Of a stretch of 64,000 nucleotides of DNA, positions 1 through 64,000 are shown in pieces (the first letter of the stretch is position 1; every line of letters starts with the position of its first letter). The notes beneath the pieces were generated by a model that searched no databases, was not told the origin of the DNA, and worked only from the letters and a program-made list of their open reading frames with translations. The translations under genes were made by a program, and so were the position numbers. This DNA is from Massilibacillus massiliensis (GTDB lineage Bacteria; Bacillota; Negativicutes; FLKF01). The stretch covers positions 1,321,534-1,385,533 of the forward strand of contig NZ_LT575483.1 in assembly GCF_900086705.1 (NCBI RefSeq). Direction: 5' to 3'.

Positions 1-105
1 ACAGCAAGGGGTTGCGAAGGAGTCGTACTTTCGTACGTCGACGAGCAGCACCTTGCTGTACGCCGCAGATGAGTACTTATCGCCTGCCAGTAGCCTATCT
101 GTCAT
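1..105. repeat. 146-bp long-hairpin repeat, copy 1 (cut by window edge)
   Basis: Right-hand ~105 bases of an interspersed hairpin element found complete at 43511, 48846 and 56259. The apical stem CGTAC/GTACG with a variable four-base loop and the right arm ending in CCTATCTGTC are present; the left outer arm lies outside the window. The arm segment ACAGCAAGG is matched exactly by its complement near base 55. Confidence 0.85.
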
Positions 106-194
106 CGTTTGTCAAAAAAAATATTTTTAGTACTTTAAGTTCAGAATATAGTACTTTGAGATAGTTTTATAGTCGACTTAATAGAACTATAATT

Positions 195-213
195 GATAAT
201 GATAATCATTGTA
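195..213. promoter_or_regulatory. Fur box upstream of the copper-type TonB receptor
   Basis: GATAATGATAATCATTGTA matches 17 of 19 positions of the classical Fur consensus. It lies about 35 bases upstream of the start codon of the receptor gene at 249, where it would overlap the promoter, so iron-dependent repression of that gene is likely. Confidence 0.8.
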
Positions 214-248
214 TTATTGTCTTAAAATTTAGAACATGGAGGATTCCT

Positions 249-2261
249 ATGTATTCAATACGTAACTTAAGTCATTATTTTTTATTTCTATCTTTCGCTT
301 TCACCTCAGTTGCATCACCAATTGCATTTGCAGCAGGCGATACATCAGAGGATATAGAAGCTACCAACACCGACGATTCAGAAAGAACTTTTGTATTTGA
401 TGAAATGGTCGTCACAGCCTCGTCCATTACCAGTCCCCTAATTCTTGAAACAGATCCTAAAAAACCTCGACAACCTGTACCAGCAGCCGATGGGGGCGGA
501 TATCTAAAGAACATTCCTGGTTTTTCCCTCACTCGCAAAGGAGGCACTGGCGGTGACCCACTGTTTCGCGGCATGGGCGGTACACGTCTGAATGTACTCA
601 TGGATGGTGCCTCTGTTTTAGGTGGATGTCCCAGCCGCATGGATCCGACAACGACCTATGCTTATCCAGAATCCTATAGTAAAATTACCTTGATCAAAGG
701 TCCGCAAAGCGTTTTATACGGCAGTAATATTGCCGGTACAATTCTGTTTGAAAGAGATACCGAACCATTCAGCGCACCGGGTACTCGTATGAGCAGCAGC
801 CTGCTCTTTGGCAGCGCTGGCCGCCGCGACCAATTTTTCGATGTTACTTCTGGCGACAAGAATAGTTATATACGCGTCATCAAAACCAAAAGCGATTCTG
901 ATGACTACAAGGATGGTAACGGACAAAAAATCCACTCCGCTTATTCCCGAGAAAGCTTGACTGGCATTATCGGTTTTACCCCAAATTCCAACACCCTTCT
1001 CGAATTTTCCGTTGATGACAGCAATGGTCAGGCTGCGTATGCAGACCGTATGATGGATGGTTCTAAATTTGACCGCACAAGTTACAATGTCAAATTTGAA
1101 AAAAAACATTTATCATCTTCCCTTGAAAACATCAAGTTCAATGCTTCAAGAACTTTTATTGATCACGTAATGGACAACTACTCTTTGCGTCCACTCTCCA
1201 ATATGTCGATGCCAAAATCAATGGAAGTAAAACGTACAACGACCAATGGACGCTTGGCGGCAGATTTTAACTTATCTCCAAGCAGTAGAGCAACGATTGG
1301 CCTTGATTATCAAAAAAATGTACATTCCGGAAATATGGTTATGAACAGTAAAGATTATGCGTCAGTTCCATTGAGTAAAGATATGACCTTTGAGAATTAT
1401 GGTTTTTTCACTGAATATACACATGATTTAAATGTATCAGATCGTTTACTCAGTGGTATTCGTTTTGACAACCTCTCTGTTACTTATGCAAAATACCCTG
1501 GTAGAGAGGATAAGGATAAGACACATGGTGCTTTCTTACGCTATGAACATGATTATGCAAATCATGCGATGACGTCTTATATTGGAATTGGTCATGCACA
1601 AAGACCTGCGGACTGGTGGGAAAGAAAAAAAACAGGAGGGATGAATGCCGTTCCAGAAAAAAACACGCAGTTGGACACTGGTCTTCTTTATCACTCTGAT
1701 AAAACAACCGCGAGTGTATCACTCTTCTATTCTAATGTCGATGATTTTATCCTATTAACCAATAGCGGAAATACTGTCAAAAATATCGATGCTTATCTAT
1801 ATGGCGGCGAAGCAACCTATTCTCATAAACTTTCAGAAACCCTTACAGGCACTGCGACGTTGGCTTATACAAGAGGTACAAATAAAAGCAATAACAGACC
1901 ACTGCCACAGATAGCACCGCTTGAAGGAAGTCTCGGTCTAAAATATGCCAAAGACAAATGGGAAACTGGTATCTTGTGGCGCATGGTGGCCGCACAAAAA
2001 CGCTATACAGCAGGTGATGGCAATGAAATCGGCACAGACATTGGTCCAAGCGGCGGTTTCGGTATTTTATCACTCAATACAGCCTATCGCGTAAACGAAA
2101 ATTGGACTGTGACTGCTGGAGTCGACAACCTGCTTGATAAAAACTATGCTGAATTTGTCAGCCGCACAGGTGCAGCGATCGCTGAGCTTGGTATTCCTTC
2201 CACGACAAGAGTCAATGAACCTGGGAGAACATTTTGGCTTAAAGCAAACTGCAAGTTTTAA
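249..2261 (+). CDS. TonB-dependent outer-membrane receptor, copper-receptor (OprC/NosA-like) family
   Basis: Outer-membrane beta-barrel receptor with a signal peptide (residues 1-29), a TonB-box-like DEMVVTAS near 51, a plug at about 75-170 and a barrel to the C-terminal phenylalanine; 670 aa is usual for the family. The plug carries CPSRM (C127, M131) and the barrel HVMDNYSLRP (H306, M308). These match the CxxxM and HxM copper-binding pairs known from Pseudomonas OprC, so the substrate is probably copper or a copper chelate rather than a ferric siderophore. GGAGG lies six bases before the ATG. A strong Fur box upstream suggests iron control, unusual for a copper receptor. The last 4 bases overlap the end of the convergent regulator gene. 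The family assignment rests on motifs recalled, not on a search. Confidence 0.88.
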   Translation: MYSIRNLSHYFLFLSFAFTSVASPIAFAAGDTSEDIEATNTDDSERTFVFDEMVVTASSITSPLILETDPKKPRQPVPAADGGGYLKNIPGFSLTRKGGTGGDPLFRGMGGTRLNVLMDGASVLGGCPSRMDPTTTYAYPESYSKITLIKGPQSVLYGSNIAGTILFERDTEPFSAPGTRMSSSLLFGSAGRRDQFFDVTSGDKNSYIRVIKTKSDSDDYKDGNGQKIHSAYSRESLTGIIGFTPNSNTLLEFSVDDSNGQAAYADRMMDGSKFDRTSYNVKFEKKHLSSSLENIKFNASRTFIDHVMDNYSLRPLSNMSMPKSMEVKRTTTNGRLAADFNLSPSSRATIGLDYQKNVHSGNMVMNSKDYASVPLSKDMTFENYGFFTEYTHDLNVSDRLLSGIRFDNLSVTYAKYPGREDKDKTHGAFLRYEHDYANHAMTSYIGIGHAQRPADWWERKKTGGMNAVPEKNTQLDTGLLYHSDKTTASVSLFYSNVDDFILLTNSGNTVKNIDAYLYGGEATYSHKLSETLTGTATLAYTRGTNKSNNRPLPQIAPLEGSLGLKYAKDKWETGILWRMVAAQKRYTAGDGNEIGTDIGPSGGFGILSLNTAYRVNENWTVTAGVDNLLDKNYAEFVSRTGAAIAELGIPSTTRVNEPGRTFWLKANCKF

Positions 2262-4246
2262 ACGGATTTAACCCTGATCCCCTTCCGCCCTCTTTGCAGA
2301 ACGATTTGGTGATTTTCTTGCATTTTTTTTAAAAGATACCGTACTTGATTCTCGGGAATAGCTAAACGTTCCGACAATGATCTTCGCCCGATTGAAATAT
2401 CTTGCTGGTTAGATTGATAGATTTCCTCATAAATTTTCTGCATTAACGTCGTTTCATCTTCCATAGCGAAATTTTTAGCTTGATGTGATAGTTGAAACTC
2501 ATCTGGCAAATGCTCCAACATAGGCGCCATGTCCGGGCAAAGATTCATTAAATATTCAACCACATTTTGCAATTCACGAATATTCCCCGGCCAACTATAA
2601 GATAAAAAGCAGGTCGTAATGTTTTTAAAATAATCTGCGACATCTACGCCATTCTTGCGGCTGCTATTATTTTGATAGAAAGCCTTCGCCAGTAATAAGA
2701 TATCTTGCCCCCGCTCCCTAAGTGGTGGAAGCTTAATCGGCAAAACATTCAACCGATAATACAAATCCTGACGAAATTGACCATCTGCAATCAGCTTTTT
2801 CAAATCACGATTCGTTGCAACGATCACTCTTACGTCAATCGGAATCAATTTAGAACTTCCTACGCGCCGAATTTGCTGTTCTTGTAGAACACGCAGCAAT
2901 TTCACTTGAAAAGTTAAAGGTGCATCACCAATTTCATCAAGAAAAATCGTTCCTTTATGTGCTTCTTCAAATAAACCGGCAGCACCGCCGCGGTTTGCAC
3001 CGGTAAAGGCGCCCTCGATATAACCAAACAATTCTGACTCCAGCAAATTCTCCGTCAAAGCGGCAAAATTCACCGCGATAAACGGACCATTGCTTCGCGG
3101 CGAGGCGTTATGAATTCCCTGCGCAATCAGTTCTTTTCCAGTTCCACTTTCTCCTTGAATTAAAATTGTTGAATTTGACACTGCCATTTTTTGCGCAATC
3201 TCCAGTACCTGCTCAATCGCTTTACTTTGTCCAATGACTTGAGAGAAAGTATATCTGGCAACTTTCTGTTCTTGTACAAATTTTCGCCGCACGGACTCTT
3301 CTAGGCGCCGAATCTCCGAAACATCTTTAAATGTATATATTCTGCCGAAATCTGGATTTTCCGGTTGCATATAGGCAACATTGACAATCAAATGATGTCG
3401 ATTGATCGTAACCAAAGATTCTTTGGTTTGATTCTTTTCATCCAAAACTTCGATTAAATTTGTGTTTGTAATTTGATAAACGGAATGACCGATTGCCTGC
3501 TCCGCTTTTATATCAAATAGCTTCTCCGCCACAGGATTTAATACAGAAATTTTTCCACTCCCGTCAATTGCAATAATTCCATCATGTACCGTATCAATCA
3601 CAGTTTCAAACTGCGTCTTTATTTTATTACTAAAATAAATCATCTGACTGTCGTTTTTAATTAAACGGATGATATCACGCACATAATTAGCAGATAAAAA
3701 GTTTGCATATACATTGAGTAAATTTAATTGCAGCAGCACCTCTACCAAAGTTGTAATATCAATCAGTCGCGTCTTTATATCAATAACCTCTTCCACAAAA
3801 TCGGGAACAAGTTCCTTTTCACCAGGGGTAATCGCGATTTTTAATTTAGGATAATGCAAGCTTTGCGGTGAATACGGATAATAATTGATATGATCAATCC
3901 CCAACGTTTGCAAAAGTGCAATGGTCTGATTTGCACTGGACGCTAAATCGTTTACCAGCAAAACATCCGTTCCTGCCGGAATTTCAAATAGCTTATTTAC
4001 TTCATGATAATTGATGGAACGCCTTGCAATTAATATCGGACAAGTTTTATTTACATAAATTTTAGCTCTTCGATAGGCGTGCTGACTTGAAAATAAAACA
4101 AGATCTGCCTTAATATTGGTTGGGATTAGCCCATTCTCTATATAGTAATTATTCACATTTACACGATTTCCCAATAATCGATATAACTGCTCACGAAACG
4201 CTATGGATGTATTCTGCCCCATTGCGACCACAACTAAATTTCTCAT
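2258..4246 (-). CDS. Sigma-54-dependent transcriptional activator (PAS + AAA+)
   Basis: Enhancer-binding protein of 662 aa. Residues 1-200 form an unrecognised sensor region, vaguely PrpR-like. A PAS domain follows at about 212-310, then a sigma-54 AAA+ domain at about 335-565 with Walker A GESGTGKE (365-372), the sigma-54 contact loop GAFTGA (412-417) and Walker B GTIFLDE (432-438). The C-terminus (about 600-662) should be the DNA-binding region, though it is not a standard Fis-type helix-turn-helix. It diverges from yjiH-yjiG-iadA, which has a clear -24/-12 promoter and a long palindrome in the shared intergenic space, so it very probably activates that operon. The PAS domain or N-terminal region would sense the inducer, which is unknown. 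Confidence 0.9.
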   Translation of the reverse strand: MRNLVVVAMGQNTSIAFREQLYRLLGNRVNVNNYYIENGLIPTNIKADLVLFSSQHAYRRAKIYVNKTCPILIARRSINYHEVNKLFEIPAGTDVLLVNDLASSANQTIALLQTLGIDHINYYPYSPQSLHYPKLKIAITPGEKELVPDFVEEVIDIKTRLIDITTLVEVLLQLNLLNVYANFLSANYVRDIIRLIKNDSQMIYFSNKIKTQFETVIDTVHDGIIAIDGSGKISVLNPVAEKLFDIKAEQAIGHSVYQITNTNLIEVLDEKNQTKESLVTINRHHLIVNVAYMQPENPDFGRIYTFKDVSEIRRLEESVRRKFVQEQKVARYTFSQVIGQSKAIEQVLEIAQKMAVSNSTILIQGESGTGKELIAQGIHNASPRSNGPFIAVNFAALTENLLESELFGYIEGAFTGANRGGAAGLFEEAHKGTIFLDEIGDAPLTFQVKLLRVLQEQQIRRVGSSKLIPIDVRVIVATNRDLKKLIADGQFRQDLYYRLNVLPIKLPPLRERGQDILLLAKAFYQNNSSRKNGVDVADYFKNITTCFLSYSWPGNIRELQNVVEYLMNLCPDMAPMLEHLPDEFQLSHQAKNFAMEDETTLMQKIYEEIYQSNQQDISIGRRSLSERLAIPENQVRYLLKKMQENHQIVLQRGRKGIRVKSV

Positions 4247-4261
4247 AAAAACCTTCTCTCT

Positions 4262-4316
4262 AAAAGGGAAATATAAAAGGGATTGATATTTTTAATCCCT
4301 TTTATATTTCCCTTTT
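4262..4316. promoter_or_regulatory. Perfect 23-bp-arm palindrome, candidate enhancer (UAS) for the sigma-54 activator
   Basis: Left arm 4262-4284 is the exact reverse complement of right arm 4294-4316, with a 9-base spacer. It lies between two divergent genes, so it cannot be the 3' terminator of either. It starts about 150 bases upstream of the -24/-12 promoter, the usual distance for an activator enhancer. Each arm holds two AAAAGGGA motifs, giving four potential half-sites. Confidence 0.7.
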
Positions 4317-4414
4317 TCATTTAGAAATCCTCCTTACACGCAAAAAAACGTTCTGAAACAAGGTTTACAGGATTACATTTGCCCCATATATTGAAAATTC
4401 TACAAAAAAATACA

Positions 4415-4431
4415 TTGGCATGAAAATTGCA
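4415..4431 (+). promoter_or_regulatory. Sigma-54 (-24/-12) promoter of the yjiH-yjiG-iadA operon
   Basis: TTGGCATGAAAATTGCA carries the invariant GG (4417-4418) and GC (4429-4430) with exactly 10 bases between them, matching the RpoN consensus. It lies 49 bases upstream of the first start codon of the operon. Confidence 0.87.
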
Positions 4432-4479
4432 ATATTTTAGTCACTGTGTATATAAAATAACAAGGAGGCTATTCATCGT

Positions 4480-5148
4480 ATGAAACAAACAAACAATTCT
4501 TCAGTACAAGTTCCTTTATCCGGGTATATCGCATTTTTCTTTGCCATTTTATTATTTTCCGGTATTTTTTCTTCAAGCGACGGCTGGATGAAAGCATTGG
4601 ACTTTAATGTACTTAATGGTTCTTTTGGTAAAATCGAAGGTATTGAAAAAGCTTTCACTTTCCGTGGTGCTGGCGGCAGCGGTGCAAGAGACGGCTTTTT
4701 ATTTGCTTTTGAATTAATACCCGCAGTTATTTTAGCTTTAGGTCTTGTAAATGTGATTGATGGTCTGGGCGGATTGAAAGCAGCGCAAAAACTCATGTCA
4801 CCGATTTTAAAACCATTATTAGGTGTTCCCGGTGTGGCTGCACTCGCCAATATTGCCAATATGCAAAGTACAGATGCAGCTGCCGGCATGGTAAAAGAAC
4901 TTGTCGATACAGGTGAATTAACAGATAAAGAACGCTCCGTTATCATCTCCTATCAGACAAGTGGCAGTGCATTTATTACCAACTATTTCTCTTCCGGTGC
5001 CGCGGTTTTCAGCTTTATGCTCGTGCCAATTATCGTTCCGATTCTTGTTATACTCGTCTTTAAAATCGTTGGCGCGAACTTAATGCGTTTATATTTAAAA
5101 GCAGTTTCAAATAAACCGGCAACAGGAGGCAACAATCATGACAACTAA
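4480..5148 (+). CDS. yjiH: YjiH-like nucleoside-recognition (Gate) membrane protein
   Basis: Integral membrane protein of 222 aa with hydrophobic segments near residues 12-30, 75-97 and 165-195 and the Gate/nucleoside-recognition pattern (FELIPAVILALGLV, then MQSTDAAAGM). In E. coli, yjiG and yjiH adjoin iadA; the same three-gene set occurs here, so this is probably half of a two-subunit transporter or channel serving the dipeptidase. AGGAGG precedes the ATG. The 3' end overlaps the next gene by 11 bases, implying coupled translation. Expression should depend on sigma-54. The transported substrate, perhaps isoaspartyl peptides, is inference. Confidence 0.8.
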   Translation: MKQTNNSSVQVPLSGYIAFFFAILLFSGIFSSSDGWMKALDFNVLNGSFGKIEGIEKAFTFRGAGGSGARDGFLFAFELIPAVILALGLVNVIDGLGGLKAAQKLMSPILKPLLGVPGVAALANIANMQSTDAAAGMVKELVDTGELTDKERSVIISYQTSGSAFITNYFSSGAAVFSFMLVPIIVPILVILVFKIVGANLMRLYLKAVSNKPATGGNNHDN

Positions 5149-5626
5149 ACCAATAGCAGAAGTAACACCAAATAAAAACATTCTTGATTTATTTATTGAC
5201 GGCGCACGCCGCGGTTTTACCATTGGGACAACGAGTCTTTTACCGAATGTTGTAATGGCTTTTGTTATCATTCGAATTTTAGAAGTTACCGGATTATTAA
5301 AAATTATTGGTATTGTCTGTGCACCAATCATGGCACTATGGGGGCTGCCAGGTGAAGCAGCGACTGTCATCATTACTTCGCTGATGAGTATGGGCGGCGG
5401 CATTGGCGTTGCTGTAAGCCTTTATACCAACGCACACTTAGATGCCATGCAAGTCACGATGCTTGTACCTGCGATCTACCTTATGGGAAATCCAGTACAA
5501 AACATTGGACGTTGTTTAGGAATCTCTGGCGTTAATACAAAACATTATCCTGCAATTTTAGCAATTTGCGTCATCAATGCCCTTCTATCAATTTGGGCAA
5601 TGCGTCTAATTCTCATGTTTTTTTAA
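5138..5626 (+). CDS. yjiG: YjiG-like membrane protein, partner of YjiH
   Basis: Small Gate-family membrane protein of 162 aa, about the length of E. coli YjiG. Hydrophobic stretches lie near residues 30-50, 55-75, 85-120 and 140-160, with the conserved GLPGEAATVIITSLMSMGGG and LMGNPVQNIGR segments. It overlaps yjiH by 11 bases and has its own AGGAGG ribosome site inside that gene. Together the two proteins probably make one membrane complex that imports the substrate of the downstream isoaspartyl dipeptidase; this function is inferred from gene order. Confidence 0.8.
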   Translation: MTTKPIAEVTPNKNILDLFIDGARRGFTIGTTSLLPNVVMAFVIIRILEVTGLLKIIGIVCAPIMALWGLPGEAATVIITSLMSMGGGIGVAVSLYTNAHLDAMQVTMLVPAIYLMGNPVQNIGRCLGISGVNTKHYPAILAICVINALLSIWAMRLILMFF

Positions 5627-5667
5627 TGCATAAATTTAAATTACTACAGTAAAAGGAGGACATGATG

Positions 5668-6867
5668 ATGTCCACAACACAACCATTTTTTACACTATTA
5701 CGTAATGCCCATATTATTGCACCAGATGAACTTGGCATACAAGATATTTTAATCGCAGGTAATAAAATCGCTGCCATCGGCAAGGATTTAAACCTTCCAC
5801 AAAATTATGACTGCAACGAAATTGATTTGGAAGGCCAAACGATCCTGCCTGGCTTTATCGACAGCCATGTGCATTTGATTGGCGGTGGCGGTGAAGGCGG
5901 TTATGCAACTAGAACACCGGAGATCGTTTTATCCAAAGTTACGACTTCCGGCGTAACCACATTAGTCGGATGCCTTGGAACCGACGGCACAACCCGCCAT
6001 ATGGAAAGTTTACTTGCAAAAGCACGCGGGCTTGAAGAAGAAGGTCTTTCCACTTATATTTATACTGGCTCTTATGAAATTCCAACACCAACGATTACCG
6101 GCAGTGTCCGCAAAGATATTATCATCATTGATAAAATCATCGGCACAGGCGAAATCGCTATGGCAGACCATCGTTCGGCGCAGCCAACCAAACGCGAATA
6201 TCAAAAATTAGCCGCCGAAGCAAGAGTCGGCGGCATGCTAAGCGGAAAAGCTGGTATCGTCGACATGCATATGGGTGACGGGACCGACGGCATGAAACTT
6301 TTATATGAGATTACAGCAAACGGAGAATTGCCAAAGTCACAATTTTTGCCGACGCATGTGAATCGCAATCCACAATTATTAGAAGAAAGCATTGATTGGG
6401 CAAAACAAGGCGGTATCATGGATATCACCTCCGGTGTCAGTCCGGCAAGCGGCGCATCTAAATCAATTAAACCTAGTAAAGCTGTAAAACAAGCACTGGA
6501 AGCCGGCGTTCCTTTGACACAAATCACCATGAGTTCAGATGGCAACGGAAGCGTGCCACTCTTTGATGAAAAGGGTAACACAATCGGTGTAGGCGTTGCT
6601 AGCCAAACTTCCATGCTCGAAGAAGTTCGTGATATGGTGCAGAATGAAGGTATAAAACTCAGCGATGCCATTCAAATTGTTACAAGCAATGTAGCCAGAG
6701 CTTTAAAACTCTATCCAGACAAAGGCAGCATCTGCCAAGGCGCTGCTGCAGACCTCATCGTGATCGACACAGCCTTTCATTTGACCAATGTTTGGTGTAA
6801 AGGCAAACACATGGTGGAAAACGGACAGCCTATCGTTTTTGGTACCTTCGAAGCGCATACAAAATAA
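5668..6867 (+). CDS. iadA: Isoaspartyl dipeptidase (beta-aspartyl peptidase)
   Basis: Amidohydrolase-superfamily metalloenzyme that cleaves isoaspartyl (beta-aspartyl) dipeptides arising from protein damage. Metal ligands are visible: HVH (H67, H69) followed by LIGGGGEGG, then VDMHMGDG, LPTHVNRN and MSSDGNG. The length (399 aa) and close likeness to E. coli IadA make the call firm. At the position of the carbamylated bridging lysine (E. coli K162) this protein has glutamate (E162, in GEIAMADHRS). Three in-frame ATGs follow the ribosome site; 5668 is chosen because GGAGG then lies eight bases upstream, but 5662 or 5665 are possible. It is the last gene of the sigma-54 operon and is followed by a terminator. 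Confidence 0.92.
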   Translation: MSTTQPFFTLLRNAHIIAPDELGIQDILIAGNKIAAIGKDLNLPQNYDCNEIDLEGQTILPGFIDSHVHLIGGGGEGGYATRTPEIVLSKVTTSGVTTLVGCLGTDGTTRHMESLLAKARGLEEEGLSTYIYTGSYEIPTPTITGSVRKDIIIIDKIIGTGEIAMADHRSAQPTKREYQKLAAEARVGGMLSGKAGIVDMHMGDGTDGMKLLYEITANGELPKSQFLPTHVNRNPQLLEESIDWAKQGGIMDITSGVSPASGASKSIKPSKAVKQALEAGVPLTQITMSSDGNGSVPLFDEKGNTIGVGVASQTSMLEEVRDMVQNEGIKLSDAIQIVTSNVARALKLYPDKGSICQGAAADLIVIDTAFHLTNVWCKGKHMVENGQPIVFGTFEAHTK

Positions 6868-6876
6868 AAGTTAACG

Positions 6877-6920
6877 AAAAACGGATGCAGCAGAATCAAG
6901 TACTGCGGCATCCGTTTTTT
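6877..6920 (+). terminator. Rho-independent terminator after iadA
   Basis: AAAACGGATGC and its complement GCATCCGTTTT flank a loop and are followed by a T run. It lies between the convergent iadA and GntR genes and may serve both strands. Confidence 0.8.
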
Positions 6921-6954
6921 ATTGCAAATAAAATGTTCATTTACAATAAGAGTT

Positions 6955-7620
6955 TTACCCTTTTTTTGCTGTTACATATGCAGAAGCGCTTTCATAGGTC
7001 TGCTGTATATGATTCTGCATTTTTTGTCTTGCCATTTCGACATTGCCGACCTTTACAGCAAGCAATATTTCTAAATGTTCCTGCAGTGATGCCCTATAAC
7101 GGTAGTCACCACTAAAAATCGCGTTCATTCCAAATCGCCGAATTTTGTCACGCAATTCTCCCATCATACCGGTTAACAAATCATTTTGAGCCATTTCTAG
7201 CAAAAGTCCGTGGAAAGTAACATCCATATCCATGAAAACCTTACTGTCATATTTACTTGAACTATACTTTTGATTTTGATGACATTCCTCAAGACGTGTA
7301 ATAAACGCCTCTGTTCTATTTTCTATCGCCAGCTCCACAGCCAAAACTTCCAAGGCTGTACGTATCTGAAAGATATTTTTTAAATCCTCTTCTCCCATCT
7401 TTTTCACAATAATGCCTTTATACGGAATATACTCGACAAGGTTTTCCGATTCCAAGGCTTTGAGTGCTTCTCGAACGGGACTGCGGCTTACATTAAATTC
7501 CTCAGAAATTTTCCGTTCATTTAAAATATCTTCTTCGTTATAACGCTGACTAAGAATATCTTCTTTTAACATCGTATAAATCTGTTGTTTTAAAGATTCC
7601 GCTTTTTTTATCATTCTCAT
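6955..7620 (-). CDS. GntR-family (FCD subfamily) transcriptional regulator
   Basis: Winged helix-turn-helix of the GntR type at residues 1-72 (ISEEFNVSRSPVREALKALE), followed by an all-helical FCD ligand-binding domain to about 215 with a DxxxH metal-ligand pattern (DVTFH). Such regulators sense organic acids, usually as repressors. It is the last gene of the nitrilase-DUF2848-transporter set and probably controls it. The start at 7620 is chosen because GGGG lies about nine bases upstream; an in-frame TTG at 7635 is less likely. Two TAGCATGCTA palindromes just upstream suggest autoregulation. Confidence 0.85.
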   Translation of the reverse strand: MRMIKKAESLKQQIYTMLKEDILSQRYNEEDILNERKISEEFNVSRSPVREALKALESENLVEYIPYKGIIVKKMGEEDLKNIFQIRTALEVLAVELAIENRTEAFITRLEECHQNQKYSSSKYDSKVFMDMDVTFHGLLLEMAQNDLLTGMMGELRDKIRRFGMNAIFSGDYRYRASLQEHLEILLAVKVGNVEMARQKMQNHIQQTYESASAYVTAKKG

Positions 7621-7662
7621 CGTTGCAAACCCCAATTATAAATTTTTCATTTTAAATAAAAA

Positions 7663-7704
7663 TAGCATGCTATATAAATCATATCATCTTTATATAGCAT
7701 GCTA
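7663..7704. promoter_or_regulatory. Paired palindromes, GntR operator candidate or terminator
   Basis: TAGCATGCTA, itself a palindrome, occurs at 7663-7672 and 7695-7704 within a larger inverted repeat of 16-base arms (7663-7678 and 7689-7704). On the minus strand the stem is followed by T-rich sequence, so it could also end the transporter transcript. Position immediately before the GntR start favours an operator. Confidence 0.5.
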
Positions 7705-7721
7705 CAAATTTTTATCTTCAT

Positions 7722-8975
7722 CTAAATAATAAAAGTGATAAGAAAAGAGATTCCTAATCCAACAATCATCGATGGTCTTTGCCATTTATTTGCAAGTTTT
7801 TGGTTTGTACCCGGTATAACACCCGCTACGACCGGCAACGCTGTTAATGCACCACCGCTAAGAAAAAGCTGCATGATAGCGCAACCAGAAATGGCGGCAA
7901 AGCTAACCGCCAAAGGATCAGCGCCTAATCCCAACACAATTTGCACAAACGGTAAAACAATTGGCGCTGAAGCGGCATTAGACTGCGTAATTGTCCCGGC
8001 TAAAGCTGAAATCATAAGCAAGATCTGGATTGGTGCAAAAGCAAGGTATGGGCTAACATAATCAGCAACCAAGCTCACTAAACCAATCTTAGAAATAACG
8101 ATCGACATGTACATGAGACTGATAATCGCTACGATTGGAATTGCGATCTGTGTCACACCATTGAGCATGAACTTTTCCCCTTCTGCTAATTTCAAGCCCG
8201 CCATAAGAATCACTAATACACTACAGCCAACGCCAACTAAAAATATCGGGATTCCCATGAAAAATGTAATGCACAAAACCAAGAATGGGAAAAACGCTTT
8301 TGCAAATGACGGTGCATTTTCGGGCAGTGTGAAAGTCGTATCCTCAAGATCCTTGCGAATCTCTATCCCGTCTTGTATCATTTCTCTTTTTGCACGATAA
8401 TACACAAAAATATAAATTCCTATGCATCCTGCAAAAGTCCAGAAATTAATCAAACCAAATTTTACACCGGTCAAACCTAAAATCGCCAGCATCGTAGGAT
8501 GCGTGAAGCCGGCATTATTTGCGCCTATATTTGCCAAAGAAATAATCGCAGAAGTTTTATTCGACGATAATCCCAAGCGCGTTGACGCCGGTCCAGCAAC
8601 GGTAGCCATAATGACGGGTTGCGTAAAAGCTGTCAATGATCCAAGCAACGCAGCTGCCAAACTAGCTGCAGTTGCAATTCCCGGGGCTCCGCCTTTTTTT
8701 CTGCCAAACTCCATAATCTTGCAAATAATTACATCCATATAGCCAGATGCCTGCATCACGCCGATAAACAGCAATACGCCTAACATATCAATGATTACAG
8801 GATTCATCGCACTAACTAGTAATTTCGGAATGGCGTCCGGACTTGAACCCATGAGCGGAAATCCAGCCGCCAAAGCGGCCAACGTAGTGCCAATAACAGC
8901 AGTTAAATAAAGCGGTGCAAGCCCTAAGATCATAACACCAAGTGTTATTACCATAATAATTTGCGCTGTAATCAT
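7722..8975 (-). CDS. Multi-spanning permease of the ion-transporter superfamily (probable organic-acid transporter)
   Basis: Polytopic membrane protein of 417 aa with about 11-12 hydrophobic segments and no soluble domain. The two halves each carry a polar re-entrant-like stretch (SLTAFTQPVIMATVAG near 115; GTITQSNAASAPIVLPFV near 335), the style of the CitM/GntP/ArsB ion-transporter superfamily. It is flanked by a DUF2848 gene and a GntR regulator, so it probably imports a carboxylate or amide used by the upstream hydrolases. The exact family and substrate cannot be fixed by eye. Confidence 0.7.
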   Translation of the reverse strand: MITAQIIMVITLGVMILGLAPLYLTAVIGTTLAALAAGFPLMGSSPDAIPKLLVSAMNPVIIDMLGVLLFIGVMQASGYMDVIICKIMEFGRKKGGAPGIATAASLAAALLGSLTAFTQPVIMATVAGPASTRLGLSSNKTSAIISLANIGANNAGFTHPTMLAILGLTGVKFGLINFWTFAGCIGIYIFVYYRAKREMIQDGIEIRKDLEDTTFTLPENAPSFAKAFFPFLVLCITFFMGIPIFLVGVGCSVLVILMAGLKLAEGEKFMLNGVTQIAIPIVAIISLMYMSIVISKIGLVSLVADYVSPYLAFAPIQILLMISALAGTITQSNAASAPIVLPFVQIVLGLGADPLAVSFAAISGCAIMQLFLSGGALTALPVVAGVIPGTNQKLANKWQRPSMIVGLGISFLITFII

Positions 8976-9009
8976 CTTACTTCACCTTCTCACTTTCGTT
9001 TTTCATAAA

Positions 9010-9684
9010 TTAATGTTCTTGTATCACTTTGATCTTGTATGTTAAAGCTATCTCACGATTGAGCTTTTCATCTACGATCTTACAAGAGAATTTATCCCCG
9101 AATTTAAATCCATCTTTCAATGGAACTGTCCCTGTATAAATCAGACAATGATTAACATCCAACTCTTTTTCAATTTCAGAAATAATGCATTCCAAGGACA
9201 ATAAATCACTTGTCAGGCCAGCTTGATATTCCACTTCCGTGTCATCAATTACCTGCGAAGAAACCAATTTGATTGCATCGAAATGATCTTTAATTTCGTC
9301 ATACTCCCAGAACTCTTTAGCATAGGGCTTTAAACAAACCTGTTTCGATTTATGGATACTCACCGCTTCCAATTCTCGATCTGTGTGATCGCTGCCAATC
9401 CCGATATAATATTTATGATCACGTACAAGGATAATATATTCAACTTCACCACTTGTTTTATCGGCAATCACCTCAATTGTATCCTCAGACGTCAGCAGCC
9501 CCTTTGCACATTGATACACAACAGGCACAGATTTTGGACAATGAATTCCTTCCGCTTCCAATTCTCGAATATGTTCCATCGTTTTTTCTATGTCTTTTCC
9601 GGCGAAGCCGACAACAATCAATTTATCTAGTTCCATAGATTCTTCTTTGCGCCCTTGTTTTGTCACTACAGTATATTTCATCAT
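9010..9684 (-). CDS. DUF2848-family protein
   Basis: Soluble 224-aa protein carrying the GSDHTDRELE motif (about residues 97-106) that I associate with DUF2848, a family related to fumarylacetoacetate-hydrolase-like folds. No reaction is established. It sits 21 bases downstream of the nitrilase-family gene and upstream of the permease, so it probably acts on the same organic acid. GAGGAGG precedes tandem ATG codons; the first is used here. The DUF assignment is from memory of the motif. Confidence 0.72.
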   Translation of the reverse strand: MMKYTVVTKQGRKEESMELDKLIVVGFAGKDIEKTMEHIRELEAEGIHCPKSVPVVYQCAKGLLTSEDTIEVIADKTSGEVEYIILVRDHKYYIGIGSDHTDRELEAVSIHKSKQVCLKPYAKEFWEYDEIKDHFDAIKLVSSQVIDDTEVEYQAGLTSDLLSLECIISEIEKELDVNHCLIYTGTVPLKDGFKFGDKFSCKIVDEKLNREIALTYKIKVIQEH

Positions 9685-9705
9685 TTTTCCTCCTCGGTTT
9701 CTTTC

Positions 9706-10500
9706 TTAGTCTACTTTATAGTATGCAGGTTTTCTATCACGAAAAATATTGATAGACTCACGAATCCCTTGTATCATCTCCATATCAATTTCACCGGTTT
9801 GAATTTCCTCCTCGGTCCCCATATGACAGATGGGTTCACCCCAAGGATTGATTAAAAGAGAATTTCCACCATATTTAGTTTCTCCTGCATAACCACAGGC
9901 ATTTACCGCACAGACATACATCTGATTTTCAATGGCTCTGGCTGTAGCCAGTGTAACCCAATGCAACTTTCTGGCAAGCGGCCACTGCGCAGGAATAAAC
10001 ATCAAGTCTACGCCCTGCAAAGTTGCTGTACGAATGAACTCCGGAAATCTCATATCATAACAAATCACACAAGAACACTTTATACCATCCAAGCTGAAAT
10101 GAATCACTTTATTGCCACCTTTAAAGTAATGGTGTTCATCTGATGGAGTAAACCCATGTACTTTGTCATACGCGCCAACAACCTCACCTAAACGATTAAA
10201 CACATATAATGTATTGTAAATGTTCCCTTCTTTTTTATTAGCTACAGAGCCTGCCACAATATTTACATGATGCGCACTGGCAAATGCACCAAATACCTCT
10301 TTCGTTTTTTCTCCATCAACATCGGCTAACGTTGACAACCCTTCTTTAGGGAAAAAACCTACATTCATCGTTTCAGGAAACACTATAATATCCGGTTTTT
10401 CTTTCATCGCGTTTTCCATTAACTGCACTGCACGCTGATAATTTTCCTCAGGTTTAGCAAATGCAACATCCATCTGGATCAAACTAATTCTTTTTTTCAT
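9706..10500 (-). CDS. Carbon-nitrogen hydrolase (nitrilase/omega-amidase family)
   Basis: Cytoplasmic amidase of about 264 aa with the Glu-Lys-Cys triad of the nitrilase superfamily: E in FPETMNVGFF, K in DKVHGF, and C in CVICYDMRFPEF. Length and motifs suggest the omega-amidase/NIT2-like branch, which hydrolyses alpha-keto acid omega-amides, but the substrate is not certain. The start at 10500 is preferred over a longer reading frame because GAGGAGG lies seven bases before it. It is first in a minus-strand set followed by DUF2848, a permease and a GntR regulator. The palindrome TGGTATACCA lies 35 bases upstream. Confidence 0.87.
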   Translation of the reverse strand: MKKRISLIQMDVAFAKPEENYQRAVQLMENAMKEKPDIIVFPETMNVGFFPKEGLSTLADVDGEKTKEVFGAFASAHHVNIVAGSVANKKEGNIYNTLYVFNRLGEVVGAYDKVHGFTPSDEHHYFKGGNKVIHFSLDGIKCSCVICYDMRFPEFIRTATLQGVDLMFIPAQWPLARKLHWVTLATARAIENQMYVCAVNACGYAGETKYGGNSLLINPWGEPICHMGTEEEIQTGEIDMEMIQGIRESINIFRDRKPAYYKVD

Positions 10501-10534
10501 TTCGAACCTCCTCACGCGAATGGTGTATAGTATG

Positions 10535-10544
10535 TGGTATACCA
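10535..10544. promoter_or_regulatory. Palindrome TGGTATACCA, candidate GntR operator
   Basis: A perfect 10-base palindrome in the promoter region of the nitrilase operon, preceded by a related TGGTGTATAG. It fits the general GT-N-AC pattern of GntR-family operators, so the GntR protein encoded at the end of the operon could bind here. It differs from the TAGCATGCTA sites next to the regulator gene. Confidence 0.4.
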
Positions 10545-10552
10545 TTTGCAGT

Positions 10553-10608
10553 AAATAAAAAAAGATGTCTTATAAGAATGTAAAATTACATCCTTACAAG
10601 ACATCTTT
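10553..10608 (-). terminator. Rho-independent terminator on the minus strand
   Basis: AAAGATGTCTT pairs with AAGACATCTTT, with a second inner stem (ATGTAA/TTACAT). On the minus strand it is followed by a run of seven T. It lies about 140 bases beyond the Lrp-family stop and ahead of the nitrilase promoter. Confidence 0.8.
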
Positions 10609-10750
10609 GTCTTCTGAAATTATTTAAATAAAACGTCCAGAGCAAACTTCGGTACCCTCTTTGCTCTTTTCAATTGCAACTTATTATTTTTTATATCATA
10701 TCTTCTTTTACTTACACTGTCAATAAGAATCTTTCACCATAAAAATGCAT

Positions 10751-11206
10751 TTAAATAAGCAATGCACCCCGCTCTTTGTACCGCGTAATCAAAAATTCAG
10801 ATTCGACACTTTGAATTCCGTCAATCTCGCGTAGTTGCTGCGCATAACGACTTACATGCTCCTGATTATCAAACAATGCATGTACATGTAAATGAGGTTT
10901 TCCGCTCATTTGATATACATTGGTAATCTCATCCGAATTTAATAGTGTCTCAGCAATCTGATCCATTTTGCTCCATTCCACATCAATATTAAAATAAATC
11001 GAAAGATTTTTTCCTGCTTTCAAAGGATTTACAACAATCGTAAAATTGCTGATAATTCCATGTTCTACAAGCTGACTGACTCTTTCACGAACGGCCGCAC
11101 GCGTCAAACCAACTAGCCGCCCAAGCTCCGCATGACTTAGCCGCCCATTCTCTGATAAGTATTTCAAAATCTGCCGATCAATTTCATCAAGATTTTTAAA
11201 TTGCAT
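10751..11206 (-). CDS. Lrp/AsnC-family transcriptional regulator
   Basis: Typical 151-aa Lrp/AsnC protein: helix-turn-helix at residues 5-60 (DRQILKYLSENGRLSHAELGRLVGLTRAAVRERV) and a RAM effector domain at about 65-145. Members sense amino acids and control their metabolism or transport. The ATG at 11206 is nine bases after AAGG; an ATG at 11215 abuts it and is less likely. It diverges from the TSUP-DUF1634 pair across about 170 bases, making that pair a plausible target. Confidence 0.9.
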   Translation of the reverse strand: MQFKNLDEIDRQILKYLSENGRLSHAELGRLVGLTRAAVRERVSQLVEHGIISNFTIVVNPLKAGKNLSIYFNIDVEWSKMDQIAETLLNSDEITNVYQMSGKPHLHVHALFDNQEHVSRYAQQLREIDGIQSVESEFLITRYKERGALLI

Positions 11207-11382
11207 TGTTCTCATCCTTCATCCTAATTTATTTTACAATGTAAAATAAATTATATTTTTATTGAACGATTGTATAAATTATATTATACTTATGATTATG
11301 ATTTTTGTATATATAGTGAATGAAATCTGTACTCATAAAAAACTTTCATTTTACTATACTATAAAAGATTGGAGTGAATTAC

Positions 11383-12222
11383 ATGACGATTATGGCTTTC
11401 AACATTTTACTTATTTCAATTTCTGCCGGAATTATGGGGTCGATCTTGGGACTTGGCGGGGGGATTATCATGACCCCAGCATTAACTTTTATCTTTGGCA
11501 TAGATATTCAATATGCCATCGGCGCGAGTTTAATTTCAGTCATTGCTACTTCCAGCGGGGCTGCCATTGCTTATATTCGTGACGGTATTACCAATATTCG
11601 TGTTGGTATGTTTCTAGAAATTGCAACGACCATAGGCGCAATTACAGGCGCAATTATCGGCGGACTCATTGCCCCAGACTTATTATACTTGATTTTCGGC
11701 ATATTCATCATCTATTCTGCAATCTTAATGTTAAAAAAAGTTGCACAAGAACTGCCCGGTGAAGTACCTTTGCATCCGTTGGCAAAGACATTGAAACTGC
11801 AAGGCGAATATTACGACAAAGCTTTAGATAAAACGATTGCATACAACGCAGACAGGGTTTACAGTGGTTTTGGTGTCATGTATGGCGCTGGTATTATCTC
11901 TGGGCTCTTAGGCATCGGCAGTGGAAGTTTTAAGGTTATGGCAATGGATGTCTTTATGAAATTGCCCCTTAAGGTATCTAGTGCAACAAGCAATTTTATG
12001 ATGGGTGTAACCGGTGCAGCCAGTGCAGCAATTTATATCTATAGAGGCGATATAGATCCGGTGATATCCGCCCCTGTAGCATTAGGTGTCTTAATTGGTT
12101 CAACAATTGGTGCAAGGCTGATGCAGAAATTAAAAAGTAAAACAATCCGCAAGCTCTTTATTCCTATTCTTCTCTACGTCGGGCTTCAGATGATATTGCA
12201 AGGATTGGGGGTTAAATTCTAA
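11383..12222 (+). CDS. TSUP-family (TauE/SafE) membrane transporter
   Basis: Integral membrane protein of 279 aa with two TauE/SafE halves, each starting with a glycine-rich motif (GSILGLGGGIIMTPAL and GLLGIGSGSFKVMAMD). The family exports or imports organosulfur compounds and anions such as sulfite, sulfoacetate and taurine derivatives. The ATG at 11383 is preferred over a GTG at 11374 because the GGAG ribosome site overlaps the latter. Its stop codon overlaps the start of the DUF1634 gene (TAATG), and the two are commonly paired in other genomes. Substrate unknown. Confidence 0.88.
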   Translation: MTIMAFNILLISISAGIMGSILGLGGGIIMTPALTFIFGIDIQYAIGASLISVIATSSGAAIAYIRDGITNIRVGMFLEIATTIGAITGAIIGGLIAPDLLYLIFGIFIIYSAILMLKKVAQELPGEVPLHPLAKTLKLQGEYYDKALDKTIAYNADRVYSGFGVMYGAGIISGLLGIGSGSFKVMAMDVFMKLPLKVSSATSNFMMGVTGAASAAIYIYRGDIDPVISAPVALGVLIGSTIGARLMQKLKSKTIRKLFIPILLYVGLQMILQGLGVKF

Positions 12223-12593
12223 TGGAAAACAAGCAAACGCAAGCCTCACATCATTTACTTAAAGCAGAGCTTTTTGTTAGCTATGCACTGCGCGTTGGCG
12301 TATTCTTAAGTGCAACTGTGATCCTACTTGGCCTGATCAGATTCTTTCTAACCGGAGAAAGTGGCTATCCAGGAAATACTTATCCCACAAGAATACCTGA
12401 TATTCTTCTAGGTGCACTCGCGCTTAAATCTTTTGGCATCATTATGTTCGGTCTTCTATTACTCATCTTAACCCCAGTTTTCCGTGTTGGAATTTCCATC
12501 TTGGTCTTTAGCCTTGAAAAAGATTGGCTATATACAGGAATTTCAGCAATTGTTTTTCTGATCCTTTGCAGCAGTTTTTTCTTTGGGAAATAA
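12222..12593 (+). CDS. DUF1634 membrane protein, TSUP partner
   Basis: Small 123-aa protein with three hydrophobic segments (about residues 24-44, 65-90 and 98-120), of the size and pattern of DUF1634. It starts one base inside the stop codon of the TSUP transporter, so the two are co-translated and probably form a complex. No reaction is known for the family. Confidence 0.82.
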   Translation: MENKQTQASHHLLKAELFVSYALRVGVFLSATVILLGLIRFFLTGESGYPGNTYPTRIPDILLGALALKSFGIIMFGLLLLILTPVFRVGISILVFSLEKDWLYTGISAIVFLILCSSFFFGK

Positions 12594-12629
12594 CCGATTT
12601 TGACTCTAAATCGATCTATCTCATCGACT

Positions 12630-12679
12630 AAATACAAAACAGGCTTTCGTTAAATTTAACGAAAGCCTGTTTTGTATTT
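12630..12679. terminator. Bidirectional terminator with 25-base perfect arms
   Basis: Left arm 12630-12654 and right arm 12655-12679 are exact reverse complements with no spacer; AT-rich ends give a T tract on both strands. It separates the convergent DUF1634 and PepSY genes. The right arm contains the last codons and stop of the PepSY gene. Confidence 0.88.
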
Positions 12680-14191
12680 AGGGCTATCTTCTAATTGCAA
12701 TATTGTCCACCGTTTTTTCAAACTTCTGGCTGCAGCCCACAGCATTAATCCAAAGATAAGAACTGTTATATCTACACCTGCAGTGACCCAATCACCATTT
12801 ACAATCGTTTTTGATAATCCAACCGATGTCATTAACGCATTTAACAAGGGCAATCCCAGCGCAAGTCCCGCTGCCAGATAAAGTTGCTGCGGCCATGCTT
12901 TTTCCTTTGGCTGCAAAAAAGCATGAATGAATAGACAAAGCCAAAAGAAGAAAAATGCGCCAATCTCGGCTTCCGCTCGCCCTTTCAATGCAACTGGCAG
13001 CAAGCGATTCACCCATAAAAAACCAAGTGAAGCTGTAATCAATCCAGCAATTACACCTATATTAATAGATTCTGCCACCCGAAAAAGATCGCGGTCAGTT
13101 CCCCATTCCTTGGCATATCTCGCTCGTCTCTTAATCGTAAAAAACACGAGTCCCGTGCCAATCATGATTGAGCTGATCATTCCCAAGATAAAGTACAGCC
13201 ACGCCATAGGATAGCCGCCAAATTTGACAATATGCAAGCCTACCAGAGATCGTACAAGCGTCGCTTGTGTCCCCCATTTCGTCTGACTTACCAGCCATTC
13301 ACCACTTACGCCATCAAATGTAACCCGATCAGCAATCGCTAAAAGACGATCATCGACACGTCGCATAAAATTAATCACGGTATTACGACTATCGGGATTT
13401 GGAACTTGTATACACCAAATATTGCCGTCACCAATTTCCCGTTCTGCCGCCGGTACTAAATCAGCAAGTGGATACGTCTGGACCTTTTCTCGACTCTTAG
13501 GTCTTTCCACAACCTGTAAGAGATCGACCCAAAACTTATTTTGCCCTTGGTAGAATGTATGCATTGATACAGGCATGATATCCATAAAGGTCATCACCAA
13601 CCCAGAATATGTGATCATCACTACAAAGGGCAGTGTCAAAATTCCCGTCATCGTATGTACACTGAGCCAGCTACGTCGCCAACGCAAAAAAAAGAAATCT
13701 TTGATTACACTGCGGCGAATCACAATACCAGAAATTACTGCTGCTAACATCGCCAATCCGGCTATGCTGACCAACCAAGTGCCTGTATGCCCCCGACTCA
13801 ATTCATAATGAAAAAGTGCAAAAAACTCCCCGCCCTCTGTATCTCTAGCCTTAATAACCGCGCCCGTAGACGGATCAATAAATTGATGAAAATCCTGCTT
13901 ACCTTTTTTCCAGGAAACTTCTACATTTGAGATGCGTCCCTGCGGAAGGGTAATAAACCAAACATCAGCATCAGAGGCGAGCTGCCGCAGTGCTTTTTCT
14001 GCAGCAGCAACAGATACAGCCGTTGCTGCGCGCTGCTGCACACGCACTTCCGGACGCATCCATGCACTGATTTCTGGTTCAAACACCGCAATTGTACCAG
14101 TAAAGAACACAATAAATAATACCCAACCAAGACATAGTCCACCCCAAGTATGAAACATCTTCATTCCTTGCAACATTGTATTTTTCCTCAC
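12656..14191 (-). CDS. PepSY-associated membrane protein, probable ferric-siderophore reductase
   Basis: Membrane protein of 511 aa in the PepSY-TM/PiuB-like family. The four-helix core begins with HTWGGLCLGWVLFIVFFTGT (residues 14-33) and continues with segments near 140-160, 185-210 and 335-355; a soluble PepSY-containing loop lies between. Four more hydrophobic segments (about 375-500) form a C-terminal extension. Family members are thought to reduce siderophore-bound iron using haem or flavin partners. It follows the siderophore receptor and a DUF3649 gene on the same strand, an order familiar from Proteobacteria. The GTG start has GGAGG seven bases upstream. The stop codon lies inside a terminator stem. 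Confidence 0.85.
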   Translation of the reverse strand: MRKNTMLQGMKMFHTWGGLCLGWVLFIVFFTGTIAVFEPEISAWMRPEVRVQQRAATAVSVAAAEKALRQLASDADVWFITLPQGRISNVEVSWKKGKQDFHQFIDPSTGAVIKARDTEGGEFFALFHYELSRGHTGTWLVSIAGLAMLAAVISGIVIRRSVIKDFFFLRWRRSWLSVHTMTGILTLPFVVMITYSGLVMTFMDIMPVSMHTFYQGQNKFWVDLLQVVERPKSREKVQTYPLADLVPAAEREIGDGNIWCIQVPNPDSRNTVINFMRRVDDRLLAIADRVTFDGVSGEWLVSQTKWGTQATLVRSLVGLHIVKFGGYPMAWLYFILGMISSIMIGTGLVFFTIKRRARYAKEWGTDRDLFRVAESINIGVIAGLITASLGFLWVNRLLPVALKGRAEAEIGAFFFFWLCLFIHAFLQPKEKAWPQQLYLAAGLALGLPLLNALMTSVGLSKTIVNGDWVTAGVDITVLIFGLMLWAAARSLKKRWTILQLEDSPKYKTGFR

Positions 14192-14204
14192 ACAAAGCCT
14201 CCTT

Positions 14205-14534
14205 TCAGCGCAGACAGCTTGCCAGTACTATCATCGCCCCAGAAATTAATCCTACGCCGAGCAACCCCTTCCAAACACACTGCACGCTTTCTGCAGTAAA
14301 TGCCCAAACGAACACAGTCAAATATATCAAGGGTAAAAGTAAACCACAAAAGAAGGTTGCTTCTGTGTGTGATAAAGGCAGCCAAAGCGAAACTGCACGA
14401 ATCAAACTATAGGACAAGCCATAGCCGCCAAAAACTGCTGTTAGAGATCTTAACATTAGCTGCATCACTGGATGAGAGCTTAAAAATACTGATCTAACAA
14501 GCTCCCACTCCGCAGTCACTGAAAACTTCTGCAA
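14205..14534 (-). CDS. DUF3649-like small membrane protein
   Basis: A 109-aa protein with three hydrophobic segments (about 30-50, 58-80 and 88-107). Size and place between a TonB receptor and a PepSY protein match DUF3649, whose members accompany siderophore uptake genes in Proteobacteria; function is unestablished. No ATG fits; the TTG at 14534 is supported by AGGAGG seven bases upstream. It lies 18 bases after the receptor gene and 13 before the PepSY gene, so the three form one operon. Confidence 0.72.
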   Translation of the reverse strand: MQKFSVTAEWELVRSVFLSSHPVMQLMLRSLTAVFGGYGLSYSLIRAVSLWLPLSHTEATFFCGLLLPLIYLTVFVWAFTAESVQCVWKGLLGVGLISGAMIVLASCLR

Positions 14535-14552
14535 ACTTTTGCCTCCTTACTT

Positions 14553-16790
14553 TTAAAGATCCATTGTCATGGATAATTTATATGTACGACCATTTCCGAT
14601 GGTGAGATAACCATCATTAAATGTACCAGACCAATAATTTTTATCCAATAAGTTTTCTACATTGAAACGGAAAACAGTCGGGTTGCCTTGCATCGAAGTC
14701 TTATATTGCATACCAACATCGTAACGAACCCAACTAGGAAGCTTTGCCGTATTTTTAGCGTTTGCATACTCTTCGCCTGTATACACTGCCCGCGTACTAA
14801 AACTCAAGCCCGGCACACTGGTAGAATCAAATTCAAAACCAAGATTCGCCTGCCATTTTGGTACACCATATGCGCTATTGCCATTTAGCGTTTGATCCGC
14901 TTTATCTGCATAAGTAGCACGCATATAGGTAACTCCACCTAAAACATGCACACTATCACTGACTTGCCCAAAGGTAGTCCACTCTACGCCTTTATTTCGT
15001 TGTTTACCATTTGAATCGTAAATTTTTGTTATACTATTTAAACTTGGATCGCCTGGCTTATCAACTTGAAACAAGCTTACAGTATTTGCATAATTGCCAG
15101 TATCCCATTTTACACCGATCTCTTTCTGTTTCGTCTTATAAGGTGCCAATACTTCTCCATTATTTACAGCATTGACATCATTTACAGTCTGACCTGCACT
15201 TAAGCCTTCAATATAGTTTGCATAAAATGATGTAGATTTCGTTGCCCATGGTTTTATGACAAAAGCAATTGCCGGAGTAATAGCATGATCATTGTAACTT
15301 TTAGTCACTTCACCGGTAGCTTTGTAACTTTTTGAATTAACCTTTTGATTACGCAAACCTAATATCAATTTGTATTTATCTTTATTAAAGGATAAAGTAT
15401 CTGCCAAAGCAACACTCGTAAGTGTATTTTCCCCTGTCTTAGGGGCTGCACCTGGATCCGTCGCCAAAATTGGCTTTACTGGATGATAAATATTTGAAGG
15501 ATATTTATCCGATCCTTTATTTATCGTGCCACTTTCTATATCAACTTTAGTTGCACTCAGAACCATTTGATGCTCAACGGCTCCAGTCGTAAATTTTTGC
15601 TTTAACCCAACCTCTGATGATACAGCATCCTTATAACCCCTGAGATAAAATGTTTGACCAGAATAATTTCCTAATGTATCTGTGCTATTTGAACGTGTGC
15701 CATTAATAAAACCTTTATAGTTATTTTTTAAATATCCAATGTTTGCATATGCAGTCAGGTTTTCATTAAAATCATACTCACTCCGAAGCATCGCACCCTT
15801 ATTTTGTGTTTGACTATGCACTCCAGCAAATAAATTGGTATCTCCATCTGGTGCTTTAGGAAGCTGCGTCACTGAACTCAAAAAACCAAACATTGCGGAT
15901 GAACCGCCCGTAAAGTTTTCTTCGTGATTGAATGCATCCAAATAAGCTCTAAATTTTTCACCTTGATAATCTAAATTAATTGACCCAAAAGTACGTTCTT
16001 TTTCCTGATCATGCACACCTGTTGCACCATCGTTTCTAGCGATATTAAGCCGCATGCCCCATTCCCTATTTTCACCGAAACGGCGTCCAAGATCCAAATG
16101 AACGCCTTTATTCAAGCTAGACGTATATTCCGTCGTCAATCTTGTCAATGGTTCTTCATCGGCTGTTTTTGTCACGATATTCACCGTTCCACCCCCCGCT
16201 CCGCCTGGGGACATTCCATATAAAAGTGCACTTGGCCCTTTAAGGACCTCTACACGCTCAAGAAATTCTGTCGGCACATGATTGGCGGGTGCAAGACCAT
16301 ACATCCCATTTAAAGCAATTTCAGACTCGTTTACATCCAGTCCGCGAACTGAAAAATTTTCACTCATATGACCATTCGATGTGGTAAACCGTACCGAGGC
16401 ATCATTCATGAGTACATCCGCTAGCGTTCTTGCCTGTTGATCTTCAATCACCTTTTCCGTATAACTGGTGATATTAAACGGCGTATCAAAAATATCCATA
16501 TCGCCTAAAATCCCTAGATTGGCTTTTTTAGCCACCTGACCGCCGGCATAGGATTCAACCTTGCGCCCACTTTTTTGGTGCTCCCGGTCCCCAAAAATCG
16601 TCGAACCTTCAAATGTAAACTCACTTTTTTCCGCTTGTTCTGCAGATGTATCTGTTTTTTGCTCTTCTGCACCAGTTGCCGAAGCATCCTGCTCGGCGGC
16701 ATACACTGAAAATGGTGAATGCAGCGCCAATGAAGTACCAATCAAAGCATATAAAAGCTTTTTTCTGGTACGCGACATTTTATACAACAT
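14553..16790 (-). CDS. TonB-dependent siderophore receptor (FhuA/FoxA-type)
   Basis: Outer-membrane receptor of 745 aa. A signal peptide ends near residue 32 (VYAAE), plug at about 90-210 (GLDVNESEIALNGMYG, then VEVLKGPSALLYGMSPGGAGGGTVNIVTK) and a 22-strand barrel ending in NVENLLDKNYW...TMDL. It lacks the copper motifs of the receptor at 249 and has the layout of TonB-siderophore receptors, so ferric siderophore is the probable ligand. ATG at 16790 is preferred to an adjoining GTG because it is seven bases from AGGAGG. A Fur box lies 23 bases upstream. It heads an operon with DUF3649 and PepSY genes, and diverges from an AraC activator. Confidence 0.92.
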   Translation of the reverse strand: MLYKMSRTRKKLLYALIGTSLALHSPFSVYAAEQDASATGAEEQKTDTSAEQAEKSEFTFEGSTIFGDREHQKSGRKVESYAGGQVAKKANLGILGDMDIFDTPFNITSYTEKVIEDQQARTLADVLMNDASVRFTTSNGHMSENFSVRGLDVNESEIALNGMYGLAPANHVPTEFLERVEVLKGPSALLYGMSPGGAGGGTVNIVTKTADEEPLTRLTTEYTSSLNKGVHLDLGRRFGENREWGMRLNIARNDGATGVHDQEKERTFGSINLDYQGEKFRAYLDAFNHEENFTGGSSAMFGFLSSVTQLPKAPDGDTNLFAGVHSQTQNKGAMLRSEYDFNENLTAYANIGYLKNNYKGFINGTRSNSTDTLGNYSGQTFYLRGYKDAVSSEVGLKQKFTTGAVEHQMVLSATKVDIESGTINKGSDKYPSNIYHPVKPILATDPGAAPKTGENTLTSVALADTLSFNKDKYKLILGLRNQKVNSKSYKATGEVTKSYNDHAITPAIAFVIKPWATKSTSFYANYIEGLSAGQTVNDVNAVNNGEVLAPYKTKQKEIGVKWDTGNYANTVSLFQVDKPGDPSLNSITKIYDSNGKQRNKGVEWTTFGQVSDSVHVLGGVTYMRATYADKADQTLNGNSAYGVPKWQANLGFEFDSTSVPGLSFSTRAVYTGEEYANAKNTAKLPSWVRYDVGMQYKTSMQGNPTVFRFNVENLLDKNYWSGTFNDGYLTIGNGRTYKLSMTMDL

Positions 16791-16812
16791 CACAATTCCT
16801 CCTTAATTATAT

Positions 16813-16831
16813 GATAATGATTATCAGTATT
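16813..16831. promoter_or_regulatory. Fur box upstream of the siderophore receptor
   Basis: GATAATGATTATCAGTATT matches 16 of 19 Fur consensus positions and includes a perfect 13-base palindrome. It lies 23 bases before the receptor start, within the expected promoter. Confidence 0.8.
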
Positions 16832-16984
16832 ATTACACATCGTAGTGTATCAATGCCTTCAAAGAAAGTAAATAGACTTTTTTTGTAAAAAACCTGCACT
16901 TTTTCCCAAATTAACTTTTAACCAAGCAATTATAAAAATACTTTCTCTATATGGCTTGACAAATCTCTTCTTTTTTGATATTTT

Positions 16985-17003
16985 GATAACGATTATCGTT
17001 TTC
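16985..17003. promoter_or_regulatory. Fur box upstream of the AraC regulator
   Basis: GATAACGATTATCGTTTTC matches 15 of 19 Fur consensus positions. It lies about 30 bases upstream of the AraC-family start, implying that the activator itself is iron-repressed. Confidence 0.72.
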
Positions 17004-17034
17004 ATATATTTAATTGAAAGGAGTTTGTTACCGC

Positions 17035-17856
17035 ATGAAAGTGAATATTCAAGAACTTACCAAACAATTTTCAAAATCAAGTTTTCACATTATAAATGTT
17101 CGCCGTGCAGTAATCGCTCCCGGAAGTAAATATTTTGGTACAACTACACCTCCGTCCTCTGGCTTTATACTTCCGCTTAACGGAAAAGCGCGTATGTTTT
17201 TTAATCATACGCCTTACGAAATGGGGCAAGGAAAAATTTTTCATTTCGCTCCAAATATGTCATTGGATAAAGAAGTTATTGGCGAAGATTATTGGGATTA
17301 CATTGTTTTGCAATACGAATTTAAAAAAACAAGTTCACCGCTCTATTCCCCTTATCATTATGAAACGGACATCAGATTCACACCCCTTGTGCATGAACTG
17401 ATACTTCAGCTGTATTTGTATTGTGCGGTTCCCCAGCAGTTTGTAAATTCGAAAGCGAGAGAACTGTTTCGAAATATTTTGACTGAAATGTCCATCCTTG
17501 AAAAAACTTCAAAACAAGAAAAGGGACATAGAATCATCGAACAAGCTGCACATTTTATAACAATGCACTATATGACACCTATAACCATGCCTAAATTAGC
17601 AGAACAATACAATTTAAAACCCAAACAATTCGCTTATTTATTTCACAAATATACGGGGGTAAGTCCTAATGAATATTTAATCAATCAGAGAATTCACCGT
17701 GCGCATGAACTTCTCATCCATACCACGCGTTCCATTGCCGAAGTATCAGCTTGTGTCGGCTACACCGACCCATACTACTTTAGCAGGTTATTTAAAAAAC
17801 GAACCGGTTTTCCGCCGAGTATTCTGCGAAGCTCAAAATTAGCACAGGCTCAGTAA
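17035..17856 (+). CDS. AraC-family activator of siderophore uptake
   Basis: Regulator of 273 aa: an N-terminal cupin-like sensing region (about 20-110) and two C-terminal AraC helix-turn-helix units (about 170-270; PKLAEQYNLKPKQFAYLFHKYTG and IAEVSACVGYTDPYYFSRLFKKRTGFPPS). By position, between the Fur-controlled receptor and the TonB motor, it resembles PchR/YbtA-type activators that sense the imported siderophore. ATG at 17035 is chosen over a TTG at 17014 because GGAG lies between them, 11 bases ahead of the ATG. It diverges from the receptor operon, its likely target. Confidence 0.88.
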   Translation: MKVNIQELTKQFSKSSFHIINVRRAVIAPGSKYFGTTTPPSSGFILPLNGKARMFFNHTPYEMGQGKIFHFAPNMSLDKEVIGEDYWDYIVLQYEFKKTSSPLYSPYHYETDIRFTPLVHELILQLYLYCAVPQQFVNSKARELFRNILTEMSILEKTSKQEKGHRIIEQAAHFITMHYMTPITMPKLAEQYNLKPKQFAYLFHKYTGVSPNEYLINQRIHRAHELLIHTTRSIAEVSACVGYTDPYYFSRLFKKRTGFPPSILRSSKLAQAQ

Positions 17857-17961
17857 ACATATGACTGTACCAAAACGACATTCTCTCATGAAAATTTTAG
17901 AAAGTTCCACGTTATGTGCTGAACTTAAAATTACTTAACTTTTAACAATAAGGAGATTATT

Positions 17962-18612
17962 ATGGAATTCATAAACCAAACCATTCATTTATTTCACCAA
18001 GGTGGGCCAATCATGTATGTCATGGTTGTTTGCTCCTTCTTCGCCGTGGCTATCGCGGTCGAAAGAGTCTTATATTTTAAGAGTGTTACACAGAACTTAC
18101 CAGAATTTAAGCAACAAATTAAACCATTAGTAGAAAAAGGCCGTTTTTCAGATGCCACGCAACTCTGCGAAAAAAATGCCCCAAATATCTTAGCAGGAAT
18201 CGCCTTGGCTGGCCTGCAGGCATTTCAGCAAGGCAGCAAACTCGAAAACGCTTTAGAAAGTGCCTCCTCTTTAGCTGCAGCAAATTTGCGCGAGCGCTTG
18301 GATGATTTGAGTATGCTTGTTACACTTTCACCATTATTAGGACTTTTAGGAACTGTTATCGGTATGATTCAATCTTTCAGCATTTTACAAGTACAAAGCG
18401 GTCAACCTATGGCGATTACAGGTGGTGTTGGTGAAGCTCTCATCGCGACTGCAACAGGTCTCAGCATTGCAACCTTAGCACTCTTACTACACAATATCTT
18501 CTCTCGCAAAGTCAACCGACTCATTACTGAAATTGAACAAACCGCTGCGCTTATCATAAATCATGTATCAACACAAAAAATAGGACGGAGAGATGCTCAT
18601 GAAATTGCGTAG
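17962..18612 (+). CDS. exbB: ExbB/TolQ-family proton-channel subunit (system 1)
   Basis: Inner-membrane subunit of the TonB energising motor, 216 aa. One N-terminal helix (about 14-36), a cytoplasmic loop, then two helices (about 118-142 and 158-180) containing the MotA/ExbB signature LVTLSPLLGLLGTVIGMIQSF and GGVGEALIATATGLSIA. AAGGAG precedes the ATG. It overlaps exbD and is followed by tonB, forming a three-gene motor operon just after the AraC regulator. Confidence 0.93.
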   Translation: MEFINQTIHLFHQGGPIMYVMVVCSFFAVAIAVERVLYFKSVTQNLPEFKQQIKPLVEKGRFSDATQLCEKNAPNILAGIALAGLQAFQQGSKLENALESASSLAAANLRERLDDLSMLVTLSPLLGLLGTVIGMIQSFSILQVQSGQPMAITGGVGEALIATATGLSIATLALLLHNIFSRKVNRLITEIEQTAALIINHVSTQKIGRRDAHEIA

Positions 18613-19003
18613 TCTCCGTGTAGAAAACCAGCCACAATTAATGATCATTCCCCTAATCGATATTATCTTCTTTTTGCTCGTGTTCTTTATGGTCAGTACT
18701 TTATCGATGGTACAACAAAATACTTTACCAGTGAATTTGCCGCAAGCGGCGGCAGCACAGCAGGATACCACAAAACGTATATCACTTACCGTTCAGGCCA
18801 ACGGTAATATCTTATTTGATGAAGAAGAAATCCCTGCCAATCTTCTGGCACGGCGTGTTTCACTTGAACTGTCTAGGAATTCAGACCCGGCTTTTGTATT
18901 ACGAGGAGATAAAGAAGTCGCATACGGACAGATCATCACTGTTCTGGATGCTCTGAAACAAGCTGGTGCACACAAAGTATCCGTCGCTGTAGAAAAGAGG
19001 TAG
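18599..19003 (+). CDS. exbD: ExbD/TolR-family subunit (system 1)
   Basis: Single-span inner-membrane subunit of 134 aa with the essential aspartate in MIIPLIDIIFFLLVFFMVST (about residues 15-34) and a periplasmic domain ending in the ExbD pattern VALGQIITVLDALKQAG-like (here YGQIITVLDALKQAGAHKVSVAVE). ATG at 18599 is eight bases from GGAG; the in-frame ATG at 18593 is too close. It overlaps exbB by 14 bases. Confidence 0.92.
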   Translation: MKLRSLRVENQPQLMIIPLIDIIFFLLVFFMVSTLSMVQQNTLPVNLPQAAAAQQDTTKRISLTVQANGNILFDEEEIPANLLARRVSLELSRNSDPAFVLRGDKEVAYGQIITVLDALKQAGAHKVSVAVEKR

Positions 19004-19009
19004 CATAAA

Positions 19010-19741
19010 ATGAGCTATACACTTAAATGGAGAAAAGCTATGCTTGCCTCACTTCTTTGTCACTTGATCGTATTGCCTATACTCGGTTATTTCACTGCAA
19101 CTTTAACGGTTGTCCCCCCGGAAGATGAAGAAAACTTCATTGAAATGACACTTGAAACTAGCACGGCAAACGCTGCAGCTGCTTCAAGTACACAGGCACC
19201 ACAGTCAATGTCTACCCCTCTTACAGAACCAATGACTCCTGACACGCCTGTATCGCCTACTGAAGATCCGGCTCCGGCTCTGGCACCTAAGGTAATCACA
19301 ACAAATTCACTCACCATGCTGGATGCAGAAGTTTCACCAGCACCTTCATCAAGAACTGGTACTTCAGCGGCAAAAGCATCTTCCGAAAGCGCAGGCGGAA
19401 CTTCCTCCGGAATCCCCGTTGGCGGCGGGCAGGGAAATGACGATGGCGCACCTGCTCCTAGTGGAACTGCAAAACCTAGTATTCTCGAAAAATCAGAACC
19501 TGACTACCCTACAGTAGCCCGACAAAACAATTGGCAAGGTACTGTAGAACTCAAAGTTCAAATTCTAACCAATGGACGGACTGGCAGAATATCCGTATCC
19601 AGTTCCAGCGGCTATTCTGTACTTGACGATGCTGCGGTAGAAGCCATGCGGCAATGGATATTCACACCAGCCAGAGATTTAAGCACGAATCAGGCTGTTG
19701 CCTGCACTATCAACTATCCAATGCGTTTTAGATTAAATTAA
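19010..19741 (+). CDS. tonB: TonB energy-transducing protein (system 1)
   Basis: Periplasm-spanning protein of 243 aa: N-terminal membrane anchor (about 9-32), an Ala/Pro/Thr/Ser-rich linker (about 45-160) and a C-terminal TonB domain (PDYPTVARQNNWQGTVELKV, then SGYSVLDDAAVEAMRQWIFTPA). It transmits proton-motive force from ExbB-ExbD to outer-membrane receptors, probably those at 14553 and perhaps 249. It is last in the motor operon and followed by a strong terminator. Confidence 0.93.
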   Translation: MSYTLKWRKAMLASLLCHLIVLPILGYFTATLTVVPPEDEENFIEMTLETSTANAAAASSTQAPQSMSTPLTEPMTPDTPVSPTEDPAPALAPKVITTNSLTMLDAEVSPAPSSRTGTSAAKASSESAGGTSSGIPVGGGQGNDDGAPAPSGTAKPSILEKSEPDYPTVARQNNWQGTVELKVQILTNGRTGRISVSSSSGYSVLDDAAVEAMRQWIFTPARDLSTNQAVACTINYPMRFRLN

Positions 19742-19779
19742 TAAGTAAGAACAGGTTTCATTTCTCACCCCAACATTTA

Positions 19780-19835
19780 AAATAGAAAAAGAAAGAGTTC
19801 CAATCTTATCATTGGAACTCTTTCTTTTTCTATTT
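19780..19835. terminator. Bidirectional terminator between tonB and the binding-protein gene
   Basis: 24-base arms 19781-19804 and 19811-19834 are exact complements around a six-base loop, A-rich on the left and T-rich on the right. It serves the convergent tonB and binding-protein genes. Confidence 0.88.
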
Positions 19836-19851
19836 TATTTTAGGTAAACGG

Positions 19852-20799
19852 TTACTCATACATCGCATCGGCCAACTGCTGCATCGCCTCCGCAGCACGC
19901 ACGCCTGGATTTACAGCAAACAATTCATATGGTAATACAAAAATACGTTTTGTTTTTACTGCATCAACATCTGTCCAAGCAGAATTTTCTTCAAAATTAC
20001 GTCGAATCGTATCTTCCATTTGCGGTGGTCCATGCATAATAAGAAAAATGACTTGGGGATTCTGCTTTGCTACGAATTCCATACCGAGCGGAACATAGCC
20101 TTCTTTATTGTCTGAGATCTGATCCGCGATATTGCCGCCACCTAAACGTTCAATTAGATCTCCCGTAAAACTATATTTTGTTGCCATATTGAAACTTTCC
20201 GGCGAGCCAAAAATAATTAAACTCTTGGGTGGATTTTTGCCTTTACTGTAGGATTCTGCAATTTTATATTCTTCTTTCATTTTTTCAATACGTGCTTCTG
20301 CCATCTGTTCTGATTTTGCCAAACTTCCATATAACTTTAATGTATTAAAAATTTGTTCATATGTATCAAGTGCCTGAATATACAGTGGAATTCCCGCTTG
20401 TTCTAGTGTAGGAATCAGCGCTTGATGATATGGCACATTTGTACCAATCACCAGATCAGGCTTTAATGCCAAAATCTTTTCAATGTTCGGACTGTGGATA
20501 ATTCCCACTTCATCAGCATCTGATGTCGCCTTTACCACTTCATCGGACAGCGCCTTGGAACTAGGCTTCCCAACAACAAATTCTGCTCCCCCTGCCGCAC
20601 AAAACAGATCAAGATTGGACGCATTCAACACTACCACACGTTTTGGATGCTTTGGCATCTCCACACTGCGTCCAGCACTATCTTTCAAAGTCTGCGTGAG
20701 AACCGCGGCATCACTTTCTGAAGATTCGCCAGATCGAAAAAGTAAGCTTCCTACGACTGCAAATAAAAGGACGACGAGCCCGATTGCTGTTTTTTGCAT
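19852..20799 (-). CDS. ABC transporter substrate-binding protein (ferric siderophore, FepB/BtuF fold)
   Basis: Periplasmic binding protein of 315 aa. The N-terminal hydrophobic segment (about 5-20) acts as signal or anchor; no lipobox cysteine follows it. The PBP type II-like fold is shown by GRSVEMPKHPKRVVVLNASNLDLFCAAGG, NIEKILALKPDLVIGTN and NPQVIFLIMHGPP. It should receive the siderophore from the outer-membrane receptor and pass it to the permease and ATPase encoded upstream on the same strand. ATG at 20799 follows GGCAGG; the longer TTG-initiated frame is less likely. Confidence 0.88.
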   Translation of the reverse strand: MQKTAIGLVVLLFAVVGSLLFRSGESSESDAAVLTQTLKDSAGRSVEMPKHPKRVVVLNASNLDLFCAAGGAEFVVGKPSSKALSDEVVKATSDADEVGIIHSPNIEKILALKPDLVIGTNVPYHQALIPTLEQAGIPLYIQALDTYEQIFNTLKLYGSLAKSEQMAEARIEKMKEEYKIAESYSKGKNPPKSLIIFGSPESFNMATKYSFTGDLIERLGGGNIADQISDNKEGYVPLGMEFVAKQNPQVIFLIMHGPPQMEDTIRRNFEENSAWTDVDAVKTKRIFVLPYELFAVNPGVRAAEAMQQLADAMYE

Positions 20800-20897
20800 A
20801 TCATACCTGCCTTTCCTCAAATTATTCTAATTTAAATTATCCATGGGCAATACATGCACCATTTGATCAACTACGAATTTTTAAATTTCCTCTTTAT

Positions 20898-21698
20898 TTA
20901 AGTACCACGCTTTGCACAAACACTGTGAGGAAGGCAAACTAAATGTTCTTTTTCACCTTGTCTGAGTTTCAGCACTGATGTTTCCACTCCGTACAAATCT
21001 CGTAAAGTAGTACTCGTAAAAACCTTTTCAACGGTTCCATCTGCTACAATCTCACCTTCTTTTATTGCTACAAGGCGGCTGCTAAAACGCGCCGCATGAT
21101 TCAAATCATGCAAAACCATGACAACCGTGAGCCCTAGCTCCTTATGTAATCGTTCAATGAGCAGCATCAATTCTAATTGATGACGAATATCTAAATACGT
21201 TGTAGGTTCATCTAACAAAAGAATTTCCGGTTCTTGCGCAAGCGCCATCGCCAGCCAGGCTCTCTGCCGTTCCCCACCGGATAATGTATCTAATCTGCAA
21301 TGCTGAAATTTTAAAGTTTCTGTCGCTTCCATAGCCCGTTCCACTGCAATCAAATCCTCGTGACCTATATCAGCGAAAAACTTCCTGTGGGGAAGTCTGC
21401 CAAATAAAACCAGATCACGCACTGTCATATCCCCGGGGGCTTGTGCATGCTGCGGCAACAGTGACAATTTCTTCGCAATTTCTTTCGCTGGAAGCAAGTG
21501 GATGTCTTTGCCTTCTAAAAGTACAATTCCCTTCGTTGGCTTTAAGAGCCGTCCAAGCGCTTTTAACAAGGTTGATTTCCCTGAACCATTCGGCCCGATA
21601 ATCGATACAATTTCTGCGCGATCAATCGCCAAACTTATCTCATTTGCAATCGCACGCGTACCATATCGCAAACAAAGTTTCTCGGCAGATAAAATCAT
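20898..21698 (-). CDS. ABC transporter ATPase, FecE/FhuC type (system 1)
   Basis: Cytoplasmic ATPase of 266 aa: Walker A GPNGSGKST (35-43), Q-loop near LLPQHAQAPG, signature LSGGERQRAWLAMALAQ, Walker B ILLLDEPTTYLD and H-loop HDLNHAARF. It powers ferric siderophore import with the FecCD permease. The start at 21698 overlaps the permease stop codon (ATGA), showing translational coupling; the open frame runs 51 codons further upstream but only across the permease gene. An unusual C-terminal tail (about 240-266) contains two cysteines. Confidence 0.93.
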   Translation of the reverse strand: MILSAEKLCLRYGTRAIANEISLAIDRAEIVSIIGPNGSGKSTLLKALGRLLKPTKGIVLLEGKDIHLLPAKEIAKKLSLLPQHAQAPGDMTVRDLVLFGRLPHRKFFADIGHEDLIAVERAMEATETLKFQHCRLDTLSGGERQRAWLAMALAQEPEILLLDEPTTYLDIRHQLELMLLIERLHKELGLTVVMVLHDLNHAARFSSRLVAIKEGEIVADGTVEKVFTSTTLRDLYGVETSVLKLRQGEKEHLVCLPHSVCAKRGT

Positions 21699-22723
21699 AC
21701 TCTTTTCATTCCTTTCTTCAATAAATACAAAAAGAAGGGAGCTCCTAAAAAGGCCATAAACACACCTACGGGAATCTCCAATGGAGAAAAGACAACACGT
21801 GCTGCTGTATCCGCAGCCACAACCAGCGCGGCTCCATAAATTGCTGAACATGGTAATAAAACTTCAAAGTCAGATCCGACCAGCATGCGTACCATATGCG
21901 GTACAATTAGACCTACAAACCCCAACATCCCTGCAACACTTACTGCCGAAGCCGCCAAAAGTGCCGCGAGAAGCAAAAGAAAGAAACGAACGCGTTCAAC
22001 ACTTGTCCCTATACTTCGTGCTGTATCATCACCAAGTTGTAAAGCATTGAGCCATCGGCAGCCAACCAAAGCGCCAATAATTCCAATAAAACTATACGGC
22101 AAAATCATCATAACATGCGTCCAAGATCTGCCTTGAAAACCACCAGCCATCCAGTTAATCGTCCCTTGCACTTTGTCCGCGTGAAAAACCATAAGTGCTG
22201 TCATTCCACTGCCGAAAAAAGCCGCCACAGCTACACCGGCAAGAATCATGCGAAGAGGTTGAATACCACGCTCCCATGCAAGAATGAAAACAATTGCCGT
22301 AGCCAACAATGCCCCACCAAATGCAGCCATAGGTACCAGCATTGTCTGTTCCGGAACTAAAATCATAACAAACATCGCCATAAGACCGGCTCCTGCCGAG
22401 ACACCAATAATTCCCGGATCGGCAAGCGGGTTTCCCAGAATCCCCTGCAGAATACAGCCGGCCAAAGCAAGATTGATCCCTGTCAAAGCTCCCACTAAAA
22501 CCCGCGGAATTCGTATGTGATAAAGAATCCGATAATGTTCCGTATACTCTGCACCTGCTAAAACAGCACCAACCTCTGCTAGGCTGACATTCACAGCACC
22601 TTTTACAATTCCTATTCCCAAAGCAATTAGAAGAAATAAAATTCCCAGCCAAAACGCAATTTTACGTTTTTTCTCTCGCGGATCTTCTGGATACGTTTTC
22701 ACTTGTTCAACACTTACTTCCAT
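21695..22723 (-). CDS. FecCD-family siderophore ABC permease (system 1)
   Basis: Inner-membrane permease of 342 aa with about ten helices and family motifs RIPRVLVGALTGINLALAGC, GNPLADPGIIGVSAGAG and VGFVGLIVPHMVRMLVG-like (here MLGFVGLIVPHMVRMLVG). It pairs with the ATPase that begins within its stop codon and with the binding protein after that. ATG at 22723 has AAGGAG six bases upstream. A Fur box lies about 190 bases upstream in the divergent spacer. Confidence 0.92.
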   Translation of the reverse strand: MEVSVEQVKTYPEDPREKKRKIAFWLGILFLLIALGIGIVKGAVNVSLAEVGAVLAGAEYTEHYRILYHIRIPRVLVGALTGINLALAGCILQGILGNPLADPGIIGVSAGAGLMAMFVMILVPEQTMLVPMAAFGGALLATAIVFILAWERGIQPLRMILAGVAVAAFFGSGMTALMVFHADKVQGTINWMAGGFQGRSWTHVMMILPYSFIGIIGALVGCRWLNALQLGDDTARSIGTSVERVRFFLLLLAALLAASAVSVAGMLGFVGLIVPHMVRMLVGSDFEVLLPCSAIYGAALVVAADTAARVVFSPLEIPVGVFMAFLGAPFFLYLLKKGMKRV

Positions 22724-23132
22724 CAGATTCTCCTTCTTATTCAATGTCCATCTTTTAAAGCCATCTCACTTTTTTAATATGAAAGATTTCCTCATGTAAA
22801 AGAAAAATCTATTTTAGTTCATAATAAATGGGTACAATACGTACGATAAAACATTTGAAGTAAAATAAAATATTTCTTCAATATCCTCTCTGAAGATGCT
22901 TTATTTTATGATATTGATTATCATTTTCATTAAATACGGTAACAGAAATTCTAGGGTTTGTCAATGTTAAATCCCTTCTGCTAAATAAGCTTATACCCCA
23001 TGGAGGAAATCTGTTATATAATTTTATTTGTTAACATCAATTTATTATCATTATATAATAAGATAAGAAGATGAAATTATGGCTACTAGCAAGCTTTATA
23101 AAAAATAAAGCCTAATGAAAGGAGCAATTCCT
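22724..23132. other. Divergent spacer between permease and flavin-reductase genes
   Basis: A 409-base AT-rich region without a credible gene. It holds one Fur box (22910-22928), an imperfect inverted repeat around 22860-22908 (TCTTCA/TGAAGA core) and a weak Fur-like stretch near 23043-23062. It should contain the promoters of both divergent transcripts. Confidence 0.6.
22910..22928. promoter_or_regulatory. Fur box in the permease/reductase spacer
   Basis: GATATTGATTATCATTTTC matches 16 of 19 Fur consensus positions. It could repress the siderophore ABC operon, the disulfide reductase gene, or both. Confidence 0.75.
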
Positions 23133-24647
23133 GTGAAAAAATATGATGTAATTGTCATCGGCTCCGGCTCTGGCAATATTATCTTAGATGCCGCTCTTAA
23201 ACAAGGATTAAAATGCGCACAAATAGAAAAAGGACGATTCGGAGGTACCTGTTTAACACGAGGCTGTATACCTACCAAAGTTATGGTGACTGCCGCTGAT
23301 TATTTAAGAGAAATGGACAAATTTGAAAAAATAGGTGTAACGACCGCATCCGCAAGTATCAATTGGGAAACAGTGTCACGGCGGGTATGGAAAAAAATAA
23401 ACGAAAGCAATGATATCCTCGATTATTATCAAGCAGCAGAAGATCTAGATGTATATCAAGGAACCGGCTATTTTATAAAAGAAAAAGTTTTGCAAATCGC
23501 ATGCAATGACGGAACCGTATCAGAAGAAATCACTGCAGACAAAATCTTTATTGCGGTCGGTGCACATACAAACATACCACAAATTGACGGCTTAGAATCG
23601 GCGGGTTACATTACTTCAGAATCTTTATTCGGTGAAAAATACCCTAAAACACCATATAAAAGCTTAGTAATCTTGGGCGGAGGACCAATCGGTACTGAAT
23701 TTGCCCATATATTTTCCGCGGCAGGAACTAAGGTAACCATCGTACAACGTAATATCCGTCTGCTTGTAAAAGAAGATGATGAAATTTCTGCGCAAATTGA
23801 AAAACATATGCGTAAACTAGGTGTTGACATAATACTCAACCACACACTCGCCTCTGCACGAGTTGAAAACGGAGAAAAGATTCTAACTTTTGTCGATAAA
23901 ACAACGAAAGCACCCACGGAAATTCGGGCTGAAGAAATTATGCTGGCTGCTGGAATTCAACCTGCCACAAATCTCCTACATCTTGAAAATACGGCAATCG
24001 AAACAGACGAACGCGGTTTTATCCGTACAAATGAATTTCTTGAAACCAGCGTAGAAAACGTCTGGGCTTTTGGTGATGTAAACGGTAAAGCACCATTTCG
24101 CCATAAAGCAAACTATGAGGCGGAAATACTCGCACATAATTTGTTCGATCATCAAAAACCAGAGGATTGGCGTTGGGCGCGTTATGACGTTATCCCTGCA
24201 GTTACGTTCACCTATCCGCAAGTTGCCCATATCGGCTTGACAGAGTCGCAAGCAATCAAACAAGGTTATTCCATTCATACAGCAAAACATCACTATTCAT
24301 CCACGGCTAAAGGCTTCGCCATGGGCTTTGATCCCGGCGATGAAGATGATGGATTTGTGAAAGTTATCGTAAACAAAAACACAAATACCATCTTAGGCAT
24401 GCATATCATTGGTCCTCATGCCTCCATCTTACTCCAGCCATTTATTAATCTAATGAATGCCGGCAAAACGATTCTTACGCCAACCAATGAAGACATCGCG
24501 TCTGCTACAGTAAAAAGGCTGCGTGCGACTAAATTAACCCGCACACTAAATCCAAACTCAATCATCAGCATCACTGAAACGATGACACCCCACCCTTCTT
24601 TATCAGAAGTTGTTATGTGGATTCAATACTATCTGGAAAGAGAATAA
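23133..24647 (+). CDS. Pyridine nucleotide-disulfide oxidoreductase (dihydrolipoamide/mycothione reductase-like)
   Basis: FAD enzyme of 504 aa. FAD site VIGSGSGN (8-15), redox pair C40-C45 in GGTCLTRGCIPTK, NAD(P) site LGGGPIGTEFAHIFSAAGT (about 186-204), second FAD motif VWAFGDVNG and the C-terminal catalytic HPSLSE. A dimerisation domain insert (about 450-485) is longer than usual. It is not beside lipoate-enzyme genes; its place behind a Fur box next to siderophore uptake suggests a thiol or metal-release role, but this is inference. GTG at 23133 is nine bases from AAAGGAG; an upstream ATG at 23115 overlaps that site. Confidence 0.85.
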   Translation: MKKYDVIVIGSGSGNIILDAALKQGLKCAQIEKGRFGGTCLTRGCIPTKVMVTAADYLREMDKFEKIGVTTASASINWETVSRRVWKKINESNDILDYYQAAEDLDVYQGTGYFIKEKVLQIACNDGTVSEEITADKIFIAVGAHTNIPQIDGLESAGYITSESLFGEKYPKTPYKSLVILGGGPIGTEFAHIFSAAGTKVTIVQRNIRLLVKEDDEISAQIEKHMRKLGVDIILNHTLASARVENGEKILTFVDKTTKAPTEIRAEEIMLAAGIQPATNLLHLENTAIETDERGFIRTNEFLETSVENVWAFGDVNGKAPFRHKANYEAEILAHNLFDHQKPEDWRWARYDVIPAVTFTYPQVAHIGLTESQAIKQGYSIHTAKHHYSSTAKGFAMGFDPGDEDDGFVKVIVNKNTNTILGMHIIGPHASILLQPFINLMNAGKTILTPTNEDIASATVKRLRATKLTRTLNPNSIISITETMTPHPSLSEVVMWIQYYLERE

Positions 24648-24666
24648 ATTTTTATTCATTCCTAAA

Positions 24667-24715
24667 AAAAAATGCAAGCGTGTACGATTTTACAGTACAA
24701 ACGCTTGCATTTTAT
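24667..24715. terminator. Bidirectional terminator
   Basis: AAAATGCAAGCG (24669-24680) pairs with CGCTTGCATTTT (24702-24713), with an inner GTAC/GTAC pair. It separates the convergent reductase and TonB-receptor genes. Confidence 0.87.
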
Positions 24716-24732
24716 TTATTTGCGCATCGCTA

Positions 24733-26715
24733 TTAAAATTTCATGTTAACTCCGGCCATAAAATGAATACCATCTCCAGGATACTCATAAGTTTCCCAAT
24801 ACTCTGTATCAAAAATATTGTTAATTTGCAGGAAATAATCCATCGTTTCATTTTGACGATAGTTGAAATTAAGATCTACGGTGTGGTAACTATCGAGTTT
24901 TTGATAAGTTTTATCACTCGTAGGAACGTCACCTAAGAAATGACCGACTAAAGTTGTCTGGAATTTGTCCACTGTATAGGTCAAACCATAGTTGAACATA
25001 TGGTCAGGCAATCCTGATGCATCGCTTCTTTGTCCCATTTCATCCGTATCTTTTGCACTCAAATACGTGTAATTGACAAAACCTTTCAGTCGTGGATTAA
25101 AGATTCGATTGTAGGCAAGTTCCATCCCTTTGATATCGGTTTTGAAGATATTATAATAGGAGCCTTTCATCGGGTTGGCATTGTCTGTAATTTTATCAAT
25201 TCGATTGTCGATATTATTTTTAAATACCGCAACATCCACTGATGATTTTTCATCGAATGCATGCTTCCAACCGATTTCAAAATTGGTCGCTTTTTCAGTA
25301 TCCGGAAGAGCCGCACCACTTTTCAGGTTGCCTGTAAGCTGTTTAGCCGTTGCAAAGTTATGTGTCTTCCCTGCTGAAAAACGCATCGTATCTTTTTCAT
25401 CAAATCGATGGATTAAATTCAATACCGGATCTATCGTATGCTCTTTCGTGTCTTTATAAGCTCTAAAGGTTTGCTTTACCTGATCATAACGCATTCCCAT
25501 CGTCAAATCTGTTTTTTCATCTAAATTGATTGCATCTTGAATAAAATAACCAATTCTTTTATCGCTGCCGCCATCAGAATCACCAAGTACATCACTAGAT
25601 TCCCAATCTATTTTATTGAGCTTTGTTCCGAAAGTAAACGTTTGATTGCTATCAGCTTGAAAATCACCCGTAAATTCTATCCCGTTTCCTTTTGATGTCC
25701 ATGTGCTGCTATACCAGATCGGATTTTTGGCAGTATTAGTCCCAGTCTTAGCATTATTCCCATTATAAACCCATAAATCATTTCCATCTGTAACATGATA
25801 AAATTTAATATCATATTTGAATCGATCATTTACTTTTTGGTCGTAAGCAATCCCAATATCCGTTTGTTTAAAATTTTTGTATTTCCAATCTTTTGTATCT
25901 CTTTCTCCATTTATAGCCTGATCACCGGACCATTTAATATTCTTCGAAAGTTCTTGTCCTGTTTTTTGATCAATACCATTGGGAATTTCCCGATCTGTAT
26001 TCATATAATATCCACTTACTGTTAAATGTGCATCATGTTCAAGATCCCATTTTACTTTACCGTTGAAATACTCCGTATCAAATTCAGCGTTATTTAAATA
26101 GCCATCTCCCTGTTTTTTACCAGCCGCTATGTAATAGCTTGCATTCTCATCACGTCCACTATAAGAAACAGCATGGTTAATCGCATGATCTGAACCAGCC
26201 GCTACGCTAAGATTAAGCTGCGATGCACCTGTTCCATCTTTCGTCGTGATTAAAATAACACCGCCTTTGTAATCGGTACCATATTGGACTGGCCCCGGGC
26301 CTTTAATAATCTCAATCTTTTCAATATTTTGTACGGATATTGTCGACAAATCAGAAGCCGAATTAGAAGCAATTCCCGATAAAGGAAACACCGGCATTCC
26401 ATCAATATAAACTTTTGCCTGATCTGTTGCTGCACCACGAATACGGACCAAACGAGATGCTTTATCTGCGCGTGCCATATACAAGCCAGGCACAGACTCA
26501 AGTATCTCTGCCAGATCGTTTGCACCCATTTCTTTAATTTTTTCAGCAGTAATCACTTCTGTTGTCACTTGATAGTCTTCCAAAGATGTCGAATGAACTT
26601 CTATACCTTCAAGCACAATCTCCTCTGCCTGCTCTGCCGACGCACTGCTCCAAGAACTCGCCAAACAAGCGCAAAGTACGGATGGGATTACGATTTTTTT
26701 TAACTTTTCACACAT
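24733..26715 (-). CDS. TonB-dependent receptor of the second, metal-chelate system
   Basis: Outer-membrane receptor of 660 aa, FepA/CirA/BtuB-like: signal peptide (1-27), TonB box-like EIVLEGIEVHSTS, plug about 45-165 (GANDLAEILESVPGLYMARAD, KIEIIKGPGPVQYGTDYKGGVILITTK) and a barrel ending in NNIFDTEYWETYEYPGDGIHFMAGVNMKF. GGAGG precedes the ATG. It is the last gene of a ten-gene minus-strand operon, 141 bases after an ATPase gene. No Fur box is seen here or ahead of the operon, so the ligand may not be iron. The ligand cannot be read from sequence. Confidence 0.9.
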   Translation of the reverse strand: MCEKLKKIVIPSVLCACLASSWSSASAEQAEEIVLEGIEVHSTSLEDYQVTTEVITAEKIKEMGANDLAEILESVPGLYMARADKASRLVRIRGAATDQAKVYIDGMPVFPLSGIASNSASDLSTISVQNIEKIEIIKGPGPVQYGTDYKGGVILITTKDGTGASQLNLSVAAGSDHAINHAVSYSGRDENASYYIAAGKKQGDGYLNNAEFDTEYFNGKVKWDLEHDAHLTVSGYYMNTDREIPNGIDQKTGQELSKNIKWSGDQAINGERDTKDWKYKNFKQTDIGIAYDQKVNDRFKYDIKFYHVTDGNDLWVYNGNNAKTGTNTAKNPIWYSSTWTSKGNGIEFTGDFQADSNQTFTFGTKLNKIDWESSDVLGDSDGGSDKRIGYFIQDAINLDEKTDLTMGMRYDQVKQTFRAYKDTKEHTIDPVLNLIHRFDEKDTMRFSAGKTHNFATAKQLTGNLKSGAALPDTEKATNFEIGWKHAFDEKSSVDVAVFKNNIDNRIDKITDNANPMKGSYYNIFKTDIKGMELAYNRIFNPRLKGFVNYTYLSAKDTDEMGQRSDASGLPDHMFNYGLTYTVDKFQTTLVGHFLGDVPTSDKTYQKLDSYHTVDLNFNYRQNETMDYFLQINNIFDTEYWETYEYPGDGIHFMAGVNMKF

Positions 26716-26856
26716 ACACTACTTCCTCCATAAATTTTTTTAACTATGAATGGGTGTGATTTTATTTTTACAATAAAATACTTCACCTGACATAATCACA
26801 TCAATTACACAAACCCTACGATTCTTATTCATCTGATATAACATCTATTTCATAGA

Positions 26857-27651
26857 TCAGTCTAATAGCGGTACACAGATCTGAAGTTTCCCCTCATTTC
26901 CGTTATCTACTTCGACGATCTTAACTTTCGTTCTATATAAATCACTTAAATTCTGCTCCGTAACAACCTCTTGCGGCGTACCCATTGCCGTAATTTTGCC
27001 ATTTTTCATCATCACCACTTTATTACATAACAAAAATGCATGATTCGGAAAATGCGAAGTCATTAAAATAGAATAGCCCTGTTTTGCCAGTTTCGCGATC
27101 ACACGAAGGATCCGCACCTGATTTCCATAATCAAGGCTTGATGTAGGTTCATCCATAATAAGCAGCTCCGCCTGTTGCGTCAATGCACGTGCGATCAGCG
27201 TTAACTGTCGTTCTCCACCACTAATTTGGCTGAATTGCCGATTCGCCAAATGCAATATGCCCAACTCTTCTAACGCTGCTTCCGCCATACAATAATCCTT
27301 CTGCGTTGGAACAGCATTAAATCCCACATGCGGCGTACGCCCCATAACAGCGATATCGATCACTTTATGCGGAAAAACGCTTGTCGTTGCTTGTGGTACA
27401 TAAGCCATAGCGCAAGCTAAATCTCTTGCTGACACTAAGTCAAGTTTACGATTCTTTATTTTTATATAGCCTGTACGCACCTTATATATGCCCAGCAAAC
27501 ATTTAAGAAGTGTTGTTTTTCCGGCACCGTTCGGGCCTAATAAGCAAGCGATTTCTCCTTTTTGAATTGAAAAAGAAAGATCATCAAAAACACGACTTTC
27601 CTCTACATAACCAAAACTAATATGCTCCGCTGCAAACAAACCGCATCCCAC
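26857..27651 (-). CDS. ABC transporter ATPase, FecE type (system 2)
   Basis: ATPase of 264 aa with Walker A LLGPNGAGKTTLLK (about 34-47), Q-loop YVPQATTSVFP, signature ISGGERQLTLIARALTQ, Walker B LLIMDEPTSSLDYG and H-loop TSHFPNHAF. It should drive import through the FecCD permease encoded three genes upstream. The start is uncertain: the GTG at 27651 has only weak AAGG spacing and a TTG four codons on is possible. It lies 44 bases after tonB of the same operon. Confidence 0.9.
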   Translation of the reverse strand: MGCGLFAAEHISFGYVEESRVFDDLSFSIQKGEIACLLGPNGAGKTTLLKCLLGIYKVRTGYIKIKNRKLDLVSARDLACAMAYVPQATTSVFPHKVIDIAVMGRTPHVGFNAVPTQKDYCMAEAALEELGILHLANRQFSQISGGERQLTLIARALTQQAELLIMDEPTSSLDYGNQVRILRVIAKLAKQGYSILMTSHFPNHAFLLCNKVVMMKNGKITAMGTPQEVVTEQNLSDLYRTKVKIVEVDNGNEGKLQICVPLLD

Positions 27652-27695
27652 CTTATTTAATAAATCTGCAAACCAAATCTACTATTTTTCCTACA

Positions 27696-28421
27696 TCAAT
27701 CATCTAAATTGAATGCAACGGGTACTTTCACTCGACGTATTATTGCTTTACCATTACGATAGGCTGGATTGAACCGCCATTCTTGAGAAACAACCTCAAT
27801 TGCCGCCTGATCTAAAGTATTATGCCCCGAACTTTTAACCACGCGAATATCGCTAACAGCACCGGATGCTTCAATCAACACACTGAGGAGAGTTGTCCCT
27901 TGCCACCGATTTCGTCTAGCCTCCGCAGGATAAGCAGGTGCAACTTTATAAGCAATCGAAGGCGGCTGGTCTTCTTGCACGAATGCTGATGGTCCATTCC
28001 CTGATCCACCGTCTCCTATTTCAGTAGTTGCATCCATCGCGCCCGCAGCCAGTTCACCACTGCCGCCATCACTAGGCCCGCCTTGTTCATTTCCGGAATG
28101 CACCGCAGCCCTAGTTGAATCTTCCTCTTGTGTGTTTTTCTCAGAACTATGATCTGTTCTCAGCATCGGCGCATGTCGAGAATCGTTATCGTTATATAAA
28201 TTTTCTCGTTGTTGCTGCATCAGAGCCTCCGAGATTGCCAGCCCTCGCGGCTGTTGATGAGCAGGCGTTGTTGATGACAATTCAACTTCAATTTCCATAG
28301 CTTGAGATACAGGCTGCAATTTTAAATCAGCCCATATTTTTTGTGCAAAGAAGACACCGCCAGCAACATGTATAAGCATCGCAACAATGAAGGCTCTTCC
28401 CCAAGCATTATCATCCTTCAT
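27696..28421 (-). CDS. tonB: TonB energy-transducing protein (system 2)
   Basis: TonB of 241 aa with an N-terminal membrane anchor (about 9-28), a low-complexity periplasmic linker (about 60-150) and C-terminal TonB domain (VAPAYPAEARRNRWQGTTLLSV, SSGHNTLDQAAIEVVSQEWRFNPA). It starts two bases after exbD, in an ExbB-ExbD-TonB set embedded within an ABC importer operon. A dedicated motor suggests the paired receptor at 24733 does not depend on system 1. Confidence 0.92.
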   Translation of the reverse strand: MKDDNAWGRAFIVAMLIHVAGGVFFAQKIWADLKLQPVSQAMEIEVELSSTTPAHQQPRGLAISEALMQQQRENLYNDNDSRHAPMLRTDHSSEKNTQEEDSTRAAVHSGNEQGGPSDGGSGELAAGAMDATTEIGDGGSGNGPSAFVQEDQPPSIAYKVAPAYPAEARRNRWQGTTLLSVLIEASGAVSDIRVVKSSGHNTLDQAAIEVVSQEWRFNPAYRNGKAIIRRVKVPVAFNLDD

Positions 28422-28423
28422 TT

Positions 28424-28825
28424 TTATGATCTGCCCTTCTCTTCAACAGCAATTGTCATTTTGGCAATTCCCGCTTGACGAAGTTTATCCATAATCTCGA
28501 CCACCTGACCATGACGTACTTCTCTATCCGCTTGAATCGATACGGTCGTTTTCCCCATAGAGAGGATCATCGCTGCCAAGTCTTCCTTATCGACAGATTG
28601 TCCATTTACCGCAACGTGTCCTGTACGATCAATCATCACGTAAACTTGTTTCTCCAACTGTTTTTCTGCAGACGCCTGCGGTAAGTTTACAGAAAACCCA
28701 GGATAGACTGTAACAAAAGCAGTCGTCATCATGAAAAAAATCACCAGCAACATCATAATATCTACCATTGGCGTCATATCGACATGGATACCAATTTTCC
28801 GTTTACATTTTGACCTACTGAACAC
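28424..28825 (-). CDS. exbD: ExbD/TolR-family subunit (system 2)
   Basis: Single-span motor subunit of 133 aa. The membrane aspartate is in DMTPMVDIMMLLVIFFMMTTAF (D at about residue 22) and the periplasmic part ends VRHGQVVEIMDKLRQAGIAKMTIAVEEKG. It overlaps the exbB gene by 11 bases and precedes tonB. Confidence 0.92.
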   Translation of the reverse strand: MFSRSKCKRKIGIHVDMTPMVDIMMLLVIFFMMTTAFVTVYPGFSVNLPQASAEKQLEKQVYVMIDRTGHVAVNGQSVDKEDLAAMILSMGKTTVSIQADREVRHGQVVEIMDKLRQAGIAKMTIAVEEKGRS

Positions 28826-29420
28826 GTTGCTTCGCTCCTTTCATCAAGAAAGAAAAAAATTCTTTTGCATGTGCTTCTAATAGACGCACACGCCGTTCTA
28901 CCCAGTTCCGAAAATAGGCATGACAAATAATACAAAAAACAGTAACGAATAAACCGGCCGCTGTATTATATAAAGCTTCTGCAATACCTTCTGCTAAAAG
29001 TTGCGGATTGCCCGCTCCACTCAATGCGGCGGCTTGAAACGTTTTGATCATTCCCAGTACGGTTCCCAATAAACCTAAAAGCGGAGCGATCGTTGCAATG
29101 GTTGCTAATATATATAAATATTTTTCCAATCGCAATTCTTCTTTTTCCAAAGCAACTTCAATGCAAGAACGATCTTGATCCGATTCTTCCAGGCCCCCCT
29201 TATATATAGTTGTCCAAAGTTTTACCAACGGACCATCACCATCACCAAAGGGTCTACAGTTTCCCGATGCAAAAGACTGCTTCCATTGCGTTATATACAT
29301 AGTTTCCTCTTTTTGGACACTGCGATAAAACTGCCAGCGTTGCACAGCAATTGTCATCGCCACCAAAGAACAGCTCAAAATAAGGACGAAAACAACGCCG
29401 CCTTTTTCTAGAAATTCCAT
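28815..29420 (-). CDS. exbB: ExbB/TolQ-family proton-channel subunit (system 2)
   Basis: Motor subunit of about 201 aa, with an N-terminal helix (about 5-25) and two further helices holding YILATIATIAPLLGLLGTVLGMIKTF and LAEGIAEALYNTAAGLFVTVFC. ATG at 29420 is eight bases after AAGGAG; the ATG at 29438 precedes that site. It lies 21 bases after the permease gene, which confirms that the motor is part of the importer operon. Confidence 0.92.
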   Translation of the reverse strand: MEFLEKGGVVFVLILSCSLVAMTIAVQRWQFYRSVQKEETMYITQWKQSFASGNCRPFGDGDGPLVKLWTTIYKGGLEESDQDRSCIEVALEKEELRLEKYLYILATIATIAPLLGLLGTVLGMIKTFQAAALSGAGNPQLLAEGIAEALYNTAAGLFVTVFCIICHAYFRNWVERRVRLLEAHAKEFFSFLMKGAKQRVQ

Positions 29421-29441
29421 ATGTATAGCTCCTTCCATTAC

Positions 29442-30533
29442 CTACGATTCATTCCAGCCACGCTTTGCTTTTGCCAATAAAAATACAAAAAAAGGCGCGC
29501 CAATCAAAGCTGTAAATATACCTACCTGTATTTCCAGCGATGCGATACTTCGGCTTAAATTATCCATAAGCAATAAATACGTTGCGCCCATAATTGCAGA
29601 AGCCGGCAGCACAATTGCAAAATTTGCCCCAAACAACATTCTCACTATATGTGGGATCAAAAGACCTACCCACTGAATCATCCCTCCGATACTGGTTGCC
29701 GCTGCCGTGATCAGCGTAGCACATACCAGCACTACGAACCGTGTACGCCGCACGTTCACGCCTAGTGTATGTGCCTCTTCCTCACCAAGGCTGAGGATAT
29801 GAATCTGCCAACGCAGAAAATACAAAACAAGCATCGGAACAAGTATGGGTATAAATGACCATAGGACATCCTGTTCCTTCACTTTAGATAAGCCACCCAT
29901 AAGCCAAAAACTAATTTCCGGCAAGGTGTTCATTGGATCAGCCAAATATTTTAAAACTGAAACTAAAGCTTGAAAAAATGCTGAAACTGCCATACCGGCA
30001 AGCACTAAGGAAATCATGGACTTATTACCAAACCATGTGCTCACAAGCACTGTACTTAAAACGGCACCTAACCCAAATGCAAACGCCAATGCCTCTACCC
30101 ATATCCAAGACAAATGCAAAATCATTCCCAGCACCGCACCAAATGCGGCTCCCACCGATACGCCTAACAACGAAGGGGAAACCAAGGGATTTCTGAATAA
30201 GTTTTGATAAGCAGCTCCTGAAACTGCCAGCGCGCTCCCCACTAACACTGCCGCCAAAATGCGCGGTAAACGAATTTTAAACATCACAGTTTCCAAAATA
30301 TCACTCCAACTTTGTGATAAGAAAAACAGTTTAGAATAAAGAATCGTCATCACCATATCGGGTGAAATTGGATAACGACCAATCAAAAAAGATAGAAAAA
30401 ACGCGAAAATCAAAACCGCTAATAAAGCCAGTAATTTCATTGGTTCTTTGCACCGATTCCGTCCAACGTTCTCTTTACTAGAAAAGCATTCGTGCGTCTT
30501 GTCTACAGGCTGTGCATTACAGTTAGCTTTCAT
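29442..30533 (-). CDS. FecCD-family ABC permease (system 2)
   Basis: Permease of 363 aa with an extended cytoplasmic N-terminus (about 30 residues) and roughly ten helices. Motifs include RLPRILAAVLVGSALAVSGA, RNPLVSPSLLGVSVGAAFGA and IQWVGLLIPHIVRMLFGAN. The start at 30533 follows GGTGG; an upstream ATG at 30557 or an internal ATG just before the first helix are alternatives. It works with the binding protein encoded upstream and the ATPase four genes downstream. Confidence 0.9.
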   Translation of the reverse strand: MKANCNAQPVDKTHECFSSKENVGRNRCKEPMKLLALLAVLIFAFFLSFLIGRYPISPDMVMTILYSKLFFLSQSWSDILETVMFKIRLPRILAAVLVGSALAVSGAAYQNLFRNPLVSPSLLGVSVGAAFGAVLGMILHLSWIWVEALAFAFGLGAVLSTVLVSTWFGNKSMISLVLAGMAVSAFFQALVSVLKYLADPMNTLPEISFWLMGGLSKVKEQDVLWSFIPILVPMLVLYFLRWQIHILSLGEEEAHTLGVNVRRTRFVVLVCATLITAAATSIGGMIQWVGLLIPHIVRMLFGANFAIVLPASAIMGATYLLLMDNLSRSIASLEIQVGIFTALIGAPFFVFLLAKAKRGWNES

Positions 30534-30583
30534 ATCTATCCACCACCGGCCTTCCATAAAACAACATCAATACATAACATCCT

Positions 30584-31690
30584 TCATTTTCGCTCTGCGC
30601 TCGCTGCCAATGCATCCAGTTCAGCTTCTGATAGTTCATACTGATAAAATAAAGCATAAAATCGTTTCACTTCGGCACGAAAATCAAAAGCATACATATC
30701 CGGATAAAGCAGATTTGCCACCCAGCGAATACCAAGCAATCGCGCTACAGACGGCGGCCGATCAAACCAATTAAACGGGCCCGTCGGAATTTCATACACC
30801 TGACGATTTTGTACAGCTTTCACGTGCTGCCAAGCTTCATCCTGCATAATAGATGGATAACTGCTGCTTTCCCCATCACGGAAATAACCAATCAAGATAA
30901 CCTCCGGATTCCAATTCATGACCTGTTCAATCGACACTGGACTACGGCCGATAGAGCTGCTGCTTGGAAGCCCCGGTTCAGCAACATTTCTTCCCCCCAC
31001 ATACTCAATCACTTCCGCATGCCATGAACCCCGTGGCTCCGTCTCTAAACCTAAGCGTCCCTCAGCATAATAAGCCGTTGCCGGCTGCCGTTTCTCTAGC
31101 AGTGGCTTCTTTTGCGCCACTAACGATGTCGTTTCCCGGCAATAAGCTGCAAGTTCAGCGGTTCGCGTCTCACGATTTAACAATTCACCGGCAACAATGT
31201 AACTTCGCTGCATATTGTCTATCCCTTTTGCAAGAAAAACGACCGGTATCTTCGTTGATTTTTCCAACTCATTCGCAAATTCTATATTTGCTGCATTGAC
31301 TTCATCTGACATTAAAATAACATCAGGCTTTAGTTTCATTACCTCTTCCAAATTGCCTGTCGAACCACGATTCAGCCAGCCGATCACTGGCAAATCCCGA
31401 TACTGTGGCAAAATGTAATCCGCCTGATCAGATGCCATATGATATCCCCAACCAACTAACAACGCTGGATCAATCGTATAAAGCAATACTGCTTCCACAG
31501 GTGAAACAGGATACACTTTTTTGATCTCTGTAGGAACCGCCACTTTCCGCCCTGCCATATCCACAATGATCCGGCTGTGTCCGCCCTCTTCTTTAGAAAC
31601 ATTCTGCCACGCATTTTGCCGTGCACATCCACTTAAAAATACAAAGAAAAGAACTGCCAGGGTCGCCCCATATACGCATAGTTTTTTCAT
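30584..31690 (-). CDS. ABC transporter substrate-binding lipoprotein (system 2)
   Basis: Binding protein of 368 aa with a lipobox (FLSGC, cysteine near residue 22), so it is lipid-anchored in the periplasm-facing leaflet. The PBP fold is shown by IKKVYPVSPVEAVLLYTIDP, NLEEVMKLKPDVILM and SIEQVMNWNPEVILIGYF. C-terminal WFDRPPSVARLLGIRWVANLLYP is typical of iron-complex and related metal-chelate binders. ATG at 31690 is six bases after GGAGG. The C-terminal helix-rich tail is longer than in system 1. Confidence 0.9.
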   Translation of the reverse strand: MKKLCVYGATLAVLFFVFLSGCARQNAWQNVSKEEGGHSRIIVDMAGRKVAVPTEIKKVYPVSPVEAVLLYTIDPALLVGWGYHMASDQADYILPQYRDLPVIGWLNRGSTGNLEEVMKLKPDVILMSDEVNAANIEFANELEKSTKIPVVFLAKGIDNMQRSYIVAGELLNRETRTAELAAYCRETTSLVAQKKPLLEKRQPATAYYAEGRLGLETEPRGSWHAEVIEYVGGRNVAEPGLPSSSSIGRSPVSIEQVMNWNPEVILIGYFRDGESSSYPSIMQDEAWQHVKAVQNRQVYEIPTGPFNWFDRPPSVARLLGIRWVANLLYPDMYAFDFRAEVKRFYALFYQYELSEAELDALAASAERK

Positions 31691-31734
31691 ATACGCCTCC
31701 AAAATTCAAATAAATTCCTCTGCAACAACCTGCA

Positions 31735-32490
31735 TTACCTAGACGATTTCATTGCTACTTTTCTCCCAAATGCGTATATCTTTTTTCTTTCCATTCCATT
31801 TACAATACGTGCAGCGCCAGTACCATCTTGGACAATAAATCCAGATAAATCATGCACGCCAAAGGAAAATAATTGTGGTGCCATCGGTGTAAAAGGACCA
31901 ACAAGGATCACATAAGCATTTTGTGCAAGTTCTAACATCCGCGGCAAAGTTTTATAAATTAAACTACTGCAATTGATAAATACGAAGTCACTTTCCGGCA
32001 AAATATATTCATAGGAAAAAGCAGGATAATCCCCTTCCTGCGGATCGATTTCAATGATCTTAACCTCACTTACCGGCTGAAACAATTGCTCAATATACGG
32101 AAAATGCCCCCAAAAAGCAACCTTTTTATTTTTAACTTCATTTTGATAAGCAATGAGCGGATCATTCAAACGATCTTCACTATATTGACTGCCAGTTAAA
32201 GCGATTCCATTGTGTGCTGCTTCTTGCGGAGAATTATACCAAGCATTGATTGCCGCCATTCCAATCGACGCCTCAACAAAATTCCAGGACTTAATACATG
32301 CAGCTAATTTTCTTAACGGCATTCCCAAAGATCTTTTCATCGTTTCTGGGATGCTGTCGCCGGCAACGATATAGCTAAATCCATAGCCATTTCCACTTTT
32401 CACAAGAACCGAATACGTGCCGCAAATAAAATCTTCGACCATACAGTCTTCGGGAATTCCTTCTATTAAAGTATCATATAATTTCCACAT
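31735..32490 (-). CDS. DUF364/DUF4213 heavy-metal chelation-type protein
   Basis: Cytoplasmic protein of 251 aa. The N-terminal half (about 1-100, ending ASIGMAAINAWYNS) fits DUF4213 and the C-terminal half (about 120-245; KVAFWGHFPYIEQL, FVFINCSSLIYKTLPRMLELA) is Rossmann-like as in DUF364. A crystal structure of a Desulfitobacterium member led to the suggestion of a role in heavy-metal chelation; no reaction is proven. It lies 44 bases upstream of the binding lipoprotein and 36 bases after the ABC ATPase, inside the importer operon, so it probably handles the imported metal or its chelator. Confidence 0.82.
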   Translation of the reverse strand: MWKLYDTLIEGIPEDCMVEDFICGTYSVLVKSGNGYGFSYIVAGDSIPETMKRSLGMPLRKLAACIKSWNFVEASIGMAAINAWYNSPQEAAHNGIALTGSQYSEDRLNDPLIAYQNEVKNKKVAFWGHFPYIEQLFQPVSEVKIIEIDPQEGDYPAFSYEYILPESDFVFINCSSLIYKTLPRMLELAQNAYVILVGPFTPMAPQLFSFGVHDLSGFIVQDGTGAARIVNGMERKKIYAFGRKVAMKSSR

Positions 32491-32526
32491 CGTATTCCTC
32501 TCTTCCTTACTACAAAATTTTAACGA

Positions 32527-33555
32527 TTACGATAAAGTGAACTTTAATGGATGAACTCTTTCACCACGCCGCAATTGCTGCCGAATTTCTAACATAAGTG
32601 CATCCAACTTTTCAATATTGCTCAAACTTTCTATTTCTTCTGCCGATGTCTCCATAATTTTATGAATACCGCCATTTTTAATCACAATACGTTTATGAGC
32701 GCCCAGCGCAAGTAAAGGATCATGGGTAGAAATTAAAACAATCTTCTCATTTTTAGTCAATAGACGAATCGCTTCTTTTCTATCAATACCCGCATTTTCA
32801 ATTTCGTCGATCAAAACAATGGGTGATGCACTCATATGCGCTGTATCAGCAATCATCAACGCCCTAGACTGCCCTCCTGAAAGCTGTGTAACTTTCGTAT
32901 CAATAGAAAATTTTTCACCAGCCAGTTCGTTTGCACATGCAAAGCAGCGTTTCACCACTTGTTCAGGATCTTCACAAAGACGGCTTTTTGCGTGCATCGC
33001 CAAAAACTCTTCAACCGTTAAATCCATGACAAAATTCATATTTTGTGACAATTGTGCAACCATTTTATTCCCAACTGCGAACCGCTCTTCATCGCTAAGC
33101 GAATGACCATTTAGCAAGACTTGGCGTTTCGTCGGTGTATCTCCCTGTGCCAAGCATTCAATATCAGCCAGCAAACGACTTTTTCCAGACCCCGTCGGTC
33201 CAACAATACTAATCACCTCGCCGGCAGCCATCGTAAATTTGATCGCTTCCTGTTGCCCTAGTTTGTTCCTACCACCGATAATCGTGATTGTCCTTACGCA
33301 TTGTTGCTCTTCTTGCTGATCGATTAAAGCCCCCAAAAATTTTTCTAATTCTATAATAAAGCTAAATTTATCAAGACCAAATTCCATCAACTGTTCGGGG
33401 TTTATTTGATCTAAAGCATCCACAACCGTAAGGTTTTTGGGCAATTTATGCAAATTATAGTTCACAAAGAAATCTTGCACGATCGGATACGTATCAACAA
33501 TTTTCTCAACCGTTTGTGTCCGAATAAATTCACTATACTTCATATTTTTTGTCAT
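32527..33555 (-). CDS. Solitary ABC ATPase with DUF1858-like N-terminal domain
   Basis: Protein of 342 aa that fuses a DUF1858/ScdA-N-like helical domain (about 8-75; EKIVDTYPIVQDFFVNYNLH) to an ABC ATPase: Walker A GPTGSGKS (119-126), signature LSGGQSRAL (225-233), Walker B IVLIDEIENAGI (246-257) and H278. No permease of matching type is encoded nearby other than the FecCD one, which already has a conventional ATPase. The Walker B neighbourhood lacks the usual DEPT and resembles non-transport ABC proteins. It lies four bases after the GTPase gene, so the two act together, perhaps in metal insertion or chelate processing. Confidence 0.8.
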   Translation of the reverse strand: MTKNMKYSEFIRTQTVEKIVDTYPIVQDFFVNYNLHKLPKNLTVVDALDQINPEQLMEFGLDKFSFIIELEKFLGALIDQQEEQQCVRTITIIGGRNKLGQQEAIKFTMAAGEVISIVGPTGSGKSRLLADIECLAQGDTPTKRQVLLNGHSLSDEERFAVGNKMVAQLSQNMNFVMDLTVEEFLAMHAKSRLCEDPEQVVKRCFACANELAGEKFSIDTKVTQLSGGQSRALMIADTAHMSASPIVLIDEIENAGIDRKEAIRLLTKNEKIVLISTHDPLLALGAHKRIVIKNGGIHKIMETSAEEIESLSNIEKLDALMLEIRQQLRRGERVHPLKFTLS

Positions 33556-33559
33556 CAGA

Positions 33560-34246
33560 TCACCTAAATTCTATTTTTTTCAGCATACCCATCTGATAAG
33601 ATTCACCAATTCTAGTTTCCCCGGTACAGTAAGCGCATACAGCCGCAGGCATAGGAAAACGCAAGCGGCGATTTTGCAGAGAAGAGATCTCCATGGCGTT
33701 CATCACATACTTACTCAACATGAATGCCCCTTGACCGGTAATCCCATTGACAAACAAAATTTTAGCATTGGGATTGACTTGACGAACATTAAACATAAAA
33801 ACTTCACGTTCAGCTTGCGAAACAATATCCCCCTTGGTAATCAAAACAATATCCGCTAATTTTAACATTGGGCCTATTTTACGTGGTGTATTCACACCTG
33901 ATAAATTGTCAATCACACATAGGGCAAGAACGCCTTGAATATGCGGAGAGCAACGATTGCACAGACCCGCACTTTCACTGATTAATATATCTAGTCCGGC
34001 ACGCTTTCCCCATTCGACAGCATCATCAATATTACTGATAAAAAAATGATCCGGACAGAACTTACCCGAAAATCCCACTTGGACTTTTACGCCATTTTCC
34101 TGATAACGAACTTGATCAAAAGAGGTTAAACAATCAAATTTTATTACACCAGCTTCTTGTTGCTTTTCTCTTAGGCAATCAATTAATTTAAGAATAACTG
34201 AAGTTTTTCCCGATGACGGTGCTCCGGATACAGTAATAAGTTTCAT
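33560..34246 (-). CDS. G3E-type P-loop GTPase (HypB/UreG-like) with two CxxC motifs
   Basis: P-loop protein of 228 aa: Walker A GAPSSGKT (8-15), Walker B-like DILISESAG (86-94), base-recognition TKGD (137-140). CNRC (96-99) directly follows the ESAG motif, where HypB and UreG carry their metal-binding cysteine, and a second pair CAYC lies at 204-207. Such GTPases deliver nickel, cobalt or zinc to enzymes. AAGGAGG precedes the ATG. As first gene of the operon it links uptake to intracellular metal delivery. GTP specificity and the metal are inference. Confidence 0.8.
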   Translation of the reverse strand: MKLITVSGAPSSGKTSVILKLIDCLREKQQEAGVIKFDCLTSFDQVRYQENGVKVQVGFSGKFCPDHFFISNIDDAVEWGKRAGLDILISESAGLCNRCSPHIQGVLALCVIDNLSGVNTPRKIGPMLKLADIVLITKGDIVSQAEREVFMFNVRQVNPNAKILFVNGITGQGAFMLSKYVMNAMEISSLQNRRLRFPMPAAVCAYCTGETRIGESYQMGMLKKIEFR

Positions 34247-34461
34247 AAAAACCTCCTTAAAACGAAATGATTTTATAATAAAATATGAAGAATCTATACG
34301 GTTTATCAGTTTTAGTTTCTTTTTTTAAACAAGGTTTACTTATAAAAAACATCGTCTTTCTGCAAAATTTTTTAACGACATAAAAAAAACGATATGCGCA
34401 ACAAATCTTGAAAAATCAAGCAAATATAGTACCAAGTTATAATATATCAACATTATATAGA

Positions 34462-34500
34462 ACGAAATAACATATTACAAGTTTTTATATTGTATTTCGT
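34462..34500. promoter_or_regulatory. Inverted repeat, candidate operator of the metal operon
   Basis: ACGAAATAACATAT and ATATTGTATTTCGT are near-complementary 14-base arms around an 11-base spacer, about 215-255 bases upstream of the first operon gene. It is unlike a Fur box and the cognate regulator is unknown. Confidence 0.35.
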
Positions 34501-34672
34501 ATTCTTTCGTACAATCAATAATCTATTTTTCATATTTATAGTTACTTTCATATTATTTAATTCAAAGTTATAAATGTGAAGTCATCGTTATAAAGTACGC
34601 ATACAACAGTCAGCACAGTATTGTTCTTTTGCCATCACCCTGTCCAAAACAAGAACCCGTGTATATTTCAAT

Positions 34673-34712
34673 AAAAAAAGATGCACAGTTAAGCACTATG
34701 CATCTTTTTTTA
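34673..34712. terminator. Bidirectional terminator
   Basis: AAAAAAAGATGCA pairs with TGCATCTTTTTTT around a 13-base loop. It is about 140 bases beyond the chemoreceptor stop and would end that minus-strand transcript. Confidence 0.8.
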
Positions 34713-34854
34713 TTCAATTTCTCAACATCAATATTGTTCAACGTCATATCACTAAGTTTAAATCGTTTACTTTAATCCGTTCATCTGTATCTTCTCTTTC
34801 AGAAAAACACTTTTAAGCCTCATATACCCTAGTCAGACTTGCACAATGAATATA

Positions 34855-36567
34855 TTACACTTTAAATTTTTGCACAATTTTTTGCAATTCTTCCGCCATA
34901 CGCGCTAAAGCTTGACTAGAGGATGCAATTTCTTCCATAGAAGCAGATTGTTCCTCGGCAGCAGCTGAAATACTCTGCGTTTCACCAGAAGAAACTTTTG
35001 CGATTTCATGAATCTGTTGCACTGCAACCACAATTTTCTCACGTCCGGCATTCATTTGTCGCGTAGAACTATGAATTTCCAAACCTTGTTTTGATAAAAG
35101 ATCTACCAGCGCCTCTATCTCTTCAAAAGATTTTCCAGCTGTATTTACAACTTGGGTACCTCTATTCACTTCTTCAGTTCCTTGATGCATCGCCGTTACC
35201 GCTTTATCCGTCTCTTCTTGAATTTCATTGATCATATCAGCAATTCGTTTTGCTGCCTCTTGAGATTGCTCCGCTAACACACGTACTTCTTCTGCAACAA
35301 CAGCAAAACCACGGCCTTGCTCACCTGCTCTCGCCGCTTCAATTGCCGCATTCAACGCCAGTAAATTGGTTTGACTGGCAATGCCCGATATCGTATCGAC
35401 AATCTGTCCTATTTCCTTTGACCGCTCACCCAACTTAGATACAACTTTAGCCGAACTTGAAACGGTTTGTTCAATTGTCTTCATCTGCTCAATTGCCAAG
35501 TTCACTGCTTTATTACCTTCGCTAGCCGCATCGGCAGTCTGCGTCGAAGTCTCTGCTACCATTTCTGCATTTGCTACAACCAATTGAATTTTACCAGACA
35601 TTTCTTCTACAACATCCGTAGTATCACCAACGGCTTTTAATTGTTTTTCCGCTCCCTGCGCTACCTCTGTAACAGATTCAGCGGCCTGCGTAGACGCATG
35701 GGCCGACTGCTCTGCACTCGCAGTCAACTCTTCTGAAGAAGCAGCAACCTGTTCTGAAGTCTGCGCAATTTGTTTAATAAGCGCCCTTATACTATCAAGC
35801 ATAGCATTCACAACATCAGCTAATTTGCCGATTTCATCGTTACTCTCCACTTGAATTTTTTGCGTTAAATCCCCACCGTTATTTGCCATTTCATCTAGCT
35901 TTGCTATCACAGATTCTAAAGGCTTTACAACCTTTTCTCGCGAAAACCAATACGTAAATGCAAACGTTACAAGTAAAAGAACTAGATTTACAGCCATAAT
36001 TGCAAAGATTTGTTTCTGAACAACTTTTTCCACATCATCTATATAAATTCCCGTTCCAACAACCCATCCCCACGGTTCAAATAATTTCACATAACCACGT
36101 TTTGATGTAGCAGAACTTTCGCCTGGCTTCGAAAACCAAAAATTACTATAAAATCCTTCTGACTTACTAATTTTTGCTCCTTCTACATACTCTTTTACAA
36201 ACAGCAAGCCTTTTTCATCTTTAGCCGCCGCTCTATTCTTCCCTACATTTTCAGGCTTAGCTCCATGCATTACACTGACACAATTCACATCATCGATCCA
36301 ATAATACCCATCCGTGCTATAACGCATTTTACTTAAAGCATCCATCGCCTGCACCTGTGCCTGCTTTTCTGTTAAAGCACCATTTTGTGCGAGATCATAA
36401 TAATAAGAAACTATGGAATATGCATTTTCTACATTGGTCTTGAGCTGAACGTCTCTTTCATCATAAATACTTCTTTTTGTTTCAGGTATAATATAGAACA
36501 GACTAACCAAGGTAAACAAAATCGTTGGAATAACCCCTAAAATAATCAATTTTTTACTTAATTTCAT
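34855..36567 (-). CDS. Methyl-accepting chemotaxis protein with a Cache sensor
   Basis: Chemoreceptor of 570 aa: first membrane helix (about 6-27), periplasmic single-Cache domain (about 35-175; [25 protein letters not shown] and [16 protein letters not shown]), second helix (about 187-207), HAMP (about 208-262) and a cytoplasmic signalling domain with hairpin tip [36 protein letters not shown]. Such Cache domains bind small organic acids. Glu/Gln-rich heptads flank the tip as methylation sites. ATG at 36567 follows GAAGGTG; the longer frame begins in the 5' region. It stands alone with no che genes near. Confidence 0.92.
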
Positions 36568-37181
36568 TTCATCACCTTCCAAAAATATGCGCTGCAACAT
36601 AAACAAGCTGTACATTCCAACCGGAATGTCTGTATCCATGTAACAGCTACTTTTCGTTTTTTGTTTAAATCATTGCTAAAATTAATTGATATTTTCCATT
36701 TAGGCCCTCTTTCGTATTACACTTGTTCCAAATACATGACTTTTTTGCATCATGTACAGGAATGCCAGATGATGAGCAAAGCAAAAATATAAAACAATGT
36801 CTTACCCCACTTATTTTTAGTTATCAAAGATAAAAACACCTCGTTTCTTTAGTTATTAAGGATAAAATTTATTTTGTCTTTATATTATTTTGTCATTTCT
36901 AGCCATGTTATTATATTATTCGAAAACAAGATTGTCAAATTTTTGTATTATCTATATAAAATGTCTACAATACATATTTTTTCAATAAGCAGTCAGAAAC
37001 GTATTTCCCCGGAAAAGGCCGTCCTGAAAATCAAAATGAGGATGCCGCCATCTTATGCAACACCCCCATCACTAAGGCAATACATACCGAAACCGCTATG
37101 TATCACACGCAATTTATTTCATATTTTCTTCAAGCAAAAAAACTGTAAACTACATAAAAATTTTGTAACATCAAATAGAAA
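36568..37181. other. AT-rich spacer between chemoreceptor and sugar cluster
   Basis: About 610 bases without a supported gene. It contains a short inverted repeat ACATTCC/GGAATGT at 36612-36629 within the chemoreceptor leader, an imperfect direct repeat (AGTTATCAAAGATAAAA and AGTTATTAAGGATAAAA) around 36820-36870, and a 24-base motif at 36998-37021 that recurs at 56119. The remainder shows nothing recognisable. Confidence 0.55.
36998..37021. repeat. Short repeat shared with 56119-56142
   Basis: A 24-base segment beginning AACGTATTT and ending CCGGAAAAGGCCG is 22/24 identical to 56119-56142. Both are in gene-free DNA. Nature unknown. Confidence 0.5.
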
Positions 37182-38552
37182 CTAATTCACCGCATGTAGT
37201 CTTTCTAATTCAACACGTACTTCAGACACTTTTTCTTCATTAAGATCGTACTTTGTGAGAAACCAATAGCTTACAAAATGACAAAGCGCAGGTAAAACGG
37301 CTACGATTGTTATGATTCCCATTCCGATTTCAGCGTTAATTTGTACACCCGCATGATAATTCACGTAAGAAAGGATACCACCAATCAATATTCCTACAAT
37401 CCCCATGGCAAATTTCTGTGAAAATAAGGCCAATGCCCCCAATACGCCAATCATTTTTTTATTGTATTTCAATTCGCAAAATTCTGCACAATCAGAAGGC
37501 AACGCCCAATAAACGATAATTCCTAATTCTCCAAAGAACGTTGAAATCACCAAACAACTTGCAGATAACAGATAATGCTCCGCCGAAAGGAATATAATCG
37601 GCAGCGCTGTGATACCTGCACCAATTGTAGCCACTTTAAGCATAGATAATTTATCAAAATAACCTTTTTTGATTAAAAACATTGCCACGATCGGTGCAAC
37701 AATTCCGGCAATCGAAAATGCCGATAACAAGCCAGTAAGAAAACCTTCATTTTGTTGTAAATAATATTTCGCATAATAAATTGCTGAACTTCCTTTGAAC
37801 GTAAATGCCATCTGTGTAAGTGCAAAGAAAATATAGAATGAACGCAAAGTCTTTGTTTTAAAAATCAATTTAATTTGTGAAATCAACGAATTATTTACGT
37901 TTGATTCAGTCTTCGGAACGCATGGTTTACTACGTTCTCTTGTCCCAAAAAAGCAGGTCAAGGTACAAACTGTCGCCAAAAGCGCAATGATGACCATTGC
38001 ATTTCTATACGCTTCAGCTTCATACGCTTTATCATACGTTGCAACAAACATCGGTACAACGACTGAACACAGTAAAAATGCAGATTTCGCCAATGGGAAT
38101 CGATACGAATTGATCGACAATCGCTCTGCCGGATCATCCGTCATTACGGTAAGGAGTCCCACATAAGGCACCACCGTAAAAGCATACATTAAGATGAGGA
38201 AAAGATACGTTACATATGCATACACCAGTTTTCCTGTTGCTGAAAAATCCGGTGCTAAGAAAACCAAAAAGCAAGATAATCCATAGGGAATCGCCATATA
38301 GAGCAAATACGGACGATAATGCCCATACTTCGTATTTGTATTATCAGCCATATGACCAATCACCGGATCAGAAAAAGCATCAAATAACCGTGCTACCAAA
38401 AATAACAATCCCATCGCACTTGCCGAAATACCAACAACATCCGTATAAAAATACGGTAAAAACATCATAGTCATACCAAAAAAAATATTTGCCGAAGAAT
38501 CACCTAAACCATAACAGATTTTTTCTCTCATACTGATTTTCTCTGTACTCAC
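37182..38552 (-). CDS. GPH-family (MelB-like) sugar:cation symporter
   Basis: Twelve-helix transporter of 456 aa. Near the N-terminus are the family markers YGLGDSSANIFFGMTMMFLPYFYTDV and the loop DAFSDPVIGHMADNTNTKYGHYRPYLL, typical of glycoside-pentoside-hexuronide:cation symporters. It is the last gene of the isomerase-transketolase-kinase set and probably imports the sugar they use. The start is a GTG preceded by GGGGG. Substrate is inference from context. Confidence 0.88.
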   Translation of the reverse strand: MSTEKISMREKICYGLGDSSANIFFGMTMMFLPYFYTDVVGISASAMGLLFLVARLFDAFSDPVIGHMADNTNTKYGHYRPYLLYMAIPYGLSCFLVFLAPDFSATGKLVYAYVTYLFLILMYAFTVVPYVGLLTVMTDDPAERLSINSYRFPLAKSAFLLCSVVVPMFVATYDKAYEAEAYRNAMVIIALLATVCTLTCFFGTRERSKPCVPKTESNVNNSLISQIKLIFKTKTLRSFYIFFALTQMAFTFKGSSAIYYAKYYLQQNEGFLTGLLSAFSIAGIVAPIVAMFLIKKGYFDKLSMLKVATIGAGITALPIIFLSAEHYLLSASCLVISTFFGELGIIVYWALPSDCAEFCELKYNKKMIGVLGALALFSQKFAMGIVGILIGGILSYVNYHAGVQINAEIGMGIITIVAVLPALCHFVSYWFLTKYDLNEEKVSEVRVELERLHAVN

Positions 38553-38567
38553 GCTAAGTTTCCCCCT

Positions 38568-40064
38568 TTAATTTTCATGATAATGTACGGTTTGTCTTAC
38601 AGCACCGCGCCATCCTAAATATAAGCTTGTCCTTTTTTCTTCCTGCATTTTAGGAATATACGTTTTTCTCTGAATTGTCTGAAAAATATCATCAATATGA
38701 TAGAATCCTAAGGCAATACCTGCAGCGTAGGCCACACCTGATGCCGAAAGCTCTTCTATTTCCGGCACTTCTACCGGCAGATTTAAAATATCGCTCTGAA
38801 AACTCATTAAATATTTATTTTTTGTAGGTCCGCCGTCCACTCTTAATGACTGAATCACTACGCCTGCTTCCTCTTGCATAAGTTTCACGATATCGGCGAT
38901 CTGATAAACAATACTGTCCAGTGCAGCTCTGACAATTTCTTTTCTGCCAGTGACTCTGCTCATTCCCGTGATGATTCCCCTCGCTTCGCTATCCCAATAA
39001 GGAGCACCAAGTCCGGTAAATGCCGGCACAAAATATGTCTTATCAATCGGATTTGCTTCCTTCGCTAAATTTTCACTTTCCTCTGGTGAAGCAATGAGAC
39101 CCAAATCATCTTTCAACCAACTCAGCACTGCGCCCGTATAATTAATGTTGCCTTCCAATACATATTTGATTTCTCCATTCATGCGCCATGCAATCGATGT
39201 AACCAATCCGTTCTTACTGCGAATTTGCTTTCCACCTGTATTTAACATGACCGAGGAACCTGTCCCATACGTAGACTTAATTCCGCCAGCGTTAAGGCAA
39301 TGTTGTCCAAACAACGCCGCATGTGAATCCCCCATCACTGCATGAATCGGAATTGCAGTTGATAAGTAACCATCAAAATCCGTAGAACCATAGTAAGCAT
39401 TTGAATCACATACTTCTGGCAAGTTGTAGGTTTCAATCCCAAAGATATGACAGATCTCTTCATCCCAACATAAATCTGTAATATTAAACAACTGTGTTCT
39501 GGATGCATTTGAAAAATCGGTTTTAAAAGACTTGCCTCTGGTCAATGCATAGACCAGCCAGCTATCCATCGTCCCGCAACAAAGTTCACCTTTTTCAGAT
39601 TTTTCTTTTACGCCTGCCACATTTTCCATAATCCAAGCCAATTTCGCCGCAGAAAAATATGGTGATAGGTGAAGTCCCGTCGCCTTCCTTATTTTCACCG
39701 CCCACCCCTGCTCTTTGATTCTTTCACAGATTTTTTTACCCCGGGCACATTGCCAGACAATGGCCGGATAAACCGGCCTGCCTGTCTCTTTATCCCAAGC
39801 CATCACTGTTTCTCTTTGATTGCTGATACCTACGCCGATAATTTCATCTTGATGTATCTGCGCTTTTTCTACTACAAGTCGAACTGCGCTATACACATTC
39901 TTTAAGATTTCATCTGGATCATGCTCCACCCAGCCCATATCATCAATCATTTGCTTATGCAGGCAATCACAGCGCGCCAAAATTTTTCCGGTTTTATGAT
40001 AAATAAGAGCTTTGGTACCTTGCGTACTCTGATCAATACTCAATATATATTTTTTATCTGGCAT
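38568..40064 (-). CDS. FGGY-family carbohydrate kinase (glycerol kinase-like)
   Basis: Sugar kinase of 498 aa, with N-terminal phosphate motif SIDQSTQGTKALIY (about 8-21), GVGISNQRETVMAWD, and a C-terminal ATPase half with STYGTGSSVMLNTGG, APYWDSEARGIITG and RVDGGPTKNKYLMSFQSDIL. It resembles glycerol kinase, but it lies among a split transketolase and an isomerase, not glycerol genes. This suggests a ketose such as apulose as substrate. It is 41 bases after the transketolase C-terminal subunit. Confidence 0.88.
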   Translation of the reverse strand: MPDKKYILSIDQSTQGTKALIYHKTGKILARCDCLHKQMIDDMGWVEHDPDEILKNVYSAVRLVVEKAQIHQDEIIGVGISNQRETVMAWDKETGRPVYPAIVWQCARGKKICERIKEQGWAVKIRKATGLHLSPYFSAAKLAWIMENVAGVKEKSEKGELCCGTMDSWLVYALTRGKSFKTDFSNASRTQLFNITDLCWDEEICHIFGIETYNLPEVCDSNAYYGSTDFDGYLSTAIPIHAVMGDSHAALFGQHCLNAGGIKSTYGTGSSVMLNTGGKQIRSKNGLVTSIAWRMNGEIKYVLEGNINYTGAVLSWLKDDLGLIASPEESENLAKEANPIDKTYFVPAFTGLGAPYWDSEARGIITGMSRVTGRKEIVRAALDSIVYQIADIVKLMQEEAGVVIQSLRVDGGPTKNKYLMSFQSDILNLPVEVPEIEELSASGVAYAAGIALGFYHIDDIFQTIQRKTYIPKMQEEKRTSLYLGWRGAVRQTVHYHEN

Positions 40065-40105
40065 TTAAATTCACTCCTACAAGAAAGTTGCAGCTTACCT
40101 ATCAT

Positions 40106-41035
40106 TTACAACAAGGTTTTTACGGTGTTTACAATACCCGCCGCATTTAAATGGTAATGATCAAACACTTCTTGCGACTTACCTGTAATAACTGGCGTAT
40201 CCGGCAATGTCATGTTCACCACTTTAACGGGCGCATGTTCTGCAACAACCTGGCTGACCATAGAACCCAGACCACCAAACAGCGTATGTTCTTCAATCGT
40301 TACAATGGCCTTCGTTTCCTGTGCTGCCTTTATGATGGCTTTCGTATCCAGCGGTTTGACACAATACATATCTAAAACACGTACACCGATATTTTGTCTT
40401 TGCAGGATTTCAGCCGCATCTTTCGCCGCTTTCACCATTTCACCGCAAGCGATGATCGTCACATCATTCCCTTCAGTAACCGTAGTCGCCTGATTCAAGA
40501 CAAAAGGCACATGTTCCTCGGCATACACATCTTCTACTGCATTACGACCTACTCTGATATAAGCAGGCGCCGTATCCCGCAATAAAGCCTCGGTCAACTT
40601 TTCCGTTTGTAAACGATCACTTGGTAAGTACACACGCATATTCGGTATAGAAGCCATCGTTGCAATATCATTTGCCGAATGGTGTGTCATTCCTAAAGCA
40701 CCATAACTTATTCCACCGCTGATACCGATTAATTTTACATTCGTGTTAGAATAAGCAACATCTACTTTTGCCTGTTCCATACTCCGTGTGCTCAAAAAGC
40801 TAGCTGGAGAAGCAGCAAAAACTTTTTTCCCGCAGGAAGCCAATCCTGCGCTAATCGAAACAAGATTTTGTTCTGCGATACCGACCTCAATAAACTGCTC
40901 CGGTCTTTCCTTTGAAAAAGGCGCCAAAGAGCCGGATCCCTTAGAATCACTACATAAAACAACAATATCTTTATCCGTTTCAGATGCTTTTAACAGCACA
41001 TTGCATATGACTTGTTTATTGGCAATTTTATTCAT
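40106..41035 (-). CDS. Transketolase C-terminal subunit (split transketolase)
   Basis: Subunit of 309 aa holding the pyrimidine-binding and C-terminal domains: FIEVGIAEQNLVSISAGLAS supplies the cofactor-activating glutamate, GALGMTHHSANDIATMASIP is conserved, and the transketolase C domain follows (about 190-305). It overlaps the N-terminal subunit gene by 8 bases. Split transketolases often belong to special sugar routes rather than the pentose phosphate pathway; the apulose-4-phosphate transketolase AptAB is one example. Confidence 0.9.
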   Translation of the reverse strand: MNKIANKQVICNVLLKASETDKDIVVLCSDSKGSGSLAPFSKERPEQFIEVGIAEQNLVSISAGLASCGKKVFAASPASFLSTRSMEQAKVDVAYSNTNVKLIGISGGISYGALGMTHHSANDIATMASIPNMRVYLPSDRLQTEKLTEALLRDTAPAYIRVGRNAVEDVYAEEHVPFVLNQATTVTEGNDVTIIACGEMVKAAKDAAEILQRQNIGVRVLDMYCVKPLDTKAIIKAAQETKAIVTIEEHTLFGGLGSMVSQVVAEHAPVKVVNMTLPDTPVITGKSQEVFDHYHLNAAGIVNTVKTLL

Positions 41036-41846
41036 AGTCCGCTCTCCTTTGATCCAGTTCTTTTATTGCTTGTGCATATTCTTCATCTGTTGGAACCCGA
41101 TGATGCCAACCTGCCTGATTTTCCATAAACGAAACGCCGCAGCCTTTCGTCGTATTGGCAATAATTACAGTCGGTTTTCCTTTTGTAGATTTTGCTAATT
41201 CCACCGCATGATCAATCGCATCCATATCATTACCGGCAATCGAAAGCACATTCCAGCCAAAAGCTGCCCATCTTTCTTCCTGGCGATCCTGCGTCATCAC
41301 TTCTTCTGTCGTCCCCGAAATCTGCAAACGATTACGATCCACAAAAGCCGTCAAATGATCTAATTTATAATGACCGCCTGCCATAATCGCTTCCCAAACA
41401 GAGCCTTCAGCCATTTCCCCATCGCCCATAACAGCATAAACACGATAGGCTCTCTTATCCATTCGTCCGGCCAGCGCCATACCAACCGCTACCGAAAGCC
41501 CATGTCCCAAAGAACCTGTATTCATTTCTATACCGTTGATTTTATTATTTGGATGCCCAATATAAGTGGAACCAAACTGCGAATAGGTCAACAAATCTTC
41601 TTTCGGAAAATAGCCACGATCTGCAAGAATACAGTACAACGATTCTACCGAATGCCCTTTACTCAGCACAAAACGATCACGATCAGGGTCTTGCACTCGA
41701 TCAGGGCTTAAATTCAATTGTTTATAATACAAATTTACTAAGATATCCGTTACACTCATGTCTCCGCCAATATGACCTGTTTTCGCCCTATGGATCAAGG
41801 TTACAATATCTTTTCTGATATCACATGCTTTTACTTTCAAATTCAT
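41028..41846 (-). CDS. Transketolase N-terminal subunit (split transketolase)
   Basis: Thiamine-diphosphate-binding subunit of 272 aa: GHIGGDMSVTDILVNLYY, RDRFVLSKGHSVESLY, GSLGHGLSVAVGMA and the cofactor motif GDGEMAEGSVWEAIMAGGHYKLDHLTAFVDRN. The ATG at 41846 is one base after the isomerase stop and eight after GAGAGG, so translation is probably coupled. It transfers a two-carbon ketol group together with the next gene product. Confidence 0.9.
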   Translation of the reverse strand: MNLKVKACDIRKDIVTLIHRAKTGHIGGDMSVTDILVNLYYKQLNLSPDRVQDPDRDRFVLSKGHSVESLYCILADRGYFPKEDLLTYSQFGSTYIGHPNNKINGIEMNTGSLGHGLSVAVGMALAGRMDKRAYRVYAVMGDGEMAEGSVWEAIMAGGHYKLDHLTAFVDRNRLQISGTTEEVMTQDRQEERWAAFGWNVLSIAGNDMDAIDHAVELAKSTKGKPTVIIANTTKGCGVSFMENQAGWHHRVPTDEEYAQAIKELDQRRADYE

Positions 41847-41847
41847 A

Positions 41848-43251
41848 TCATTCACCTCTCAAATATGCTTTCACATCTTCCTCTATTGGATCATATAAGT
41901 CCGGTTGAATCCCTATATATTTACATGCTTCATATAAGATCGGCACCACATTTTTATGGATACCAACGCAATGATGGATATACGGCCCAGTGACATTTTT
42001 TTCTTCCAACCGTTTGATATTCTCAACTTCAATCCACAAATACGTTCCCATACATTTTGGTCCGTCGACACCTTTTGCATTGCCCAAAAGCATCGAATAT
42101 TCCCCATTATCTCCGTCAAATCTACATAACGTAAGTTCCCCATGTCTAGCCTCAGCTGTAATGCTGCCCGGATGCTCAAAGGCTAAAGGATATGTAAGTT
42201 TCGCTTTCTCTTTTGCCAGAGAAATTGGCCACGGTCCGCAATGCTGCAACAATTCACCATTTTCAATATCCGGATGACGAATCGTCCAATCGGCAAAAAA
42301 GGATCTCGTCTCATGCATGCCGGCAGCCTCCACGAGTAACGCTGTAATCGCACCATGAATGTCTGTTTCACAAACAACAGGAATGCCTTCCTCATTGATT
42401 AATGCATTGGCAGCACAAGGCATAATGCCAATTTCTTGTTGCAATGCATTCCAGCATTGAATTGCTGCCGCATTACAGCCATATTGATCAATTAGATTCC
42501 GCATTGCAACCTTCAGCTCGGCAACTTTCTCTACTTCATCTGCTTTGATACAAATTTCCATATGCGTTTTCATATACGCTACAGTTTCAGCAACTTTTTT
42601 CTGATCATTTTTTCTGACGTCTTCCATCGCCGCCGTCAACTCAACTAAAGGAATCGGTGAAAGCTGGATATTGAATTTCTCCAACAATTCTCCCTCATTA
42701 CACATCGTCGACCAAAAATCAAAAGGTCTTGTAGAAATCTGTAAAATACGCGTATTCCTAAAAGTTTTTACTACATTGCACACCGCCAAGAAATCTCTGA
42801 TGCCTCTCTCAAACACCGGATCTTCCAAACGACAATTCGTTAAATAGGTAAACATTACTCTAAACCTGCGCAATACCTTACCTGTCGCAAAAAGACCACA
42901 TTGGCTGTCTCTAAGCCTCACGCCATTCTCATCAGGTCTTTCATCCAAAGGCCCCCACAATAAAACAGGAACATTAAGCTCCTTTGCTAATCTCGCACAT
43001 TCATACTCTGTACCAAAGTTACAATGCGGCAAAAATAGTCCATCTATTTCTTGTTTTCTGAATTTTTCGCTTATTTTAATTCGGTCGGCATCATCGTACA
43101 ATAATCCCTCTTCGTTTATATCGGAAATATCAACAAACTCAATGCCCAATTCCTCGAGTCTTTTTGCCGTCAAATTCCGATAACGAATTGCATCCGGAGC
43201 ACTAAATATCGATCGTCTGGTAGGCGCAAAACCCAATTTAATCTTTCCCAT
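41848..43251 (-). CDS. L-fucose/L-arabinose isomerase-family protein
   Basis: Protein of 467 aa with an isomerase-type layout: N-terminal Rossmann-like halves (about 1-300) and a C-terminal beta domain. Candidate metal-site residues are in PVVCETDIHGAITALL (E and D) and the histidine of LLQHCGPWP. It is diverged from true FucI, which is longer. As first gene before transketolase, kinase and symporter it should convert the imported aldose to a ketose. ATG at 43251 is favoured by spacing from GGAG over the ATG at 43257. A palindrome lies 28-45 bases upstream. Confidence 0.82.
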   Translation of the reverse strand: MGKIKLGFAPTRRSIFSAPDAIRYRNLTAKRLEELGIEFVDISDINEEGLLYDDADRIKISEKFRKQEIDGLFLPHCNFGTEYECARLAKELNVPVLLWGPLDERPDENGVRLRDSQCGLFATGKVLRRFRVMFTYLTNCRLEDPVFERGIRDFLAVCNVVKTFRNTRILQISTRPFDFWSTMCNEGELLEKFNIQLSPIPLVELTAAMEDVRKNDQKKVAETVAYMKTHMEICIKADEVEKVAELKVAMRNLIDQYGCNAAAIQCWNALQQEIGIMPCAANALINEEGIPVVCETDIHGAITALLVEAAGMHETRSFFADWTIRHPDIENGELLQHCGPWPISLAKEKAKLTYPLAFEHPGSITAEARHGELTLCRFDGDNGEYSMLLGNAKGVDGPKCMGTYLWIEVENIKRLEEKNVTGPYIHHCVGIHKNVVPILYEACKYIGIQPDLYDPIEEDVKAYLRGE

Positions 43252-43278
43252 ATCCATCTCTCCAAAATTTAATTTTAA

Positions 43279-43296
43279 TTTAAAACATGTTTTAAA
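43279..43296. promoter_or_regulatory. Palindrome, candidate LacI-family operator
   Basis: TTTAAAACATGTTTTAAA is a perfect 18-base palindrome just upstream of the isomerase gene. LacI-family operators share the AAAAC-GTTTT form, though most have CG at the centre instead of CATG. The LacI protein encoded just upstream is the obvious candidate binder. Confidence 0.55.
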
Positions 43297-43360
43297 ATTT
43301 AATTAAATATTATCATCGTATTTTTAAATTGTCAATTTAATTTTAATTAAATCATAAATA

Positions 43361-43413
43361 AAAAATATGAGCTTCACCTCGCAATGACTATGCAAGATAA
43401 AGCTCATATTTTA
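43361..43413 (-). terminator. Terminator downstream of the LacI gene
   Basis: AATATGAGCTT (43364-43374) pairs with AAGCTCATATT (43400-43410); on the minus strand the stem is followed by a T run. It would end the LacI transcript after it has passed through the hairpin repeat. Confidence 0.75.
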
Positions 43414-43510
43414 TCAAATAACAGCTATTTAATTTTAAAACCCGACAAAATAAAACATTCGTAACGATTTAGAAATACCCAAATCCACTCCACTTATAAA
43501 CAAACACGAA

Positions 43511-43656
43511 GATAGGTTGCCGGTTGGTGAAAAGCGCTCAAATGCTAGGCGCAGCAGGGGGTTGCGAAGGAGTCGTACTTCCGTACGTCGACGAGCAGCA
43601 CCTTGCTGCAACAACGCAGATGAGTGCTTATCACCGACCCGCAGCCTATCTGTCCA
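43511..43656. repeat. 146-bp long-hairpin repeat, copy 2
   Basis: Begins GATAGGTTGCCGGTTGGTGA and ends with the complementary CACCGACCCGCAGCCTATC followed by TGTCCA. Arms of about 55 bases fold to an apical CGTAC/GTACG stem with loop TTCC. Arm segment GCAGCAGGG faces GCAGCAAGG. It lies five bases beyond the LacI stop codon. Confidence 0.9.
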
Positions 43657-43661
43657 TATAT

Positions 43662-44693
43662 TTACAAGTGTGATATCTTTTTCACACTATCACGTACCAT
43701 CAAAGTCGTCCCGATAGAAATCTTTCTAAAAGCTTCATCCATGTCCACATGATCAATCCGATGAATGATATGTTGCACAGCCGCATAGCCCAATGATCTC
43801 GTCGATACACGAACCGATGTCAATGCCGGTTCAAAAAAAAGACACATTGGTATATCATCAAATCCGATCAACGATACATCATCCGGCACCCGTATACCAT
43901 TCTGTTTAAACGCCTTTAATGCACCCAACGCTAGCAAATCATTGTCTGCAATTAATGCTGTAGGCAACTTCACATTGTTTTTTAACAAAATCTCCATATC
44001 ATTCAGTGCACCATCCAGTGTGGGTTCCACGAAAAAGACATAGTCTTTATGATAATTTAGATCCAACTTTTTCAACGCATAGCGATAGCCCCAAAAACGC
44101 TGATCAAAATTTTTAATTGAAAACGAACTTTTTAAATAGCCAATCTCACGATGTCCTTGTGCATGGAGATGTTTGACTGCCTGCCAGATCCCCTCCGCAT
44201 TATGGATCGTAACACGGTCAACCGCGCAATCCAATAAATCTCCATCCAATAAAAGGATTGGGATATCTACCTCTGAAAAAGACTGCAGATCTTCCTCGGT
44301 CATTTCCGTCCCCAAAATGATAATACCTTCCGGCTGGGCAGCCAATACCGGCTTAAGAATCGTATCCAGTTGATCTTTTCCATTACAATAAGTTAGCGCA
44401 ATTGTATAATCAAAAGCACGCGCTGCCGTCTCAACAGACTCTATTAACTCCGCAAAAAATTGTGTATCCGCGATGATCTTTCCATACCGTTTATAAACGA
44501 GAAAATTGAGCACACCTCTATTTTTATGCACCTTATTGACTGCAGTACCTGTATAATTTAACTTCTGTACCAGATCCATGACCTTTTGCTTCGTTTGGGG
44601 ATTGACACCTGGTCGATTATTTAACGCCAATGAAACCGTCGCAGAAGAAATACCGAGCTGCTCAGCTATATCTTTTATTGTAACATCCGCCAT
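43662..44693 (-). CDS. LacI-family transcriptional regulator of the sugar cluster
   Basis: Regulator of 343 aa: helix-turn-helix and hinge (about 3-60; VTIKDIAEQLGISSATVSLALNNRPGVNPQTKQKVMDLVQKLNY) and a periplasmic-binding-like sugar sensor (about 65-335; ALIADNDLLALGALKAFKQNG, PDDVSLIGFDDIPMC). ATG at 44693 is eight bases after GGAGG. It precedes the isomerase-transketolase-kinase-symporter set on the same strand and probably represses it until the sugar is bound. Confidence 0.9.
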   Translation of the reverse strand: MADVTIKDIAEQLGISSATVSLALNNRPGVNPQTKQKVMDLVQKLNYTGTAVNKVHKNRGVLNFLVYKRYGKIIADTQFFAELIESVETAARAFDYTIALTYCNGKDQLDTILKPVLAAQPEGIIILGTEMTEEDLQSFSEVDIPILLLDGDLLDCAVDRVTIHNAEGIWQAVKHLHAQGHREIGYLKSSFSIKNFDQRFWGYRYALKKLDLNYHKDYVFFVEPTLDGALNDMEILLKNNVKLPTALIADNDLLALGALKAFKQNGIRVPDDVSLIGFDDIPMCLFFEPALTSVRVSTRSLGYAAVQHIIHRIDHVDMDEAFRKISIGTTLMVRDSVKKISHL

Positions 44694-44811
44694 CCAATAC
44701 ACCTCCACAACTATTTTTGTCTTAAATCTATAAAAGTAGTCAGTACTTGCGCTTTGAAAACAAGCCCTGATTTTTGTGTTAAATCTCTATAAATAGAAAT
44801 AAATAAAGACT

Positions 44812-44826
44812 TTGAAAACGCTTCCA
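44812..44826. promoter_or_regulatory. cre-like site upstream of the LacI gene
   Basis: TTGAAAACGCTTCCA fits every position of the catabolite-responsive-element consensus WTGNAANCGNWNNCW. It lies about 120 bases upstream of the LacI start, so it could bind CcpA or the LacI protein itself. Confidence 0.65.
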
Positions 44827-45007
44827 AAGTCCCAGACTGTCGACAAAACAAAACATTTATATCGATAAAGTAGAAAACATCTACTCCGTTCAACTGATAA
44901 ACGATTCAACTACAATACTTAACCTATATACATTTTAATACTATCATAAAAAAAAATAAAATCAATCAAAATACGAAAGCATTTGACTCTTATCCTATAA
45001 ACAAAGC

Positions 45008-45050
45008 CTCCCCTAAAAGCAGTTCGATTCAACGATCTTTTTAAGGGGAG
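45008..45050 (-). terminator. Hairpin after rbsD, terminator-like
   Basis: CTCCCCT (45008-45014) pairs with AGGGGAG (45044-45050) around a long loop with further partial pairing. The T run after the stem on the minus strand is weak. Confidence 0.4.
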
Positions 45051-45105
45051 TGCTGTAAAATTACCTATTGAATTCTTCATTTAACAAACAATACTCAAAC
45101 AATAC

Positions 45106-45507
45106 TCAAACAACGAAAGCCACACCTGCACGTAAAATAATATTAGGATACGGCGTAAATTCCCCTGTACGAATAGCGAACTTCACCTTTGCAGATCTTT
45201 CTTTCAATTCAATATGCTCAATGAATTCGTGTTTTATATTCGGCATTTTATCATTTATGTACGCTAAAAGCGGTTTATTTTTTTCCTTTATTTCTTCTGC
45301 TACTGTATAAAATTCTATTACGGCTTCTTCTAGAACTGCATCTAAAGTTTGTTTAAATGTCGGCACCCCGCCACACAAAGCCAGGTCAACTACCGGTACA
45401 CCCTTTGGTACGGGCATCCCACCATCTCCAATCATGAAAATATCATTATGGCCAAGAGCAGCGATATACCCTGCCAATTGGGCATTTAGAATTCCAGATT
45501 TTTTCAT
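45106..45507 (-). CDS. rbsD: RbsD/FucU-family sugar mutarotase
   Basis: Small 133-aa pyranase/mutarotase that interconverts ring forms of a sugar. Family features include ILNAQLAGYIAALGHNDIFMIGDGGMPVP (catalytic His near residue 20), DLALCGGVPTF and the C-terminal RTGEFTPYPNIILRAGVAF. It stands alone between the LacI gene and a metal gene, on the same strand, and probably supplies the correct anomer for the sugar cluster. The symbol reflects family resemblance, not proof of ribose use. Confidence 0.88.
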   Translation of the reverse strand: MKKSGILNAQLAGYIAALGHNDIFMIGDGGMPVPKGVPVVDLALCGGVPTFKQTLDAVLEEAVIEFYTVAEEIKEKNKPLLAYINDKMPNIKHEFIEHIELKERSAKVKFAIRTGEFTPYPNIILRAGVAFVV

Positions 45508-45855
45508 AAAAACACCCCATTCTTTATGCTTTTTGCGTTTAACACCTTACCAACCACAGTAACGCACTTATCTTAACCTTATTGCAGAACTGGAATTACG
45601 ATATACAACAATATCTAGATAATTGCATCCAATATACACTCGCAAGCAAAAATGACATCAAAGGCACGTACGCAATATTTGATATTTTTAATTTTATGTA
45701 ATATATAAAAATTTTTAAATTTTGCTTACATTTATTATAATATTACATTTTAATTTTTTCAAGTTATTTTTAATTAAATTTTAAATTATTTTAATTAAAT
45801 CATGGTGATTCGTAATTAAAGCATACTTGTAGAAATGTTTTCATTCTTAATCGAG
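45508..45855. other. AT-rich spacer upstream of rbsD
   Basis: About 350 bases without a gene, very AT-rich, presumably the rbsD promoter. The 15-mer TTTTAATTAAATCAT at 45789-45803 also occurs at 43341-43355 upstream of the isomerase gene, perhaps as a shared regulatory site, though low complexity makes chance likely. Confidence 0.5.
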
Positions 45856-47676
45856 TTATTTGCTTTTAAAGAACTTTTCCCGTATCTTTTCCGGATCGGC
45901 CGCTGCTAAATCGTCGACAACCTCGATCACGCCTTTCAATGAGCGATCCTGATAAATCAAAAAAGTACCTGAGGTCGGTTGATTGAAATCAAATGCATAG
46001 TTTTTCCGTGTGAACATAAACTTCTTCACAACCTGCTTCTGCTGATAATCTACAATCTCCCACGTTCCTTCTTCACGATCAAACGCATTCAAATCAAATA
46101 GTACCCGTGTTGCTTTTGCTTTTTCAACAACCACAATAAGCGGCTCAAACTCCGCCCCTTTGCCTGTAAAAGTCACACTTGCTGCCTGATCTATCACAGT
46201 GGCTTTTTTAACAATTCGCTCTGTTGGCTCTTGATTGATATCCTCATTGTAAATACTCGCTGTTTTTTCAGTGCTACAGCACGAACTATTTGCACCACCG
46301 CCACCACAGCAGCCACTGCTTTGTGGGATATTTATATTTTCTTTTGAAACATCGACCGCATTTACATCATCTACAACTCTGATAAGCCCCTTGATCATGC
46401 CCATCCAACAGCTAAAATTTAAATCTTGATCCTGCGGTGTAAATTCTATTACATTTTCACCAGCTGTTAATTTCCGTTTAAGATTCAGTGCAGGAAGTAT
46501 AATTTGATTATTACAAGAGTTAATTTGTTCACCATTGATGATCCATTTCACTGGCACACCTTTTTGTACATATAATACGTTCGGCGTATACCCTCGATTG
46601 TCAGCGGTCATTTTTATGACTTGATACCCTTCTTGCATTTCGGCTTTCACAACCATGCCTGCCTTGACATCGCTGCTTCCCAGTCTGTTAAATAAAGACA
46701 CATCAACACCCGCTAAAGCCAGCCCACGATTTGTCATGATCAATCCCAAGACGATCACAAATACACCGCTGAACTTCATCAATCGTTTGGTCGCACCTTG
46801 CGCAAGCCAACCAGAAACAGCACCAAAAGAAAGCATCAACGGCAAAGTTCCCAGAGCAAAAATCAACATTGCGATTGCACCATTGAAGGCACTTCCTGAT
46901 GCTAAGGCATACAATTGCATGGTCTGCAGCGGACCGCACGGCATCAAACCATTGATCACACCCACCAGAAAAGGCGTATCAGCCCGTTTGAGCAGACGAC
47001 TGCGCAACGGAACAGCAGGCAACTTGATATATTTTCTAAATACATTCACCCCTGCGATATTCATCCCCATACACACCATAAACAGCCCAGCGATCACGGC
47101 CATTGCCGCCATGAACTCAATCGATACGGACAAAGCCGAACCAATCGCCCCAACAATACCGCCCAATACCGTATATCCCAACACACGTCCGGCATTGTAT
47201 GCACTTGCAGCAAAAAAAGTCCCCTTTTTCGTCGTATCCTCCTTCACACTTTGTGAAAGCATAATACCGCCGCACATCCCCACGCAATGTAACGAAGTAA
47301 AGAGCCCAATCAAGAACAACGTTATGTAAGTTACACTTCCCTGCAACTTTGAACTCATATCAAAACTGCCCGTGTACTCTCCTAAAAACAAAACAGCAAA
47401 AAAAACACCCGCTATACCTAACATCTTCAAAGCCGAAAAAAATTTATTCTGCTTGCTGCCAATGGTATATCCAGCTGCTTCAATTGCCTGTATAAGATCT
47501 TCTTGACGACATTCCTGCGTATTATAAGTTACACAAACCTGATTCTCGCAAAAATTGGCCGACGCTTCTAAAACTCCCGGAACTGCAAGCAAAGCCTTTT
47601 CAATTCGAGTCTCACAAGAATGACAAGTCATCCCATCAACGTCTATAATCTGTCTCTTCTCACGAATGATAATCAC
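45856..47676 (-). CDS. HMA domain-UreH/TauE-type membrane-cupredoxin fusion protein
   Basis: A fusion of about 606 aa. An N-terminal heavy-metal-associated domain carries GMTCHSC. A six-helix DsbD/UreH-like membrane domain follows (about 90-330; LFTSLHCVGMCGGIMLS and VGVINGLMPCGPLQTMQLYALASGS). Then come a cupredoxin-like domain with NSCNNQ and FSCWMGM as probable copper ligands, a Cys/Gly-rich linker CCGGGG...CC, and a second beta-rich domain. This suggests copper transfer across the membrane. The start is uncertain: the GTG at 47676 abuts GGGGAG, and a TTG-initiated frame begins at 47712. No regulator lies next to it except HxlR at 47804. Confidence 0.82.
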   Translation of the reverse strand: MIIIREKRQIIDVDGMTCHSCETRIEKALLAVPGVLEASANFCENQVCVTYNTQECRQEDLIQAIEAAGYTIGSKQNKFFSALKMLGIAGVFFAVLFLGEYTGSFDMSSKLQGSVTYITLFLIGLFTSLHCVGMCGGIMLSQSVKEDTTKKGTFFAASAYNAGRVLGYTVLGGIVGAIGSALSVSIEFMAAMAVIAGLFMVCMGMNIAGVNVFRKYIKLPAVPLRSRLLKRADTPFLVGVINGLMPCGPLQTMQLYALASGSAFNGAIAMLIFALGTLPLMLSFGAVSGWLAQGATKRLMKFSGVFVIVLGLIMTNRGLALAGVDVSLFNRLGSSDVKAGMVVKAEMQEGYQVIKMTADNRGYTPNVLYVQKGVPVKWIINGEQINSCNNQIILPALNLKRKLTAGENVIEFTPQDQDLNFSCWMGMIKGLIRVVDDVNAVDVSKENINIPQSSGCCGGGGANSSCCSTEKTASIYNEDINQEPTERIVKKATVIDQAASVTFTGKGAEFEPLIVVVEKAKATRVLFDLNAFDREEGTWEIVDYQQKQVVKKFMFTRKNYAFDFNQPTSGTFLIYQDRSLKGVIEVVDDLAAADPEKIREKFFKSK

Positions 47677-47803
47677 TCCCCGCCCATCTATATTTTTAAC
47701 AAAATATATCAAATAGTATAGCAGGCAAATGTGAAGAACTCATGAATTTTGGATAATTCTGAGATTTTAATTCATCATCATAATAAAAACATGAATAAAC
47801 AAT

Positions 47804-48148
47804 CTATTTCAAATTTAATTGCATCAACATTTTGCCCCATTTTGCAAATTCATCAAGTACAGGCAGTAGCTGTTTCCCACTCTCCGTTAAGGAATATTCC
47901 ACACGCGGCGGTATTTCATTATACTGCGCTCGATGCACCAAACCATTCTCCTCAAGTTCTTTAAGCGAGCTTGTCAACATCATATTGGTAATTCCTATAA
48001 TGCTTCTTTTTAATTCGTTGTATCTCAGTGTCCCATTTTGACAAAGCACCCAAATAATTGGTAATTTCCATTTTCCTTCTATAATTTTCAATGCAAATCC
48101 TACAGGGCATATATCATCGTTTATCGAAAAAGTAATTGTATTTTTCAT
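47804..48148 (-). CDS. HxlR-family transcriptional regulator
   Basis: Winged helix-turn-helix protein of 114 aa with the family signature CPVGFALKIIEGKWKLPIIWVLCQNGTLRYNELKRSI (about 11-47), including the conserved N-terminal cysteine (C11) used in redox or electrophile sensing. It diverges from a flavin-binding-fold gene across 126 bases and probably controls it. Confidence 0.9.
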   Translation of the reverse strand: MKNTITFSINDDICPVGFALKIIEGKWKLPIIWVLCQNGTLRYNELKRSIIGITNMMLTSSLKELEENGLVHRAQYNEIPPRVEYSLTESGKQLLPVLDEFAKWGKMLMQLNLK

Positions 48149-48274
48149 GCAAACATCTCCTATTACTCACAAAAAACTTACTTAGAAACAATAATCTGCA
48201 TACTTGCTGTATTATTTCTAACAATTATAATTATACTGTAACAAATACAATAATTCTATATTGGAGGTTATACC

Positions 48275-48670
48275 ATGCATGAAGTTTTTAAATTTCTTCA
48301 AGATTGCGGAATTTTCTTTGTTGCTACCGTAGATGAAACTGAACCAAAAGTCCGTCCATTTAGCTTTGTAATGGAATATCAAGGAAAACTCTGTTTCGGT
48401 ACAAGCAATCAAAAACCTTTTTATCGTCAACTGATGGCGAATCCAAACATTGAAATCTGCGCATCACAAGGTGGAAAATGGTTACGATTAAGCGGTCAAG
48501 CAGTATTTTGCACTACGAGAGAAGCAAAAGCAGAGGCGTTAGAAGTTATGCCAATGTTAAAGCAAATGTATTCTGTAGATGATAATCTATGTGAAATTTT
48601 TTATATTGACAACGCCGTTGCAAACTTTTCTTCAATGAGCGGTGAAAGCAAAACGATTCATCTTTCATAA
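48275..48670 (+). CDS. Pyridoxamine 5'-phosphate oxidase-family flavoprotein
   Basis: Small 131-aa split-barrel protein of the PNPOx-like family (ATVDETEPKVRPFSFVMEYQGKLCFGTSNQKPFYRQLMANPNIEICA, about 18-65). Members bind FMN, F420 or haem and act in redox reactions; it lacks the C-terminal part of true PdxH. TTGGAGG precedes the ATG. It is divergent from the HxlR regulator, a frequent pairing in Firmicutes. Confidence 0.88.
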   Translation: MHEVFKFLQDCGIFFVATVDETEPKVRPFSFVMEYQGKLCFGTSNQKPFYRQLMANPNIEICASQGGKWLRLSGQAVFCTTREAKAEALEVMPMLKQMYSVDDNLCEIFYIDNAVANFSSMSGESKTIHLS

Positions 48671-48734
48671 AATCAGTTGTCTACCAATTCATTTAAAGCA
48701 CATAAAACAGAACAAGAAACTAAATCCTATAGTT

Positions 48735-48769
48735 AAAAACAGCAGCTTATCCGTCTGATAAGCTGCTGT
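48735..48769 (-). terminator. Terminator on the minus strand
   Basis: ACAGCAGCTTATC (48739-48751) pairs with GATAAGCTGCTGT (48757-48769); on the minus strand it is followed by TTTTT. It would end the YbaN-like transcript after the hairpin repeat. Confidence 0.78.
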
Positions 48770-48845
48770 CTGATTGTAGACAAATAAATGTATTTATACC
48801 AGCAACCAACAACCTATCTTCGTATCACTTATAAACTAGTACAAA

Positions 48846-48991
48846 GATAGGTTGCCGGTTGGTGAGAAGTACTCAGATGCTAGGCACAGTAAGAGGTTGT
48901 GAAGGAGTCGTACTTCTGTACTAGGGCGAGCAGCATCTTGCTGTAACGACGCAGATGAGTGCTTATCACCGACCCGCTGCCTATCTGTCCA
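48846..48991. repeat. 146-bp long-hairpin repeat, copy 3
   Basis: Same length and ends as copy 2. Arm segment ACAGTAAGA faces ACAGCAAGA; apical stem CGTAC/GTACT with loop TTCT. The flanking CACTTATAAAC before the left end is shared with copy 2. Confidence 0.9.
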
Positions 48992-49032
48992 TAGTTTGTC
49001 TACACGCTGGCTGCTGCTTTTCTGATACAAGT

Positions 49033-49458
49033 TCATTCTTTTTCCTTCCTATTGGCATCCACATCCAAAAGTTCCGTCTGCCTTTCCAAGGTACGCAATG
49101 AACGAATATACAAGCTTACTCCAATCCCAATAACCACCAATAACAGTCTTATATAAAAATTAGACACCAAAATCATCGATATAAAAAGCGAAACCCACAT
49201 AGACCCCACTGCCACCAATTTCGTCTTCCGATCCATCGCTCTATAGGTTTCATATTGATAAATATATTGACCAAATGTCTTATGGTGAATCAACCAACTA
49301 TGCAGCCGTTTGGAACTACGCGTAAAAAAATACGCAGCCAGCAACAAAAATGGCGTTGTCGGCAACAACGGAAGAAAAATACCGAAAATTCCTAGCAAGA
49401 TTGATAAACAGCCACATACAATGAAGATATATTTCTTTATAGTTTGTCCGGTTTGCAT
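49033..49458 (-). CDS. YbaN-like DUF454 inner-membrane protein
   Basis: Small membrane protein of 141 aa of the DUF454/YbaN family: IFIVCGCLSILLGIFGIFLPLLPTTPFLLLAAYFFTRSSKRLHSWLI (about 11-57) with two helices, and a further pair near 82-118. Function is not known; homologues in Proteobacteria occur with haem and iron genes. A Fur box about 110 bases upstream suggests iron control here too. It precedes a hairpin repeat and a terminator. Confidence 0.85.
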   Translation of the reverse strand: MQTGQTIKKYIFIVCGCLSILLGIFGIFLPLLPTTPFLLLAAYFFTRSSKRLHSWLIHHKTFGQYIYQYETYRAMDRKTKLVAVGSMWVSLFISMILVSNFYIRLLLVVIGIGVSLYIRSLRTLERQTELLDVDANRKEKE

Positions 49459-49791
49459 AAGAAAAGAACCTCACGATTTAAATAAATACTTGAAATTCAT
49501 TTATCGTAAGGAATTCGTATTAAAAACACTTACGACAACAAAATAAACTTCTACTCTTAACTATAGTCGATAATAATTATCATTGTCAATTCGCTAATTG
49601 ATGATTCTTTATTATTTTTATATCTTTTGAACAAATTTCCGTATGAGTTAACCCTTATCGTTATTGACAAAGACATCTAACTTATCAACCCCATTGTAAA
49701 ATGAAGTGCCCCCTATAGACAGGGGGCTAGCGTGCTAAATATTATTTTAAAGATTAAGATTGATTTATTGCTTTACTAGCGCTTTGCATCG
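49459..49791. other. Spacer with Fur box and hairpin
   Basis: About 330 bases: the Fur box at 49569-49587 and a GC-rich hairpin GCCCCCT/AGGGGGC at 49709-49728, which may end the DsbA-like transcript although it has no T run. Nothing else is seen. Confidence 0.6.
49569..49587. promoter_or_regulatory. Fur box upstream of the YbaN-like gene
   Basis: GATAATAATTATCATTGTC matches 16 of 19 Fur consensus positions and lies about 110 bases upstream of the DUF454 start. Confidence 0.75.
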
Positions 49792-50394
49792 TTACCGACT
49801 AACATGCCGATCCAAAAAATTCGCAAGCTGAGACTTTAAAACACCGACACTGTAAACAGCATTTAGACGAGCGTCTCCCAGACGGAAAGAAGGTACAGAA
49901 TCCAATGCATTTTCTCTCCATGCATATTGGTTCAGTTCCAGCTGTTTTTTCTTGTAGGTTTCCGAAATTATGGCCTGGCGGAATGCATCTATATTTCCCC
50001 CAGCATCCGCGGCACAATCGCAAAGTACTTCCAGATTTTCAATGTCCATCCCTTTGGAAAAGACAGCAGCGAAAACTGCAGCATTGTAGCGCATAATATC
50101 CGCCCCTTGCTCTTCCAGACATAACAGCCCTTGGATAGCCATATCACTGTAATTACCCGAAGAAAACGGACGGTTTATAGGCAACAATCCCGCCTGATCG
50201 ATTCTAGGCTTCAACTCTGTTAGCCATTTGGGGGCGCCTTCCCAAGCAGTTGCTCTAAGTTCAGGTCGAGGTCGGACTTCACATGGCCGCCAAATTACCG
50301 ATAGTCTTGGGTAATCAGGCAGAATTTCTTTAAATTCATGAAAAGTCAGATAGCAATAGGGACATAGGTAGTCAAAAAACATTTCCAATTTCAT
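49792..50394 (-). CDS. DsbA-family (FrnE/HCCA isomerase-like) oxidoreductase
   Basis: Cytoplasmic thioredoxin-fold protein of 200 aa without a signal peptide. The active-site CPYC occurs at about residues 11-14 (FFDYLCPYCYLTFHEF), followed by the helical DsbA insertion and a C-terminal VPSFRLGDARLNAVYSVGV with the cis-proline loop. Probably a disulfide or glutathione-like redox enzyme; substrate unknown. AGGAGG precedes the ATG. A palindrome TTACCAACC/GGTTGGTAA lies 67 bases upstream. Confidence 0.87.
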   Translation of the reverse strand: MKLEMFFDYLCPYCYLTFHEFKEILPDYPRLSVIWRPCEVRPRPELRATAWEGAPKWLTELKPRIDQAGLLPINRPFSSGNYSDMAIQGLLCLEEQGADIMRYNAAVFAAVFSKGMDIENLEVLCDCAADAGGNIDAFRQAIISETYKKKQLELNQYAWRENALDSVPSFRLGDARLNAVYSVGVLKSQLANFLDRHVSR

Positions 50395-50460
50395 GTTTAA
50401 ATTCCTCCTATTTTTAAGATATGCAAAAATCCGCTTAGAAGATTTACTTTTGAGTTTTAA

Positions 50461-50486
50461 TTACCAACCTACATAAAGGTTGGTAA
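50461..50486. promoter_or_regulatory. Inverted repeat, candidate operator of the DsbA-like gene
   Basis: TTACCAACC (50461-50469) and GGTTGGTAA (50478-50486) are exact 9-base complements with an 8-base spacer, about 67-92 bases upstream of the start. Spacing and place suit a dimeric regulator; which one is unknown. Confidence 0.5.
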
Positions 50487-50548
50487 TATCGTATAACTCT
50501 TAATATATCTGCGTTGTGTTTATTATACCATATCAGTTTCTTTTATGT

Positions 50549-50590
50549 AAAAAACTCGTTCCACCGATTCATGGAACGAGTGCTTTTTTT
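50549..50590. terminator. Terminator after the DUF3892 gene
   Basis: CTCGTTCCA pairs with TGGAACGAG around an 8-base loop; A and T runs flank the stem so it can act on both strands. It ends the minus-strand DUF3892 transcript. Confidence 0.82.
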
Positions 50591-50657
50591 AGCCTCAGGA
50601 TAAGAAATATTACGCCTAAGATGTTCTTTTGTTCCTGCTCATATCATTGCCTTTGCG

Positions 50658-50954
50658 TCATTGTGTTACAGAGGGTAAATTATTTAAATTATTCCCTTCA
50701 TTTTCATCCGGCAGAGATTTTAGATACTCAGTCCCATTTCTTACAGCAACGCCGACTCCCTGAATACCTCCCTGTTTAGCTAATTGGACCCCTTCATCTT
50801 TGCTTAAGACACGCCCATCCGACAATTGATAGCCAGTCACTAGCCCGTCTTCCTTTACCAGCGCTACAATCTGCTTAGCATCCGCATTAGGCTGCGGTAT
50901 ATCCTGCAATGCCATCATCGGCAGCTTTGAGAAGTCATTTTTTATATCTACCAT
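50658..50954 (-). CDS. DUF3892-type small protein
   Basis: Small 98-aa soluble protein with the segment IVALVKEDGLVTGYQLSDGRVLSKDEGVQLAKQGGIQGVGVAVRNGTEYLKSLPD (about 27-80), which fits DUF3892, common in Firmicutes and of unknown role. ATG at 50954 is nine bases after GGAGG; upstream TTG and ATG codons are too close. It is monocistronic and ends in an acidic, Asn-rich tail. Confidence 0.75.
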   Translation of the reverse strand: MVDIKNDFSKLPMMALQDIPQPNADAKQIVALVKEDGLVTGYQLSDGRVLSKDEGVQLAKQGGIQGVGVAVRNGTEYLKSLPDENEGNNLNNLPSVTQ

Positions 50955-51065
50955 AAACATCAACCTCCAATTCTAACTCAATAATGAAAACCGTTCAAAA
51001 ATAGTTTCCCAACAAAAAAGGATTCTATCCTCTCCGTATTCAATTTTGAAGATTGACTTGTTCGT

Positions 51066-51545
51066 TTACCAGTGATACTTCTCACCCCGATTAATCTTAA
51101 ATGCTCTATAGACTTGTTCCACCAACAAAAGTCTCACCATCTGATGCGTAAACGTCATCTTAGAGAAAGACAATTTCTCTTTGGCAGCTTTGCGAACTTC
51201 TGCGGAAAGGCCAAAAGCACCACCGATAAGAAAGGTGATATGACTTTGTCCCTGGAGACCTAGACCGGCAATGTTGTCGGCTAAATCTTCTGAGGAAATG
51301 TTTTTACCGTAAACATCGAGTACAATGAGATGGCTCCCTTCTGGTACGGCTTTTAAAAGACGCTCACCTTCTTTGATGAGCGTCTTTTGTTTTTCAGCTT
51401 CCGATGGATTCTCTGGCATTTTTTCTTCATCAATTTCAATAATATTCAATTTGGCAAACGGTGTTAAGCGTTTTAAAAACTCTTGAATTCCCGCAGTCAA
51501 ATATTTTTCTTTAATTTTACCTACAGCTACAATTGTAATTTTCAT
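51066..51545 (-). CDS. rlmH: 23S rRNA (pseudouridine1915-N3)-methyltransferase RlmH
   Basis: SPOUT-class methyltransferase of 159 aa, the family's normal length. KITIVAVGKIKEKYLTAGIQEFLKRL at the N-terminus, the SAM-binding knot LIVLDVYGKNISSED and FLIGGAFGLSAEVRKAA, and C-terminal FTHQMVRLLLVEQVYRAFKINRGEKYHW are all diagnostic. It modifies pseudouridine 1915 of 23S rRNA. Its start overlaps the stop of the HtrA-like gene by one base, the usual Firmicutes neighbourhood with yycJ. Confidence 0.96.
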   Translation of the reverse strand: MKITIVAVGKIKEKYLTAGIQEFLKRLTPFAKLNIIEIDEEKMPENPSEAEKQKTLIKEGERLLKAVPEGSHLIVLDVYGKNISSEDLADNIAGLGLQGQSHITFLIGGAFGLSAEVRKAAKEKLSFSKMTFTHQMVRLLLVEQVYRAFKINRGEKYHW

Positions 51546-52657
51546 TATTCGTTTGCTGGCATCTCCTCTAAATTTACATCTACGGTTGTTTTACTGCCAT
51601 CACGATTTATTTCTACCTGAACCGTTTTGCCAACCTCATAATTGGCAATGATGGTACGCAAATCTACAACACTATTCGTTGCTTCACCATTGATTTGTAA
51701 AATAATATCGCCCTTTTTGATCCCAGCTTTAGCCGCTGGACCACCTTTGCTGACATTGGCAATATAAACACCCGCATCAATATTTAACTGATAGCCTTGT
51801 CTTGCCGCTGTTTCTTTATCAAATGCACCAACTCCTAAATAAGGACGAACCACTCTTCCTTGTTCAATAATTGCCTGAACAATCGGACGAACTGTATTCG
51901 ACGGAATTGCAAGACCAATCCCCTCTACACCTTGTACAGCAATTTTTGCACTGTTAATGCCAATCACCATACCATCCGCATTCACCAAAGCCCCACCCGA
52001 ATTACCTGGATTGATTGCCGCATCGGTCTGAATTAATTTAAACCGCCGTTCACCAATTTCGATAGAACGATTCAGGGCACTAATGACGCCCGTCGTTACA
52101 CTTCCTTTAAATTCAAGTCCCAATGGGTTACCGATTGCAATTGCCGGCTCACCAACCAGAATTTCATCAGAATTACCAAGTGTCGCGAACGGTAAATCCT
52201 TTCCATCTACTTTTACAACTGCCAAATCGGTTGCCGGATCAGAACCAAGAACTTTCCCATTTAAAGTTCTGCCATCAGAAAGCGATACCACAATTTCTTC
52301 TGCACCTTGAATTACATGATTATTTGTTACAATATATCCATTGGCATCAATAATAACGCCCGAACCGGAGCCCTGCTCAACCGTTACTTTATTATTGAAC
52401 CAATCCCTTGCTGTCGCTTTATTGGTGATTCCGACAACAGCAGGACCAACGGCTTGCGCAACTCTCACAACGGGTGTATTTCTTGCATCTGAAATATTCG
52501 TGCTCGTCGGAACTTGTAGATTTGGCTGTGCTTGCACTTTTGATTTAACATCTTCTCCGGCAAAATTTGTACAGCCAGAAAACAATACCCCACCAACAAT
52601 TCCAACAAATACAACTACAAATAGATATGGCGTTAATTTTTTATAATACTTTTCCAT
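51545..52657 (-). CDS. HtrA/DegP-like serine protease with PDZ domain
   Basis: Membrane-anchored protease of 370 aa: N-terminal hydrophobic anchor (about 10-30) ending in SGC, which may be a lipobox; trypsin-like domain with His in VTNNHVIQGAEE, Asp in DPATDLAVVKVDG and Ser in NPGNSGGALV; and a PDZ domain (about 275-365; KGGPAAKAGIKKGDIILQING). It degrades or refolds damaged envelope proteins. It lies between the YycJ-type hydrolase and rlmH genes, as in many Firmicutes. Confidence 0.94.
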   Translation of the reverse strand: MEKYYKKLTPYLFVVVFVGIVGGVLFSGCTNFAGEDVKSKVQAQPNLQVPTSTNISDARNTPVVRVAQAVGPAVVGITNKATARDWFNNKVTVEQGSGSGVIIDANGYIVTNNHVIQGAEEIVVSLSDGRTLNGKVLGSDPATDLAVVKVDGKDLPFATLGNSDEILVGEPAIAIGNPLGLEFKGSVTTGVISALNRSIEIGERRFKLIQTDAAINPGNSGGALVNADGMVIGINSAKIAVQGVEGIGLAIPSNTVRPIVQAIIEQGRVVRPYLGVGAFDKETAARQGYQLNIDAGVYIANVSKGGPAAKAGIKKGDIILQINGEATNSVVDLRTIIANYEVGKTVQVEINRDGSKTTVDVNLEEMPANE

Positions 52658-52725
52658 AATAAACTAACCTCCTAATATTCCGCTTTCTAATATTTTAATT
52701 TGTAGAATAACCCAAACCATCCTTG

Positions 52726-53487
52726 CTATAGACTTACAACCTCATTTTGGCTTGCCAAGCGAATATCTAGCGCTTCTCCTTGCGCACTGATAATCTTTTG
52801 CACTGTTTCCCATGCAATATTCGGTCGATTATTTTCTTCACTAAGATGTGCTAAAAAAACCTTCATATGCTTTTGTTTCTTCATTCTAACCAAAGCCCAC
52901 GCTGCATCTGCATTCGACAAATGCCCTCGATTACTCAAAATCCGCTGCTTTAAGTAACTCGGATAAGCACCATTTCTGAGGAGCTCAACATCATGGTTCG
53001 CCTCAAGAATCAAGATATCAGAATGATCCAGCGCTTTCTGCACACTGCTGGTGACAAACCCCAAATCCGTTGCAAACGTGCATTTTATATCTTTACCGAA
53101 AATATTAAACCCAATTGGATCTGCCGCATCATGCGGGATATTGAAGCATTCAATTTTCAATTCGCCTATGCCTATTTTATCGCCAATTGCATTGCAGCAT
53201 GCATCGGAAAGCAAACTCCGGCAATACATCGACTGAAACGTATCCGCACGTGTATAGATGGGTAATTGATACTTCTTCGTCAATGTCGGCAAACCACTGA
53301 TATGATCCCTATGTTCGTGCGTAATTAATATGCCGTTTAATTCTTCAATTGCGACGCCAATACTCGCTAAACTCGTTTTTATCCTTCGTGCACTAATTCC
53401 TGCATCAACCAATATTTTTGTATCGCCAATTTGTATATACGTGGAATTTCCCTTGCTGCCACTTGCTAAAACATGCACTTGCATCAC
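52726..53487 (-). CDS. Metallo-beta-lactamase-fold hydrolase (YycJ/WalJ family)
   Basis: Hydrolase of 253 aa with metal motif THEHRDH (about 56-62), early GSKGNSTYIQIGDTKILVDAG and a late FLAHLSEENN. Relatives (YycJ/WalJ) are linked to the WalRK operon and to DNA processing during cell division. No walRK genes are present here. It starts directly after the stop of the phosphomannomutase gene; a GTG at 53487 lies eight bases from GGAG and an ATG follows it. Confidence 0.9.
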   Translation of the reverse strand: MMQVHVLASGSKGNSTYIQIGDTKILVDAGISARRIKTSLASIGVAIEELNGILITHEHRDHISGLPTLTKKYQLPIYTRADTFQSMYCRSLLSDACCNAIGDKIGIGELKIECFNIPHDAADPIGFNIFGKDIKCTFATDLGFVTSSVQKALDHSDILILEANHDVELLRNGAYPSYLKQRILSNRGHLSNADAAWALVRMKKQKHMKVFLAHLSEENNRPNIAWETVQKIISAQGEALDIRLASQNEVVSL

Positions 53488-54843
53488 TTATAGATCTCCA
53501 TTCATCTTTGCAACTTCTTTTGCAACATCGTCTTGAATCGTTTTCGGTAAAGCTTGAAGTAAAATTTGCTGAATTTCAAGAAGACGTTTTTGTATCCTCG
53601 CCTCAAACCGTAAAGTAAAAATCGGCTCAGTAACCGAAGAACGTATCATCCCCCAGCCATCTTCAAATTCTAAGCGAACACCATCAATGCGATTCACTTT
53701 ATAAGCAGATAAATGATCCGCCACAGCCGTAAGCACACTTTCTTTATCATTTGGCAAATATCTTACACGTGCTTCACTCGTTAAAATATAATTTGGTATA
53801 GCATCAATCAATGTAGATAACTTTCCATTTCTCTCTATGTATTCACACATCTTTAAACCGGCAAACATCCCATCGTCGTAACCCAGTTCGCAAAAAAAGA
53901 AATGCCCGCTGATTTCACCAGCAAATAAAGCGTCCTCATCGATAAACTTACGCTTGCAAAACGTATGTCCGGCTCTCGCCATAATCGGCTGACCACCAGC
54001 CTTTGTAATTTGTTCTGGCACAACCATGGAACATTTTGCATCGTAAATAATCGTACCCGGTTTATTCTCAAGATAATTTCGTGACAATAAAACCAAAATA
54101 TCATCATTATCGACCGCACGACCATTTTCATCCACAAATCCAGCACGATCCCCATCTCCGTCAAAACCAATTCCCAAATCCGCTCCAACTTCTTTTACCT
54201 TGGCTCCAAGTTTTTGCAGATTCTGCGGATACGCAGGATTCGGCGGACGATTCGGGAAAGTTCCATCCGTTTCACAAAAAAGTTCTACTACTTCATAACC
54301 ACAAGCGCGATATAACGCCGGTGCAAAATCCGACACTGCACCATTTCCCGCATCGATCACAACCTTTAATTTACCTCGCTTGGCTTTATTCGCTGTATAT
54401 TTGATATAATCTTCGCAAATATTACGTTCTGTTACTGAACCTTTTGCTCTAATCTGTATATTTTGTTCTACGAGATCTGCAATTTCCTGAATATCCTCCT
54501 CGCGAACCGGCATATTCCCCAGCACGAGTTTAAACCCATTATATTCCGGTGGATTATGAGAAGCAGTAACCATAATTCCGCCCTCAGCACCACTTACTTT
54601 CAGAGCATAATAAAACATTGGAGTTGCTACATTGCCAATATCTACTACATCACAGCCTGATAATACAAGCTCATCACATAGAATCGTTTTCAGCCGCTTC
54701 GTTGATAGACGAAAATCGCCTCCAACAACGACTTTTTTTCTCGTTAATTTTGCACCGATTGCTTTTGCAATCCCTTGTACAATTTCATCTGTCAATTCAG
54801 TTTCAGCCACACCTCTAATATCACATGCTTTAAATAAGCTCAT
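53488..54843 (-). CDS. Phosphomannomutase/phosphoglucomutase
   Basis: Four-domain alpha-D-phosphohexomutase of 451 aa. The phosphoserine loop is GIMVTASHNPPEYNGFK (about 94-110), the magnesium loop GIGFDGDGDRAGFVDENG (about 225-242), the sugar loop GEISGHFFF and the phosphate loop near RSSVTEPIFTLRFEA. It interconverts hexose 6- and 1-phosphates for envelope polysaccharides. The four-base-close arrangement with the YycJ-type gene suggests one transcript. Confidence 0.92.
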   Translation of the reverse strand: MSLFKACDIRGVAETELTDEIVQGIAKAIGAKLTRKKVVVGGDFRLSTKRLKTILCDELVLSGCDVVDIGNVATPMFYYALKVSGAEGGIMVTASHNPPEYNGFKLVLGNMPVREEDIQEIADLVEQNIQIRAKGSVTERNICEDYIKYTANKAKRGKLKVVIDAGNGAVSDFAPALYRACGYEVVELFCETDGTFPNRPPNPAYPQNLQKLGAKVKEVGADLGIGFDGDGDRAGFVDENGRAVDNDDILVLLSRNYLENKPGTIIYDAKCSMVVPEQITKAGGQPIMARAGHTFCKRKFIDEDALFAGEISGHFFFCELGYDDGMFAGLKMCEYIERNGKLSTLIDAIPNYILTSEARVRYLPNDKESVLTAVADHLSAYKVNRIDGVRLEFEDGWGMIRSSVTEPIFTLRFEARIQKRLLEIQQILLQALPKTIQDDVAKEVAKMNGDL

Positions 54844-55043
54844 TTTAATCTCCTCTTAACATTAAAATATCAATCTTTATTTTACCTTTGAAAGAAAAAC
54901 AATACAAGTATTTATATTAATGTAACCATTTTTCTTTATCTTCATAAAATATAGTAAAGTAAAACCCGCAAGGATGTGTTGCTATGCACCCTCAACTACA
55001 CTTAAAAAGACTTAGTGTTGTTTTTAATAAAAGGAGGTTTATG

Positions 55044-55226
55044 ATGGCCAGTATAGAAAAAATAGGGAAAAACATCATGCACGAAATAGCAGACGGTAAA
55101 GTTTCTCTGCAAGAAGCCTTTCGCATCTATCAACGAAACCAAGACATCATCATTGCACAGAATAAACATATCATCGACACCTTAGAAGCAATTAATCAAA
55201 AAATCCGCGAACCTGAAGAAGAATAA
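55044..55226 (+). CDS. Small hypothetical protein (60 aa)
   Basis: Short charged protein that I do not recognise. ATG at 55044 lies six bases after AGGAGG; a longer frame from 54984 exists but the ribosome site favours the shorter one. The predicted product is helical (KIGKNIMHEIADGKVSLQEAFRIYQRNQDII) with an acidic end. It is divergent from the phosphohexomutase gene and followed by a strong terminator, so expression as a single gene is plausible. Confidence 0.65.
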   Translation: MASIEKIGKNIMHEIADGKVSLQEAFRIYQRNQDIIIAQNKHIIDTLEAINQKIREPEEE

Positions 55227-55274
55227 AAAAAATCGTGATCGTATAGCTTTTAGCTACTCGTTCACGATTTTTTT
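55227..55274. terminator. Bidirectional terminator
   Basis: AAAAAAATCGTGA pairs with TCACGATTTTTTT, with inner ATAGC/GCTA pairing. It separates the small plus-strand gene from the convergent PerR-like gene. Confidence 0.85.
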
Positions 55275-55281
55275 ACTTTTA

Positions 55282-55713
55282 TCAATGCTTTGTTTGTTTT
55301 GATTGACAGCTCGGGCAAATTCCATAAAAATAGAATTGTTGGCCAGTTAACTGATACGCAGTTTTTTCAGCTATTTTGTTCACAAATTCGCTCAACTCAA
55401 CATCATAGATATCATCTACACGTTTACAAACTGTGCAACGTATATGAGGATGATTTTTCGTATTCGCATCATAGCGGAAGCTATCTTCTCCAACATTGAG
55501 CACTTGCACCAAACCGATTTCTCTTAGAATCTCAATCGTTTTGTACACAGTTGCTAAACTCATCGTAGGATAATGCGGTTGAAGCTGATTGAAAATTGTT
55601 TCCGCACTTGGATGCTCTGTCGTATTGTACAACACACTATAAATAGCCAAACGCTGCGGTGTAACTTTAAACCCCTTTTCCCGTAATAATGAAGTTATTT
55701 TTTGATCGTCCAT
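55282..55713 (-). CDS. Fur-family regulator, PerR-like
   Basis: Regulator of 143 aa: winged helix (about 8-80; GFKVTPQRLAIYSVLYNTTEHPSAETIFNQLQPHYPTMSLATVYKTIEIL) and dimerisation domain. The metal site reads DSFRYDANTKNHPHIRC, closer to PerR (aspartate in RFD, then HxH) than to Fur. Two CxxC pairs (CTVC, CPSC) make the structural zinc site. It probably senses peroxide through bound iron or manganese. The Fur proper acting on the Fur boxes in this window is presumably elsewhere. The PerR call is by motif only. Confidence 0.87.
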   Translation of the reverse strand: MDDQKITSLLREKGFKVTPQRLAIYSVLYNTTEHPSAETIFNQLQPHYPTMSLATVYKTIEILREIGLVQVLNVGEDSFRYDANTKNHPHIRCTVCKRVDDIYDVELSEFVNKIAEKTAYQLTGQQFYFYGICPSCQSKQTKH

Positions 55714-56027
55714 ATTTACACCACCTTAAAAATATTTATGAAACTCTCCATATTTTCAAGAACCGTTGCAGGAAATCTTTTTTAAAGAAAATATCATTTA
55801 AGAAATAAATATTATTAAATAGTCATCTCATGTAATCATGATACTCAACTATCTAGTATTTGTCAATATAAGTACAATAAATTTAAAAAATTCACATAAA
55901 TTTGAGGAGGCTGTTCGCACTAAAATTTTATCTATATAAATCTTAATGCACCCTTAAATTCAATGTCTTTCTTTTGTCATTGACACAAAATAAACAGAAA
56001 GTCTAGGCCTAAAGCCTCCAAAATACT

Positions 56028-56110
56028 TGAAAAATGACCGACTTACTAAAATTCGCAAACTCACTTCGTTCAGACAAGCGAATTTCTTAACGTAAGTCGG
56101 TCATTTTTCA
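56028..56110. repeat. Large two-stem hairpin
   Basis: Perfect 19-base outer arms (56028-56046 and 56092-56110) and perfect 8-base inner arms (56049-56056 and 56078-56085) enclose a 21-base loop. It lies far from any stop codon and is unlike the other terminators here, so its nature is open. Confidence 0.75.
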
Positions 56111-56118
56111 TCCTTCGG

Positions 56119-56142
56119 AACGTATTTTTCCGGAAAAGGCCG
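56119..56142. repeat. Short repeat shared with 36998-37021
   Basis: Starts AACGTATTTTTCCGG and ends AAAAGGCCG; 22/24 identical to the copy at 36998. It directly follows the large hairpin. Confidence 0.5.
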
Positions 56143-56192
56143 GGGAACGAAAAAACTGCCGCATTCAAATGCAGCAGTCAGACTGTAAACAA

Positions 56193-56227
56193 AGTAGGAG
56201 GTATTCACAAAGTGAATACCTCCTACT
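56193..56227. repeat. Perfect hairpin with 16-base arms and 3-base loop
   Basis: AGTAGGAGGTATTCAC is followed by AAA and its exact complement. No T run follows on either strand. It may be part of a composite with the neighbouring hairpin repeat. Confidence 0.7.
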
Positions 56228-56258
56228 AAAATACGTTCCACGTATAAACTAGTACGAA

Positions 56259-56404
56259 GATAGGCTGCCGGTTGGCGAGAAGTGCTCAGATGCTAGGCGC
56301 ATGAAGGGGATGTGAAGGAGTCGTACTGGCGTACGTCGACGAACAGCACCTTCATGCAACGACGCAGATGGGTGCTTATCGCCGACCCGCTGCCTATCTG
56401 TCCA
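56259..56404. repeat. 146-bp long-hairpin repeat, copy 4
   Basis: Same ends and exact length as copies 2 and 3. Arm segment GCATGAAGG occurs in both arms, so both sides changed together relative to the other copies (GCAGCAAGG or ACAGCAAGG). Apical loop is TGGC. Confidence 0.9.
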
Positions 56405-56420
56405 TAGTTAAATAGGATGA

Positions 56421-56753
56421 TTAATTTTGACCACCGTTTGCACTTGACATAAACTTTTGTTTTGCTTGGTTAACGGCTTGTGGAGTTGCCTGCTGCGTTT
56501 GATAGTATCCTTTTTGTTCCATAATGTCAAAAATCTGCTTTTGTTCACTATAGACATCACCAAGGACGGTCATGTAATCACGTCTTAGTTGGTCATCAGA
56601 AGACTCTAAAATATAACTATTTAGCGATGCTGCCATTAATTTTGTATCATTTAGAGCAATTTGTAACACATTTTGTTCTGAAAATTGTTGTGCTTGTCCG
56701 TTCATTTGACCACTATTGGTTTGCATTTGACTATTATTATTTTGTTGTACCAT
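56421..56753 (-). CDS. CotF-like spore coat protein
   Basis: Protein of 110 aa with a Gln/Asn-rich start (about 1-25) and a helical ferritin-like CotF-type segment LNDTKLMAASLNSYILESSDDQLRRDYMTVLGDVYSEQKQIFDIMEQKGYY (about 33-83). Such proteins are deposited in the spore coat. It lies 16 bases after the next small coat-associated gene on the same strand. It marks the organism as a spore former. Confidence 0.87.
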   Translation of the reverse strand: MVQQNNNSQMQTNSGQMNGQAQQFSEQNVLQIALNDTKLMAASLNSYILESSDDQLRRDYMTVLGDVYSEQKQIFDIMEQKGYYQTQQATPQAVNQAKQKFMSSANGGQN

Positions 56754-56769
56754 TCAGTTCACCTCTTCC

Positions 56770-56967
56770 TTATTGCATATTTTGTCCAGCATTTAAATGT
56801 TTGCTTAAGGTTTGCGCATTTTCATTGTTCTTCCTAGAGATTTGTTGAAACAATTGTTTCGTTTGCGCGTCTTGCAAAGTATTTGCAAGATTGTTCATAC
56901 TTTCCGATGTACTTTGTGCCTGACCTAAATAATCTGTAAGTAACATCAGTTCTTTTTCTGTTAACAT
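56770..56967 (-). CDS. Small coat-associated protein
   Basis: Helical 65-aa protein (LTEKELMLLTDYLGQAQSTSESMNNLANTLQDAQTKQLFQQISRKNNENAQTL) that looks like a truncated CotF-type helix pair. AAAGGAGG precedes the ATG and it is co-transcribed with the CotF-like gene. Probably a spore-coat or inner-coat partner; no reaction is expected. Confidence 0.75.
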   Translation of the reverse strand: MLTEKELMLLTDYLGQAQSTSESMNNLANTLQDAQTKQLFQQISRKNNENAQTLSKHLNAGQNMQ

Positions 56968-57178
56968 ATTCCAGCCTCCTTTCGAACTTACGCATTTAGT
57001 TTGCGTTACTTAAAAAGGAAACATACATCATAATAAGATAAAACTCCAAAAATTTTGCAGCTTCTTACTTGCTAGAGTCTCTGCCCCGCGCCCGATCTGT
57101 CTATACCTTGCCTATTGCTGAAGCTTATGTATTTTTATGGTATAATGAATTTTATTATAATAAAAAGTTGGTGACTGA

Positions 57179-59371
57179 ATGATTTTAGAAGAAATTGCTG
57201 GTTTTATCGCTAAAGAACTTGGCATAAAACACGCGCAGGTAAAAGCAACTATAGATCTATTAGATGGAGGAAATACAGTCCCGTTTATTTCTCGTTATCG
57301 TAAGGAAGCAACCGGAGAGTTAAACGAAGAACATATCCGCACAATTGAAGAACGCCTCCAATACTTACGTAATTTAGTAAAACGACAAGAAGATATCACT
57401 TCGATTATTGAAGAACAAGGTAAAATGACGCCCGAATTAAAAATGGCGATCGAGCATACTACAAAACTACAAGAATTAGAAGACTTATATTTGCCTTACA
57501 AACAAAAAAAGCGTACACGCGCACAAATCGCACGAGAAAAAGGATTGGAACCGCTTGCAAATCTGGTTTTAGCACAAAATATAGCACAAGGAAACCCACT
57601 CGACTACGCTGCAGACTATATAAATGAAGAAAAAGAAATTACCTCTGCCGAACTGGCCCTGGCTGGAGCTATGGATATCATCGCTGAAACAGTATGCGAA
57701 CAAGCTGATATACGTGCTTTTATGCGCAAACAGCTTTGGCAATATGGTCAAATTAATACAGACCTAGCCGCAGAAACGGAAGAAAGCAAAGCATTTCTTA
57801 TGTATAAAGAACATTCTGAACCGATTCATCGCATGCCATCACACCGAATCTTGGCAATGAATCGTGGTGAAAACAAAGATTTTCTAAAAGTAAAGTTGGA
57901 AACAAATCACGATACCAATATGGATATGATCGCTCGGCGCATCATCCATCATCCGTCCATCTTCACACAATGTATTACGGAAGCAATCAATGATGGATAC
58001 AAACGTTTACTGTTTCCTGCACTTGAACGTGAAATCCGTTCACTCTTAACCGAAAATGCTGAAAAACAGGCAATTCGAGTATTCGGGCTAAACCTAAAAC
58101 AACTTTTATTACAGCAACCCCTGGCTGGCCATACGGTACTTGGGCTCGACCCCGGCTATCGAACCGGTTGTAAAATCGCTGTAATCAGTCCAACAGGAAC
58201 TGTACTTGATCACGGCGTCTTATACTTAACAGCAAGTGATAGTCAAAAACAGCAAGCTGCCGAAAAAGTTCTCAAATTGATTAAAACCCACAACATTACT
58301 TTGATTTCTATTGGCAACGGAACGGCCTCCTACGAAACAGAAGAATTTACGGCAAAACTCATCGCAGATAACAATCTTGCTGTTCATTATCTTATCACGA
58401 ATGAAGCCGGAGCCTCTGTCTATTCAGCATCAAAATTGGCAAAAGAAGAATTGCCTGACTATGATGTTACCATTCGCGGCGCTGTATCTATTGCCCGTCG
58501 TGTACAGGATCCTTTGGCAGAACTCGTTAAAATTGATCCAAAATCCATCGGGGTAGGACAATACCAACATGACGTAAACCAAAAAGAACTTTCCGAAACA
58601 TTAGATCATATTGTTGAATCAGCAGTCAATCATGTCGGCGTAGAACTAAATACAGCTTCAATCGAACTCCTAAAACACGTTTCCGGTATAAACTCTACTG
58701 TCGCCAAAAACATTGTTGCTTATCGTGATCAAAATGGTACATTCAAAAATCGCAAAGAGCTCTTGAAAGTGGCCAGACTTGGTCAAGCTGCATTCACACA
58801 ATGTGCAGGATTTTTACGTATCGCTAAAAGTGAATCGCCGCTTGATAATACGCCTGTCCATCCAGAATCCTATAAAACAGCCGAAAATATCTTAACCGAA
58901 CTAGGTTTTTCATTAAATGATTTAGATAAAAAAAATAAATTGCTAAACTTGCAAGATCGACTCAAAGATATACGTATTGAAGACCTTGCAGAAAAATTAA
59001 ATGCAGGTATACCAACCGTACGCGACATTATAGATGCACTTGCTAAACCTGGTCGCGACCCACGTGAGGATTTACCTGCACCATTAACCCGTAAGGCAAT
59101 TGTTCAACTCACTGATTTAGCCGTCGGAACAATTTTGAAAGGTACCGTGCAAAACATCACTGATTTCGGCGCTTTTGTCGATATCGGCATTAAAACAGCC
59201 GGACTTATACATCGTTCCGAACTCAGTCATAAATTTTTCCGCCATCCCCTTGATATCGTTTCTGTAGGAGACGTTATTGATGTAATGATTATTAGTATAG
59301 ACGCTGAAAGAAATCGTATCGGCCTTAGTCTTAAACAAGTAGAAACTCAGAATTTAGAAAACGGCAGCTAA
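57179..59371 (+). CDS. tex: Tex-family RNA-binding transcription factor
   Basis: Nucleic-acid-binding protein of 730 aa with the usual Tex order: N-terminal helical Tex domain (about 1-190; LGIKHAQVKATIDLLDGGNTVPFISRYRKEATG), YqgF/RNase H-like domain (about 320-450; VLGLDPGYRTGCKIAVI), helix-hairpin-helix units (about 490-600; LKHVSGINSTVAKNIVAYRD) and a C-terminal S1 domain (about 648-720; GTVQNITDFGAFVDIGIKTAGLIHRSEL). It affects transcription and toxin or competence genes in other bacteria. The ribosome site is weak. Its last 4 bases overlap the convergent gene. Confidence 0.95.
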   Translation: MILEEIAGFIAKELGIKHAQVKATIDLLDGGNTVPFISRYRKEATGELNEEHIRTIEERLQYLRNLVKRQEDITSIIEEQGKMTPELKMAIEHTTKLQELEDLYLPYKQKKRTRAQIAREKGLEPLANLVLAQNIAQGNPLDYAADYINEEKEITSAELALAGAMDIIAETVCEQADIRAFMRKQLWQYGQINTDLAAETEESKAFLMYKEHSEPIHRMPSHRILAMNRGENKDFLKVKLETNHDTNMDMIARRIIHHPSIFTQCITEAINDGYKRLLFPALEREIRSLLTENAEKQAIRVFGLNLKQLLLQQPLAGHTVLGLDPGYRTGCKIAVISPTGTVLDHGVLYLTASDSQKQQAAEKVLKLIKTHNITLISIGNGTASYETEEFTAKLIADNNLAVHYLITNEAGASVYSASKLAKEELPDYDVTIRGAVSIARRVQDPLAELVKIDPKSIGVGQYQHDVNQKELSETLDHIVESAVNHVGVELNTASIELLKHVSGINSTVAKNIVAYRDQNGTFKNRKELLKVARLGQAAFTQCAGFLRIAKSESPLDNTPVHPESYKTAENILTELGFSLNDLDKKNKLLNLQDRLKDIRIEDLAEKLNAGIPTVRDIIDALAKPGRDPREDLPAPLTRKAIVQLTDLAVGTILKGTVQNITDFGAFVDIGIKTAGLIHRSELSHKFFRHPLDIVSVGDVIDVMIISIDAERNRIGLSLKQVETQNLENGS

Positions 59372-60837
59372 AGATTCCTATAATAAACAGATGCCTTCTC
59401 TTCCTCTGTTAATAGACGTTTACGCAATACAACCTGCATTTCATCCACTGCGCGCGGACGAGCGAGAATTTCTGCCAAAGAAGCTTGATTTGCCTGCATC
59501 TCAAGTCCGACAGAATTCAATATAAATAAATTTTGAACTAAATCAAACCTTGCTTCTTTCCAACCAATATACCAACTCCAATCCGTATAATAAAGCCAAC
59601 TTTTTTCATTGAATGCCCGCACATGCGTTGGATCTTGCCAAGCTCCACAAGATAAATCATACGGAACATGAATTTTAAATACGCCTCCTACCTTTAATAA
59701 CCTTAAACACATCGTCATTGCACTGACCAAATCCCGAATATGTTCTAAAAGATGGCTCGCGATAATTTCATCAAAAGAGCCTTCTTCAATAGGTATCGTC
59801 CCAAATCGCTTTGTCTCAATTTCTTGATTCACTGGAAAGTCATGACTTATATCAGCAATAATATCCGGATGCCAAGCATGATTGATATCAACATTTAAGT
59901 ACTCTTTCCTCCAATCCTTGCCACTACCTAAATTGATCATACGCGGCACTTGCAATTGTTCGATATTATTTTCCACAAAAATCCTCTCCTTAATCACATT
60001 GCGCAAAATATCTTCCTCACGCCTTACGCAAAAACTTTGAAAACCATTTGTCTCTAATGCATGACGTTTTTCATCATTTTTAACAAGTTCCACACAAGTC
60101 TCAACAAGTTTTTCGTAGGGAATTAAGGCAACAGCTTCTTTTAAATCATCCTCAATTTCTGTATCTTCACTACATTCGGCAACCACTGCCTTACGATTTG
60201 ATAACAAATACGATATTCGTACAATTTCAAAAATATTCGCATCATAATAATGAATGTTAAGAATCACTTTTGCTCTGGCAATAAAGGTATCTCTTTCTTT
60301 TCCATATACACCAAACAAAGTAATGACATGAAGACCTCTTCTCTCTAACTCTTGCAGAATTTTTTCACGTCTTGCATTCATGGAACCATAAAATAAAACA
60401 TCAATATCTTGCACTGCAACAGACTGAATAGAAGTCAACTCCGGTACATAACCAATCGGCACATAATATAAAGGATTTTTACATCCCATTTTTTTAAAAA
60501 TTTCAATATTCCGTTTGCTATAATCCCATATGATAAACATTTTAAACAATGGCAATTTTTTTTCATTTAACATAGAGTTTTGATCGAATTGTTCCAGATT
60601 ATAAATGATCGAAGTCTCCGGAACCTTAGGCAATAACTCTGCCGAAACTAGATGAAAACCTAAAATAATATTCACATTGTCTTCAGAAAAATCATTTTCT
60701 GTAATGATACTCTTATAGCCCAGCCTTTCAAGCCCATATTTTAACGTAACTGCAATTTCTTGAAAAGCATCCGAGTGCTGATATCCCAGAGGTCGAATGA
60801 TTACAATTTGATAGGCTATTACATCTATAAACGCCAT
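59368..60837 (-). CDS. Glycosyltransferase-methyltransferase fusion
   Basis: Protein of 489 aa with two enzymatic parts. The N-terminal part (about 10-285) resembles CgeB-like glycosyltransferases (DIDVLFYGSMNARREKILQELERRG, then SYLLSNRKAVVAECSEDTE). The C-terminal part (about 300-470) is a class I SAM methyltransferase (MINLGSGKDWRKEYLNVDI, FDEIIASHLLEHIRDLVSAM, LLKVGGVFKIHVP). No membrane segment. It is divergent from a collagen-like surface protein, which suggests that it adds or methylates sugars on the threonine-rich repeats. GAGG precedes the ATG. Acceptor and sugar are inference. Confidence 0.8.
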   Translation of the reverse strand: MAFIDVIAYQIVIIRPLGYQHSDAFQEIAVTLKYGLERLGYKSIITENDFSEDNVNIILGFHLVSAELLPKVPETSIIYNLEQFDQNSMLNEKKLPLFKMFIIWDYSKRNIEIFKKMGCKNPLYYVPIGYVPELTSIQSVAVQDIDVLFYGSMNARREKILQELERRGLHVITLFGVYGKERDTFIARAKVILNIHYYDANIFEIVRISYLLSNRKAVVAECSEDTEIEDDLKEAVALIPYEKLVETCVELVKNDEKRHALETNGFQSFCVRREEDILRNVIKERIFVENNIEQLQVPRMINLGSGKDWRKEYLNVDINHAWHPDIIADISHDFPVNQEIETKRFGTIPIEEGSFDEIIASHLLEHIRDLVSAMTMCLRLLKVGGVFKIHVPYDLSCGAWQDPTHVRAFNEKSWLYYTDWSWYIGWKEARFDLVQNLFILNSVGLEMQANQASLAEILARPRAVDEMQVVLRKRLLTEEEKASVYYRNL

Positions 60838-60972
60838 TTCAACACCTCATATCCTTTTGATAGGTATAGGTATGCAAAACTTCCTTCGTATATGACTATA
60901 TCTCATGATTTCAGTATATATAGATGAAACTTTATCCATTTTTTTCAAATAAAAAACTTTTTATAATATGTC

Positions 60973-61000
60973 ACATTGTTGTTACTCCATGCGTATGATA
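60973..61000 (+). promoter_or_regulatory. Possible sporulation sigma-K promoter of the collagen-like gene
   Basis: AC (60973-60974), then 17 bases, then CGTATGATA (60992-61000), matches the sigma-K pattern AC-N16/17-CATAnnnTA with one mismatch. The start of transcription would fall near 61007. An 8-base inverted repeat GTTGTTAC/GTAACAAC (60978-60985, 61003-61010) followed by nine T overlaps it, so a leader terminator is the alternative reading. Confidence 0.5.
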
Positions 61001-61035
61001 GGGTAACAACATTTTTTTTTGAAAAAGGTGGTTAA

Positions 61036-62697
<1,662 letters not shown>

Positions 62698-62891
62698 ACG
62701 CTCCGATCAGTCAAAAGATTATTGCTATATTTATACTAACTGTAGAAAACCTAAGTCTACTTCATACTATCGCTTAAAAATCAGTAATCAAAAGCGTAAA
62801 CATCATTCAATACTTTATTATCTGGGGGTGTCACATTAAATGGTGTGCACCCCGTCAAGAGGACAGTCAAAAAATATAAGAATTTTTTGTA

Positions 62892-62920
62892 GCTCATCCG
62901 TAAGGATGGGCTGTTTTTTA
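62892..62920 (+). terminator. Hairpin at the IS end facing inward transcription
   Basis: AGCTCATCC and GGATGGGCT pair around a four-base loop and are followed by GTTTTTT on the plus strand. It sits between the inverted repeat and the orfB stop. Confidence 0.6.
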
Positions 62921-63760
62921 TGCAGCGATATAATGTTCATAATATTCGTAGGGAGTCATTACATTTAATCGACGCTGCAAACGTTCAAAATTGTAATAGT
63001 GAATATAGCAGCTAACTGCATGCATCAGGTCTTGTTTCCCTGTAAATTTATGACCATAATACATTTCACGCTTCAATACGCCCCAAAATCCTTCCATCGG
63101 TCCATTATCTATGCAATGACCAACTCGAGACATACTTTGTGTCATCTCATGTTCTATCAGTCTGCTATGAAAACTGCGGCTGGTATACTGAAATCCACGG
63201 TCACTGTGAAATAATGGGTGCGCCTGTGGATTGTTTTTTACAGCTTCATCAAAAGTGTTAAAGACCAACTTGTTATTGTTGTGGTCGCTTAGTACATATG
63301 ACACAATTCGGCGATCATATAAATCCAATATAGCACTCAGGTAGAGCTTATGGATAACCGGACCTATACAATATTTAAATTCCGTCACATCAGTCAGCCA
63401 CTTTTCATTTGGTGCATCAGCATGGAATTGCCGGTTTAGAATGTTTTCTGCTGTGTAAGCTGGATCAGGTGCCCGGCGAGTACAACAGTTTTGCCGGTGT
63501 TTAATATTTGACTGGATGTGTAATTTACGGTCAATGCGCAGAATACGTTTATCATTTATATGCTCATGATGCCAACGGTTCAAATCATCACGAATTCTGC
63601 GGTATCCCTCGTCTGGATGTTTTTCGTGAATTTCGATGACCTTCTTAGCCAGTCGCTCATTTTCCCGCTCACTTGGGCTTTTATCTCCTTTAAGCCAATG
63701 GTAATACGCTGAACGGGTTACATGAAAAATTGGGCAAAGTTCTAAAACCGAATAATGCAC
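62918..63760 (-). CDS. IS3-family transposase, OrfB (DDE integrase)
   Basis: Catalytic half of the IS3 transposase, 280 aa from the GTG at 63760. DDE residues are visible: D in WLTDVTEFKY, D in HSDRGFQYTS and E in GPMEGFWGVLKREMYYG. The frame continues upstream of the GTG without a stop (reading KEREYEAIKQLSQTEPVHYS), in the -1 frame relative to orfA, so the active protein is probably an OrfAB fusion made by frameshifting. It appears intact. Confidence 0.92.
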   Translation of the reverse strand: MHYSVLELCPIFHVTRSAYYHWLKGDKSPSERENERLAKKVIEIHEKHPDEGYRRIRDDLNRWHHEHINDKRILRIDRKLHIQSNIKHRQNCCTRRAPDPAYTAENILNRQFHADAPNEKWLTDVTEFKYCIGPVIHKLYLSAILDLYDRRIVSYVLSDHNNNKLVFNTFDEAVKNNPQAHPLFHSDRGFQYTSRSFHSRLIEHEMTQSMSRVGHCIDNGPMEGFWGVLKREMYYGHKFTGKQDLMHAVSCYIHYYNFERLQRRLNVMTPYEYYEHYIAA

Positions 63761-63783
63761 CGGCTCTGTCTGTGAAAGCTGTT

Positions 63784-64000
63784 TTATTGCTTCGTATTCT
63801 CTTTCCTTGCGTGTAAAGCCAAGGCATCCCTTCTTTCCAGTTCGTCCAGTTTTTTTAATGCATCAATCTCCATCTGCAACCAATGGTTTTTACGTTCCAG
63901 TTGGGCAACACAGTCCCTGAGTTCTTCTTCCGGGGTACGGCTGGGCAGTGTACCTGTTCGATGCCCACGGCGATCTTCTAGTCCAGATTTGCCCATCTGG
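63784..64000 (-). CDS. IS3-family transposase, OrfA (partial, runs off the window)
   Basis: C-terminal ~72 codons of the helix-turn-helix half: GLEDRRGHRTGTLPSRTPEEELRDCVAQLERKNHWLQMEIDALKKLDELERRD, which carries the leucine-zipper region. The open frame continues to the window edge, so the N-terminus is outside. It overlaps the upstream extension of orfB in the -1 frame. Confidence 0.85.
   Translation of the reverse strand, partial: QMGKSGLEDRRGHRTGTLPSRTPEEELRDCVAQLERKNHWLQMEIDALKKLDELERRDALALHARKENTKQ

Follow-up and report, generated by a model that had tools for sequence, protein, structure and literature searches.

The type of switch considered here is well known from peptidase and membrane-protein operons of Clostridioides difficile. 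SigL-dependent operons in that species include CD2699–CD2697 (EBP CD2700), CD2862–CD2860 (EBP CD2863) and CD0166–CD0165 (EBP CD0167), and both CD2699 and CD0166 show lower expression when sigL is mutated (PMC7438776). Compared by description, these operons share with our locus a sigma-54 promoter and an adjacent EBP that acts on peptidase and membrane-protein or transporter genes, but they are not described as iadA. Similarly, the main text of a study of Clostridiales EBP regulons (PMC6615313) presents systems such as XcyR (malY-pepT) and YpdR in which, as here, an EBP, a UAS and a sigma-54 promoter mostly serve adjacent targets, some of them in peptide degradation. That main text places the UAS 100–250 bp upstream, a range into which the UAS–promoter distance found here falls, and makes no mention of iadA; it also reports a Fis-type domain in 335 of 490 Clostridiales EBPs, whereas our locus combines a predicted winged helix with AAAGGGA units. 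For the isoaspartyl pathway, a search of the open literature turned up no description of iadA under sigma-54 control, in agreement with a sequence-only reading of this DNA that knew of no such description.

The window, the whole analyzed stretch of 64,000 nucleotides from Massilibacillus massiliensis, contains an intergenic region between the activator gene (2258–4246, −) and yjiH (from 4480, +) that holds both an inverted repeat and a sigma-54 site. The features of the locus are as follows:

2258–4246, minus strand: sigma-54 activator (EBP) with a predicted N-terminal alpha/beta domain (residues 1–198), PAS, AAA+ with GAFTGA, and a modeled winged helix (~598–659)
4262–4316, no strand assigned: predicted UAS, an inverted repeat (23-bp arms, 9-nt loop) that contains four AAAAGGGA units; the units are enriched in 22 orthologous loci
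4415–4431, plus strand: predicted sigma-54 −24/−12 promoter of yjiH-yjiG-iadA, TTGGCATGAAAATTGCA, GG-N10-GC
4480–5148, plus strand: yjiH-like membrane protein (Gate domain, synteny)
5138–5626, plus strand: yjiG-like membrane protein (NF007811 above cut-off)
5662–6867, plus strand: iadA, predicted type I isoaspartyl dipeptidase (TIGR01975, 524.5 bits; cut-off 331.25)

On the far side of the activator gene, a TonB-receptor gene (249–2261, +) overlaps it tail to tail (window 2258–2261). Beyond iadA, two palindromic decamers, TAGCATGCTA, form an inverted repeat at 7663–7704 beside a GntR/FCD regulator gene (6955–7635, −), of which they are likely the operator. Farther along, collagen-like GXT repeats occur in a 551-aa protein (window 61042–62697).

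The −24/−12 element that the sequence-only reading had placed before yjiH-yjiG-iadA is present with the GG-N10-GC arrangement. In the 4.0-Mb genome, TTGGCAYGNNNNTTGCA occurs six times and the reversed pattern not at all. The genome encodes rpoN (a 458-aa frame, Sigma54_DBD 190.6 bits), and a GG-N10-GC site lies between the EBP and the divergent operon in 22/22 orthologous loci. The sequence features of a bEBP–UAS sigma-54 regulon are present, namely a −24/−12 promoter, a GAFTGA-containing AAA+ activator and a predicted UAS conserved in sequence at the locus, and rpoN elsewhere in the genome, from which we infer that yjiH-yjiG-iadA is controlled by RpoN and the divergent activator. Among the operon products, YjiG and IadA exceed their NCBIfam equivalog cut-offs, while YjiH was named from its Gate domain and position. 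In IadA, the residue that corresponds to the carbamylated Lys162 of the E. coli enzyme is Glu, the metal ligand of the type I class (PMC5517026), to which the protein belongs as judged from its sequence.

The divergent PAS/AAA+ activator was also borne out, with PAS, Sigma54_activat and AAA lid domains and GAFTGA in its sequence. No Pfam family matches residues 1–198, which are predicted by the structure model to form an alpha/beta domain. Fold matches to this domain were weak, among them ones to binding proteins, to glutamate racemases and to the sensor domain of PrpR (2pju); Foldseek gave none at E ≤ 0.001, and a PDB sequence search yielded nothing credible. PrpR-type EBPs likewise have, ahead of AAA+, a two-lobed alpha/beta domain at the N-terminus, but we rejected a PrpR identity given the lack of a Pfam match in the N-domain and a score below the PrpR equivalog cut-off. 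At the C-terminus, the model shows a helix-helix-helix-strand-strand arrangement (~598–659), that is, a winged helix, with sub-threshold or weak matches to CggR_N and HTH_24. The Fis-type HTH (PF02954) was not matched in the activator, and an NtrC-like EBP with a Fis-type DNA-binding domain was rejected on this ground together with the modeled winged helix. Some orthologues (L077, L078, L079, L089, L093, L094, L095 and L096; ~555–582 aa) apparently lack PAS while retaining the winged helix, AAA+ and the N-domain.

The inverted repeat ends 15 bp from the activator start codon. Its arms (4262–4284 and 4294–4316) are 23 nt each, 100% complementary and separated by a 9-nt loop, and they carry the four AAAAGGGA units noted previously, two on each arm; when this 100-bp stretch was shuffled, inverted repeats reached a length of 9 at most. 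The perfection of the arms thus stands, and the extent of the "46-base palindrome" is amended to 46 paired bases within a 55-bp element. The window has two more perfect inverted repeats, at 12627–12681 and 19777–19837, each with 27-bp arms, and no Rfam family was matched in it. The tandem pattern AAAGGGA-N2-8-AAAGGGA has three occurrences in 4 Mb, in the two arms of this element and once beside transposase-like frames, and a dispersed repeat was accordingly rejected. A genome scan with this tandem and with AAAGGGA..TCCCTTT revealed no wider regulon, because the other AAAGGGA..TCCCTTT places resemble hairpins of the terminator kind. The palindrome is also spanned by a minus-strand 25-aa uORF (4320–4243) with AAGGAGG and an ATGA overlap at the activator start; inspection of L031 and L036, the two closest relatives, showed that it is not kept there, and we discarded it as a shared feature. 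By eye, an AGGATTT-like element (window ~4327–4333, −) seems to be present again at the same place in orthologues, where the GGGA cluster ends on the promoter side, and it may belong to the promoter of the activator gene itself.

We compared 22 distinct orthologous EBP loci, nearly all from Negativicutes, including Massilibacillus, Propionispira, Megamonas, Pectinatus, Mitsuokella, Pelosinus, Anaerospora and one Peptococcaceae genome. When k-mers were counted with no motif chosen beforehand, AAGGGA came out as the top 6-mer upstream of the EBP, at UAS-like distances, with 41 copies in 17/22 loci versus 3.6 in shuffles. At least one (A/T)(A/G/T)GGGA unit is present in 22/22 loci; since bare GGGA is expected by chance in ~16/22, this count is weak and the weight falls on the multi-copy AAGGGA signal. 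The arrangement of the units varies: they are inverted with matched arms in the window, L031, L036, L092 and L090, of mixed orientation in L032, L033, L087, L089 and L083, in the same orientation only in L034, L091, L074, L078 and L079, and single in L035 and L088. Because several orthologues carry the units solely as direct repeats, perfect symmetry is not the conserved feature; as far as these sequences indicate, the common feature is the AAAGGGA unit. The enhancer role proposed for the palindrome is therefore supported for its units, which are kept in orthologues together with the sigma-54 site, and not for its symmetry, and the palindrome is best read as one arrangement of predicted activator sites. 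A same-genome paralogue of the EBP (36% identical), divergent to yjiHG and an M20 peptidase and with its own sigma-54 site, is without AAGGGA units. Less favorable to the enhancer reading, related EBPs outside the class lack both this layout and the units. Several paralogous EBPs are divergent to yjiHG and M20-like peptidases or to transporter and asparaginase-like genes (assigned by eye except for L097), and the wider EBP family seems to act in the use of peptides and amides.

From the promoter, the protein domains, the conserved UAS units and the link to isoaspartyl peptidases, all seen at the sequence level, we consider it probable that 4262–4316 is a UAS read by the divergent sigma-54 activator, which would switch on yjiH-yjiG-iadA in response to an isoaspartyl dipeptide or related signal. 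The N-terminal domain, the PAS domain or both would sense isoaspartyl dipeptides or a related metabolite, and the C-terminal winged helix would read the AAAGGGA cluster. Assembled on the UAS, the activator would reach the sigma-54 RNA polymerase ~125 bp away through DNA looping, and this contact would turn on yjiH-yjiG-iadA and permit the use of isoaspartyl dipeptides. Since the UAS ends 15 bp from the activator start codon, binding there may also limit the activator's own expression.

The element could instead act through its hairpin. On the plus strand the stem is followed by TTTTTCATTT and has a terminator-like score, other AAAGGGA..TCCCTTT places in this genome resemble terminator-type hairpins, and the tail-to-tail overlap of the TonB-receptor gene with the EBP stop leaves no intergenic room for a terminator; an intrinsic terminator or boundary at the palindrome would then guard yjiH-yjiG-iadA against antisense readthrough from the TonB-receptor gene. 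However, in most orthologues the units form no significant hairpin, several having direct repeats only, and the element sits at the distance of a UAS within a divergent promoter region, which makes this explanation very improbable. We regard as very improbable an RNA hairpin in the activator 5′ leader that serves as an attenuator or controls stability or translation. The activator leader folds at −35.1 kcal/mol (z ~ −6), with strong folds in L031, L036 and L092 too, but z is near zero in most orthologues, and a conserved RNA hairpin was rejected as a shared feature because strong folding is confined to few of them. The spacing of units differs among the window and its two closest relatives yet is equal on both arms (13/13, 12/12 and 14/14), as a hairpin would favor; template-switch correction of quasipalindromes would also keep the arms matched (PMC7202029), and the perfect symmetry perhaps arose by such template-switch mutation or correction.

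Another regulator, rather than the activator, could bind the AAAGGGA units and control the activator gene, for which their position ~16–70 bp upstream of the EBP start would be operator-like. The units nevertheless accompany the EBP clade across many genera, as well as in one Peptococcaceae genome, and the same-genome paralogue has none; we judge this arrangement very unlikely as well.

The targets opposite the EBP are mostly isoaspartyl peptidases. iadA is in the target operon of 18/22 loci, in L088 behind other genes, and the operon of L093 stops at yjiG. Among 380 genomes of the class, the presence of iadA goes with that of the EBP (18/22 versus 37/358; the Fisher test, p ~2e-13, ignores relatedness). 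In L032, the target is an Asparaginase_2 enzyme whose best NCBIfam match, the beta-aspartyl-peptidase IaaA, is below cut-off, followed by a DcuC transporter; this peptidase is of the unrelated, IaaA-like Ntn type. L033 and L087 have DcuC plus iadA, so that DcuC takes the place of YjiHG in three loci. Because enzyme and carrier differ in this way, isoaspartyl-dipeptide use appears from the gene content to be the main theme shared by the targets. L092 and L090 face M20 peptidases, and for this reason the signal of the clade may extend beyond isoaspartyl peptides. DcuC members carry C4-dicarboxylates, so the replacement carrier may transport products instead of dipeptides, and any claim on the YjiHG substrate is weaker for it. 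We can only tentatively suggest the most specific scheme, which is rather doubtful: a dedicated isoaspartyl dipeptide sensor whose winged helix reads AAAGGGA in any orientation, with YjiH-YjiG as the dipeptide transporter, and a switch kept while IadA gives way to an IaaA-like enzyme and YjiHG to DcuC.

If the activator-read UAS is correct, isoaspartyl peptides derived from damaged proteins or cyanophycin would be scavenged through a sensed and inducible pathway in these bacteria. It would also provide a testable class of inducers, a candidate role for the uncharacterized YjiG and YjiH membrane proteins, and a case in which the unit of a UAS is kept while its orientation and spacing vary.
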